Below, piece after piece: positions 1 to 40,395 of a stretch of 40,395 nucleotides of DNA; position 1 is the first letter of the stretch, and each line of letters begins with the position of its first letter. The position numbers and the translations under genes are program-made. The notes beneath the pieces were generated by a model. That model worked only from the letters and a program-made list of their open reading frames with translations. It was not told the origin of the DNA and did not search any database. This stretch comes from Thermodesulfovibrionales bacterium (GTDB lineage Bacteria; Nitrospirota; Thermodesulfovibrionia; Thermodesulfovibrionales; SM23-35). Location of the stretch: the NCBI GenBank assembly GCA_030019415.1, contig JASEEX010000001.1, positions 1-40,395 on the forward strand, written 5' to 3'.

Positions 1-7
1 TTTTTAA

Positions 8-502
8 ATGAGGCAACGATTCAGTTTTATATAGATTTTTGATGAGGCAATTCGCAGGATAGGCAGCAGGGTAATAAAGAGGTATGACACCCCCAGAACT
101 CCTTACAGAAGGATTTTAGAATCTCCGCATTTATCTGAAGAGAGTAAAGAAAAATTGAGGAAACAATATGCTAAACTTAACCCTGCGGAATTAAAGAGAC
201 AGATAACAAAGCTTCAGAACAAATTGCTAAGATGAGGATCATTGAAAGAGAGATTGAGAAGACAGACATTAAATGAGAATAAGTCTAAGACGGCATGTTT
301 AAGGGGATACTTAGGTATGGGTTGGTCTGAGAAAATAGATTCTGTAGCATTTGGCGAAGCCGGTCTCACAGATTTAACCTCTAAATATGCTTTTTCAGAT
401 AATCTTGAACCTAATGAGGATAGAAAAACAGAATTGGTTGGAGTAGATTTTACATGAGGCAACGAATAGTCATTTCGTGTAGATTTTTACGTGAGGCAAC
501 AG
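8..502. repeat. Direct repeats with TGAGGCAAC core around the transposase remnant
   Basis: Four same-orientation copies of the core TGAGGCAAC (one copy ends CAAT) lie at about 9-17, 43-51, 455-463 and 492-500. Three are preceded by a TAGATTTT-type block (32-40, 444-450, 480-487). Spacing within pairs is about 34 and 37 bp, and the pairs bracket the transposase tail. They look like multi-site transposase-binding ends, but both ends have the same orientation, which is not normal for terminal inverted repeats. The 290 bp between the transposase tail and the right-hand repeats holds nothing I can assign. Confidence 0.6.
35..235 (+). pseudogene. C-terminal remnant of an IS481-like transposase
   Basis: This open frame has no start codon; in-frame stops lie just upstream (tag at 32-34) and at 233-235. 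From about position 56 it reads RIGSRVIKRYDTPRTPY and continues to LNPAELKRQITKLQNKLLR. This resembles the C-terminal tail of IS481-type (rve-fold) transposases as I remember them. The DDE catalytic core is absent, and the sequence upstream is repeat DNA instead of transposase coding sequence, so the element has lost most of its interior. It sits between two pairs of TGAGGCAAC direct repeats. Family assignment is by recall of the tail pattern, so it is moderate. Confidence 0.55.
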
Positions 503-527
503 GCTTATCACTCCTTTAAAATTTAAT

Positions 528-1313
528 ATGAGTCTTTTTAATAAAATAGTGGAGAAGAAGAAAGAAAGACTGGACTTTTTAAAGACAAAAGTCCCTTTAA
601 AGGAGATTAAATCAAGGGCATCAGATATTGAAAGACCAGGGGATTTTAAGGCTGCCTTGAAAAGAGATTCTGGCCCCATCAAGCTTATTGCAGAGATTAA
701 AAAAGCCTCTCCATTAAAAGGCGTTATAAGGCAAGACTTCGATCCTGTTACTATAGCATCTATTTATGAAAACAAGGCTGTTGATGCAATTTCCGTCCTT
801 ACAGAAGAAGACTATTTTCAAGGGAAGCTCGAATATCTGCTGGAGGTAAAGAGGGTAACTAATAGAGCGCTCTTGAGAAAAGACTTTATCTTTGATGAGT
901 ATCAGATTTATGAGTCAAAGGCAAATGAGGTTGATGCTATTCTGTTAATTGCTTCCATACTCGATAAGAACCAGGCTGCAGAATACCTTCACCTTGTAAA
1001 GGAGCTCGAATTATCTGCGCTTTTTGAGGTACATGATTTTAAAGAACTCGAAATGGCACTCCTGATAGACACAGATATAATTGGTATCAACAATAGAGAC
1101 CTGAAGACATTATCCCTCGATATTAATACTACCTTTGAACTTAAAAAAGAAATCCCTCTTAATAAGATCGTTGTGAGCGAGAGCGGTATAACTACAAGAG
1201 AGGACGTTAAAGGACTTGAAGATGCGGGTATTGATTCTATGCTGGTGGGGACAGCCTTCCTGGAGGCAGAGGACATAGGAAAGAAGATTGACGAGTTAAT
1301 GGGGAAAGGGTGA
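528..1313 (+). CDS. trpC: Indole-3-glycerol phosphate synthase
   Basis: This enzyme closes the indole ring from CdRP (1-(2-carboxyphenylamino)-1-deoxyribulose 5-phosphate) in tryptophan synthesis, in the cytoplasm. The 261-residue length is normal for a stand-alone TrpC. Family motifs are clear: IAEIKKASPLKG (residues 54-65, with E56 and K58 in the catalytic positions), LLRKDFIFDEYQ with K118, and FEVHD with E167. The C-terminal SESGI phosphate-binding segment is present. It is followed by trpF after 9 bp, so the two are co-transcribed. No strong ribosome binding site precedes the ATG. The rest of the trp pathway (trpE, G, D, A, B) is not in the window, and IS debris lies directly upstream, so a larger trp operon may have been split here (inference). 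Confidence 0.96.
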   Translation: MSLFNKIVEKKKERLDFLKTKVPLKEIKSRASDIERPGDFKAALKRDSGPIKLIAEIKKASPLKGVIRQDFDPVTIASIYENKAVDAISVLTEEDYFQGKLEYLLEVKRVTNRALLRKDFIFDEYQIYESKANEVDAILLIASILDKNQAAEYLHLVKELELSALFEVHDFKELEMALLIDTDIIGINNRDLKTLSLDINTTFELKKEIPLNKIVVSESGITTREDVKGLEDAGIDSMLVGTAFLEAEDIGKKIDELMGKG

Positions 1314-1322
1314 TAAAATTGT

Positions 1323-1940
1323 ATGCAGGTTAAGGTCAAGATCTGTGGCATAACAAATCTTAATGATGCGTTGGCTGCAGTTGATTCTGGAGCAGATGCC
1401 TTAGGTTTCGTATTTTTTGAAGGAAGTCCCCGTTATATTCCACACGACGAAGCATATACAATAATCAAAGAACTTCCCTCGTTCACAACAACGATAGGAG
1501 TCTTTGTTAATGAGAAAACCAAGCAGATAGAAAAAATAGTAGGCCTGACCGGTATCGATGTTGTCCAGCTCCATGGCGATGAAACCCCTGAGATGTGCGA
1601 CATTTCAAGACGTATAATAAAGGCTATAAGGGTAAAATCCCTTGAAAGCCTTGACCCCCTCAAAAATTATAAAGATAAGGTCTCTGCATTTTTACTAGAT
1701 ACATTCACGCCTGAAATTCTTGGCGGTACAGGCCAGATGTTTAATTGGGATATTGCTGTAGAAGCCAAACAGTTTGGCAGGATTATCCTTGCAGGGGGTC
1801 TGACGCCTGATAACATTGCTGATTCTGTGAGACGTGTAAGACCCTACGGAGTGGATGTAAGCAGCGGTGTTGAGTCAGAAAAAGGGAAGAAAGACCATGA
1901 AAAGATGAAGTTATTTATCGAGAGGGCAAAGGGAGCGTAA
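1323..1940 (+). CDS. trpF: Phosphoribosylanthranilate isomerase
   Basis: TrpF performs the Amadori rearrangement of phosphoribosylanthranilate, supplying the substrate of the preceding trpC product. It is a 205-residue single TIM barrel of standard length. The catalytic pair is visible: Cys8 in KICGITN and Asp126 in LLDTFTPE. The glycine-rich phosphate loops GGTGQMFNW and LAGGLTPDN and the terminal VDVSSGVE segment are all intact. It lies 9 bp after trpC and ends 8 bp before the stop codon of queF, which is on the other strand, so the two transcription units converge with almost no room for a terminator. Confidence 0.96.
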   Translation: MQVKVKICGITNLNDALAAVDSGADALGFVFFEGSPRYIPHDEAYTIIKELPSFTTTIGVFVNEKTKQIEKIVGLTGIDVVQLHGDETPEMCDISRRIIKAIRVKSLESLDPLKNYKDKVSAFLLDTFTPEILGGTGQMFNWDIAVEAKQFGRIILAGGLTPDNIADSVRRVRPYGVDVSSGVESEKGKKDHEKMKLFIERAKGA

Positions 1941-1948
1941 AAAGGCAG

Positions 1949-2350
1949 TTATTCGTCATTAGTCATTAGTTTTGAATCTGAGCAAACCCTTACAATTGTT
2001 TTTACATTCCCCCTCGGATTGAAATCTCCAATGACCTCCAAGAATCTTGGTTTCAGTCCCTTTTCGAGTTCTGAGTATATTTTATTGGTTACCTCTTCGT
2101 GAGACATATAAATGTTACGAAAGGAATTCAGGTAAAGTTTAAGGGATTTAAGCTCAACAATCTTCTCATCAGGCATATAATTTATCTTAATGGTCGCAAA
2201 ATCAGGGTATCCAGAGCGTGGGCATAAGCATGTAAACTCAGGAAAACTGATATTAATCTCATATTCGCGCCCGGGGTGGGGGTTATTCCATATCTCTAAT
2301 GTACTCTCCTTTATTGCTTCTTCTCCGTATTTCATGAGAAAATCTAACAT
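1949..2350 (-). CDS. queF: NADPH-dependent 7-cyano-7-deazaguanine (preQ0) reductase
   Basis: QueF reduces the nitrile of preQ0 to preQ1 in queuosine biosynthesis. This is the short, unimodular type (133 residues). The thioimide-forming cysteine is Cys43 in [14 protein letters not shown], with the conserved Asp50. The substrate-binding motif ELKSLKLY is at 66-73, and the C-terminal GDFNPRG segment is normal. The last residues (SKLMTNDE) are coded by heptamer repeats of the tgactaa type (1953-1973), so the tail is a recent repeat-derived extension. Start choice is uncertain: Met1 and Met6 both lack a clear ribosome binding site. It is transcribed divergently from yajC. Confidence 0.93.
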
Positions 2351-2397
2351 CTAATATATAAAATTGTAAAGCCTCGGTAAATCCTTATACAGGTGGG

Positions 2398-2426
2398 TTG
2401 ATAAAAATATATAAAGTAGTTATATT
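2398..2426 (+). promoter_or_regulatory. Predicted sigma-70-type promoter for yajC-secDF
   Basis: TTGATA (2398-2403) and TATATT (2421-2426) are separated by exactly 17 bp, each matching consensus at five of six positions. The spacer is A/T-rich. A GGGAGGTG ribosome binding site follows before the yajC ATG at 2453. The position in the divergent queF/yajC spacer fits. Confidence 0.65.
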
Positions 2427-2452
2427 ATCTGAAATTTTTCGGGAGGTGTCAG

Positions 2453-2782
2453 ATGCTGATAGATATTGCATATGCAATGGGTCCAAGCCCGCAGGGTGCG
2501 GGTCAAGGTTTAGGAGCATTAGGTAGTATTATCCCCCTTATCCTTATATTCGTTATCTTCTATTTCTTGCTTATCAGGCCCCAGCAGAGAAGGGCCAAGG
2601 AGCACAGAAGAATGGTAGAGAATCTCAAAAAGGGTGATAAAGTTGTCACATCAGGTGGCGTTTACGGTGTTATCGAGGCTGTCGGTGCTAATACCGTTAC
2701 AGTCAAGATCGCTGAAAATGTGAAGGTAAAACTTGGCAAGACATTCATTGCGGCACTCAGGACCCCTTCAGAGGAAGACTGA
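2453..2782 (+). CDS. yajC: Preprotein translocase accessory subunit YajC
   Basis: YajC is the small inner-membrane partner of SecDF in the Sec holotranslocon. The protein has 109 residues. A glycine-rich N-terminus is followed by one transmembrane helix (about residues 25-41), then the signature IRPQQRR, and a compact cytoplasmic domain with KKGDKVVTSGGVYG. The start is supported by GGGAGGTG seven bases upstream of ATG. It is the first gene of the yajC-secD-secF operon; secD follows after 41 bp. Confidence 0.95.
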   Translation: MLIDIAYAMGPSPQGAGQGLGALGSIIPLILIFVIFYFLLIRPQQRRAKEHRRMVENLKKGDKVVTSGGVYGVIEAVGANTVTVKIAENVKVKLGKTFIAALRTPSEED

Positions 2783-2823
2783 TTCGAATCGTGCTGAGAG
2801 GATGACTTTGGAGGTTTAGTTTT

Positions 2824-4446
2824 GTGAAGAAAAAGTTTCTCTGGAGGCTGGCCCTCATAGGTCTGACACTTGTCCTCGCAGTCGTATTTTTCCTCCCTAA
2901 TACCCCAGCATTTAAGTACCTGCCTGATTTGTGGAAGAAGCATATGCCCTCCAAAGGGATTGTACTCGGACTCGATCTTCGAGGAGGGCTTCACCTTGTA
3001 TTTGAGGTTGAAGGAGATAAGGCCGTTGAAATAACCACGGAGAGATATGCCTCAACATTAAAGGATGCGCTTATAAAGAGAAAACTAACAGCTGATGTTA
3101 ATAAAAGTGGGCTCAACATCATAATAAGCCCACCAACCCCTGAGATAAGAAAGGCAATTGAGGAAGACTTCTCTACACTCACACCCCTCGAGGCAGCGGG
3201 GAGGCTTGTATATAAACTTTCTGACAGAGAGGCACGGAGGATAAAAGACAATGCTGCTGACCAGGCACTCGAGACGATTCGTAACAGGATAGACCAGTTC
3301 GGTGTTGCAGAGCCGACCATACACAGGCAGGCCGAAAACGAGATTGTTGTCCAGCTCCCCGGGATCAAAGACCCCAAGCGTGCTATTGACATTATAGGCA
3401 GGACTGCACTGCTCGAATTCAAGCTCGTTGACGATGAGGCTCAGGTAGCAGCAGAGCTTCCCCCATCAATTTTACCTGGCGAGGAAGAGAACCTTCTAAG
3501 GCAGTTTGCTGAAAAGATACCTGAGGGTGACGAAATACTCTTCGAGAGAAAGGTCAATAGAGAGACCGGTGCGGTCAGAAAGATACCCCTCCTTCTCAAA
3601 AAACAGGCAGTCCTTACAGGAGACCTCCTGAACGATGCAAGGGTAAATATTGACCCTGCATATAATGAGCCTTATGTCTCGATCTCATTCAATGCCGCAG
3701 GTGCAAAAATCTTCGAGGAGATAACAGGGGCAAATGTTAAAAAGAGGCTTGCCATAATTCTCGATAATACTGTTTATTCAGCCCCTGTCATACAGGAGAG
3801 GATATCGGGAGGTAATGCCCAGATAACAGGAAGCTTCACAATGGGGGAGGCAAAGGACCTAAGCATTATATTAAGGTCAGGCGCACTCCCTGCACCCCTG
3901 AAGATGCTACAGAATGTTACTGTAGGGCCTTCCCTCGGGAAAGATTCAATAGAGGCGGGAAAGGTAGCGGGTATAATCGCCTCTATAGCTGTTGTGGTAT
4001 TCATGATATTCTACTACAGGCTTTCGGGTGTCATCGCTGACTTCGCACTGCTTCTGAACATAATACTCCTCCTCGGTGCGATGGCATCACTCAATGCAAC
4101 GCTCACCCTTCCTGGCATTGCCGGTATTATACTCGCCATAGGTATGGCCGTTGATTCGAACGTCCTTATGTTTGAGAGGATACGAGAGGAATTGAGAGCA
4201 GGTAAAACACCTGCAGCTGCAGTTGACTCAGGATACAAGAAGGCATTCTGGACAATCTTTGACTCCCATGTCACAACATTGATAACAGCAGCAGTGCTAT
4301 TTCAGTTCGGCACAGGCCCTATAAAGGGATTTGCAGTAACTTTATCCCTCGGCGTTGCCATAAACCTCTTTACAGCCCTTATCGGGACCAAGACCGTTTT
4401 TGACCTTATACTGAGCAGGATAAAGGTTAAGACTCTGAGCATATGA
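2824..4446 (+). CDS. secD: Protein translocase subunit SecD
   Basis: SecD with SecF uses the proton motive force to pull exported proteins through SecYEG. The length, 540 residues, is typical. An N-terminal transmembrane helix (about 7-25) is followed by the LGLDLRGG motif (48-55), a large periplasmic P1 domain, and five C-terminal helices. Those helices carry [22 protein letters not shown], the conserved RND-family region, quoted here as two adjoining parts: [13 protein letters not shown] and VLMFERIRE. Translation starts at GTG 2824, with a GGAGG site (2810-2814) upstream. It overlaps secF by 4 bp (ATGA), indicating translational coupling. Confidence 0.96.
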
Positions 4447-5357
4447 TAGAACTTCTGAAGAAAACAAACATAGACTTCATGGGCAGGAAATATTATGCCT
4501 TTGCTATTTCTGGAATACTTTTGACCTTAGGAATTATTGCGACTATCCAGGTTGCAAGGGGTACAGCCAATTTAGGTATAGACTTCACTGGAGGCACGGC
4601 TGTTCAGATAAAATTTGAAAAAAAACCTGTTACCCTCTATGAGGTGAGGAATACCCTCAGAGACGGCGGGCTTAAGGATTTTGACCTTCAGGACATGCCC
4701 GTAGAAGGGAAGATACTGATAAGGGTTAAGAAGGGAGAGGAGGTCCTCGGTGAATTCTCAGAAAAAATAATATCAATCCTTTCTAAGAGATTCTCTGACC
4801 AGGAACTCACTGTGGACTCCACTACAGAGATAGGACCCAAGGTTGGAGCAAGGCTCAGAAGAGATGCTATGTGGGCTATCCTGGCTGCTACGGCAGGACT
4901 CCTCATTTATATCGCATTGAGGTTTCAGTTCAGGTTCAGCGTAGGCGCAACTGTAGCTACATTGTACGATGTCCTTGTAGTTCTGGGTTTATTTTATATT
5001 ATGAATCGTGAAATAAATCTCGTCATCGTCGCCGCCCTTCTGGCCATTGCAGGCTATTCCCTTACAGATACGGTGGTTGTTTTTGATAGGATCAGGGAGA
5101 ACTTGAAGACAAGGCTCAAGGAACCAATAGAGAGTGTAGTAAACCAGAGTATCAATGAGGTTCTGTCGAGGACCATAATCACATCCCTCACGACCCTTCT
5201 TGCAGCAGCGGCCCTTTTCTTTTTCGGTGGTGAGGTTATCCATGACTTTGCCCTCGCCATTATTATAGGGATAGTGACAGGGACCTATTCATCTATATTT
5301 GTTGCAAGCCCGATAGTGCTACTATGGGGAGGTAAAAGGCCATTTGCTAAGAAATAA
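4443..5357 (+). CDS. secF: Protein translocase subunit SecF
   Basis: SecF is the second half of the SecDF motor, an RND-like six-helix membrane protein. It has 304 residues, a first helix at about 18-38, and the GIDFTGG motif at 45-51. The periplasmic domain runs to about residue 130. The C-terminal helices carry the conserved [12 protein letters not shown] segment, and the helix pair after it is intact. The start ATG overlaps the secD stop. It is the last gene of the operon, and a large palindrome begins 20 bp after its stop. Confidence 0.96.
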
Positions 5358-5376
5358 TGACCAATTGGACATAGAG

Positions 5377-5499
5377 ACAAAGGAGTGGGATTACCCTTGA
5401 GCGGATTTGAATTCCGATTTATCGGAATTCACCTCGGAGCCCCGCACCATATCATGGTGCGGGGCGAGAATGAGTGAAGGGGTAATCCCACTCCTTTGT
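5377..5499. repeat. Cloverleaf-like nested palindrome between secF and recJ
   Basis: A perfect 20-bp outer stem (5377-5396 with 5480-5499) encloses two independent perfect hairpins. One is GAATTCCGAT / ATCGGAATTC (5409-5418, 5421-5430). The other is GCCCCGCACCAT / ATGGTGCGGGGC (5439-5450, 5454-5465). The result is a three-way junction or cruciform on DNA or RNA. It fills the secF-recJ spacer and ends 13 bp before the recJ ATG. No T-tract follows immediately, so it is not a classical terminator. It could be a non-autonomous mobile palindrome. Confidence 0.9.
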
Positions 5500-5511
5500 T
5501 AAAAAGTAATC

Positions 5512-7272
5512 ATGCATAGGCGATGGCTTGTCAACAGAACCAATTCAGAATATATAATATATTTATCAAAAATTGCATCCATTTCCCCTGTTCTGGCTCA
5601 AATATTGATAAACAGGGGAATAAAGACGCCTTACGAGATATACGATTTCCTTAACCCGAGGATATCAAATCTCTCAGACCCCTTCGAGCTTGTAGGCTTA
5701 AAGACTGCTGTTGAAAGGATAAAAGAGGCATTACGCAGAGGTGAAAAGATCCTCGTACACGGCGACTACGATGCAGATGGCCTCTCTGCTACAGCAATAG
5801 TGGTTTATGCCCTCAAAGGACTTGGATTAGATGTCCATTACTTTATACCCAACAGGATTACCCATGGATATGGATTTAATCTTGCTGGTGTGAAAAAGGC
5901 GAAGGAACTCGGGGTCAAGCTCATAATCACAGTTGACAGTGGGATAACATCCTTTGAGGCAGTAGCTCTATCGAAAAAAGAAGGAATTGATGTGATCATT
6001 ACCGACCACCACGAACCCCTCATCAGTCGGGAGTCCTGGGTCAGAAGTCCTGGGTCAGAAGTCCTGGGTCAGGAGTTTCTACTTCCGGACGCAGTTGCCA
6101 TTATAAATCCTAAACTCTTGACTCCTGACTCTCGACTCTCGACTTTATCTGGTGCTGGGGTCGCATTTAAATTTACTCAAGCATTATCGACGTCTCACGA
6201 TTCACGATTCACGATTCACGAATTTTTAGACCTGGCTGCCATCGGCACAATTGCCGATGTCGTTCCTATTACAGGTGAAAACAGGATTATTGTAAAAGAA
6301 GGATTAAGGCTGATAGAAAATGAGACGAGGCCGGGATTGAAGGCACTGAAGAAGGTTTCTGGTATTGATGAAAGAGAGATTAAATCAGGTCTGCTACCGT
6401 TCACGATGATACCGAGAATGAATGCAGCTGGCAGGATATCAGACGCTAACAATGTTGTAAGACTCCTGCTTACTGATTCAGATGATGAGGCAGCCGAGAT
6501 ATCATTTTGGCTGGATAAACTCAATTCAGAGAGACAGCAGATAGAGGAAGAGGTTTATCGGGAAGCCCTCAACAAGCTCAATGATAAAGGTGTCCGTTCA
6601 GCTATCGTGCTTTCAGGAGAGGGCTGGCATCAGGGTGTTATTGGCATTGTGGCATCTAAAATTGCAGAGATTTTTTACAGACCTACCTTTGTTATTTCCA
6701 AAGGGGGAAGCACAGCTATAGGTTCGGCAAGGAGCATCCCTCCTTTTGACATCTATAAAGGTCTAACAGGCTGCGGAGAACTCCTTACAGGCTTTGGCGG
6801 TCATAAACAGGCTGCAGGGTTTAGACTGAACCCTGAGGATATTTCATCCTTCGAGGAAAGGATTAACCGGATTGTGAAGGAAACCCTTATAGAAGTAGAT
6901 TTTATACCCTCCCTCGAAATAGATGCAGACGTGAACCTATCTCACATAAACTTCAACCTCATAAGAGAACTCAAGACGCTTGAACCTCTTGGATTTGGAA
7001 ACTCCGAGCCGCTCTTGGGTTCAAAAGGGCTCGAGGTTATCAGTCCGAGGATAGTAGGTAATAATCACATGAAGATGAAACTCAGACAGGGGTCCCACTC
7101 CATTGATGCGATAGGGTTTGATATGGCTGCACTTTTTGATACCCTATTGAATATAGTATCAAATTCAACAGGGTCAACCTTGATCGATGCTGCATTCACG
7201 CCATTCATAAATGAATGGGAAGGAGGCAGGGGTCTCCAGCTAAACCTGAAGGCATTCAGGCCAAGCCCTTAA
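5512..7272 (+). CDS. recJ: Single-stranded-DNA-specific exonuclease RecJ
   Basis: RecJ is the 5'-3' single-strand exonuclease of recombination and mismatch/base-excision repair. The DHH phosphoesterase motifs are DYDADG (85-90), VDSG (141-144) and DHHEP (165-169). The DHHA1 domain has the GGHKQAAGF motif, and a C-terminal OB fold follows. The length is 586 residues, near the family norm. The unusual part is residues about 172-236, where three heptamer-repeat tracts are translated (VRSPGSEVLGQE, TPDSRLSTLS and TSHDSRFTIHE). They flank and interrupt the normal sequence after DHH without breaking the frame. The start ATG has no strong ribosome binding site. Confidence 0.94.
   Translation: MHRRWLVNRTNSEYIIYLSKIASISPVLAQILINRGIKTPYEIYDFLNPRISNLSDPFELVGLKTAVERIKEALRRGEKILVHGDYDADGLSATAIVVYALKGLGLDVHYFIPNRITHGYGFNLAGVKKAKELGVKLIITVDSGITSFEAVALSKKEGIDVIITDHHEPLISRESWVRSPGSEVLGQEFLLPDAVAIINPKLLTPDSRLSTLSGAGVAFKFTQALSTSHDSRFTIHEFLDLAAIGTIADVVPITGENRIIVKEGLRLIENETRPGLKALKKVSGIDEREIKSGLLPFTMIPRMNAAGRISDANNVVRLLLTDSDDEAAEISFWLDKLNSERQQIEEEVYREALNKLNDKGVRSAIVLSGEGWHQGVIGIVASKIAEIFYRPTFVISKGGSTAIGSARSIPPFDIYKGLTGCGELLTGFGGHKQAAGFRLNPEDISSFEERINRIVKETLIEVDFIPSLEIDADVNLSHINFNLIRELKTLEPLGFGNSEPLLGSKGLEVISPRIVGNNHMKMKLRQGSHSIDAIGFDMAALFDTLLNIVSNSTGSTLIDAAFTPFINEWEGGRGLQLNLKAFRPSP
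6025..6073 (+). repeat. Heptamer tandem repeat inside recJ (tract 1)
   Basis: Seven consecutive 7-bp units alternate agtcctg and ggtcaga (first unit agtcggg). They are translated in the recJ frame directly after the DHH motif. Confidence 0.85.
6114..6141 (+). repeat. Heptamer tandem repeat inside recJ (tract 2)
   Basis: Four 7-bp units: actcttg, actcctg, actctcg, actctcg. Read in frame within recJ. Confidence 0.8.
6190..6217 (+). repeat. Heptamer tandem repeat inside recJ (tract 3)
   Basis: Four 7-bp units: acgtctc followed by acgattc three times, with a partial fifth. Read in frame within recJ. Confidence 0.8.
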
Positions 7273-7303
7273 AAAGTTTAAAGTGAAAAGTTTTAAAACC
7301 TTT

Positions 7304-7456
7304 ACTAATAAGACCATACTAATAAGACCATAAGTAAGGTCACATTTCTGTAATTATTCTGTCATGCTGGCTTGTCCAGCATCTTTCTTTACAATTCCGA
7401 ACAAGTCGGAAGGATTCCAGACAAGCTGGAATGACACTCAATGTGGTCTTACTTAT
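7304..7456. repeat. MITE-like element with three ACAAG-loop hairpins
   Basis: A tandem duplication of actaataagaccat (7304-7317, 7318-7331) leads into an inverted-repeat pair, ataagtaaggtcacatt (7330-7346) and aatgtggtcttacttat (7440-7456), which match at 15 of 17 positions. Inside are three short hairpins sharing one loop: ATGCTGG-CTTGT-CCAGCAT (7364-7382), TTCCGA-ACAAG-TCGGAA (7395-7411) and ATTCCAG-ACAAG-CTGGAAT (7414-7432). The first loop is the complement of the others. No coding capacity. It occupies the recJ-relA spacer. Confidence 0.75.
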
Positions 7457-7468
7457 GAACTCCTTATT

Positions 7469-7524
7469 AACTCTTAACTCATAATTCATAACTCTTAACT
7501 CTCAACTCTTAACTCTCAACTCGT
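7469..7524 (+). repeat. Heptamer tandem repeat upstream of relA/spoT
   Basis: Eight consecutive 7-bp units of the aactctt / aactctc type end 27 bp before the relA/spoT start codon. A TATAAT hexamer follows at 7541-7546. Confidence 0.9.
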
Positions 7525-7551
7525 CACTACTTCTAAGTTGTATAATAAGTT

Positions 7552-9678
7552 ATGGAAGAATTAACCATAGACGGCTTGGTTAAGAAGGTCCTTTCCTATA
7601 ATCCCGATGCAGATGTAGAAGTACTGAAGCGGGCCTATCATTTTTCGAGTGAGTCCCACTCCAGCCAGAAAAGGATAGAAGGCTCACCTTATATAGAACA
7701 TCCCGTTGCGGTTGCATCGATCTTAGCTGATATGAAGATGGATACTGCAACCATTGCGGCAGGCCTTCTGCATGACACTATCGAAGATACAGGCAAAACA
7801 AGGGAAGAAATAAAGGAACTTTTTGGCGAAGAGATTGCATTCCTTGTGGAGGCATTGACAAAGCTTTCTCGAATGGTCTTCAAGACGAAAGAGGAGGCCC
7901 AGGCAGAAAACTTCAGGAAGATGTTTTTGGCCATGTCAGAGGATGTCAGGGTAATGCTCATAAAATTTGCAGATAGGCTTCATAATATGCGAACTCTAAA
8001 ACACCTTTCGGAAAATAGACGGCAGAGGATTGCATCAGAAACTCTCGAGATCTATGCACCAATAGCAAATAGGCTCGGCATCGGTTGGTTGAAGATGGAA
8101 CTTGAAGACCTGAGCTTTAAATTCCTCATGCCCAAACTCTATAGTGAACTTGTAAGAAAGGTTGCAAAGAGAAAGGAGGAGCAGGAGGGTTATTTAAATG
8201 AGCTTATTAAGATAGTAAATAATAAATTGAAAGAGGCGGGCCTCCCAGGTGCCGTATCAGGAAGGATAAAGCATCACTATGGCATCTATCAGAAGATGCA
8301 GAAACAGAGGATTACATTCGAGCAGGTTCATGATGTCCTCGGTCTGAGGATAATCACGGATACAAAGGCTAACTGCTATGCAATCCTCGGCCTGATTCAT
8401 TCTCTCTGGACGCCTATTCCTGGCAGATTCAGGGACTATATCGGAGTGCCAAAATCAAACATGTATCGGTCCCTCCACACGACTGTTATTGGGCCAAAGG
8501 GAGAAAGAGTAGAGTTTCAGATAAGAACCAATGAGATGCACATGATTGCAGAGCATGGTATAGCATCCCACTGGAGATATAAAGAAAAAGATGAGGTTGA
8601 TGAAAAGAGCAGCAAATATATCTCATGGCTTAGAGACCTGATACAGGCGCAGAAAGAGCTCTCTGATGCAAAGGATTTCCTTGAAGCTGTTAAAGGTGAG
8701 GTCTTCCCTGATGCTGTATATGTCTTTACCCCGAAGGGAGATATAAAGGAGCTACCTGTTGGTTCAACGCCTGTGGATTTCGCCTACAGCATCCATACAC
8801 AAGTAGGTCATAGATGTATTGGTGCAAAAGTAAATGGCAGAATAGTACCTCTCAGGTATACCCTCAGAAGTGGCGACACAGTCGAGATAATAACCTCTCC
8901 AACACATGGGCCAAGCAGGGACTGGCTTAAATTTGTTGTTACGCAACGCGCAAAGGACCGGATAAAACAGTGGATAAAGACTGAAGAGAGAAAAGAGGCC
9001 ATAGAACTGGGCAGCAGGCTCCTTGAAGGAGAGCTAAAAAGGCATGACTTCAGCCCGTCCGTCCTCAAGTCAGAAGATATGCAGGGGGTTTTAAAATCCT
9101 TTAATATCCAGTCCCTCGAGGATCTCTATGTCTCTGTTGGCTATGGAAGATTATCAGCTCATCAAGTTGTTAACAAACTGGTGCCAGAGAAACCAGTAGA
9201 AGAGGTTCCTGCTGCAAAGGTTACAAGACCTCTAAAGGAGCAGAAGGGCATCACCATAAAGGGAGTGGATAATGTTTTATATCGTACAGCTAAATGTTGT
9301 TTCCCTGTGCCGGGTGACAGGCTTGTAGGTTTTGTAACAAGGGGCAGGGGTGCCACAATCCATCGCGAGGACTGTCCAAACCTCGAAAGGCTCGCTGTTG
9401 ATAATGCAAGGCTCGTTGATGTTGAATGGAGGGCGGTGGGTGATGCGACGTCACCAGCAAAGCTATTTGTAGAAACTGTTGATAGACCCGGCATACTTGC
9501 AAACCTCAGTGCCCTTATATCATCCGTTAATGTCAATATAAGCCATGTAGAGGCAAGTTCAACAGAGGACAAAAAGGCCCATATCGTATTCGTCCTCGAG
9601 GTGAAGGATAAGAGCCAGCTCTCAGGGCTTACCCAGAAGATTGCACAGATGGAGGGAGTCCTGAAAGTGAGCAGATAA
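7552..9678 (+). CDS. Bifunctional (p)ppGpp synthetase/hydrolase (RelA/SpoT)
   Basis: This long RSH enzyme makes and degrades the stringent-response alarmone. The N-terminal HD hydrolase domain is intact, with His50 in YIEHPVAVA and the His74-Asp75 pair in LLHDTIEDTG, so hydrolysis should work. The synthetase domain follows, with GLRIITDT and FRDYIGVPKSNMYRSLHTT. The TGS domain starts near DAVYVFTPKGDIKELP (about 385-445). A C-terminal ACT domain begins near KLFVETVDRPGILANL. The length, 708 residues, is typical of Rel. It is the only RSH seen in the window. The region upstream is filled with repeats, and the ATG lacks a good ribosome binding site. Confidence 0.95.
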   Translation: MEELTIDGLVKKVLSYNPDADVEVLKRAYHFSSESHSSQKRIEGSPYIEHPVAVASILADMKMDTATIAAGLLHDTIEDTGKTREEIKELFGEEIAFLVEALTKLSRMVFKTKEEAQAENFRKMFLAMSEDVRVMLIKFADRLHNMRTLKHLSENRRQRIASETLEIYAPIANRLGIGWLKMELEDLSFKFLMPKLYSELVRKVAKRKEEQEGYLNELIKIVNNKLKEAGLPGAVSGRIKHHYGIYQKMQKQRITFEQVHDVLGLRIITDTKANCYAILGLIHSLWTPIPGRFRDYIGVPKSNMYRSLHTTVIGPKGERVEFQIRTNEMHMIAEHGIASHWRYKEKDEVDEKSSKYISWLRDLIQAQKELSDAKDFLEAVKGEVFPDAVYVFTPKGDIKELPVGSTPVDFAYSIHTQVGHRCIGAKVNGRIVPLRYTLRSGDTVEIITSPTHGPSRDWLKFVVTQRAKDRIKQWIKTEERKEAIELGSRLLEGELKRHDFSPSVLKSEDMQGVLKSFNIQSLEDLYVSVGYGRLSAHQVVNKLVPEKPVEEVPAAKVTRPLKEQKGITIKGVDNVLYRTAKCCFPVPGDRLVGFVTRGRGATIHREDCPNLERLAVDNARLVDVEWRAVGDATSPAKLFVETVDRPGILANLSALISSVNVNISHVEASSTEDKKAHIVFVLEVKDKSQLSGLTQKIAQMEGVLKVSR

Positions 9679-9688
9679 CAATATATGT

Positions 9689-10141
9689 ATGGATAAGGAC
9701 GGTATCGCATTTGTAGAGCTTCTGATTGTAATAAGCATAATTGCGATTTTGGCGGTGTTAACTGTCCCGGTAATTAAGGCAAACAAGCTTGATGGCGCTA
9801 CAAGGATGATTTACTCTGATTTATTCCTTGCAAGGATGCAGGCGATAGCCAAGGGAAATAACTTCAGGGTTATATTCAATACAGAAGATGGTCATACATA
9901 TGATAATCATACCTACTGGATTCATAACGATAAAAATAGTAATAGCGATATAGAGGCAGGTGAAGAGTACACCCCTAAAGATATACATAAAGATTATAAA
10001 GGGGTAACATTTACTGTTAATAGCAACGCTACCTTTAATCCAACGGGGACTTCTAATGCTGGTACTATTACACTAAAAGACCAATCTGGTTCAGAAAAAA
10101 AGGTTATATTTTCCTGGACAGGGAGGGTAAGGATAGAGTGA
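9689..10141 (+). CDS. GspH/FimT-like minor pseudopilin
   Basis: This small type IV pilin-like protein (150 residues) is the first of four minor pilin genes. The class III leader is very short: MDKDG, then IAFVELLIVISIIAILAVL. If prepilin peptidase cuts after Gly5, Glu falls at the conserved +5 position. The usual FTLVE is altered to IAFVE, with Ile at +1 instead of Phe. The rest fits the GspH/FimT pattern, with RMIYSDLFLARMQAIAKG helix and a beta-rich C-terminus ending VIFSWTGRVRIE. Its stop overlaps the next start by 4 bp. Minor pilins of this class prime pilus assembly at the inner membrane. Confidence 0.85.
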   Translation: MDKDGIAFVELLIVISIIAILAVLTVPVIKANKLDGATRMIYSDLFLARMQAIAKGNNFRVIFNTEDGHTYDNHTYWIHNDKNSNSDIEAGEEYTPKDIHKDYKGVTFTVNSNATFNPTGTSNAGTITLKDQSGSEKKVIFSWTGRVRIE

Positions 10142-10545
10142 TATGCCACCATAAAAACCAGAATGGCTTCACATTGGTAGAGGTTCTCATAGCCCTGGCC
10201 ATCCTATCCATAGGTCTTCTTGCCCTCGCTGGATTGCAGGTAGTAGTGATAAAGGGCAATGCAGGCTCTAAGAATCTGACATCGGCAGTTATTCTGGCAG
10301 AGGCAAAGATAGAGCAATTAAAGAGGAATGGATTTGCCAATCTGGTAAACGGTGACTTTCAGGATCCGAATAACCCTGTTAATGAGACCGGTCAGGCAGG
10401 GGGCATTTTCACAAGATCCTGGGTAATTGATGATTATCTCGTTTCAGCAGATATGAAACAGATAACTGTGACCTTAACATGGACAGATTCCTTAGGGAAT
10501 CATAACATCCCTGTAACAACAGTATTTTCGAAGGCTGTGGATTGA
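10138..10545 (+). CDS. pilV: PilV-like minor pilin
   Basis: This 135-residue prepilin has a leader ending NQNG and a mature start FTLVEVLIALAILSIGLLAL, a textbook class III signal with Glu at +5. It is followed by LAGLQVVVIKGNAGSKNLTSA, typical of PilV/GspI-type proteins. The downstream part is a short beta-rich domain without Cys. The ATG overlaps the upstream pseudopilin gene (ATGA), and pilW starts 2 bp after the stop. It should act with PilW, PilX and FimT as the initiation complex for a type IV pilus. Symbol by position and similarity only. Confidence 0.8.
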   Translation: MICHHKNQNGFTLVEVLIALAILSIGLLALAGLQVVVIKGNAGSKNLTSAVILAEAKIEQLKRNGFANLVNGDFQDPNNPVNETGQAGGIFTRSWVIDDYLVSADMKQITVTLTWTDSLGNHNIPVTTVFSKAVD

Positions 10546-10546
10546 A

Positions 10547-11308
10547 ATGGATAAAAAGGGGTTTACCCCGTTAGATAGAGAACATCTAACGGGGTTTACA
10601 TTAGTAGAGTTGATGATTGCTATGGTAATTTCACTCATTGTCCTTGCAGGTATTTATAATGTCTTTATATCATCCAGCAGAAGCTATTTTATTCAGGAGT
10701 CCATAACTGATATGCAACAGAATGCAAGGGCATCAATAGAATTTATGGCAAGGGAATTGAGAAATGCAGTTGTAATAGAGGAGACCGATACAACATCAGG
10801 TAATAGCAGTATAACCTTTTATACAGATGGAGACAATGCAGATGTGGGCGTATCTACAGGCGGAAACACAAATACCACCTTAAATGACACAACTAAATCA
10901 TGGACTACTAACAAATGGCAGAATAAGATATTAGCGATTGTCGATGGCACCGGGAAAGGTCAAACAAGAACCATCAGCTCAAACACCTCTACTCAGTTAA
11001 CAACTACTTCTAACTGGACAACAGTTCCAGACAGTACATCCGTTTATCATATTGGTGTTGAGAAGAAAGGGTTCTCAAGAACAAGTGATAATAATGTCCT
11101 TCGTTATACAAAAGGTGGTAGTGTAAATCAGCCATTTACTGAGAATATAACCAGTCTAACCTTAACAGCAGATGATCTAAATATTAATAATATTAAGAGA
11201 ATAGATATTGAATTGACCGCAAGGACATCGAGGACAGATCCGAATATGAATAACCAATACCACTATTATACTGTTAATACCTCAATAAAATTGAGATTAA
11301 GGGGGTGA
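10547..11308 (+). CDS. pilW: PilW-like minor pilin with duplicated prepilin motif
   Basis: This is a 253-residue prepilin. A normal N-terminus would read MDKKG then FTLVELMIAMVISLIVLAG. Here the text GFT occurs twice: MDKKGFTPLDREHLTGFTLV. Eleven codons separate the two copies, produced by a 33-bp palindrome insertion. The second GFTLVE still offers a proper peptidase site with Glu at +5, so the protein is probably functional with a longer leader. The mature part has the helix IYNVFISSSRSYFIQESI and a Thr/Ser/Asn-rich beta domain. It overlaps pilX by a few bases. Confidence 0.82.
   Translation: MDKKGFTPLDREHLTGFTLVELMIAMVISLIVLAGIYNVFISSSRSYFIQESITDMQQNARASIEFMARELRNAVVIEETDTTSGNSSITFYTDGDNADVGVSTGGNTNTTLNDTTKSWTTNKWQNKILAIVDGTGKGQTRTISSNTSTQLTTTSNWTTVPDSTSVYHIGVEKKGFSRTSDNNVLRYTKGGSVNQPFTENITSLTLTADDLNINNIKRIDIELTARTSRTDPNMNNQYHYYTVNTSIKLRLRG
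10558..10599 (+). repeat. 33-bp palindrome insertion in the pilW leader, with 9-bp flanking duplication
   Basis: GGGGTTTAC occurs at 10558-10566 and again at 10591-10599, exactly 33 bp apart. Between them is an 11-bp perfect stem, CCCCGTTAGAT (10566-10576) and ATCTAACGGGG (10584-10594), with a 7-base loop. The unit adds 11 codons in frame and forms a stable hairpin close behind the start codon. Confidence 0.9.
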
Positions 11309-11313
11309 ATCTC

Positions 11314-12492
11314 ATGGTATTTAAAGACAAAAAAGGCATAGCCTTAGTAGCAGCCTTGCTGATCCTTTTAGCCCTTTCAATAATAGGGGTAATTGCTATA
11401 ACCACAACAGTGACTGACACAAAGATCTCAGGGAATCTAAAGGATATTAAACAGGCATTTTACCTCGCAGATGCAGGTATAAGTCATGCAGGTTATCTTC
11501 TTCAACAAAATATAGGTACCTGGGACACTTATCTCCCATCTCCCTTTATAGATACTACTAATTTAGGGGCCGGGAGCTATAGCGTTACTATCAGCAATAT
11601 TGGAACTACTGTAATCAGAAAGAAAGTGGTATCAACCGGAAAAACCTCAACAGGGTCTAAGGCAATAATTGAGGCAATATTCAATAGAGCGCCATTCATT
11701 CCTGATGATGCAATAACCACCAATGGAAATCTAAAAATTTCGGGAAAGCCGAACATAGCGGGTTCAAATGGAGGTGCTCATTCCAATAAAGACCTTGAAA
11801 TCAAAGGGAGCCCGAATATTGCCCAGACCGCTTCAGCCTCCGGGACTGCCTCTCCTTCTCCACCATACATAAGTAGCGCTCCAACAGTGGATATACCAAC
11901 AATTAACCCGACCCAGTTTGCCATTTACGCTGACTATCAATTAAGGTCAGATGGTAAGGTCTACAAGGCAGGCTCTACGCTACCGGAGGATATGCCAGGC
12001 GGAAAATGGTACGGCTGGGATTACAGCAGTGGCAAATGGACTTTAAGTAGTAATGATACTCCCCCTCCTGGGATGCTATATATAGAAGGAGGTGCGAATG
12101 TATCGGGAAACCCGGGAAGTGCCTCTGACCCGTGGCAAACAACCCTTATTGCCACAGGGAATATTGAGATATCTGGAAATCCTATCATCGCTAACTATAA
12201 GGACCTTTCAGATCCGATAGGTGTTCAAAATCTCTTATTCGTTGCCGGCGGCGAGCTAAGGATAAGTGGCAACGTGACTCAAACCTTTGATGGGATCATA
12301 GCTGCCCATGGACATATAGAGGTTAGCGGGAATCCCACACTTAATGGATCCATAATAGCGGAGAATGCGACTGGAATCGGGACTGAAAATAAGGTTTCTG
12401 GAAATATGACTATTACTTACAATGGTGGTCTGCTCTCCCCTTTTATTAGTAATACAGTTAATATATTAGCCTGGCGTCAGGTTAACGAGTAA
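11314..12492 (+). CDS. pilX: PilX-like pilus assembly protein
   Basis: The N-terminus DKKGIALVAALLILLALSII is the PilX type, in which GIALV replaces the usual GFTLVE. It is followed by DIKQAFYLADAGISHAGYLL, also typical of PilX-family proteins. Downstream, residues from about 140 on are rich in SGNP-type repeats (ISGKPNI, IKGSPNI, VSGNPGS, ISGNPII, VSGNPTL), which suggests a beta-solenoid-like domain. The ATG at 11314 has GGGGGTGA seven bases upstream and is preferred over the in-frame GTG at 11305. It is the last gene of the minor pilin operon; no PilY1 or major pilin follows. Confidence 0.8.
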   Translation: MVFKDKKGIALVAALLILLALSIIGVIAITTTVTDTKISGNLKDIKQAFYLADAGISHAGYLLQQNIGTWDTYLPSPFIDTTNLGAGSYSVTISNIGTTVIRKKVVSTGKTSTGSKAIIEAIFNRAPFIPDDAITTNGNLKISGKPNIAGSNGGAHSNKDLEIKGSPNIAQTASASGTASPSPPYISSAPTVDIPTINPTQFAIYADYQLRSDGKVYKAGSTLPEDMPGGKWYGWDYSSGKWTLSSNDTPPPGMLYIEGGANVSGNPGSASDPWQTTLIATGNIEISGNPIIANYKDLSDPIGVQNLLFVAGGELRISGNVTQTFDGIIAAHGHIEVSGNPTLNGSIIAENATGIGTENKVSGNMTITYNGGLLSPFISNTVNILAWRQVNE

Positions 12493-12534
12493 GAATCAAT
12501 TAAATAGGTCTAATAGGAAATTGAGCATTCTTTT
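12493..12534 (+). terminator. Possible terminator after the minor pilin operon
   Basis: GAATCAATT (12493-12501) can pair with AATTG plus ATTC (12519-12530) across a three-base bulge, and TTTT follows. The stem is A/T-rich and imperfect, so support is modest. Confidence 0.3.
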
Positions 12535-12558
12535 ATATATTCGAGGTATTTAAACCAG

Positions 12559-13447
12559 CTATATCCCTAAAGGCGAGGCGAGGCGATAAACCACCATTCC
12601 ACTACCAAATGAGATAAAGAGCATGAACATAAGCGAGATGAGGAACCATCTCCAGCTTCCCATTTCCTGCTTCATCACGACTGCTGTTGCTGCACATGGA
12701 ATAAAGAGCATTAACACGACGAGGAATGAGAGAGCCGATGCATGGCTTATTACTCCAGGCAGGATACTCCTTAGCCCCTCTTCCCCAACCCCATAGAGCA
12801 CACCGAGAGTTGCTATCGAGTTCTCCTTAGCAACAAAGCCCGCCAGCAGGGCAATCATCATCTTCCAATCCAATCCTATAGGAGCTTCCAAAGGTTCAAC
12901 GAGACGGCCTAACCATCCAAGGATATTATCTTCAATTCTTCCACGAGGAAAGTTAGACATGGTCCACAGTAATATCGAGAAGCCAAAGATAACTGTTCCA
13001 GCGCGTTTCACGAAGGCTGCTGTCCTTTTCCACAAGGGACTTCTTAAGAGACTCTACATCTATGAGAATTCCTTGCTCCTGAGCCACGTCCATCATGTTC
13101 AAGGCAACTATGACCGGAGGTTTTAGAAGGAGAAGTTCGGAGAGTAGATAAAGGCTTCTTTCTAAAGCTGATGCATTGGCTATAAGAATTACAATGTCGG
13201 GTCGCTCTTTTATTATAAAATCCCTCGCTATCCTCTCCTCTTCGGAGAAGGCCGTGAGGCTGTATGTTCCAGGAAGGTCAATTATTCCCATCTCAGCTTC
13301 CCCTGAGATGATGACCCCTTCCTTTTTTTCAACCGTCTTTCCAGGCCAGTTCCCGACGTGTTGCGATAATCCCGTGAGAATATTAAAGACTGTGGATTTG
13401 CCAACGTTCGGCTGCCCTGCAAGGGCTACAAGAAGTTTCTTTCCCAC
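12559..13447 (-). pseudogene. feoB: FeoB ferrous iron transporter, internally deleted and frameshifted
   Basis: Two overlapping frames together make a truncated FeoB. The first (from GTG 13447) carries the N-terminal GTPase domain: GQPNVGKST, GIIDLPGTYSLTAFSEEERI and NMMD, ending near IDVESLKKSL. The second (13035 to 12559) resumes at WKRTAAFVKRAGTVIFGFSI, which in intact FeoB lies deep in the membrane domain, and runs to the normal C-terminus with VAKENSIATLGVLYG. About half of the normal 650-750-residue protein is missing, and the join near 13040 shifts frame. The membrane channel cannot form. An assembly artefact is possible but less likely, since feoA beside it is also broken. Confidence 0.88.
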
Positions 13448-13650
13448 TATTGTCTGGTTCCGCCCTTTTCGTCCCCAACCCTGGTTATCATTATCCTTGA
13501 TGCCTGACCCCTTCCAATAGCAATCCTTGTACCATTAGTTATGACCAGCAGAGGTCCCCTGTTGTTTCTAAGGACCTTGAGCCATATACCTGGAGCAATA
13601 CCCATTGCAGCAAGTCTACTTATTAGCCCGTATCCTCCTGAAATGGAATA
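13447..13650 (-). pseudogene. feoA: FeoA fragment lacking its N-terminus
   Basis: An open frame of 67 codons between in-frame stops matches the C-terminal two-thirds of FeoA: GGYGLISRLAAMGIAPG, then NGTRIAIGRGQASRIMI. The usual N-terminal SH3-like strands and a start codon in the right place are absent; an in-frame stop (13651-13653) lies four codons before GGYG. The stop codon overlaps the feoB start by one base (TAGTG), the normal coupled feoAB arrangement. FeoA is the small cytoplasmic partner of FeoB. The feoB gene it precedes is also broken, so the whole ferrous iron uptake locus is decaying. Confidence 0.8.
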
Positions 13651-13737
13651 CTAAATTTTGTTTTTATGCGTCAAGAGGACAATTGCACCAAGAAGTATCT
13701 CTTTTTCCGTGACATAAAGTCTGGTCTGAGAATGCAC

Positions 13738-13785
13738 TTGACAAAAATTCCTTATGAGGCAAAGATAGTTTATTGGAGGCTTATC
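13738..13785 (+). promoter_or_regulatory. Candidate promoter and RBS for argG
   Basis: A perfect TTGACA (13738-13743) lies 43 bp before the argG ATG, and TTGGAGG lies just upstream of the start. No good -10 hexamer is found at 17 bp (AAAGAT), so this is only a candidate. Confidence 0.35.
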
Positions 13786-13786
13786 C

Positions 13787-14977
13787 ATGATAAAGAAAAT
13801 TGTCCTTGCCTACTCAGGGGGTCTTGATACATCTGTAGCTATAAAATGGCTAAAAGAGAAATATAACGCTGAGGTTATTGCATTCTATGCAGACTTGGGC
13901 CAGGGAGAAAACCTCGAAGAAGTAAGAGAAAAGGCATTGAAGACAGGTGCATCAAAGGTTTATATAGAAGACCTTAAGGAAGAATTCGTAAAAGACTATA
14001 TATTCCCGATGCTCAGGGCTAATGCAGCTTACGAAGGCACCTATCTGCTCGGGACATCAATAGCGAGACCACTTATCGCAAAAAAGCAGATAGAGATTGC
14101 AGAAAAGGAAGGTGCTGAGGCAGTTGCACATGGTGCTACAGGGAAAGGTAATGACCAGGTAAGGTTTGAACTGACATATTATGCACTAAAGCCTGAAATA
14201 AAGGTTATAGCACCGTGGAGGGAGTGGCCATTCAACTCAAGGCAGTCCCTAATTGAGTATTCTGAGAGGCATGGTATCCCTGTTACAGCAACAAAGGAAA
14301 GGCCTTATAGTATTGACAGAAACCTATTTCACATCAGCTATGAGGGGGGAATCTTGGAAGACCCCTGGCAGGAACCACCACCTGATATGTATACGATGAT
14401 TACGCCACCTGAGAAGGTACCTGATATGCCTGTATATATTGATATCTCTTATGAGAGGGGTAACCCCGTCGCAATCAATAATGAAGTTATGTCTCCTGCG
14501 ACTTTGCTTGAGAAATTGAATTCCATTGCTGGTAAAAATGGTGTTGGAAGAGTGGATATGGTAGAAAACAGGTATGTGGGGATTAAATCCAGGGGTGTTT
14601 ATGAAACCCCTGGTGGCACAGCTCTTCATATTGCCCACAAGGCATTAGAGTCAATAACCCTCGACAGAGAGATAATGCACCTCAAGGACTCTATTATAAT
14701 GCGCTATTCGGAGCTCATATATTATGGATACTGGTTTTCTCCTGAAAGGTTTGCTATCCAGAACTTTATAGATGATATACAGAAAGATGTCACTGGCACC
14801 GTCAGGGTCAAGATTTATAAGGGAAATTGTTATGTTGTCGGAAGAAAATCTCCAAATTCCCTTTATCACCCCGGGCTCGCGACATTTGAGGCAGAAGATA
14901 TGTTTAATCAGAAAGATGCTGAGGGTTTTATAAAACTTAATGCACTTAGGTTGAAATTGAGAAGATTAAAAAGATAG
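13787..14977 (+). CDS. argG: Argininosuccinate synthase
   Basis: ArgG condenses citrulline and aspartate, with ATP, into argininosuccinate in arginine biosynthesis. The protein has 396 residues, the usual length. The PP-loop ATP site [17 protein letters not shown] is at 8-24. The conserved citrulline/aspartate-binding stretch [12 protein letters not shown] and the later YGYWFSPE segment are intact. A TTGGAGG ribosome binding site fixes the ATG at 13787. It appears to be a single-gene unit: an iron-uptake ruin lies upstream on the other strand, and a repeat-filled spacer lies downstream. No other arginine genes are in the window. Confidence 0.97.
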
Positions 14978-14980
14978 AGA

Positions 14981-15127
14981 AATAACAAATGACCAAATCT
15001 CAATAACCAGATAATAACCAATAATCAAATTTAAAATAACCAAACAAAGCAGCAATAAGTACCTGACCAGTTTGGTTAATTGGTTATTGGAATTTATTTG
15101 GTGATTGGTTATTGATTTTTGGTTATT
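14981..15127. repeat. Imperfect inverted repeat made of AATAACC-type heptads
   Basis: The left arm (14981-15044) is built of aataacc / aaccaat units and ends taaccaaac. The right arm (15070-15127) begins gtttggttaat and is built of ggttaat / tggttat / tgattgg units, the reverse complement in pattern. The right arm can be cut into eight successive 7-mers. The transcript could form a long weak stem between argG and dprA. Related sequence lies at 22975-23044. Confidence 0.75.
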
Positions 15128-15141
15128 AGAGGCCTTAGATT

Positions 15142-16227
15142 ATGTCAGACCTTAGATACTGGATTGCACTATCCATGCTACAAGATATAGGACCTATTGG
15201 GGCTAAGAAACTGCTCTCTGTATTTGGAACACCTGAAAGAATTTTCGATGCAGAGGTTGATGACCTCCTTTCTATAGAAGGGATAGGGATAAACAGGGCA
15301 AAAAATATAAAAGAATTTTCATCCTGGGAGGTTGTGGATAAACAGGTTAAGGTCTTAGAGAAAAAGGGGATAAAGACTGTAAATCTCAATGGGTCTTCAT
15401 ATCCAGAAATGCTCAGGGAAATAGAGGATGCACCTGTTGTCATTTATACCAAGGGTGATATTCAGCCTCAGGATAGATATACAATAGCAATTGTCGGTTC
15501 ACGCAAGCCTACCTCCTATGGGACATCTGTTGCAGAAAATATTTCAGAGGAGCTTGCATCCATGGGTTTTACTATTGTTAGCGGTATGGCAAGGGGTATT
15601 GATGCCATATCGCACAGGGGAGCATTAAGAGCAGGCGGAAGGACCATTGCAGTGCTCGGATCAGGACTTGATGTACCCTATCCTCCAGAGAACACGGGTT
15701 TGATGGATAAAATTACAAGCTCCGGTTGTGTTATCAGTGAGTTTCCCCCTGGGACCTCTCCTGATAGAGAAAACTTTCCCCGGAGAAATAGACTGATAAG
15801 TGGCCTTTCTCTTGGTGTGCTCATAGTAGAGGCTACCTCTGACAGCGGCTCCCTGATCACAGCAGGATATGCCCTCGAACAGGGTAGAGAGGTCTTCGCG
15901 GTTCCTGGTAACATAACTTCATCTAATTCAGAAGGCACGAACGAACTGATCAAAAGAGGTGCGATACTCACACGGAAGGCGGAGGATATCGTTGAGGAGC
16001 TCGCACCCGTTTTGAAAGGATTTATAAGATCAAAAGAAAAGGCAAAGATAGAAGTTACGGAAGAAGAAAAGAACCTCTGTAACCTGCTCTCTGGAGAGCC
16101 AAAGCATGTAGATGATATCTCTCGGGAGAGTAGATTACCGGCATCAAAGGTACTCGGAATCCTTCTTAACTTAGAGATGAAAGGTGCTGTAAGGCAAACA
16201 ACAGGGAAAAGGTTTTATCTGGTATGA
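15142..16227 (+). CDS. dprA: DNA-processing protein DprA (Smf)
   Basis: DprA binds incoming single-stranded DNA during natural transformation and loads RecA. The protein has 361 residues. A helix-hairpin-helix region lies at the N-terminus (LLSIEGIGINRAKNI, about 42-56). The Rossmann-like DprA core follows, with IVGSRKPTSYG (118-127), SGMARGIDAISHRGAL (147-162) and VLGSGLDVPYPPEN. A C-terminal winged-helix domain ends the protein (from about 300, DDISRESRLPASKVLGILL). The stop overlaps the topA start by 4 bp, a common dprA-topA arrangement. With the pilin operon nearby it hints at transformability (inference). Confidence 0.94.
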   Translation: MSDLRYWIALSMLQDIGPIGAKKLLSVFGTPERIFDAEVDDLLSIEGIGINRAKNIKEFSSWEVVDKQVKVLEKKGIKTVNLNGSSYPEMLREIEDAPVVIYTKGDIQPQDRYTIAIVGSRKPTSYGTSVAENISEELASMGFTIVSGMARGIDAISHRGALRAGGRTIAVLGSGLDVPYPPENTGLMDKITSSGCVISEFPPGTSPDRENFPRRNRLISGLSLGVLIVEATSDSGSLITAGYALEQGREVFAVPGNITSSNSEGTNELIKRGAILTRKAEDIVEELAPVLKGFIRSKEKAKIEVTEEEKNLCNLLSGEPKHVDDISRESRLPASKVLGILLNLEMKGAVRQTTGKRFYLV

Positions 16228-18575
16228 ACTCCTCGGGATCGAGTCACAACGACCTTGTCATTGTTGAGTCACCTGCAAAGGCAAAGACCCTCCATAAGAT
16301 ACTCGGGAAGGGATTTGCAGTCAAGGCATCTATTGGTCATATAAAGGACCTTCCTGAGAAAGAGCTCGGGGTTGATGTTGAGAGTAACTTTAAGCCTCAT
16401 TACGTTGTAATCCCTGGCAAAGAAAAAGTTATTAAGGAGCTTAAGAAGGCATCAAAAGAGGCTGATAAGATATTTCTTGCCCCTGACCCTGATAGGGAGG
16501 GAGAAGCAATAGCATGGCATATTGCTTATGAAATCTCAAATCTCAAATCTCAAAATTCAAAAGGGAAGATACACAGGATTACCTTTAATGAAATAACAGA
16601 GCGGGCTGTGCGAGAAGCAATAAAGAACCCTGGCAGGATAGATATGAACAAGGTCGAGGCCCAGCAGGCCCGGAGGATACTTGACAGGCTTGTCGGTTAC
16701 GGACTCAGCCCCCTTCTATGGAAGAAGGTTAGGAAAGGCCTTAGCGCAGGGAGGGTACAGTCCGTTGCAGTAAAGCTGATTGTAGACAGAGAGCGAGAGA
16801 TAAGGGCATTCAAACCCGAAGAATACTGGAGTATAAACGCAGAATTTGAAGGGTCTAAACCTCCCATATTCTGGGCAAGGCTTTACAAGATAGACTCCAG
16901 ACTCCAGACTATAGACTCCAGGTTTTTGATACCCAATGAAAATACTGCAACGGCTATTGTTAATGACTTAAAAGACAGAGAGTTTGTACTGAGCAAAATA
17001 GAGCGCAAGCAGAGGAAGAGGATGCCTTACCCTCCATTTATCACAAGCACTATACAGCAGGAAGCAGCAAGGAGACTGAGATTCCCGGCAAAAAAGACAA
17101 TGATGATAGCACAGCAGCTCTACGAGGGAATGGAACTTGCTGAAGAGGGTTCAGTAGGACTCATTACCTATATGAGAACAGACTCCTTCAGGGTTGCCCC
17201 TGAGGCACAGGAGTGGGCGAGGGAATTCATCATGAGGGTTTATGGAAGAGATTACACGCCTGAGAAACCTCCTGTTTATAAAACCAAGGGATCTGTGCAG
17301 GATGCACATGAGGCGATAAGGCCGACATATCCTGAGAAAAGACCAGAGGATATAAAACAATTTCTTTCAAAAGACCAATATGCCCTTTATACGCTGATAT
17401 GGAATCGGTTTATATCAAGCCAGATGGCACCAGCACAGCTTGAACAAACGACATTTATTATTACCCCCCTCTATCCCCCCTTGGTAAGGGGGGAATTAAA
17501 GGGGGGGGCTGAATTCAAGGCGTCAGGGACGGTAGTCCGTTTCAATGGCTTCATGGCCTTGTATACAGAAGGAAGGGATGAGGCAGAAGAGGAAGAAGGA
17601 CTGACATTGCCTGCATTAAAAGAGGGGGAGATATTAACACTTCTAAATCTACAACCAAGACAGCATTTCACACAGCCGTCACCACGTTATACGGAGGCGA
17701 CACTCATCAAGGCCCTTGAGGAAAAAGGTATTGGCAGGCCGAGCACCTATGCAACAATCCTCTTCACCATCCAAGAGAGGAAATATGTCCATAAGACCGA
17801 TGGCAAATTTTCCCCCACAGAGCTTGGCATTGTTGTAAATGACTTTCTCGTTGAAAGATTCCCCGAACTCATAGATGTGGATTTTACTGCAAAAATGGAA
17901 GATAAGCTTGACCGTATTGAAGACGGAAAGATAAGATGGGTAAAGGTTGTAAAGGATCTTTACAACCCTTTCAGCCGTGACCTCACGGAGGCTATAAAAA
18001 CTGCAGGCAGGGTAAGACCAAAAGATATACCTACTGAAACCATATGCGAGATGTGTGGCCTTCCCATGGTCATAAGGTGGGGAAGACACGGAAGATTTCT
18101 GGCATGCTCTGGATTTCCAAAATGTAAAAATACAAAACCATTAGAAAGTCAACAGCCGGCAGTTAACAGTCAGCAGTCAGCAATCAGCAATCAGCAATCA
18201 AATGAAATATGTGATAAGTGTAGCTCACCTATGTTAATAAAGTCGGGACGATATGGAAAATTCCTTGCCTGTTCAAGATATCCTGAGTGCAAAAATACAA
18301 GACCTCTGTCAACGGGTTTGAGATGCCCACAGGATGGAGGAGATATAGTAGAAAGGCGTTCAAGAAAAGGGAAACCTTTCTGGAACTGTGGTAACTATCC
18401 AGCATGCCGATTCGTTTTATGGAACAAACCTATACCCGGAAAATGTCTTCAGTGTGGTGCAGATTTCCTTCTTGAGAAAAGAGATAAGGCAGGAAAGTTG
18501 ATACATTTCTGCCATAATAAGAAATGCGGATACAAAGGGGAAGTAAAAGAGGAAGTGGTCGGCCATTTATTATAG
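16224..18575 (+). CDS. topA: DNA topoisomerase I (type IA)
   Basis: TopA relaxes negative supercoils through a transient 5'-phosphotyrosine link. The Toprim domain has LVIVESPAKAKTLHKILG (11-28) and APDPDREGEAIAWH; the catalytic tyrosine is Tyr316 in LITYMRTDS. Four C-terminal zinc-ribbon modules follow (CEMCGLPMV, CDKCSSPML, CPQDGGDIV, CLQCGADFL, each with a second cysteine pair or equivalent). The length is 783 residues. Four repeat-derived inserts are in frame: residues 103-112, 223-232, about 414-429 (PLYPPLVRGELKGG) and 642-660 (a Gln/Ser-rich linker between zinc ribbons). All core motifs are intact, so it should be active. Confidence 0.96.
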   Translation: MNSSGSSHNDLVIVESPAKAKTLHKILGKGFAVKASIGHIKDLPEKELGVDVESNFKPHYVVIPGKEKVIKELKKASKEADKIFLAPDPDREGEAIAWHIAYEISNLKSQNSKGKIHRITFNEITERAVREAIKNPGRIDMNKVEAQQARRILDRLVGYGLSPLLWKKVRKGLSAGRVQSVAVKLIVDREREIRAFKPEEYWSINAEFEGSKPPIFWARLYKIDSRLQTIDSRFLIPNENTATAIVNDLKDREFVLSKIERKQRKRMPYPPFITSTIQQEAARRLRFPAKKTMMIAQQLYEGMELAEEGSVGLITYMRTDSFRVAPEAQEWAREFIMRVYGRDYTPEKPPVYKTKGSVQDAHEAIRPTYPEKRPEDIKQFLSKDQYALYTLIWNRFISSQMAPAQLEQTTFIITPLYPPLVRGELKGGAEFKASGTVVRFNGFMALYTEGRDEAEEEEGLTLPALKEGEILTLLNLQPRQHFTQPSPRYTEATLIKALEEKGIGRPSTYATILFTIQERKYVHKTDGKFSPTELGIVVNDFLVERFPELIDVDFTAKMEDKLDRIEDGKIRWVKVVKDLYNPFSRDLTEAIKTAGRVRPKDIPTETICEMCGLPMVIRWGRHGRFLACSGFPKCKNTKPLESQQPAVNSQQSAISNQQSNEICDKCSSPMLIKSGRYGKFLACSRYPECKNTRPLSTGLRCPQDGGDIVERRSRKGKPFWNCGNYPACRFVLWNKPIPGKCLQCGADFLLEKRDKAGKLIHFCHNKKCGYKGEVKEEVVGHLL
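16531..16558 (+). repeat. Heptamer tandem repeat in topA (Toprim region)
   Basis: Three copies of aaatctc and one aaaattc, translated as part of ISNLKSQNSK just after the DREGEAIAWH motif. Confidence 0.85.
16892..16919 (+). repeat. Heptamer tandem repeat in topA (second tract)
   Basis: Units agactcc, agactcc, agactat, agactcc are translated in frame as part of IDSRLQTIDSR. Confidence 0.85.
17464..17509 (+). repeat. C/G-rich palindrome inserted in topA
   Basis: An inner hairpin CCCCCCTT-GGT-AAGGGGGG (17475-17493) lies inside an outer C-run / G-run pair (17464-17470 and 17500-17506). In frame it is translated PLYPPLVRGELKGG, a peptide characteristic of translated palindromic repeats seen in other bacterial genomes. 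Confidence 0.8.
18147..18202 (+). repeat. Heptamer tandem repeat in topA (zinc-ribbon linker)
   Basis: Eight 7-bp units change gradually from agtcaac through agtcagc to aatcagc. They encode the linker SQQPAVNSQQSAISNQQS between the first and second zinc ribbons; 21 bp equals three units, so the peptide has a 7-residue period. Confidence 0.9.
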
Positions 18576-19099
18576 GGATCGGTGGTGCCCATAGCAAGGT
18601 TGGAAAGACTACTGTTGCCTGCCAAATCCTTAAAAGACTTGGCGGATGGGGTGCTATAAAATACACCAAGACTTTATTCTATAGCTCTATAGTCGATAGC
18701 CCCGGGATATTGAGACAGAAAAATAAGGACACCAACAGGCTCCTCGATGCCGGCGCCCACGAAGTTCTCTGGGTTCAGTCACCGCCTGAGGGCCTGAAAG
18801 AGATCCTTCAGATAGCCGTTGACAGGCTTTCACACTTAAAGGGAATCATCCTTGAAGGAAACAGTGCAATTGAGGCTCTAAGACCCGATGTTGTAATATT
18901 TATACCTGGAAATAAGGAACTCAAGAGGAGTGCGGACGAAATCCTCAGAATGGCTGATGCTGTTATCTTCGATAAAGATCTCCCGTCAGGAACACCTGAG
19001 GGCGCTGAAAGATTTCGTAGCGATGACGTGGAGGGATATACAAATTTCATAACAGGACTTATGATTGAACGCAAAGACAAGAAAACGGCTCAAGGGTAA
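18524..19099 (+). CDS. MobB-like P-loop NTPase
   Basis: This is a 191-residue P-loop protein. A Walker A motif is at GGAHSKVGKTT (20-30). The order of segments (KVGKTT, GAIKYTK, a DTNRLLDAGAHEVLWVQ stretch, and IILEGNSAIEALRPDVVIFI) matches the MobB / molybdopterin-guanine dinucleotide adapter fold, in which EGNS is the Walker B-like element. The start ATG lies 52 bp inside topA; no better start exists in frame, although an ATT at 18563 is possible. The RNA ligase gene begins 3 bp after the stop. No Mo-cofactor genes are nearby, so a true MobB role is unproven; it may be a GTPase with another target. Confidence 0.65.
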   Translation: MRIQRGSKRGSGRPFIIGIGGAHSKVGKTTVACQILKRLGGWGAIKYTKTLFYSSIVDSPGILRQKNKDTNRLLDAGAHEVLWVQSPPEGLKEILQIAVDRLSHLKGIILEGNSAIEALRPDVVIFIPGNKELKRSADEILRMADAVIFDKDLPSGTPEGAERFRSDDVEGYTNFITGLMIERKDKKTAQG

Positions 19100-19102
19100 G
19101 AG

Positions 19103-20221
19103 ATGGGAATATCTACTCCCTCCTTCATGAAGAAATACTTTACGGATGAAGAAATAACAAAACTTCAAAAGAAGAACGCCCTGCATACAGGTCAATTTAA
19201 CGAACTCATCCTCATAAGGCTCACAAAGGACTACAAAGATTACCCGAGGGGCACTGTTTTTTATAAGGGCGGTTTCATACCGGGCTATCCAAGGATAATG
19301 AGGGTTTTACACCTGAAGAATGGAATAAACCGCTACTTCAAAGACAGATTCTATGTTGAGGAGAAGGTGGATGGATACAATGTCAGGATAACAATAGTAA
19401 ATGGGAACCCACTTGCCTTTACAAGAGGGGGATTCATCTGTCCCTTCACAACAAACAGGATCCCAGACCTGATCGACCTAAATTTTTTTTATAAATATCC
19501 GGGATATATAATCAACGGAGAGGTTGTAGGCCCTGGCAGTCCATATAATACAGAGGTTATTCCTTATATCAAAGAAGATGTGGTCTTCTTCTCCTTCGAC
19601 CTCTTCGACAAAAGTGGCAAAAATCTTTCTGCAGAGGAGCGTTACAGAATCCTTGAGCAATTTAAAATTCCACACGTAAGGAAATGGGGGCCCTTCAGCA
19701 TATCAGATGTGGATACCGTAAGAGAGGTCGTCCTTGAACTAGACAGAGACGGAAGAGAAGGTATAGTAGCTAAACCAATCCCCGATGGAAGGCCAATAAA
19801 ATATGTCACACTTTCATCATGCCTCAGGGATTTACAGGCCACGGCTAATCTTATAACAGAGCTCCCAGCAGGTTTTTATATACAGAGGATACTCAGGGCC
19901 ATCTTCTTCTGTCATGAATTTGGGATTTCTTTAGATGACCACTACCTCCTTGAGTCTGCGAAGGCACTCTACCTATCACCCGAGAGGGTCTTAAAAGAGG
20001 TAGCAGACGGTGGAAACGTAAGAGAATCTTTCCAGATTAAAATTAGAAGTAAAAACACCACATATGAGTTAATGGAGCATCTTAATAGATCTGGTGTTAG
20101 CACAAAACTCCTTTCTATAGAGAAGACCGACGATTACTACAGTTCGAAATTTCACAGGATTTATACTAAGGGAACAAGGGAAATCCGCCATAGACTGATG
20201 GGGCATGGATTCTTTGACTAA
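19103..20221 (+). CDS. ATP-dependent RNA ligase, Rnl3 / Pab1020 family
   Basis: Rnl3 ligases seal or circularise RNA and are best known from archaea and a few thermophilic bacteria. The nucleotidyltransferase motifs are in order: motif I KVDGYNVR with the adenylated Lys88 and Arg95, FTRGG (107-111), INGEVVGP with Glu140, VFFSFDLFD (161-169), EGIVAKP (219-225) as motif IV, and IKYVT with Lys233 as motif V. The length, 372 residues, is normal, and a helical dimerisation domain occupies residues from about 240 on. It follows the MobB-like gene after 3 bp and ends 7 bp before the 3' end of a HARP-type nuclease gene on the other strand, the protein family called RNA ligase partner. Confidence 0.88.
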   Translation: MGISTPSFMKKYFTDEEITKLQKKNALHTGQFNELILIRLTKDYKDYPRGTVFYKGGFIPGYPRIMRVLHLKNGINRYFKDRFYVEEKVDGYNVRITIVNGNPLAFTRGGFICPFTTNRIPDLIDLNFFYKYPGYIINGEVVGPGSPYNTEVIPYIKEDVVFFSFDLFDKSGKNLSAEERYRILEQFKIPHVRKWGPFSISDVDTVREVVLELDRDGREGIVAKPIPDGRPIKYVTLSSCLRDLQATANLITELPAGFYIQRILRAIFFCHEFGISLDDHYLLESAKALYLSPERVLKEVADGGNVRESFQIKIRSKNTTYELMEHLNRSGVSTKLLSIEKTDDYYSSKFHRIYTKGTREIRHRLMGHGFFD

Positions 20222-20228
20222 AAATCAT

Positions 20229-20879
20229 CTACTTAGTCTTTCCTGAAAGCAGACCCGATCTTTTTATTGCCCCCTGTAGATAATCTTTAAATTTCTCCGG
20301 GAATAACCATTTTATACCTAACTTCTCTGCCCATTTTATTAAGCCCTGATCTGCTGTAATCAGCAGGGCATCCAACTCCATTGCAAGCAGTAGAAGGTCA
20401 ACATCCTCCTTGCTGTCTATTATACCTTCCCTCAAGGCATCTCGATATTTCCGCCTCAGGTCTTGAATAATCTCATCTGGGCTTCTCTTTTCAACACTTC
20501 TTACAGCCTTTTCCGCAATTCTTAACCCCTTATTCACCCTCTCCCTTATATCCTCTATCAACTCGTATAAAAGAAAGGCCGGGCATTTTAATTCGTGTTT
20601 TTTTGGCGGCTTCTGGTGGAGTATCACAAGTAAGTCCTCGGGTATCTTATCCTTTTCAACAAAATACAGAAGCTCCTCAAAAATAGATGGGGGCATATAA
20701 AACTCGAGTATATGGATCTGGGCTGCTAAGAAAAGGAACGCCTCAAGGGCCTCTGTAGGCGTATCTCCGAGACTCTTCCTTACATCAGGATTAACAAATA
20801 GGCTGGTATCTAATACAACCCTGTAAGGGTAGAAGGTTCCTTCAGGCTCGCCCGAAGACAATGTTTCTTTGGCATCCAA
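20229..20879 (-). CDS. RNA ligase partner / HARP-type PIN-domain RNase
   Basis: This 216-residue protein matches the UPF0278 'RNA ligase partner' family, to which HARP (homolog of Aquifex RNase P, Aq_880) belongs. HARP proteins are RNA-free RNase P enzymes that remove tRNA 5' leaders. The PIN core starts VVLDTSLFVNPDVRKSLGD with Asp24. A long helical insertion ('spike', about 80-150) follows, and then the acidic cluster IIDSKEDVDLLLLAM (Asp159, Asp161) and LITADQGLIKWAEKLGI with Asp177. These acidic residues fit a metal-dependent nuclease. It converges with the Rnl3 ligase gene. Whether this organism also has RNase P RNA cannot be seen here, so its in vivo role is open. Confidence 0.82.
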   Translation of the reverse strand: MDAKETLSSGEPEGTFYPYRVVLDTSLFVNPDVRKSLGDTPTEALEAFLFLAAQIHILEFYMPPSIFEELLYFVEKDKIPEDLLVILHQKPPKKHELKCPAFLLYELIEDIRERVNKGLRIAEKAVRSVEKRSPDEIIQDLRRKYRDALREGIIDSKEDVDLLLLAMELDALLITADQGLIKWAEKLGIKWLFPEKFKDYLQGAIKRSGLLSGKTK

Positions 20880-21106
20880 AATTTAAGGCCTCATTCCCTA
20901 ATATCTCTGTCATCTATAGATTATCAATAAAGGGGGCTTAAAAGTAAACCCCTTTAGAAAAATTTCCTACTTTCTAACGGGCGTGAAGAGAAAAACGATG
21001 CTTCTCAATGACTTTTTCTGACTTCTCTGATATATTTTCAATGTTATAGTTATCCTTTCACCTTTTATGTGTTCAAACCCTTGAGGTTAAAATTCAGGAG
21101 GTCTTT

Positions 21107-21448
21107 ATGGAATGTGTATTCTGCAGGATTATAGAGAAGGAACTACCAGCAAAGATAATATATGAAGACGATCTTTCAGTCGCTTTTGAGGATGTTAACC
21201 CCCAGTGTCCTGTTCATACTATTTTGATACCTAAAAAACATATCTCCACAAACCTTGATATAAAAGAAGAAGACAACGCCCTTATTGGCCATTTGTTCCA
21301 GGTCGCTAACAGGATTGCAAAGGATAAGGGTATAGCAGAGCGTGGCTTCAGGCTTGTGATGAACTGCAATCCCGAGTCAGGGCAAACGATATACCATTTA
21401 CACCTTCATCTCCTCGGCGGCCGCAGGATGTACTGGCCACCAGGATAG
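21107..21448 (+). CDS. HIT family (Hint-like) nucleotide hydrolase
   Basis: Histidine-triad proteins of this branch hydrolyse adenosine phosphoramidates and related nucleotides. The protein has 113 residues, the usual Hint length. The N-terminus MECVFCRII and the middle IPKKHI segment are typical, and the HIT signature [13 protein letters not shown] is intact with all three His. A GGAGG site lies five bases before the ATG. The stop codon (21446-21448) touches the CCA end of a tRNA-Leu gene on the opposite strand, without a single spacer base. It seems to be a single-gene unit. Confidence 0.95.
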
Positions 21449-21534
21449 TGGTGCCGAAGGCGGGATTTGAACCCGCATGGGTTTCCCCACACGCCCCTCA
21501 AACGTGCGTGTCTACCAGGTTCCACCACTTCGGC
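21449..21534 (-). tRNA. tRNA-Leu (anticodon GAG)
   Basis: Read on the minus strand the gene starts GCCGAAG, pairing with CTTCGGC, followed by ACCA; the CCA is encoded. The anticodon stem CACGT/GCGTG closes a loop TTGAGGG with anticodon GAG. A long variable arm with GTGGGGAAACCCA identifies a class II tRNA, and the T-arm has GTTCAAATC. The total is 86 nt. It lies at the downstream end of the minus-strand miaA-hfq run. Confidence 0.95.
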
Positions 21535-21603
21535 TAAATTAATATTACTATAAAAATTTAGGGGTTTTCAAACCACTTGCGCCGTAGAATATCTTTTCGT
21601 CTA

Positions 21604-22275
21604 TCACGAGATAGACTTTGTGTTAATCCTGATCTTTATCTCTTTTTTAAGACCCTCAACATAGGACCCTATTGCCTTTTCTTTCCTTTCATTAAGCATT
21701 GCCTCACTTAGCATCTTCTTCAACCTTTCGTCACCGGGTAACTTTTTCAAGTCAGAATTTATATCTGGCACATCAACAGACAACTCTATCAAGCGTCTCA
21801 TTTTATTCAGTATAAGTTCCTGACGTTTTGAGTTCTCATATGCCTCTACGGTAATCCTGTTCAGCCTCAGTCTGTTAAGATATATGTCCTTGTCAAAAAC
21901 CCCTTTTCTCATAAAGGCTGGTTCATGTGTTATTGCTTCGTGAAGCTCATCATCGCTTATACCAATCCCTGCATCTTTTGCAGCTATAAGGAGTACCTTT
22001 TCATCTATCATAGATTCAAGGACCTTTTCTCTCAGGTTCATCTTTTTCTCCATCTCCTCATCAAACTTATCTCTGTATATCTCCCTGTAAAAACGGGAGA
22101 CATTCTCATAAGTCCTCCAGTATTCCTCAGCCGTTATCTTGTATCTTCCAACCTCTGCTACAATCGCACGTTCGTTTTTATCCACAGTGCCCACACCCCA
22201 GAATATGAAGGAAAGAATAACGATAAAGAACAGCACATAGAAGTACTTCGCATGCTTTCGCATCATCTTGAGCAT
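21604..22275 (-). CDS. Membrane-anchored SurA_N-domain protein, PpiD-like
   Basis: This 223-residue protein begins with a short basic segment and one transmembrane helix (about 11-28, YFYVLFFIVILSFIFWGV). The VGRYKITAEEYWRTYEN stretch opens a SurA N-terminal-type chaperone domain with LREKVLESMIDEKVLL. It resembles the start of PpiD, but ends before any PPIase parvulin domain. It may therefore be a periplasmic, membrane-held folding chaperone without isomerase activity. The last residues are a charged helical tail. It follows the Nudix gene after 4 bp in a likely operon with hfq and miaA. Confidence 0.75.
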   Translation of the reverse strand: MLKMMRKHAKYFYVLFFIVILSFIFWGVGTVDKNERAIVAEVGRYKITAEEYWRTYENVSRFYREIYRDKFDEEMEKKMNLREKVLESMIDEKVLLIAAKDAGIGISDDELHEAITHEPAFMRKGVFDKDIYLNRLRLNRITVEAYENSKRQELILNKMRRLIELSVDVPDINSDLKKLPGDERLKKMLSEAMLNERKEKAIGSYVEGLKKEIKIRINTKSIS

Positions 22276-22279
22276 CTAA

Positions 22280-22687
22280 CTAATACCTTCCTGTAAAATA
22301 ATCATTCAAGATCTCTCTGTGGTCAAAGGCTATCTGATCGGGAAGTGTTTCTTTTTTAAAGATGCCGATCTCTTTTGCATCATCTCCAGCAATAGCTATG
22401 CCTTTAGCCTTTGCTATATAGACCGTTGTTATCGTATGATGCCTGGGGTCTCTCTTCGGATCAGAATAAGTATGAAACTGCCTTATTAGTTCAACATCGA
22501 GCCCGGTTTCCTCTTTTGCCTCCCGCACAGCAGCAGATTCAAGGTTCTCCCCATAGTCTACGAAACCTCCGGGCAGAGCCCACCCCTCAGGCAGATTCTT
22601 TCTTCTTATAAGAATAATGCCCCCTTTATATTCTATTATAATGTCTACTGTGGGAATCGGGTTTCTGCGGTTATTGCTGGTTTTCAA
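22280..22687 (-). CDS. Nudix hydrolase (ADP-ribose pyrophosphatase-like)
   Basis: This 135-residue Nudix protein has the full 23-residue Nudix box at 41-63: Gly41, Glu47, Arg55-Glu56, Glu59-Glu60 and Gly62, which bind the metal and the diphosphate. The preceding [10 protein letters not shown] and the following [20 protein letters not shown] segment are like ADP-ribose or nucleoside-diphosphate hydrolases of the small type. The substrate cannot be told from sequence. The gene begins inside the 3' end of hfq (17 bp overlap) and ends 4 bp before the SurA_N gene. Confidence 0.88.
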
Positions 22688-22910
22688 GTCTTATTTCTAT
22701 GTCCCTTTCGGGGACTATTGTTGATACGGCATGTTTGTAGATGAGGGACTGGGTATTTTCTTTTAAAAGGATTACAAAACTGTCAAAGCCTTTTATTACG
22801 CCCTTTAATCTCACCCCATTAGTAAGATAGACAACTACAGGTGTCTTATCCTTCATGAGCTGGTTAAGATAGTTGTCTTGAAGGTTTTGGCTCTTCGCTA
22901 TATTGGTCAT
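22671..22910 (-). CDS. hfq: RNA chaperone Hfq
   Basis: Hfq is a hexameric Sm-like protein that pairs small RNAs with their target mRNAs. The sequence has 79 residues. The Sm1 motif [20 protein letters not shown] and the Sm2 motif [12 protein letters not shown] (residues 58-69) are clear; the canonical KH pair is at 59-60. The N-terminal [11 protein letters not shown] helix is also standard. The usual order miaA-hfq is kept, with a 154-bp spacer between them that carries heptamer-type repeats. Its presence implies sRNA regulation in this organism. Confidence 0.96.
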
Positions 22911-22974
22911 AGTCTTCTCCTTTTAATTTTTCCCTTTACCATAAAGTATTTTTTTTAATATTGCAAGCATTTGT

Positions 22975-23044
22975 ATTATGGTTATTGGTGATTGAATCAT
23001 TGATTATTATTTGGTGATTGTAATTTGGTAATTGGGTATTTTGG
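22975..23044. repeat. TGATTGG-type heptad repeat tract between miaA and hfq
   Basis: The plus strand is made of TGATT, TGGT and AATTGG blocks with an irregular 7-bp period, of the same family as the right arm at 15070-15127. It lies in the upstream region of hfq. Confidence 0.6.
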
Positions 23045-23064
23045 CCTTACTATTGATTTGTCTG

Positions 23065-24015
23065 TCACAATAGCTCATTGAGGGTATGTTGTACCCTCAT
23101 GAAAATCTCATTGCTGTCGTAAATCCCTGTTATATCAACCCATTGAATACCTTCTTCTTTTTTGAACCATGTAAACTGTTTTTTAGCATATCTCTTTGTC
23201 CCTCTTTTTATAAGCCCGATAGCTTCTTCTAAGGTGATCTCCCCATTAAGGTACATTGCGATTTCTTTATATCCGATTGCCTGCATTGGCGCTCTGTCAG
23301 GATTCATCTCCAGGATATTTTTCACTTCTTCCACGAGACCTGTATCAATCATCTCATCAACCCGGATTTCTATCATCCTGTAAAGCCCTTTTCTATCCCT
23401 GCGAAGACCTATTTTTATAAACTCATATTGAAGGGGCTTAGTGAGTTCTTTCTGCATCTCTGACATGCTCGAATCGCTCTTTAAACAGACCTCTAAGGCC
23501 CTTATGATCCTTCGTGTATCATTAGGGGTTATTCTACTTGCAGCCTCTGGGTCGAGTTCTTTTAAATGACCGTATAGAGAACCTTTTTCTTCCTTTTCCA
23601 TGGAAAGGAGTTCTTCCCTCAATGTCCGGTCGGCAGAAGGGCCGCTAAAAATGCCTCTCGTCATTGCCTTAATATAAAGGCCCGTGCCACCTACGACAAT
23701 TGGAACTTTCCCTTCCCTATGAAGTCCCTCTATAATGGGCACTACTGCCTCAATATATTTCCCTGTGCTGTATGCCTCCCACGGATCAACTATATCAATC
23801 ATGTGGTGTTTGACCGTAGCCCTTTCTCCGATTGTCGGCTTCGCAGTGCCAATATCCATATGTCTATAAATCTGCATCGAATCCGCACTGATTATCTCGG
23901 TATTGAGGGCCTTTGCCAGAAGGATTGAGACACCGGTCTTTCCAACACCGGTAGGGCCGAGGAGGATGACGACCTTCTTCATTCTTTCTTTTTGTTTTGA
24001 AATTCCTTCAGGCAT
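23065..24015 (-). CDS. miaA: tRNA dimethylallyltransferase
   Basis: MiaA adds the dimethylallyl group to A37 of tRNAs that read UNN codons. Core motifs are LLGPTGVGKTGVS (P-loop, 18-30 from the chosen start), ISADSMQIYRHMDIGTAKP (quoted partly: SADSMQIYRHMDIGTAK) and YAKKQFTWFKKE near the C-terminus. The ATG at 24015 has AAGGA five bases upstream; a later Met (23982) begins the conserved core and an earlier one (24075) lies in a repeat-bearing region. The length is 316 residues, typical. It leads the miaA-hfq-nudix-SurA_N run. Confidence 0.93.
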   Translation of the reverse strand: MPEGISKQKERMKKVVILLGPTGVGKTGVSILLAKALNTEIISADSMQIYRHMDIGTAKPTIGERATVKHHMIDIVDPWEAYSTGKYIEAVVPIIEGLHREGKVPIVVGGTGLYIKAMTRGIFSGPSADRTLREELLSMEKEEKGSLYGHLKELDPEAASRITPNDTRRIIRALEVCLKSDSSMSEMQKELTKPLQYEFIKIGLRRDRKGLYRMIEIRVDEMIDTGLVEEVKNILEMNPDRAPMQAIGYKEIAMYLNGEITLEEAIGLIKRGTKRYAKKQFTWFKKEEGIQWVDITGIYDSNEIFMRVQHTLNELL

Positions 24016-24077
24016 AATTCCTTTATACTTATTATAGCCTTTGTTTCTATGTTCAGATTTTCTGATCCAGGACATGG

Positions 24078-24119
24078 ATTCCTGCTGGAGTTTATCCCTG
24101 CGAAGGCAGGGGCAGGAAT
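24078..24119. repeat. Nested palindrome of the GGAATCC / VIPA dispersed type
   Basis: An outer pair ATTCCTGC (24078-24085) and GCAGGAAT (24112-24119) encloses a hairpin CCCTGC-GAAG-GCAGGG (24096-24111). On the minus strand it would translate VIPAPAFAGI, the usual by-product of this widespread intergenic repeat. Confidence 0.75.
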
Positions 24120-24224
24120 GACAAAGAAAAGGACTTCGACGTTGCCCTGGGGAAAGAATATGGTCAAATTGAGTTTTAAAAGTGGATATTGTAAAATGTT
24201 TTTGCCAGCTCTGGGACTTTAATT

Positions 24225-24404
24225 ATGGTTGAAATGAAAGACAGGGTGGTAGAAGAGGTCAAGAAAAAGGCTGTTAAAGGTAAACTTCCCTGTCCCACCG
24301 CGAGAATGATCGCAGAGGAGCTCGGCGTTTCCTATAAGGCTGTTGGTGAGGCTGCTGACAAGCTTAATGTGAAGATCACAGACTGCCAGCTCGGCTGTTT
24401 CTGA
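24225..24404 (+). CDS. Small helix-turn-helix-like protein of the haem operon
   Basis: This 59-residue gene (MVEMKDRVVEEVKKKAVKGK) has the pattern ARMIAEELGVSYKAVGEAAD, which fits a helix-turn-helix. Its C-terminus LNVKITDCQLGCF has two conserved-looking Cys, plus CP in KLPCPTAR. The stop codon overlaps the start of the next gene (TGATG), which strongly supports that it is real and translated. It is first in the run leading to hemA and hemC, so it might be a regulator of that operon. I recognise no named family. Confidence 0.7.
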   Translation: MVEMKDRVVEEVKKKAVKGKLPCPTARMIAEELGVSYKAVGEAADKLNVKITDCQLGCF

Positions 24405-25219
24405 TGGGAACAATTCTTTTTGAACTGGCCCTGACCTTTTATTTTGCCGCAACCATTGTAGGCATCGTAGAGCTTTTCAAAGGCAGAAAGATCACATCCC
24501 GGATTATGCTGTCCTTTGTCCTCATTGGTTTCATCCTACACACGGCAAACATTACTTATCGTTATATTGTTGCAGGCTATATTCCTATAACAAATTTTCA
24601 TGAGGCAACATCTTTTTTTTCCTGGTGCATTGTTCTTATTTTCTTCATTCTCCAGTTCAGGTATAGGGTTAGCCTCCTCAGCCCTTTTGTAATGCCTATT
24701 GTATTCGTTCTGATGCTCTCATCTTCGATGTTGCCTCAAGAAATAAAACCCTTAAGCCCCGTGCTTCAGAGTTACTGGCTTGGAATACATACGGTTATTG
24801 CCTTTCTTGGTAATGCTGCTTTTGCACTGGCTTCTGGAGTAGGAACCATGTACCTTGTCCAGGAACACTATGTGAAATCTAAACACCTCGGAGGGCTCTT
24901 TGTGAGATTGCCGAGCCTCCAGACCCTCGATGAGTTGAATTATAGACTGATAACCTTGGGATTCCCCCTTCTTACACTCGCAATAATCACGGGTTCCTTA
25001 TGGGCAGAGAGCGCCTGGGGAAGTTACTGGAGGTGGGATCCGAGAGAGGTCTGGTCACTTATAACATGGTTTATATACGCTATTGTTCTCCACGCCCGGC
25101 TTACAGCTGGGTGGAGGGGCAGAAGGGCCGCTATATTGTCTATAATCGGTTTTCTAACAATTCTTGTTGCCTTTTTCAGTATTAAATTACTTCGGAAGGG
25201 TCTCCACGTCTTCCTATGA
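24404..25219 (+). CDS. CcsA/ResC-type cytochrome c assembly or HemX-like membrane protein
   Basis: This integral membrane protein has 271 residues and about eight transmembrane helices. The tryptophan-rich haem-handling motif is present: WGSYWRWDPREVWSLITWF near the C-terminus, with conserved His in LHARLTAGWRG and IHTVIAF. These features place it in the CcsA/CcmC haem-handling family used in system II cytochrome c maturation. Its position directly before hemA, with overlapping ends, recalls HemX of Firmicutes, a regulator of glutamyl-tRNA reductase. The two possibilities cannot be separated from sequence alone; no ccsB/resB partner is in the window. Confidence 0.85.
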   Translation: MGTILFELALTFYFAATIVGIVELFKGRKITSRIMLSFVLIGFILHTANITYRYIVAGYIPITNFHEATSFFSWCIVLIFFILQFRYRVSLLSPFVMPIVFVLMLSSSMLPQEIKPLSPVLQSYWLGIHTVIAFLGNAAFALASGVGTMYLVQEHYVKSKHLGGLFVRLPSLQTLDELNYRLITLGFPLLTLAIITGSLWAESAWGSYWRWDPREVWSLITWFIYAIVLHARLTAGWRGRRAAILSIIGFLTILVAFFSIKLLRKGLHVFL

Positions 25220-26493
25220 AGGTCTTTGTAGCAGGACTCAATCATAAGACTGCTGATATTGATGTCAGGGAGAAAGTGGCATTCAATGGCTCCAGACTCG
25301 AAGATGGCCTGATAAGGTTCAAAGAACTCCCTGAGGTTGAAGAGGTTTTGATACTATCTACCTGTAACAGGGTGGAACTCTATGCGAATGTGAGGGATAC
25401 TTCAAAGGCATCTGAATCTATAAAGATTCTTCTATCAGAATTCCACAATATAAACAGGAAGTTGCTGGATAAGGCCGTCTATATCTATGATGATGTTAAT
25501 GCAGTAAGGCACATCTTCAGAGTTGCATCGAGCCTCGACTCCATGGTCATTGGTGAACCTCAAATCCTCGGGCAGTTGAAAAAGGCATTTGAGTTAGCCC
25601 TCGAGAAAAAGACCATGGGTATCCTTCTCAACAGACTTATGAAGAAGGCAATCTCTGTTGCCAAAAGGGTGAGGAGAGAAACAAGAATAGCTGAACACGC
25701 AGTCTCTGTGAGTTTTGCAGCTGTTGAACTCGCAAAGAAGATCTTTACTGATCTCTCAGGGAAGGTATTCATGCTTTTAGGTGCAGGCGAGATGGCTGAA
25801 CTTGCAGCAAGGCATCTAATGAGCAGTGGTGTGAGGGAGGTTATTGTAGCAAACAGGAAATACGAGCGTGCCTGTGAGATCGCAAAGGAATTCAACGGGA
25901 GACCTGTTAAGTTTGATGATTTTCTGCAGGAGATGGTACCCTCCGATATAGTCATCTGTTCAACAGGAGCCCGAAACTATGTTTTGTCGAAGGGCCAGAT
26001 GCAGAAGGTAATGAAGGAGAGGAAGCAGAGGCCGGTCTTCATCATTGACATCTCTGTTCCGAGAAACATTGACCCTGAGGTAAACAATCTGGATAATGTC
26101 TATCTTTATAATATTGATGACCTGCAGGGTATTGTTGATAAAAACAAATTTGAGAGGCAGAAAGAGGCAGAGAAGGCAGAAAAGATAATTGAAGAGGAGA
26201 TCGAGCCCTTCCTTAAGTGGCAGTCCTCCCTTGATTCTGTGCCAACCATTGTTGCCCTCAGGGAGAAGGCAGAGGAGATTAAAAAGGAGGAGCTCGAGAA
26301 GCTTTTAAATAGGTTTCCTGATATGGAGGAAAAACAGAGAAAGGCTTCTGAATATATGGCTACTGCAATCGTCAATAAACTCATCCATCAACCTACTGTG
26401 GCTCTGAAAGAGTACTCTGAAGATAGAGATCTTATGATAGCAGTGATAAAAAGGCTTTTTGCTATTGATGAAGAAAAGGATGAAGATAAATAG
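25216..26493 (+). CDS. hemA: Glutamyl-tRNA reductase
   Basis: HemA reduces glutamyl-tRNA(Glu) to glutamate-1-semialdehyde, the first committed step of the C5 pathway to tetrapyrroles. It has 425 residues. The catalytic cysteine is Cys50 in ILSTCNRVELYA. The N-terminal GLNHKTADIDVREK and the NADPH domain with LLGAGEMAELAARHL are typical, and a C-terminal helical dimerisation region follows. The ATG overlaps the preceding membrane protein gene (4 bp), and hemC begins inside its 3' end. Confidence 0.96.
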   Translation: MKVFVAGLNHKTADIDVREKVAFNGSRLEDGLIRFKELPEVEEVLILSTCNRVELYANVRDTSKASESIKILLSEFHNINRKLLDKAVYIYDDVNAVRHIFRVASSLDSMVIGEPQILGQLKKAFELALEKKTMGILLNRLMKKAISVAKRVRRETRIAEHAVSVSFAAVELAKKIFTDLSGKVFMLLGAGEMAELAARHLMSSGVREVIVANRKYERACEIAKEFNGRPVKFDDFLQEMVPSDIVICSTGARNYVLSKGQMQKVMKERKQRPVFIIDISVPRNIDPEVNNLDNVYLYNIDDLQGIVDKNKFERQKEAEKAEKIIEEEIEPFLKWQSSLDSVPTIVALREKAEEIKKEELEKLLNRFPDMEEKQRKASEYMATAIVNKLIHQPTVALKEYSEDRDLMIAVIKRLFAIDEEKDEDK

Positions 26494-27466
26494 AATATCC
26501 ATTGGTACACGGGGCAGCAAGCTCGCACTCCTTCAGGCAGAATGGGTAAAATCAGAGCTTCATAAGATACACCCGGAAATCGAAATAAGGCTCATTAAAA
26601 TAAAGACAACAGGAGACAAGATCCTTGATGTGCCACTGGCAAAGGTTGGGGGGAAAGGGCTTTTTGTTAAGGAGATAGAGGAAGCCCTCCTCAAGGGGGA
26701 AGTTGATATGGCAGCACACAGCATGAAGGATGTGCCAACGGTTCTCCCGGAAGGACTTCATGTTGCCGCTATATGTAAAAGGGAAGACCCGAGGGATGCC
26801 TTCCTATCACGAATTTCAAATTTCGAATTTCAAATTTCAAATTTCAAAAGTCTGCCGCAGGGAGCAATTATTGGGACAAGCAGTCTCAGGCGTTCATGTC
26901 AGTTGAGCCACATCAGACCAGATTTAAAAATTGTGCAGCTCAGGGGAAATCTCGATACGAGACTCAGGAAACTCGATGAAGGCCAGTTTGATGCAATCAT
27001 CGTAGCTGTTGCAGGTATAAAGAGGTCAGGATGGGCTGAAAGGATAACAGAAATCCTTGAACCCGAGATATGCCTTCCTGCAATGGGTCAGGGTGCTATA
27101 GGGATAGAGTGCAGGATTGATAATGAGGTCATGAATAATATAGTTGGAGCATTAGACCATAAAGAAACATCGATATGTGTGAGGGCCGAGAGGGCCTTTC
27201 TTAAGAGACTCGCAGGAGGATGTCAAGTGCCTATCGCTGCCTATGCGAGAATTATAAAAAGTCAGGAGTCAGAATTAAACTCAAAACTCAAAACTCAAAA
27301 CTCAAAACTTATTTTGGATGGTCTTGTTGGAAGCATTACGGGTGAAAGGATTGTAAGGGGTTATATGGAAGGAAGGCCAGAAGAACCCGATGCCCTCGGC
27401 ATCAAACTTGCTGGGGACTTGCTTGCACGGGGAGCAAAGAAGATACTTGCCGAGGTGTACGGGTGA
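26480..27466 (+). CDS. hemC: Hydroxymethylbilane synthase (porphobilinogen deaminase)
   Basis: HemC joins four porphobilinogen units into hydroxymethylbilane. The conserved start is ISIGTRGSKLALLQAEWVK; the substrate loop HSMKDVPT, IGTSSLRR and the cofactor-binding Cys248 in LAGGCQVPIAAYA are intact. The length, 328 residues, is slightly above normal because of two insertions: residues 111-124 (ISNFEFQISNFKS) before LPQGAIIGTSS, and 259-276 (SELNSKLKTQNSKL) in the C-terminal domain. Both are translated heptamer tracts. The start is uncertain: ATG 26480 aligns with the family, ATG 26468 and TTG 26459 are upstream options. It overlaps hemA. Confidence 0.94.
   Translation: MKINRISIGTRGSKLALLQAEWVKSELHKIHPEIEIRLIKIKTTGDKILDVPLAKVGGKGLFVKEIEEALLKGEVDMAAHSMKDVPTVLPEGLHVAAICKREDPRDAFLSRISNFEFQISNFKSLPQGAIIGTSSLRRSCQLSHIRPDLKIVQLRGNLDTRLRKLDEGQFDAIIVAVAGIKRSGWAERITEILEPEICLPAMGQGAIGIECRIDNEVMNNIVGALDHKETSICVRAERAFLKRLAGGCQVPIAAYARIIKSQESELNSKLKTQNSKLILDGLVGSITGERIVRGYMEGRPEEPDALGIKLAGDLLARGAKKILAEVYG
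26812..26846 (+). repeat. Heptamer tandem repeat in hemC (tract 1)
   Basis: Five consecutive units of aatttca (one aatttcg) are translated in frame as FQISNF-type peptide before the LPQGA motif. Confidence 0.9.
27277..27310 (+). repeat. Heptamer tandem repeat in hemC (tract 2)
   Basis: Four consecutive units of aaactca and a partial fifth are translated in frame as LNSKLKTQNSKL. Confidence 0.9.
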
Positions 27467-27475
27467 AGTTTTCTT

Positions 27476-27910
27476 TTATTCTATTTCTCCTTCCCTCTCT
27501 ACCTCCTCAAGTTGCTCTCTTTTCTCCTGGCAGTCTCTGCAGTAGGTCGCAAAGGGAAGGACTTTAAGCCTTTCTTCGCTTATATCCTCTCCGCAATCCT
27601 CGCACTTGCCGTAAGTTCCCTCATCAAGTTTTCTCAAGGCCTCGTCTATCTTGAGGAGTGTCTCTCTATGAGTGCTTAACTGTTTAAGACTGACATCCTG
27701 TGACAGGCCAACAATTGACCAGTCTCCGTTATCCAGGGCTGTATCCACGAGTTGTTTCGTCTCGCCCCTTATATGCTTGGATATCTCAGCCTTCGCCTCT
27801 TTTACGATCTCTTCTCTTCTCCTGATAAGGGCCTTTCTTAGTGTAGCCTTTCTTTCCTCTTCGAGCTTTTTATTTCTAAGATTCCTCTTAGTTACCTTTG
27901 TTTTTTTAAT
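27476..27910 (-). CDS. DksA/TraR-family C4 zinc-finger protein, probable ATT start
   Basis: DksA-type proteins bind RNA polymerase and modulate the stringent response. The C4 finger is CEDCGEDI and CRDC (Cys103, 106, 124, 127 of 144). The typical N-terminal coiled coil is present: ERKATLRKALIRRREEIVKE and later QLSTHRETLLKIDEALRKL with DEGTYG. The frame extends upstream of the first GTG (27748) to ATT 27910, which has GGAGG six bases before it. No ATG, GTG or TTG lies between 27910 and 27748, and beginning at 27748 would remove the coiled coil. It overlaps the frr stop codon region. It should act with (p)ppGpp made by the relA/spoT gene at 7552. Confidence 0.82.
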   Translation of the reverse strand: MKKTKVTKRNLRNKKLEEERKATLRKALIRRREEIVKEAKAEISKHIRGETKQLVDTALDNGDWSIVGLSQDVSLKQLSTHRETLLKIDEALRKLDEGTYGKCEDCGEDISEERLKVLPFATYCRDCQEKREQLEEVEREGEIE

Positions 27911-27911
27911 C

Positions 27912-29785
<1,874 letters not shown>

Positions 29786-29789
<4 letters not shown>

Positions 29790-30544
29790 TTTACCTCTGC
29801 CTCTTCTTGTTGAATCTTCTCCTCAGCCTTGAGCTTCTCTGCCTCTTCTGCCATAGCCTTTGATAGAATCTCTTTGCCTTCAAGTATAGCATCTGCTATC
29901 TTCGAGGTTATAAGTTTTATGGCCCTTATAGCATCATCATTGCCCGGTATCACATAGTCAACCTCATCAGGGTCACAGTTCGTGTCAACTATTGCAACTA
30001 TCGGCACAGCGAGCTTCCTTGCCTCAGCTACAGCAATCTTCTCTTTTTTCGGGTCTACTATGAACACAGCCCCTGGAAGGCATGCCATATCTTTAATGCC
30101 TGAGAGATTTTTTTCTAATTTAGCCCTTTCCCTCTCGATAGAAGCGACCTCTTTTTTGGGAAGGAGCTCTAAAGTGCCGTCCTCCTTCATAGTCTCAATC
30201 TTTTTTAGTCTTTCAATGCTCTTCTTTATTGTCGAGAAATTTGTAAGCATACCTCCAAGCCAACGCTGGTTAACATAAAAAGCCCCTGCACGGATTGCCT
30301 CCTCCTGAATGGCATCCTGTGACTGTTTCTTTGTACCGACAAGGACTACTGGCGCCCCTGTCGAGGCCAACCCTTTTATGAAATTATAGGCATCTTCAAG
30401 CCCTTTAAGTGTCTTCTGGAGGTCAATGATGTAGATACCGTTTTTCTCTCCAAAGATGTATTTCTTCATCTTAGGATGCCATCGCTTTACCTGATGGCCA
30501 AAGTGTACACCCGCCTCGAGAAGTTCCTTAATTGTAGCTACCAT
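29786..30544 (-). CDS. rpsB: 30S ribosomal protein S2
   Basis: S2 binds late to the 30S subunit and supports S1. The mature sequence is 252 residues: [18 protein letters not shown] opens the family pattern, then [18 protein letters not shown] and [14 protein letters not shown]-type text (here [19 protein letters not shown]). [20 protein letters not shown] is also standard. The ATG at 30544 is chosen over an upstream in-frame Met (30622) because it matches the family start and has GGAGGAG about ten bases upstream. It leads the minus-strand operon; its promoter should lie in 30550-30700. Confidence 0.97.
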
Positions 30545-30661
30545 ATTTTTCTTTTCTCCTCCTGTTCCTTTCAACCCTTTTCCAGAGTTGGAAAACCTAA
30601 CACAAAAATATCTTTTTTGCAAGGGGCTGACCTTCCCCAGAAAAATTCTTGACTTTTGCCT

Positions 30662-30690
30662 TTGATTGTGACAGTTTTAAAGGTATCAAA
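30662..30690 (+). promoter_or_regulatory. Candidate promoter / inverted-repeat site before the hydrogenase leader
   Basis: TTGATT (30662-30667) and TATCAA (30684-30689) are 16 bp apart, each four of six matches to consensus. The same bases form a perfect TTTGAT / ATCAAA inverted repeat (30661-30666 and 30685-30690), so an operator role is equally possible. Confidence 0.3.
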
Positions 30691-30699
30691 AAATTAAAA

Positions 30700-30788
30700 C
30701 CCACACGGTGAATCTGTGGGCAAAAACTCCAGAAGGAGGTGATAATTCAAAAATAGCTGTGTGCCCGACCAGAGGTCGGGTATTTTTG
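30700..30788 (+). promoter_or_regulatory. Structured leader with terminator-like hairpin upstream of the hydrogenase genes
   Basis: Hairpin A is CCCACA (30700-30705) with TGTGGG (30715-30720). A short second hairpin may involve ACTCC-AGAA-GGAGG (30727-30739). The latter is part of AAGGAGGTGAT, a full complement of the 16S 3' end, yet no reading frame of useful length follows it. A terminator-like hairpin CCCGACC-AGA-GGTCGGG (30764-30780) is followed by TATTTTT. The hydrogenase ATG is at 30821. This arrangement suggests an attenuator or a small separate transcript; I match it to no known riboswitch. Confidence 0.5.
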
Positions 30789-30820
30789 TGAAATAACAAA
30801 ACAACAGAAGAAGGTGAATT

Positions 30821-31825
30821 ATGAAAAAAGAGGTTACTTTAAGTAAGAAACTCGAAAGTGAGTTAGAATTTCACGGAGTAAACAGAAGGGACTTCCTTAA
30901 ATATTGCGCTGCTATGGCTGCGGTATTAGGTCTTTCAGAATTTGAGTTTACTACCAAGGTTGCTCATGCATTAGAAGCCGCCTCTAAGAAACCAGCAGTG
31001 ATCTGGCTGGAGGGACAAGATTGTGCTGGATGTTCTATATCTTTTACCCAAATCCTTAACCCACCTGCTGCTTCTATTATTCTCGATAAGATATCGCTTA
31101 GATATCATGAAACTGTTATGGCATCTGCAGGACATCTCGCTGAAAAGGTGTATCACGACACTGTCAAAGAAGGTGGCTATGTTTTAATAGTAGAAGGCTC
31201 GGTTCCCTCTGCTGATGACCGTTTCTGCATGGTAGGTGGGCGTCCATTCAGGGCGATCGTTGAAGAGGCAGCCAAAAAAGCAGCGGGTATTATTGCCGTT
31301 GGAGCATGTGCTACCTATGGTGGTATCCCTGCAGCTACTCCGTCTAAAGGCATAGGGCTTGATAAAGCTCTACCTGGTAAAGCAGTCATTAACCTTCCCA
31401 CCTGTCCTGTTCATCCAGATCACCTGGCAGGAACAGTCCTTTACTTCCTTACTACAGGAAAAGTACCTCCATTGGACAAGATCGGACGTCCAGTGATGTA
31501 TTTCAGGGAATCGGTCCATGATAACTGCAGACGTCGTTCCCATTTCGATGCTGGGAGATTCCTTAAGGACTGGAACGACCCCAAACAGAAAGAATGGTGT
31601 CTGTTCCAGAAAGGTTGTAAAGGACCGATGGCTTCCTCAGATTGTCCTATACGGAGATGGAATGAGGGGATAAATTTCTGCATTGATTGCGGGGCCCCAT
31701 GCCAGGGATGTTCCGAGCCCGGTTTTTATGCTGGTATGACGCCTCTTTATACGGCTGAGAGCGAGATTTCAAAACGCATATGGGCAATGAGAGAAGCTGG
31801 TTTGATTCCCAGGAAAGAAAGTTAA
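30821..31825 (+). CDS. NiFe hydrogenase small subunit, Tat-exported
   Basis: This subunit carries the three Fe-S clusters that wire electrons from the NiFe site. The protein has 334 residues. A twin-arginine signal is present: NRRDFLKYCAAMAAVLGLSE (about 21-40). After it come WLEGQDCAGCSISFTQ for the proximal cluster, GACATYGGIPAA, NLPTCPVHPDHLAGTVLYF, HDNCRRRSHFDAGRF and the cysteine-rich C-terminal region (CKGPMASSDCPIRRWNEG, CIDCGAPCQGCSEPGFY). The C-terminus ends soon after (REAGLIPRKES) without a membrane anchor, so the enzyme is probably soluble in the periplasm, as in the Desulfovibrio type. The large subunit follows after 17 bp. Confidence 0.94.
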   Translation: MKKEVTLSKKLESELEFHGVNRRDFLKYCAAMAAVLGLSEFEFTTKVAHALEAASKKPAVIWLEGQDCAGCSISFTQILNPPAASIILDKISLRYHETVMASAGHLAEKVYHDTVKEGGYVLIVEGSVPSADDRFCMVGGRPFRAIVEEAAKKAAGIIAVGACATYGGIPAATPSKGIGLDKALPGKAVINLPTCPVHPDHLAGTVLYFLTTGKVPPLDKIGRPVMYFRESVHDNCRRRSHFDAGRFLKDWNDPKQKEWCLFQKGCKGPMASSDCPIRRWNEGINFCIDCGAPCQGCSEPGFYAGMTPLYTAESEISKRIWAMREAGLIPRKES

Positions 31826-31842
31826 AAAGGAGGTGAGAATAC

Positions 31843-33405
31843 ATGGGTAAGAAAATTACTATAGATCCTATAACGAGAATTGAAGGACACCTGAAGATTA
31901 AAGTTGAAATAGAGAATGGCAAAGTAAAAAATGCCTGGAGTAGTGGCACCATGGCCCGTGGATTTGAGGCCATGCTTATAGGAAAAGACCCGAGAGATGC
32001 TCCTTTCGTAACCAGTCGTTTCTGCGGGGTCTGCTATAGTGTACATCAAATAACCTCTGTTCGTGCCCTCGATGTAGCCTTTGGGGCCAAGGTTCCCTGG
32101 GGTGGGACTTTGCTCAGAAACCTGGTGATGGGTGCGCAGTACATCTATGACCATCTAATTCATTTTTACCAGCTGGCTGCCCTTGACTATATTGATATCA
32201 TGGCCATCGCCAAATACAAAGGTAAGGATAAAGACCTGCTGGCTATTAAGGATAAAATTGTAGGTTTGGTAAAGGCAAAAGACACCTATCCTCTAACGCC
32301 CAGGTATGAACCAGATGATTTTACTGTCAAAGATCCAGAGATAGTAATCACTGCAGTCAAGCATTATATCGATGCCCTGAAAGTACATGCTCAGGCCAGA
32401 AACATGGGGGCTATATGGGGCGGCCGGACTCCTCATTATCAGAATATCGTGGTCGGAGGTGTCACCTCCTATCCCGATATAAATCAGGTAGCCCGTTTTC
32501 GCACTATGCTCGATGAGCAGGCCAGGTTTATCAATGAGGTGTACATCCCGGATGTGTTGCTCTTCGGAACTGGTCCATTATGGCCACTGGCCGAAATGGG
32601 TGTAGGTGGCGGCCATTACAACTATCTCTCTTATGGTGCCTTTGAAAGAGATCCGGCAGGTAAAGAGCTCGTCTTTCCTGCAGGCGTTATTATAGGTTTA
32701 GACCCAGCAAATATCAAGGTTGATCCCTTTGATCACAAAAAGGTTACTGAATCGGTGAAATATGCCTGGTATAAGGAAAGCAAACCCGTGCATCCGTATG
32801 ATGGCGAGCAGGTATTTAATCTTGAAAAGAAGGAGGCATATTCCTTTGTCAAGGCCCCTCGCTACGACGGCAAATCAATGGAGGTTGGCCCGCTTGCACG
32901 GATGCTTGTAGCCAAAAATCCTACCCTCCTTGACCTTGTAGGGAAAGGTGCCAAGCCAGGCGCAGTAGCACGCCATGCGGCTCGAGCCGTTGAAACCAAA
33001 TTGGTTGTGGATGCCTGCTATAACTGGTTAGACCAGCTACTCACCGAAATGACCAAGCCGGGATTTAAGATTCATGATACTGCACACTGGGATCCACCTG
33101 AGGCTGGTATGGGTGCTGGATTTTATGAAGCACCTCGAGGTGCCTTAGGACACTGGGTCAAGATCAAAAACAAAAAGATCGAAAATTATCAGTGCGTGGT
33201 CCCTTCGACCTGGAATGCCTCGCCTCGCGACGAAAAAGGCGTCCGTGGGCAATACGAGGAAGCCCTCATTGGTGCCCCGGTACCAGATCCTGAAAACCCG
33301 ATCAATGTGGTACGGATAATCCGCTCCTTTGATCCTTGTCTGGCCTGCGCTATCCACATTATCGACCCACAGACCAATGAGATCAGAAAGTTCGTTATCG
33401 AGTGA
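31843..33405 (+). CDS. NiFe hydrogenase large subunit
   Basis: This is the catalytic subunit that oxidises or produces H2. The 520-residue sequence has the N-terminal motif RFCGVCYSVHQITSVRALD (Cys61 and Cys64) and the C-terminal motif DPCLACAIH (Cys499, Cys502, His505); the four cysteines bind Ni and Fe. A 15-residue tail after His505 (IIDPQTNEIRKFVIE) is the piece removed by the maturation endopeptidase. Export is expected by hitchhiking with the Tat-bearing small subunit, since it has no signal itself. AGGAGGTGAG lies before the ATG. No cytochrome b or c subunit is in the operon. Confidence 0.95.
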   Translation: MGKKITIDPITRIEGHLKIKVEIENGKVKNAWSSGTMARGFEAMLIGKDPRDAPFVTSRFCGVCYSVHQITSVRALDVAFGAKVPWGGTLLRNLVMGAQYIYDHLIHFYQLAALDYIDIMAIAKYKGKDKDLLAIKDKIVGLVKAKDTYPLTPRYEPDDFTVKDPEIVITAVKHYIDALKVHAQARNMGAIWGGRTPHYQNIVVGGVTSYPDINQVARFRTMLDEQARFINEVYIPDVLLFGTGPLWPLAEMGVGGGHYNYLSYGAFERDPAGKELVFPAGVIIGLDPANIKVDPFDHKKVTESVKYAWYKESKPVHPYDGEQVFNLEKKEAYSFVKAPRYDGKSMEVGPLARMLVAKNPTLLDLVGKGAKPGAVARHAARAVETKLVVDACYNWLDQLLTEMTKPGFKIHDTAHWDPPEAGMGAGFYEAPRGALGHWVKIKNKKIENYQCVVPSTWNASPRDEKGVRGQYEEALIGAPVPDPENPINVVRIIRSFDPCLACAIHIIDPQTNEIRKFVIE

Positions 33406-33917
33406 GCAGAACGACTGAACCTTCTGCACCTGATAAAAAGGGGGGAGAGGCCATCTCCCCCCAAAAAATTTTTATCCTTGGGGTAGGTAACGTTTTGCTG
33501 TCTGACGAGGGGGTTGGTGTTCATGTTGCCAATGAACTTATGAAGATGGACCTCCCTTCCAATGTTACGGTTGTTGAAGGCGGAACAGATGGGTTTCATC
33601 TCTTGAATGTGATAACAGAAGCTGATAGGCTCATCGTGGTTGACGCAGTAAAAGGAGGTGGTGCTCCCGGTTCTATCTATCGTTTCGACATTAACGAGGT
33701 TCGAAACTGCCCCGCAGGTTTTAAAACATCCGTTCACCAGATTGGAATATTAGAGGTCATAGATCTGTCAGGGTTGATTGGAAAGACTCCTCAAACCACG
33801 GTTATCGGTGTCGAACCTAAATCTCTGGAGTTAGGAATGGAATTATCCCCTGAAATTAAGACAAAGATTCCGAGGATTATTGAGTTGATATTCGAAGAGC
33901 TAAAAAAGTCAGGATAG
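33402..33917 (+). CDS. Hydrogenase maturation endopeptidase (HyaD/HybD family)
   Basis: This protease trims the C-terminal tail of the large subunit after nickel insertion. Family motifs are ILGVGNVLLSDEGVGVHVA with the Ni-sensing acidic residue in the DEGVG part, IVVDAVKGGGAPGSIY with Asp, and KTSVHQIGILE with His. GTG 33402 overlaps the large-subunit stop by 4 bp. The first 23 residues before the family start (KIFILGVGN) are an extra segment containing DKKGGEAISPQK, coded by a C/G palindrome (33440-33462). The true start is thus uncertain, as no other good codon is present. The length is 171 residues. Confidence 0.9.
   Translation: MSRTTEPSAPDKKGGEAISPQKIFILGVGNVLLSDEGVGVHVANELMKMDLPSNVTVVEGGTDGFHLLNVITEADRLIVVDAVKGGGAPGSIYRFDINEVRNCPAGFKTSVHQIGILEVIDLSGLIGKTPQTTVIGVEPKSLELGMELSPEIKTKIPRIIELIFEELKKSG
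33440..33462. repeat. Palindrome at the start of the hydrogenase protease gene
   Basis: GGGGGGAGA (33440-33448) pairs perfectly with TCTCCCCCC (33454-33462), loop GGCCA. An A-run follows on the plus strand, so it is not a forward terminator; on the minus strand it is followed by TTTTTAT. It lies in the translated N-terminal extension. Confidence 0.8.
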
Positions 33918-33937
33918 GCTCTTGTTTATAATATAAT

Positions 33938-34174
33938 ATGTGCCTTGCAGTCCCTTCTAAAATAATCAGTATTGAAGACACCACAGCAATTGTGGATGTC
34001 TACGGTGCAAGGCGGGCTATAAGCCTTCTCCTCCTGGAAGACAGAGTAAATGTGGGTGATTATGTTCTTGTCCATGCTGGTTTTGCAATCCAGAAGGTTC
34101 AGGAGGAATATGCAGAGGAGACCCTTGAACTTTTCAAACAGTGGATTGAAGCAGAACGGAAAGCCTCGAACTAA
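33938..34174 (+). CDS. hypC: Hydrogenase assembly chaperone HypC/HupF family
   Basis: HypC carries the Fe(CN)2CO precursor, with HypD, to the large subunit. The 78-residue sequence starts MCLAVPSKI, with the essential Cys2 directly after the initiator Met. The core IVDVYGARRAISLLLLED and VGDYVLVHAGFAIQKV are family-typical. It ends with an acidic helix EETLELFKQWIEAERKA. It lies 20 bp after the protease gene. HypA, B, D, E and F are not in the window, so the remaining maturation genes must be elsewhere. Confidence 0.93.
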   Translation: MCLAVPSKIISIEDTTAIVDVYGARRAISLLLLEDRVNVGDYVLVHAGFAIQKVQEEYAEETLELFKQWIEAERKASN

Positions 34175-34221
34175 ATAATTCTACAATGTTACCCATCTGT
34201 TAAAATCTTAATAAGGCATTT

Positions 34222-36477
34222 ATGTCAATATCTGACTTCATAGAATCCTTAAAAAAAGACAGAAGATTTAATCTCCAGGTCGCAGAACATAAATACATTC
34301 CTCCCATGAAGCCAGAATATGAGAAGCTTACTTTATCTGACAGGCTCAGAGATATATTGAGAAGGCGAGGCATAGAGCTATTTTACAGCCACCAGGTCGA
34401 GGCTATTAATTTAATAAGGCAGGGAGAGAATGTCGTTGTTATGACCCCTACGGCAAGCGGTAAGAGCCTTATATATAACATTCCTGTGCTTGAATCCATC
34501 ATCGAAAACCCTGAGTATAGGGCATTATATATATTCCCGTTAAAGGGACTTGAACAGGACCAGGTAAAAAACCTTAATGAGCTTTTTGAGGGCATTGAGG
34601 GGGATCCCGCAAGGGGGACAAAGTCCCCCTTGCGGCGTGGAGAGGTTTACGACGGGGACACCACTGCCTACAGGAGAAAAAAGATAAGAGAAGCAATCCC
34701 TAATGTCATTTTCACAAACCCCGATATGCTTCACCTTGCAATAAACCCCTTTCATAAAAAATGGGAGGAACTCTTCAGGAATTTGAGATATGTGGTTATT
34801 GATGAGATACATACCTACAGGGGTGTATTTGGCTCAAATGTTGCCCATGTGATGAGGAGGCTGAGGAGGATATGTAAATACTGGGGTTCTAACCCCCAAT
34901 TTATTGCAGCCTCTGCAACTATAGCCAATCCAGCCCAACTTACAGAGGAACTTATTGGGGTACCCTTTAAGGTTGTGGATCAGAGTGGGGCGCCACAGGC
35001 AGGGAGACATTTTATATTTATTAACCCAATAGAGAGCCCTTACACAGAAACGACGAGGCTCTTTATAAGATGCCTGAATGCAGGGCTGAGGACGATTGTC
35101 TTTACAAAGGCAAGAAAGATAACAGAGCTTATCTATTCATGGACAATGAACCAGGCACCTGAGCTTGAGGGCAGAATAAGCCCTTACCGCGCTGGTTTTC
35201 TTCCGAGAGAAAGGAGAGAGATAGAACAGAGATTATTCAGTGGAGAGCTCCTCGGTGTTGTATCAACAAGCGCACTTGAGCTCGGAGTTGATATAGGAGG
35301 GCTTGACTGCTGCATACTCTGCGGTTATCCGGGCTCTGTAGCAAGCACCTATCAAAGGGCAGGTCGTGTCGGAAGACACGGACAGGAATCAATGATTGTG
35401 ATGATTGCAATCCCTGATGCCCTCGACCAGTATTTCATGCGTCATCCTGAGGCATTCTTTGAGAAGAGCCATGAGGCAGCAGTAATAGACCCTGAGAATA
35501 GAAATATTCTTAAAAGACATATTCCATGCGCCTCTTCAGAGGTTTATCTGAGAGAAGACGACGATATATATGATGTAAAAAGGCTTATGTCTTTAATTGA
35601 TGAACTTGTTAAAGAAGGGATTTTAAATCCTGGCAGGAAAGGAGACATATGGTTCTCCAGAAGAAGGATGCCCCACAGGGAGGTTGGTATCAGGGCGATC
35701 GGTGAGCCCTTCGGTATTGTTGATGAATCAGGAAAGGCAATTGGGGAGCTAAGTGGTATGAGGGTTTTCAGGGATGCCTTTCCTGGTGCTATCTATCTCC
35801 ACAGGGGAAGGCAGTATCATGTTGCAGAGCTTGATTTAGAAAGGAAAAAGGTGATATGCAGTGAGATTGACGTAAATTATTACACCCAGGCATTGAGCAA
35901 AGAAGAGACAGAAGTAATAAAAGAGAAAGAGATGAAGAATTACAGGGGCCTTTCAGTTCGCTGGGGAACCCTTAAAACAACCCAGAAGATAACAGGCTAT
36001 GAGAAAAAGAGAATCTTTGACAGGGTCAGGATTTCAAGACATGGCCTCGATATGCCTGATTATATATTCGAGACGGAAGGACTCTGGATTAAAATAGATA
36101 AGACAATAAAATCCTTTATCGAATCAGAAGGTTTTGATCTTGCAGGGACCCTCCATGCTGTTGAGCATACTATAATAGCATGTATACCACTATTTGCCCT
36201 CTGTGACAGAGGAGACATTGGCGGATTGAGTTATACCTTTTATCCTGAATTTAAACAACCTGCAATATTCATTTATGATGGATACGAAGGCGGGACAGGG
36301 CTCACAAAGAGGGCGACTGAGGTTATCAGGGATTTGCTGATGGCAACCCTGAAGGTCATTGATGAATGTCCTTGCGAAGAAGGTTGCCCTTCCTGTGTGC
36401 AGGACCCTCGATGCGGTTCAGGCAACCAGCCACTGGATAAAGAAGGGGCAAAAAATCTGCTTAAAAGATGGCTCTAA
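34222..36477 (+). CDS. DEAD/DEAH-box helicase with C-terminal DUF1998 Zn domain
   Basis: This is an SF2 helicase of the YprA/MrfA type, implicated in some bacteria in repair of DNA damage such as crosslinks. Motifs in order: TPTASGKS (Walker A), DEIHTYRG (Walker B), SATIANP (motif III), and ALELGVDIGGLDCCI with QRAGRVGRHGQ (motifs V and VI). The C-terminal DUF1998-type module has CPCEEGCPSCVQDPRCGSGN, a four-cysteine metal site. The length is 751 residues. A palindrome coding for GDPARGTKSPLRRG (about residues 128-141) was inserted between motifs I and II without frame loss. It is not clearly in an operon with its neighbours. Confidence 0.9.
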   Translation: MSISDFIESLKKDRRFNLQVAEHKYIPPMKPEYEKLTLSDRLRDILRRRGIELFYSHQVEAINLIRQGENVVVMTPTASGKSLIYNIPVLESIIENPEYRALYIFPLKGLEQDQVKNLNELFEGIEGDPARGTKSPLRRGEVYDGDTTAYRRKKIREAIPNVIFTNPDMLHLAINPFHKKWEELFRNLRYVVIDEIHTYRGVFGSNVAHVMRRLRRICKYWGSNPQFIAASATIANPAQLTEELIGVPFKVVDQSGAPQAGRHFIFINPIESPYTETTRLFIRCLNAGLRTIVFTKARKITELIYSWTMNQAPELEGRISPYRAGFLPRERREIEQRLFSGELLGVVSTSALELGVDIGGLDCCILCGYPGSVASTYQRAGRVGRHGQESMIVMIAIPDALDQYFMRHPEAFFEKSHEAAVIDPENRNILKRHIPCASSEVYLREDDDIYDVKRLMSLIDELVKEGILNPGRKGDIWFSRRRMPHREVGIRAIGEPFGIVDESGKAIGELSGMRVFRDAFPGAIYLHRGRQYHVAELDLERKKVICSEIDVNYYTQALSKEETEVIKEKEMKNYRGLSVRWGTLKTTQKITGYEKKRIFDRVRISRHGLDMPDYIFETEGLWIKIDKTIKSFIESEGFDLAGTLHAVEHTIIACIPLFALCDRGDIGGLSYTFYPEFKQPAIFIYDGYEGGTGLTKRATEVIRDLLMATLKVIDECPCEEGCPSCVQDPRCGSGNQPLDKEGAKNLLKRWL
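34607..34635. repeat. 13-bp perfect palindrome inside the helicase gene
   Basis: CCGCAAGGGGGAC (34607-34619) and GTCCCCCTTGCGG (34623-34635) pair perfectly around an AAA loop. Translated in frame as ARGTKSPLR. Confidence 0.9.
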
Positions 36478-36574
36478 GGTACAGAGGCTTGACAATATCT
36501 TTGAACAAATGTCAACTTATTTAGGACGTTTTCACTGTAACATCTTTAACCATGCATCTATAGGAGGTATTTAT

Positions 36575-38794
36575 ATGATAAAACCGATTCGTCTCACATC
36601 TTACGCCTCACATTTTACGTCTCACATTTTAGCTTTACTATTTATGCTTATCTTTTCAGGTAGTGCATTTTCCCAGCAGATTGAGACAATTCCAATAACG
36701 CCTCAATATCTTGCCCCTGCAGGCCCCACATTATCAACACAGCCATCGATACAGGTACAACAGCCAATATTGCAACAATTACAGCCCCAACCTGCATTGC
36801 CAACCCCGCCTCAGCAACCACTAATTCCTGTGCAACCGTCCGTAGAAAAACCATCAGCCTTTGAGCAGTATATTGCTGGTAAGCTTCCTTTAACAGTATC
36901 CACAGATCTCAAACATTTCGGCTATGACCTATTCAGGCAGCCCCCATCCACCTTTGCCCCTGTTGATAATATACCTGTGGGCCCTGATTATGTCCTTGGT
37001 CCCGGGGATGAGATAAGAATAACTGTATGGGGGAAGATCGAGGGGCAGTGGTCAGTCGTGGTCAACAGGGATGGCAATATCAGCCTTCCGAAGGTTGGCA
37101 TCCTTGGGGTTACAGGGCTTACCTTTAAAGAATTAAAAGAGCTCTTGCATAAAGAGTTTTCGAAATACTACACAGGCTTTGAGATGAATGTGAGCATGGG
37201 CCCATTAAGGACAATAAGGGTCTATGTTGTCGGTAATGCAGAAAGACCAGGAGCATACACCGTTTCTTCCCTTTCAACCCTTGTCAATGCCCTTTTTGAG
37301 GCAGGTGGGCCGAGTAAGACAGGCACAATGAGGGAGATTCAGGTCAAGAGAAATGGCAAGACAATTGTCCATTTTGATATATATGATTTCCTGCTAAAGG
37401 GTGATAAGACAAAGGATATAAGGCTTATGCCTGAGGATGTGATATTTATACCACATGTAGGCGCACTAGTAGGAATTGCAGGGAATGTAAGGAATCCTGC
37501 CATTTATGAATTAAAGGGTGAACTCAGGCTTTTTGATTTGATACAAATGGCAGGGGGACTTACCAGTGTTGCATTCAAAGGAAGGGTTCAGGTTCAAAGA
37601 ACAGAGGATCATCAATTTAGAACTATCTTTGAAGGTGACCTGATTGAGATAGAAAAGAATCCGGAAAAGAATTTTGCCCTCAAGGATGGGGATTTAGTAA
37701 AGGTCTTTTCTATTGTAGAAACAAAAAACACTGTTATTATTACCGGAGCAGTAGCAAATCCAGGGGAATATGGAATTACGCCAGGAGTTACAAAAGTCAG
37801 AGATGTTATCTCACTATCAGGTGGGCTACTCTACTACGCCTCCAATCAAGCTGAGATAACAAGGATAAAGGTCACTCAGGCAGGCCCTCGGACAGAAAGG
37901 CTTTTTATTGACCTTTCAAAGGCATTGGAGGGAGACCATCAACATAATGTCCCATTGGAGATAAATGACTACCTTTTTGTCCGTACTGTCCCAGAATGGG
38001 AGCTTTATAGGACAGTAACCATCTCTGGTGAGGTCAAATTTCCAGGGACTTATACCATCAAAAAAGGTGAGAAGCTGTCTTCCCTTATTGAGAGGGCAGG
38101 GGGCTATACAGACAATGCATATCTTAGAGGAGCTGTATTTACAAGAGAGAGGGTAAGAGAATTACAGCAGAGACAACTTGATGAGATGGTAGAGAGGCTT
38201 GAAAGGGAGTTGTTAGGAAGGGGTGCAGCAGAGACAGCGGCTGCCTTATCCCCTGAGGAGGCAAAGATTAAGGAGTATGAAATCAAACAGAAGAGAGACT
38301 TTGTAGCCGCTCTAAAAGGCGTGAAGGCAAAAGGCAGGATGGCTATAAAGATAGACCAGCCTGAGATTCTGAAAAAGACACCTTATGACGTAGAGCTTGA
38401 GAAAGATGATAGCCTGTTTATCCCATCAAATCCTCAGAGTGTTCAGATCATAGGGTCTGTATATAATCAAACAGCCTTTGTCTACGATAAAGACAAGGGT
38501 TATTCCAGATATATTGATTTAGCAGGTGGATATACAGAGAATGCTGATAAAAAGAGGGTTTATATACTTAAGGCTGATGGGACTGCTGTAAGACCCGGAG
38601 GTGGTTTTCTCGGTATATCATGGAGCAAGGATTCCAATAGGTGGGAAATTGGAGGTCAGGAATTAGATCCAGGAGATACCATAGTAGTTCCTGAAAAGAT
38701 CGAAAGGATTGCCTGGATGCGAGAGATTAGGGATTTAACACAGATACTCTATCAGATTGCAGTCACAGCAGGAGTGTTGATTGTGGCGTTTTAA
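36575..38794 (+). CDS. Polysaccharide export protein with SLBB domains (Wza-like)
   Basis: Members of this family form the outer-membrane or periplasmic conduit for capsule or exopolysaccharide. A TAGGAGGTAT ribosome binding site puts the start at ATG 36575, giving 739 residues. A signal peptide spans about residues 1-33, cut near SAFS/QQ; no lipobox cysteine is present. A Pro/Gln-rich linker (about 40-95) precedes the poly-export domain, VGPDYVLGPGDEIRITVWG. Several SLBB repeats follow (VYVVGNAERPGAYTV, VGIAGNVRNPAIYEL, VIITGAVANPGEYGI, VTISGEVKFPGTYTI, VQIIGSVYNQTAFVY). The C-terminus ends in a hydrophobic segment, ILYQIAVTAGVLIVAF. The Wzi-like gene overlaps its 3' end. Confidence 0.9.
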   Translation: MIKPIRLTSYASHFTSHILALLFMLIFSGSAFSQQIETIPITPQYLAPAGPTLSTQPSIQVQQPILQQLQPQPALPTPPQQPLIPVQPSVEKPSAFEQYIAGKLPLTVSTDLKHFGYDLFRQPPSTFAPVDNIPVGPDYVLGPGDEIRITVWGKIEGQWSVVVNRDGNISLPKVGILGVTGLTFKELKELLHKEFSKYYTGFEMNVSMGPLRTIRVYVVGNAERPGAYTVSSLSTLVNALFEAGGPSKTGTMREIQVKRNGKTIVHFDIYDFLLKGDKTKDIRLMPEDVIFIPHVGALVGIAGNVRNPAIYELKGELRLFDLIQMAGGLTSVAFKGRVQVQRTEDHQFRTIFEGDLIEIEKNPEKNFALKDGDLVKVFSIVETKNTVIITGAVANPGEYGITPGVTKVRDVISLSGGLLYYASNQAEITRIKVTQAGPRTERLFIDLSKALEGDHQHNVPLEINDYLFVRTVPEWELYRTVTISGEVKFPGTYTIKKGEKLSSLIERAGGYTDNAYLRGAVFTRERVRELQQRQLDEMVERLERELLGRGAAETAAALSPEEAKIKEYEIKQKRDFVAALKGVKAKGRMAIKIDQPEILKKTPYDVELEKDDSLFIPSNPQSVQIIGSVYNQTAFVYDKDKGYSRYIDLAGGYTENADKKRVYILKADGTAVRPGGGFLGISWSKDSNRWEIGGQELDPGDTIVVPEKIERIAWMREIRDLTQILYQIAVTAGVLIVAF
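36591..36632 (+). repeat. Heptamer tandem repeat in the exporter signal peptide
   Basis: Six 7-bp units alternate gtctcac and attttac types (gtctcac, atcttac, gcctcac, attttac, gtctcac, attttag). They are translated as the n-region of the signal peptide, RLTSYASHFTSHIL. Confidence 0.85.
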
Positions 38795-40244
38795 GTTTTT
38801 AATCATCTTTGTCAGTGTATTATTGATCACTCCCCGTGCCAAGGCATCTGCATATCTGCCTGTAGATGATGAATTCTATAACACACTTTATCGTCTCGAG
38901 GCAGAAGGGGTCATACAAAGCGGATTACTAACAACAAGACCCCTAAGTTATAAGGAGGTAACAAGACTTATACTCGAAGCAGAAAGAAATTCTGCTGGTA
39001 GAAGTGTATTTATTAAAAGTCTGATTAAGACCTTAAAAGAGAGATTTGAGCATGAGATTGGTGAAGCTAAATTTATGAAACCTCTTGATTCTTTCTATAC
39101 AAGTTATTTGTATGCGGATTCAGATATTCAGGCATTATACTACAACAATGATGGAGACCATTATGAAAAAGGTTCCAATCTTAGGTCAGGCCTTTCTTCA
39201 AGGGCAGAGTTAGAATGGGTGTCGGTTTATATCAATCCAGAGGTCAGGTATTCAGATAGTGATACAGATCTGGTAATGAAGAGGGGATATGGAGTTCTGA
39301 GTTTTTCAGGAGCGGACCTTGCATTGGGCAAGGATTCACAGTGGTGGGGGCCGGGATACCATGGATCGATACTCCTTTCAAACAATGCTGAACCATTGAC
39401 GATGTTGAGACTTACCAATTCACAGCCTGTACTACTTCCATGGATTTTTAAATACCTTGGTCCGTTTAGATTTACCTTCTTTGCTACAAGGCTTGAGAAG
39501 GAGAGAAAAGATTTCCCGGAGCCATATTTATGGGGGATGCGTCTTAATTTTAAGCCTCATCCATACCTTGAGATAGGACTTCAAAGAACAGCCCTCTTAG
39601 GTGGAAAGGGGCGTTCGGAGGATTTAGGGACATGGCTAAAAAGCCTCACGGGAAAAGGGGAAAATGTACCCGGCGTTGAGGCAGGTGACCAGAGGGCAGG
39701 TTTTGATGTAAAATTAACCCTGCCATTTAAATGGCAGCCATTACAGGTATATGCAGAGGCTGCTGGAGAAGATGAGGCAGGAGGATTGCCTTATAAGTGG
39801 GCATATCTCACGGGTATATATCTACCAAGGATAATCAGCCTTGAGAGAATCAGTATGAGGGGAGAATATGCCACTACCCATGTAGAAGGTTCACCGAATG
39901 TCTGGTATACTCACGGTATTTATACTGATGGCTACAAATACAAAGGCAGGATAATAGGGCATCACATGGGAACAGATTCGAAAGACATTTTTTTAGAGGT
40001 ATCATACCTCATACCTGAGCGTAATGGAAGAATATCTATTTTTTATGACAGGGAAGAGCATAACCTTTCAGAGACAGTAAGAGAGAAGAAGGATGAGGTT
40101 GATGTGAAGGTAGATATTAAATTGGCTAAGGATTTGAAGGTAAAGACATCATATGGATATGGGAAGATTAAAAATATAGGAAATATCCCTGCTGAGGATA
40201 GAAAAATAAACATAATCATTGGTATGATAAGTTATAATTTTTAG
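38781..40244 (+). CDS. Capsule assembly Wzi-family outer membrane protein
   Basis: This 487-residue protein begins at TTG 38781 with GGAG seven bases upstream, inside the end of the preceding exporter gene. The signal peptide is MWRFKFLIIFVSVLLITP with cleavage after KASA (residue 24). Downstream come a helical segment (TTRPLSYKEVTRLILEAE) and a long beta-rich region with alternating strands, typical of Wzi-like barrels; recognisable motifs include DLALGKDSQWWGPGYHGSILL and PLTMLRLTN. Wzi-type proteins hold capsule polysaccharide at the cell surface. Together with the SLBB exporter it indicates a surface-polysaccharide cluster continuing beyond the right edge. Confidence 0.82.
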   Translation: MWRFKFLIIFVSVLLITPRAKASAYLPVDDEFYNTLYRLEAEGVIQSGLLTTRPLSYKEVTRLILEAERNSAGRSVFIKSLIKTLKERFEHEIGEAKFMKPLDSFYTSYLYADSDIQALYYNNDGDHYEKGSNLRSGLSSRAELEWVSVYINPEVRYSDSDTDLVMKRGYGVLSFSGADLALGKDSQWWGPGYHGSILLSNNAEPLTMLRLTNSQPVLLPWIFKYLGPFRFTFFATRLEKERKDFPEPYLWGMRLNFKPHPYLEIGLQRTALLGGKGRSEDLGTWLKSLTGKGENVPGVEAGDQRAGFDVKLTLPFKWQPLQVYAEAAGEDEAGGLPYKWAYLTGIYLPRIISLERISMRGEYATTHVEGSPNVWYTHGIYTDGYKYKGRIIGHHMGTDSKDIFLEVSYLIPERNGRISIFYDREEHNLSETVREKKDEVDVKVDIKLAKDLKVKTSYGYGKIKNIGNIPAEDRKINIIIGMISYNF

Positions 40245-40263
40245 TCAAAATAAGTGGGGTTTT

Positions 40264-40395
40264 ATGGACGAGAAGGCTTTAGTAGAAATGGTGAGAGATG
40301 TAGTAAGAGAGGAACTAAATACCTTTAGACAGGAAGTAGCTACAAAGGAGGACCTTAAGGCATTTGCTACAAAGGAGGACCTTAAGGCATTTGCT
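40264..40395 (+). CDS. Coiled-coil protein with tandem ATKEDLKAF repeats, cut by the window edge
   Basis: An ATG at 40264 opens MDEKALVEMVRDVVREEL, then a helical stretch with repeats of ATKEDLKAF. The DNA has a 27-bp direct tandem repeat (gctacaaaggaggaccttaa onward), present twice before the edge. The heptad-like pattern suggests a coiled coil, as in short proteins of the 'TKEDL' repeat type that are common but uncharacterised. The gene is incomplete, so length and function are unknown. It begins 19 bp after the Wzi-like gene. Confidence 0.6.
   Translation, partial: MDEKALVEMVRDVVREELNTFRQEVATKEDLKAFATKEDLKAFA

Follow-up and report, generated by a model that had tools for sequence, protein, structure and literature searches.

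Rickettsia is the best-known host of in-frame palindromic elements. The Rickettsia palindromic elements (RPE) are short palindromes lying in frame in many unrelated genes, where they encode a recognisable peptide (PMC10969869), and no transposase is linked to the CGTC-tagged RPE-4/RPE-6 repeats (PMC3733652). The bcr repeats of Bacillus cereus are dispersed and flanked by TTTA(T), and a mobility resembling site-specific recombination has been proposed for them (PMC6542083). IS200/IS605 elements have hairpin ends and are inserted in a strand-polar manner 3' of a fixed short sequence (PMC6006769). The element studied here is, with high probability, a mobile, non-autonomous palindrome inserted in frame in a pilW-like prepilin gene.

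The gene was found at positions 10547–11308 on the forward strand of the window, i.e., the whole stretch of 40,395 nt that was analysed. Its ORF reads MDKKGFTPLDREHLTGFTLVELMI, encodes 253 aa with an N-terminal methylation motif, and contains the insertion as codons 7–17. PF07963 was matched above the cut-off, the match starting at residue 16, which is the second of two GFT motifs. All features of the insertion lie on the same strand. The left TTTA (10562–10565), which is the target copy and part of the host codons GGG TTT AC., is followed by the 29-bp palindromic element CCCCGTTAGATAGAGAACATCTAACGGGG with 11-bp arms and a 7-nt loop (10566–10594) and by a second TTTA (10595–10598). The 29 bp and the second TTTA together form the inserted 33 bp (10566–10598), a delimitation which also draws on the empty and filled pairs of the repeat family and on the TTTA flanking most of its copies on both sides. 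The insert is translated as TPLDREHLTGF. Direct reading placed the first GFT codons (GGG TTT ACC), followed by P-L-D, at 10559–10567, and the regenerated GFT codons at 10592–10600.

The preliminary description had reported a 33-bp unit between two copies of GGGGTTTAC, and the start-to-start distance of these copies (10558–10566 and 10591–10599) was verified as 33. The 11 added codons and the two GFT motifs, the second followed by LVELMI, were likewise seen in the ORF. The stem is perfect, as claimed, but comprises 12 bp (ACCCCGTTAGAT, 10565–10576, and ATCTAACGGGGT, 10584–10595, with the 7-nt loop), one pair more than the 11 bp given. As RNA, the region folded with −25.2 kcal/mol (z = −2.5). 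No Rfam match with E ≤ 1 was obtained in 9600–11400. Two pilin-like genes of the same cluster lie upstream on the forward strand (9689–10141 and 10138–10545) and have no insertion; downstream on this strand is a gene (11305–12492) named pilX-like from its position and N-terminus. Homologues of pilW in relatives were distant (at most ~49% identity over partial matches) and aligned from the second GFT onward. The rsh gene is present in most of the taxonomic family with 74–84% identity, and no pilin cluster was found beside it in the relatives, with the sole exception of one unrelated pilin-like ORF (locus L164). For pilW itself, it is the family rule together with these distant homologues that points to an insertion event.

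The half-site CTAACGGGG was found 110 times in the 1.94-Mb genome vs. 14 times for the reversed control. Copies of the family follow the rule TTTA-CCCCGTTAGA...loop...TCTAACGGGG-TTTA(C/T), and the unit is often merely 30–37 bp long. An unbiased sample of 726 kb was composed of the window and 40 stretches chosen regardless of the repeat; 15 palindromes with a stem score of at least 9 had direct TTTA flanks in it, and the seven other flank combinations gave 0–4. The stems differ and include several unrelated sequences (CCCCGTTAGA, CCCCGCACC, CCCCGCCCC, GGCAGCACTTTC), and the TTTA flanks are constant in most copies. In the 44 units flanked by TTTA at both ends, the right-hand TTTA was followed by C in 29 and by T in 12, the background order being T > A > C > G; upstream of the left TTTA, no shared sequence was detected. 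Seven copies had non-TTTA flanks matching on both sides (CTTG three times, TTTG twice, TTGA and CTTA), and others matched on one side only.

The window contains one further copy, degenerate in sequence (CGCCCGTTAGAAAG..CTAAAGGGG, then TTTAC), on the reverse strand at 20948–20981, in the intergenic region between the ORF 20229–20879 and a HIT-like gene (21107–21448). On contig C122 (locus L077, ~3920–4020), hairpins separated by TTTA are arranged in tandem: a related unit is followed by two copies of TTTACCCTCGCTCCTCTGTGAGGGGCGGGG, which looks as though newer copies had entered the TTTA end of older ones. Of 396 genomes sampled from the phylum, 25 contained at least one full exact unit; the distribution is patchy and extends beyond the own order, and the loops differ. 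Viral contigs gave no exact unit match, and a literature search by the half-site returned no relevant paper among the matches listed.

Three filled/empty pairs were obtained, with insertion at TTTA (once at CTTG) and repetition of 4 bases. A 37-nt hairpin plus TTTA is nested at TTTA inside a longer copy (locus L218), and a 33-nt hairpin plus CTTG is nested at CTTG inside another longer copy (locus L205). All 15 aligned Ppx orthologues of the taxonomic family are without the peptide NPVRKSFSNGV, 13 of them lacking exactly 11 residues and two being aligned with one more. The earlier view of the palindrome as mobile and REP-like was correct. In copies of 64–154 bp, the inner sequence reveals the orientation, which relative to TTTA is identical in all of them (10 of 10 loci in one cluster and 6 of 6 in another); the insertion is therefore polar. 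Such longer members at the loci L218, L205, and L050 are MITE-like with hairpins nested in them, and they fall into at least two subfamilies, in which the inner sequence is conserved.

To evaluate the reading frame, the flanks were joined by script, and units whose empty site was spanned by a long ORF were taken as in-ORF copies. The frame was kept by 20 of 23 in-ORF copies (8 of 11 in the own genome and 12 of 12 in other genomes), and a multiple of three was added by 36 of 82 copies elsewhere (14/33 and 22/49, respectively). For the hand-curated own cases, the values were 12/12 in frame vs. 9/28 (Fisher p 6e-5). The three own in-ORF copies that break the frame may lie in non-coding ORFs or reflect misplaced start codons. 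According to Pfam, the interrupted genes encode Ppx/GppA, a B12-binding radical SAM protein, MqnD, MreC, and JAB in the own genome, and M16 peptidase, FdhD, a CCG/Fe-S protein, KdtA, PNPOx, a PilN-domain protein, a periplasmic binding protein (PBP), TldD, and MreD in other genomes. QueH (locus L214) was kept as a candidate only, the Pfam alignment having no clear gap.

In the radical SAM protein, the match of the B12-binding domain is broken at the insert. The insert in MqnD falls within a stretch of 57 residues, for which the solved homologue 2czl has ~4 residues; part of this stretch resembles a further repeat. At this locus (L188, 5122–5223), the element is apparently nested in a repeat of the CCCCCCTTTA/TAAAGGGGGG type coding for NPPLPPF..TKGGRGGI, which is itself inserted in mqnD. 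One helicase-like gene of another genome (G087, contig C155, locus L285) contains two in-frame copies, at 2004 and 3108 (TPLDSKHLTGF). The peptides encoded by the element are FTPLE/D..LTGF or YPVR..SNGV on one strand and NPVR..SNGV on the other.

A search for a REP-type transposase had been proposed, and seven Y1_Tnp genes above the Pfam cut-off were indeed present in the genome. For four Y1 proteins tested against NCBIfam, the best match was REP_Tyr_transpos, with one score of 80.1 vs. a cut-off of 80 and the others below it. Copies flanking a Y1 gene on both sides were found at none of the 7 own and ~28 related loci sampled; only the pilin insertion of contig C121 lies upstream of one. No autonomous parent element was detected among the unpaired half-sites, at the Y1 loci, or in the 726-kb sample of the own genome and the additional loci. 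One short RAYT-like gene (contig C132, locus L015, 84–800) has a different flanking repeat of its own, TTACACCTCCGAGGTGTAA on both sides, which represents a separate repeat family. Since insertion is strand-polar and takes place 3' of a tetranucleotide, the family may be mobilised in trans by a single-strand transposase (HUH/Y1, IS200/IS605-like or RAYT), to which we assign slightly less than an even chance. Where both flanks match without being TTTA, a true target-site duplication by an enzyme of another kind fits at least as well as an insertion of the IS200/IS605 type.

An enzyme of that kind could be a transposase of the DDE type that acts on short inverted repeats and duplicates 4 bp of the target site; the family would then be a MITE. 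The terminal inverted repeats, the MITE-like copies of 50–154 bp, and the 4-bp flanks, which match though they vary, are in favour of this rather unlikely explanation. However, the long copies are fixed in orientation relative to TTTA despite the same inverted repeat at both ends, and an autonomous element with such ends was absent from the sequence examined. The third possibility is spread resembling site-specific recombination or mediated by RNA, as proposed for the bcr elements (TTTAT motif) of B. cereus. Similar recombination-like or RNA-mediated spread has been proposed for the small dispersed repeats of Nostoc. We regard such a route as improbable for the present family as well; it would account for the polarity and for the lack of a linked transposase, and the TTTA(Y) flank motif is shared with the bcr elements (PMC6542083), but neither a recombinase nor an RNA intermediate is directly evidenced. 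A resemblance of GTTAGAT..ATCTAAC to the core sites of integron attC was dropped, the order of the halves being presumably the reverse of that in attC.

Polar insertion at TTTA would also explain the two GFT motifs of pilW. The palindrome would have been inserted directly 3' of TTTA within GGG TTT ACA, leaving a second TTTA at the far end, and the empty allele would have carried GGGGTTTACATTAGTAG without the insert. After insertion, G-F-T-P would stand on the left and G-F-T would be rebuilt on the right. The right arm and the repeated target are in the frame CTA ACG GGG TTT A, so the second GFT arises from the tail of the element itself, CTAACGGGG+TTTA, which is translated as L-T-G-F; in the regenerated codons, GGG belongs to the element stem, TTT A to the repeated target, and CA to the host. 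The preliminary description was right that a palindrome inserted in the GFT codons regenerates the motif, the source being this LTGF tail. It had assumed a duplication of 9 bp, of which 4 bp (TTTA) are repeated: among the nine matching bases, TTTA alone results from the insertion mechanism, and GGGG and C match by coincidence, the left GGGG being the host Gly codon and the right one the element's stem.

More generally, the element reads F-T-P-L-E/D ... L-T-G-F in one forward frame; if its length and the 4 repeated bases together make a multiple of 3, a copy placed in the TTT-A frame leaves the gene open and ends in Gly-Phe. In a prepilin, the prepilin peptidase site G^F(T) would be restored and the leader alone would become longer, 16 residues vs. 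5; we infer this to be the sole effect on the protein. The first pilW motif has P at +3 and D instead of Glu at +5 and is not followed by a hydrophobic helix; therefore, by the rules for prepilin peptidase, cleavage is expected at the second site.

A second pilin gene of the genome, on contig C121, was hit at the same GFT codons by a palindrome of other sequence, independently and with the same rescue. In comparison with a pilin gene of a relative (G015), it has exactly 30 nt extra, CCCCGCACTTTCCTAAAAGTGCTGGG+TTTA, with an exact junction, and 49 of 57 flanking bases are identical. This pilin is located ~60 bp directly upstream of a RAYT-like gene (locus L009, 690–2133), a neighbourhood that may be due to chance. 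Among 176 genomes of the order, TTTACCC..GGNTTTACNYTNRTNGAR was retrieved from these two genes only. The duplicated GFT, which had been expected in related genomes, thus occurred in 1 of 176, though with a second case in that genome; the order's other genomes are without it, but the in-frame palindrome itself was present in several other genomes. Given an estimated ~25,000 TTTA sites in coding DNA, 12–30 in-gene copies, and ten pilin GFT sites, 0.005–0.012 pilin GFT matches would be expected; two were observed among ~10 pilin genes, a count made post hoc. The best explanation of this surplus is that harmless insertions survive selection: the leader tolerates additional length, and the peptidase site is restored.

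The striking of two pilins at the same codons against this expectation is also what speaks for the earlier proposal, in which the element recognises GGGGTTTAC in pilins, duplicates 9 bp, and uses them as a dedicated safe harbour. Such an element would prefer GGGTTTAC over other TTTA sites. However, most of the sampled copies lie outside pilins, the target is TTTA with nothing common upstream of it, the left flank in the C121 pilin is GGGTTTTA rather than GGGGTTTA, and in the nested empty/filled pairs the repeat comprises 4 bp only. The proposal is very improbable, and GFT targeting as a general rule is refuted; of the harbour idea, there remains the number of pilin matches, which exceeds expectation. 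That the extra residues of pilW are ordinary variation of the prepilin leader, the length of which is variable, with a palindrome arising by chance, is practically excluded by the genome-wide family with its empty sites and by the excess of half-sites over the reversed control.

What the sequences show is a repeat family with a TTTA rule, long copies in fixed orientation, sites in both the empty and the filled state, and copies that persist in frame within genes. As a tentative overall reading, in which we place rather limited confidence, a TTTA-directed, strand-polar hairpin family, patchy over the phylum, would be moved in trans by a Y1 enzyme; its ends FTPL..LTGF would make it unusually harmless in genes, and prepilins would form a hot spot of survival since the site is rebuilt. 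The family represents an independent case of in-frame palindromic elements in another group. With a readable TTTA rule, empty sites, and a fixed orientation, the mobility of such repeats becomes testable. A mobile element adds 10–35 residues to conserved enzymes and re-creates a protein-processing site. Peptides such as NPVR..SNGV and FTPLE..LTGF within proteins can derive from the element, which calls for caution in annotation.

The present family shares features with several known systems. Like MITEs, it has terminal inverted repeats and a 4-bp target repeat, seen in the empty/filled pairs and the co-varying flanks. It shares with IS200/IS605 a strand-polar insertion 3' of a tetranucleotide; IS200/IS605 elements, in contrast, encode a transposase and have separate end hairpins and guide tetranucleotides, none of which were seen here. 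It resembles the bcr repeats in its dispersal and flanking TTTA motif; the bcr repeats, however, are 100–400 bp long and belong to another phylum, and in-frame intragenic spread is not reported for them in the passages considered (PMC6542083). With intragenic REP/REPIN and RAYT systems, the family has in common stem-loops of 20–40 bp, tens of copies, some of them intragenic, and RAYT-like genes (below or at the NCBIfam cut-off), but it is without GTAG/GTGG at the 5' foot, its RAYT genes are not flanked, and it has strict TTTA direct repeats. Like RPE, it lies in frame in unrelated protein genes, encodes a recognisable peptide, and has no linked transposase. It differs from RPE in having TTTA on both sides and no CGTC tag at an end, in its sequence and host group, in its often short unit, and in showing a target repeat and empty sites. 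The family is of a known kind, the in-frame palindromic repeats; its sequence, its insertion rule, and its host group are new as far as our searches show.
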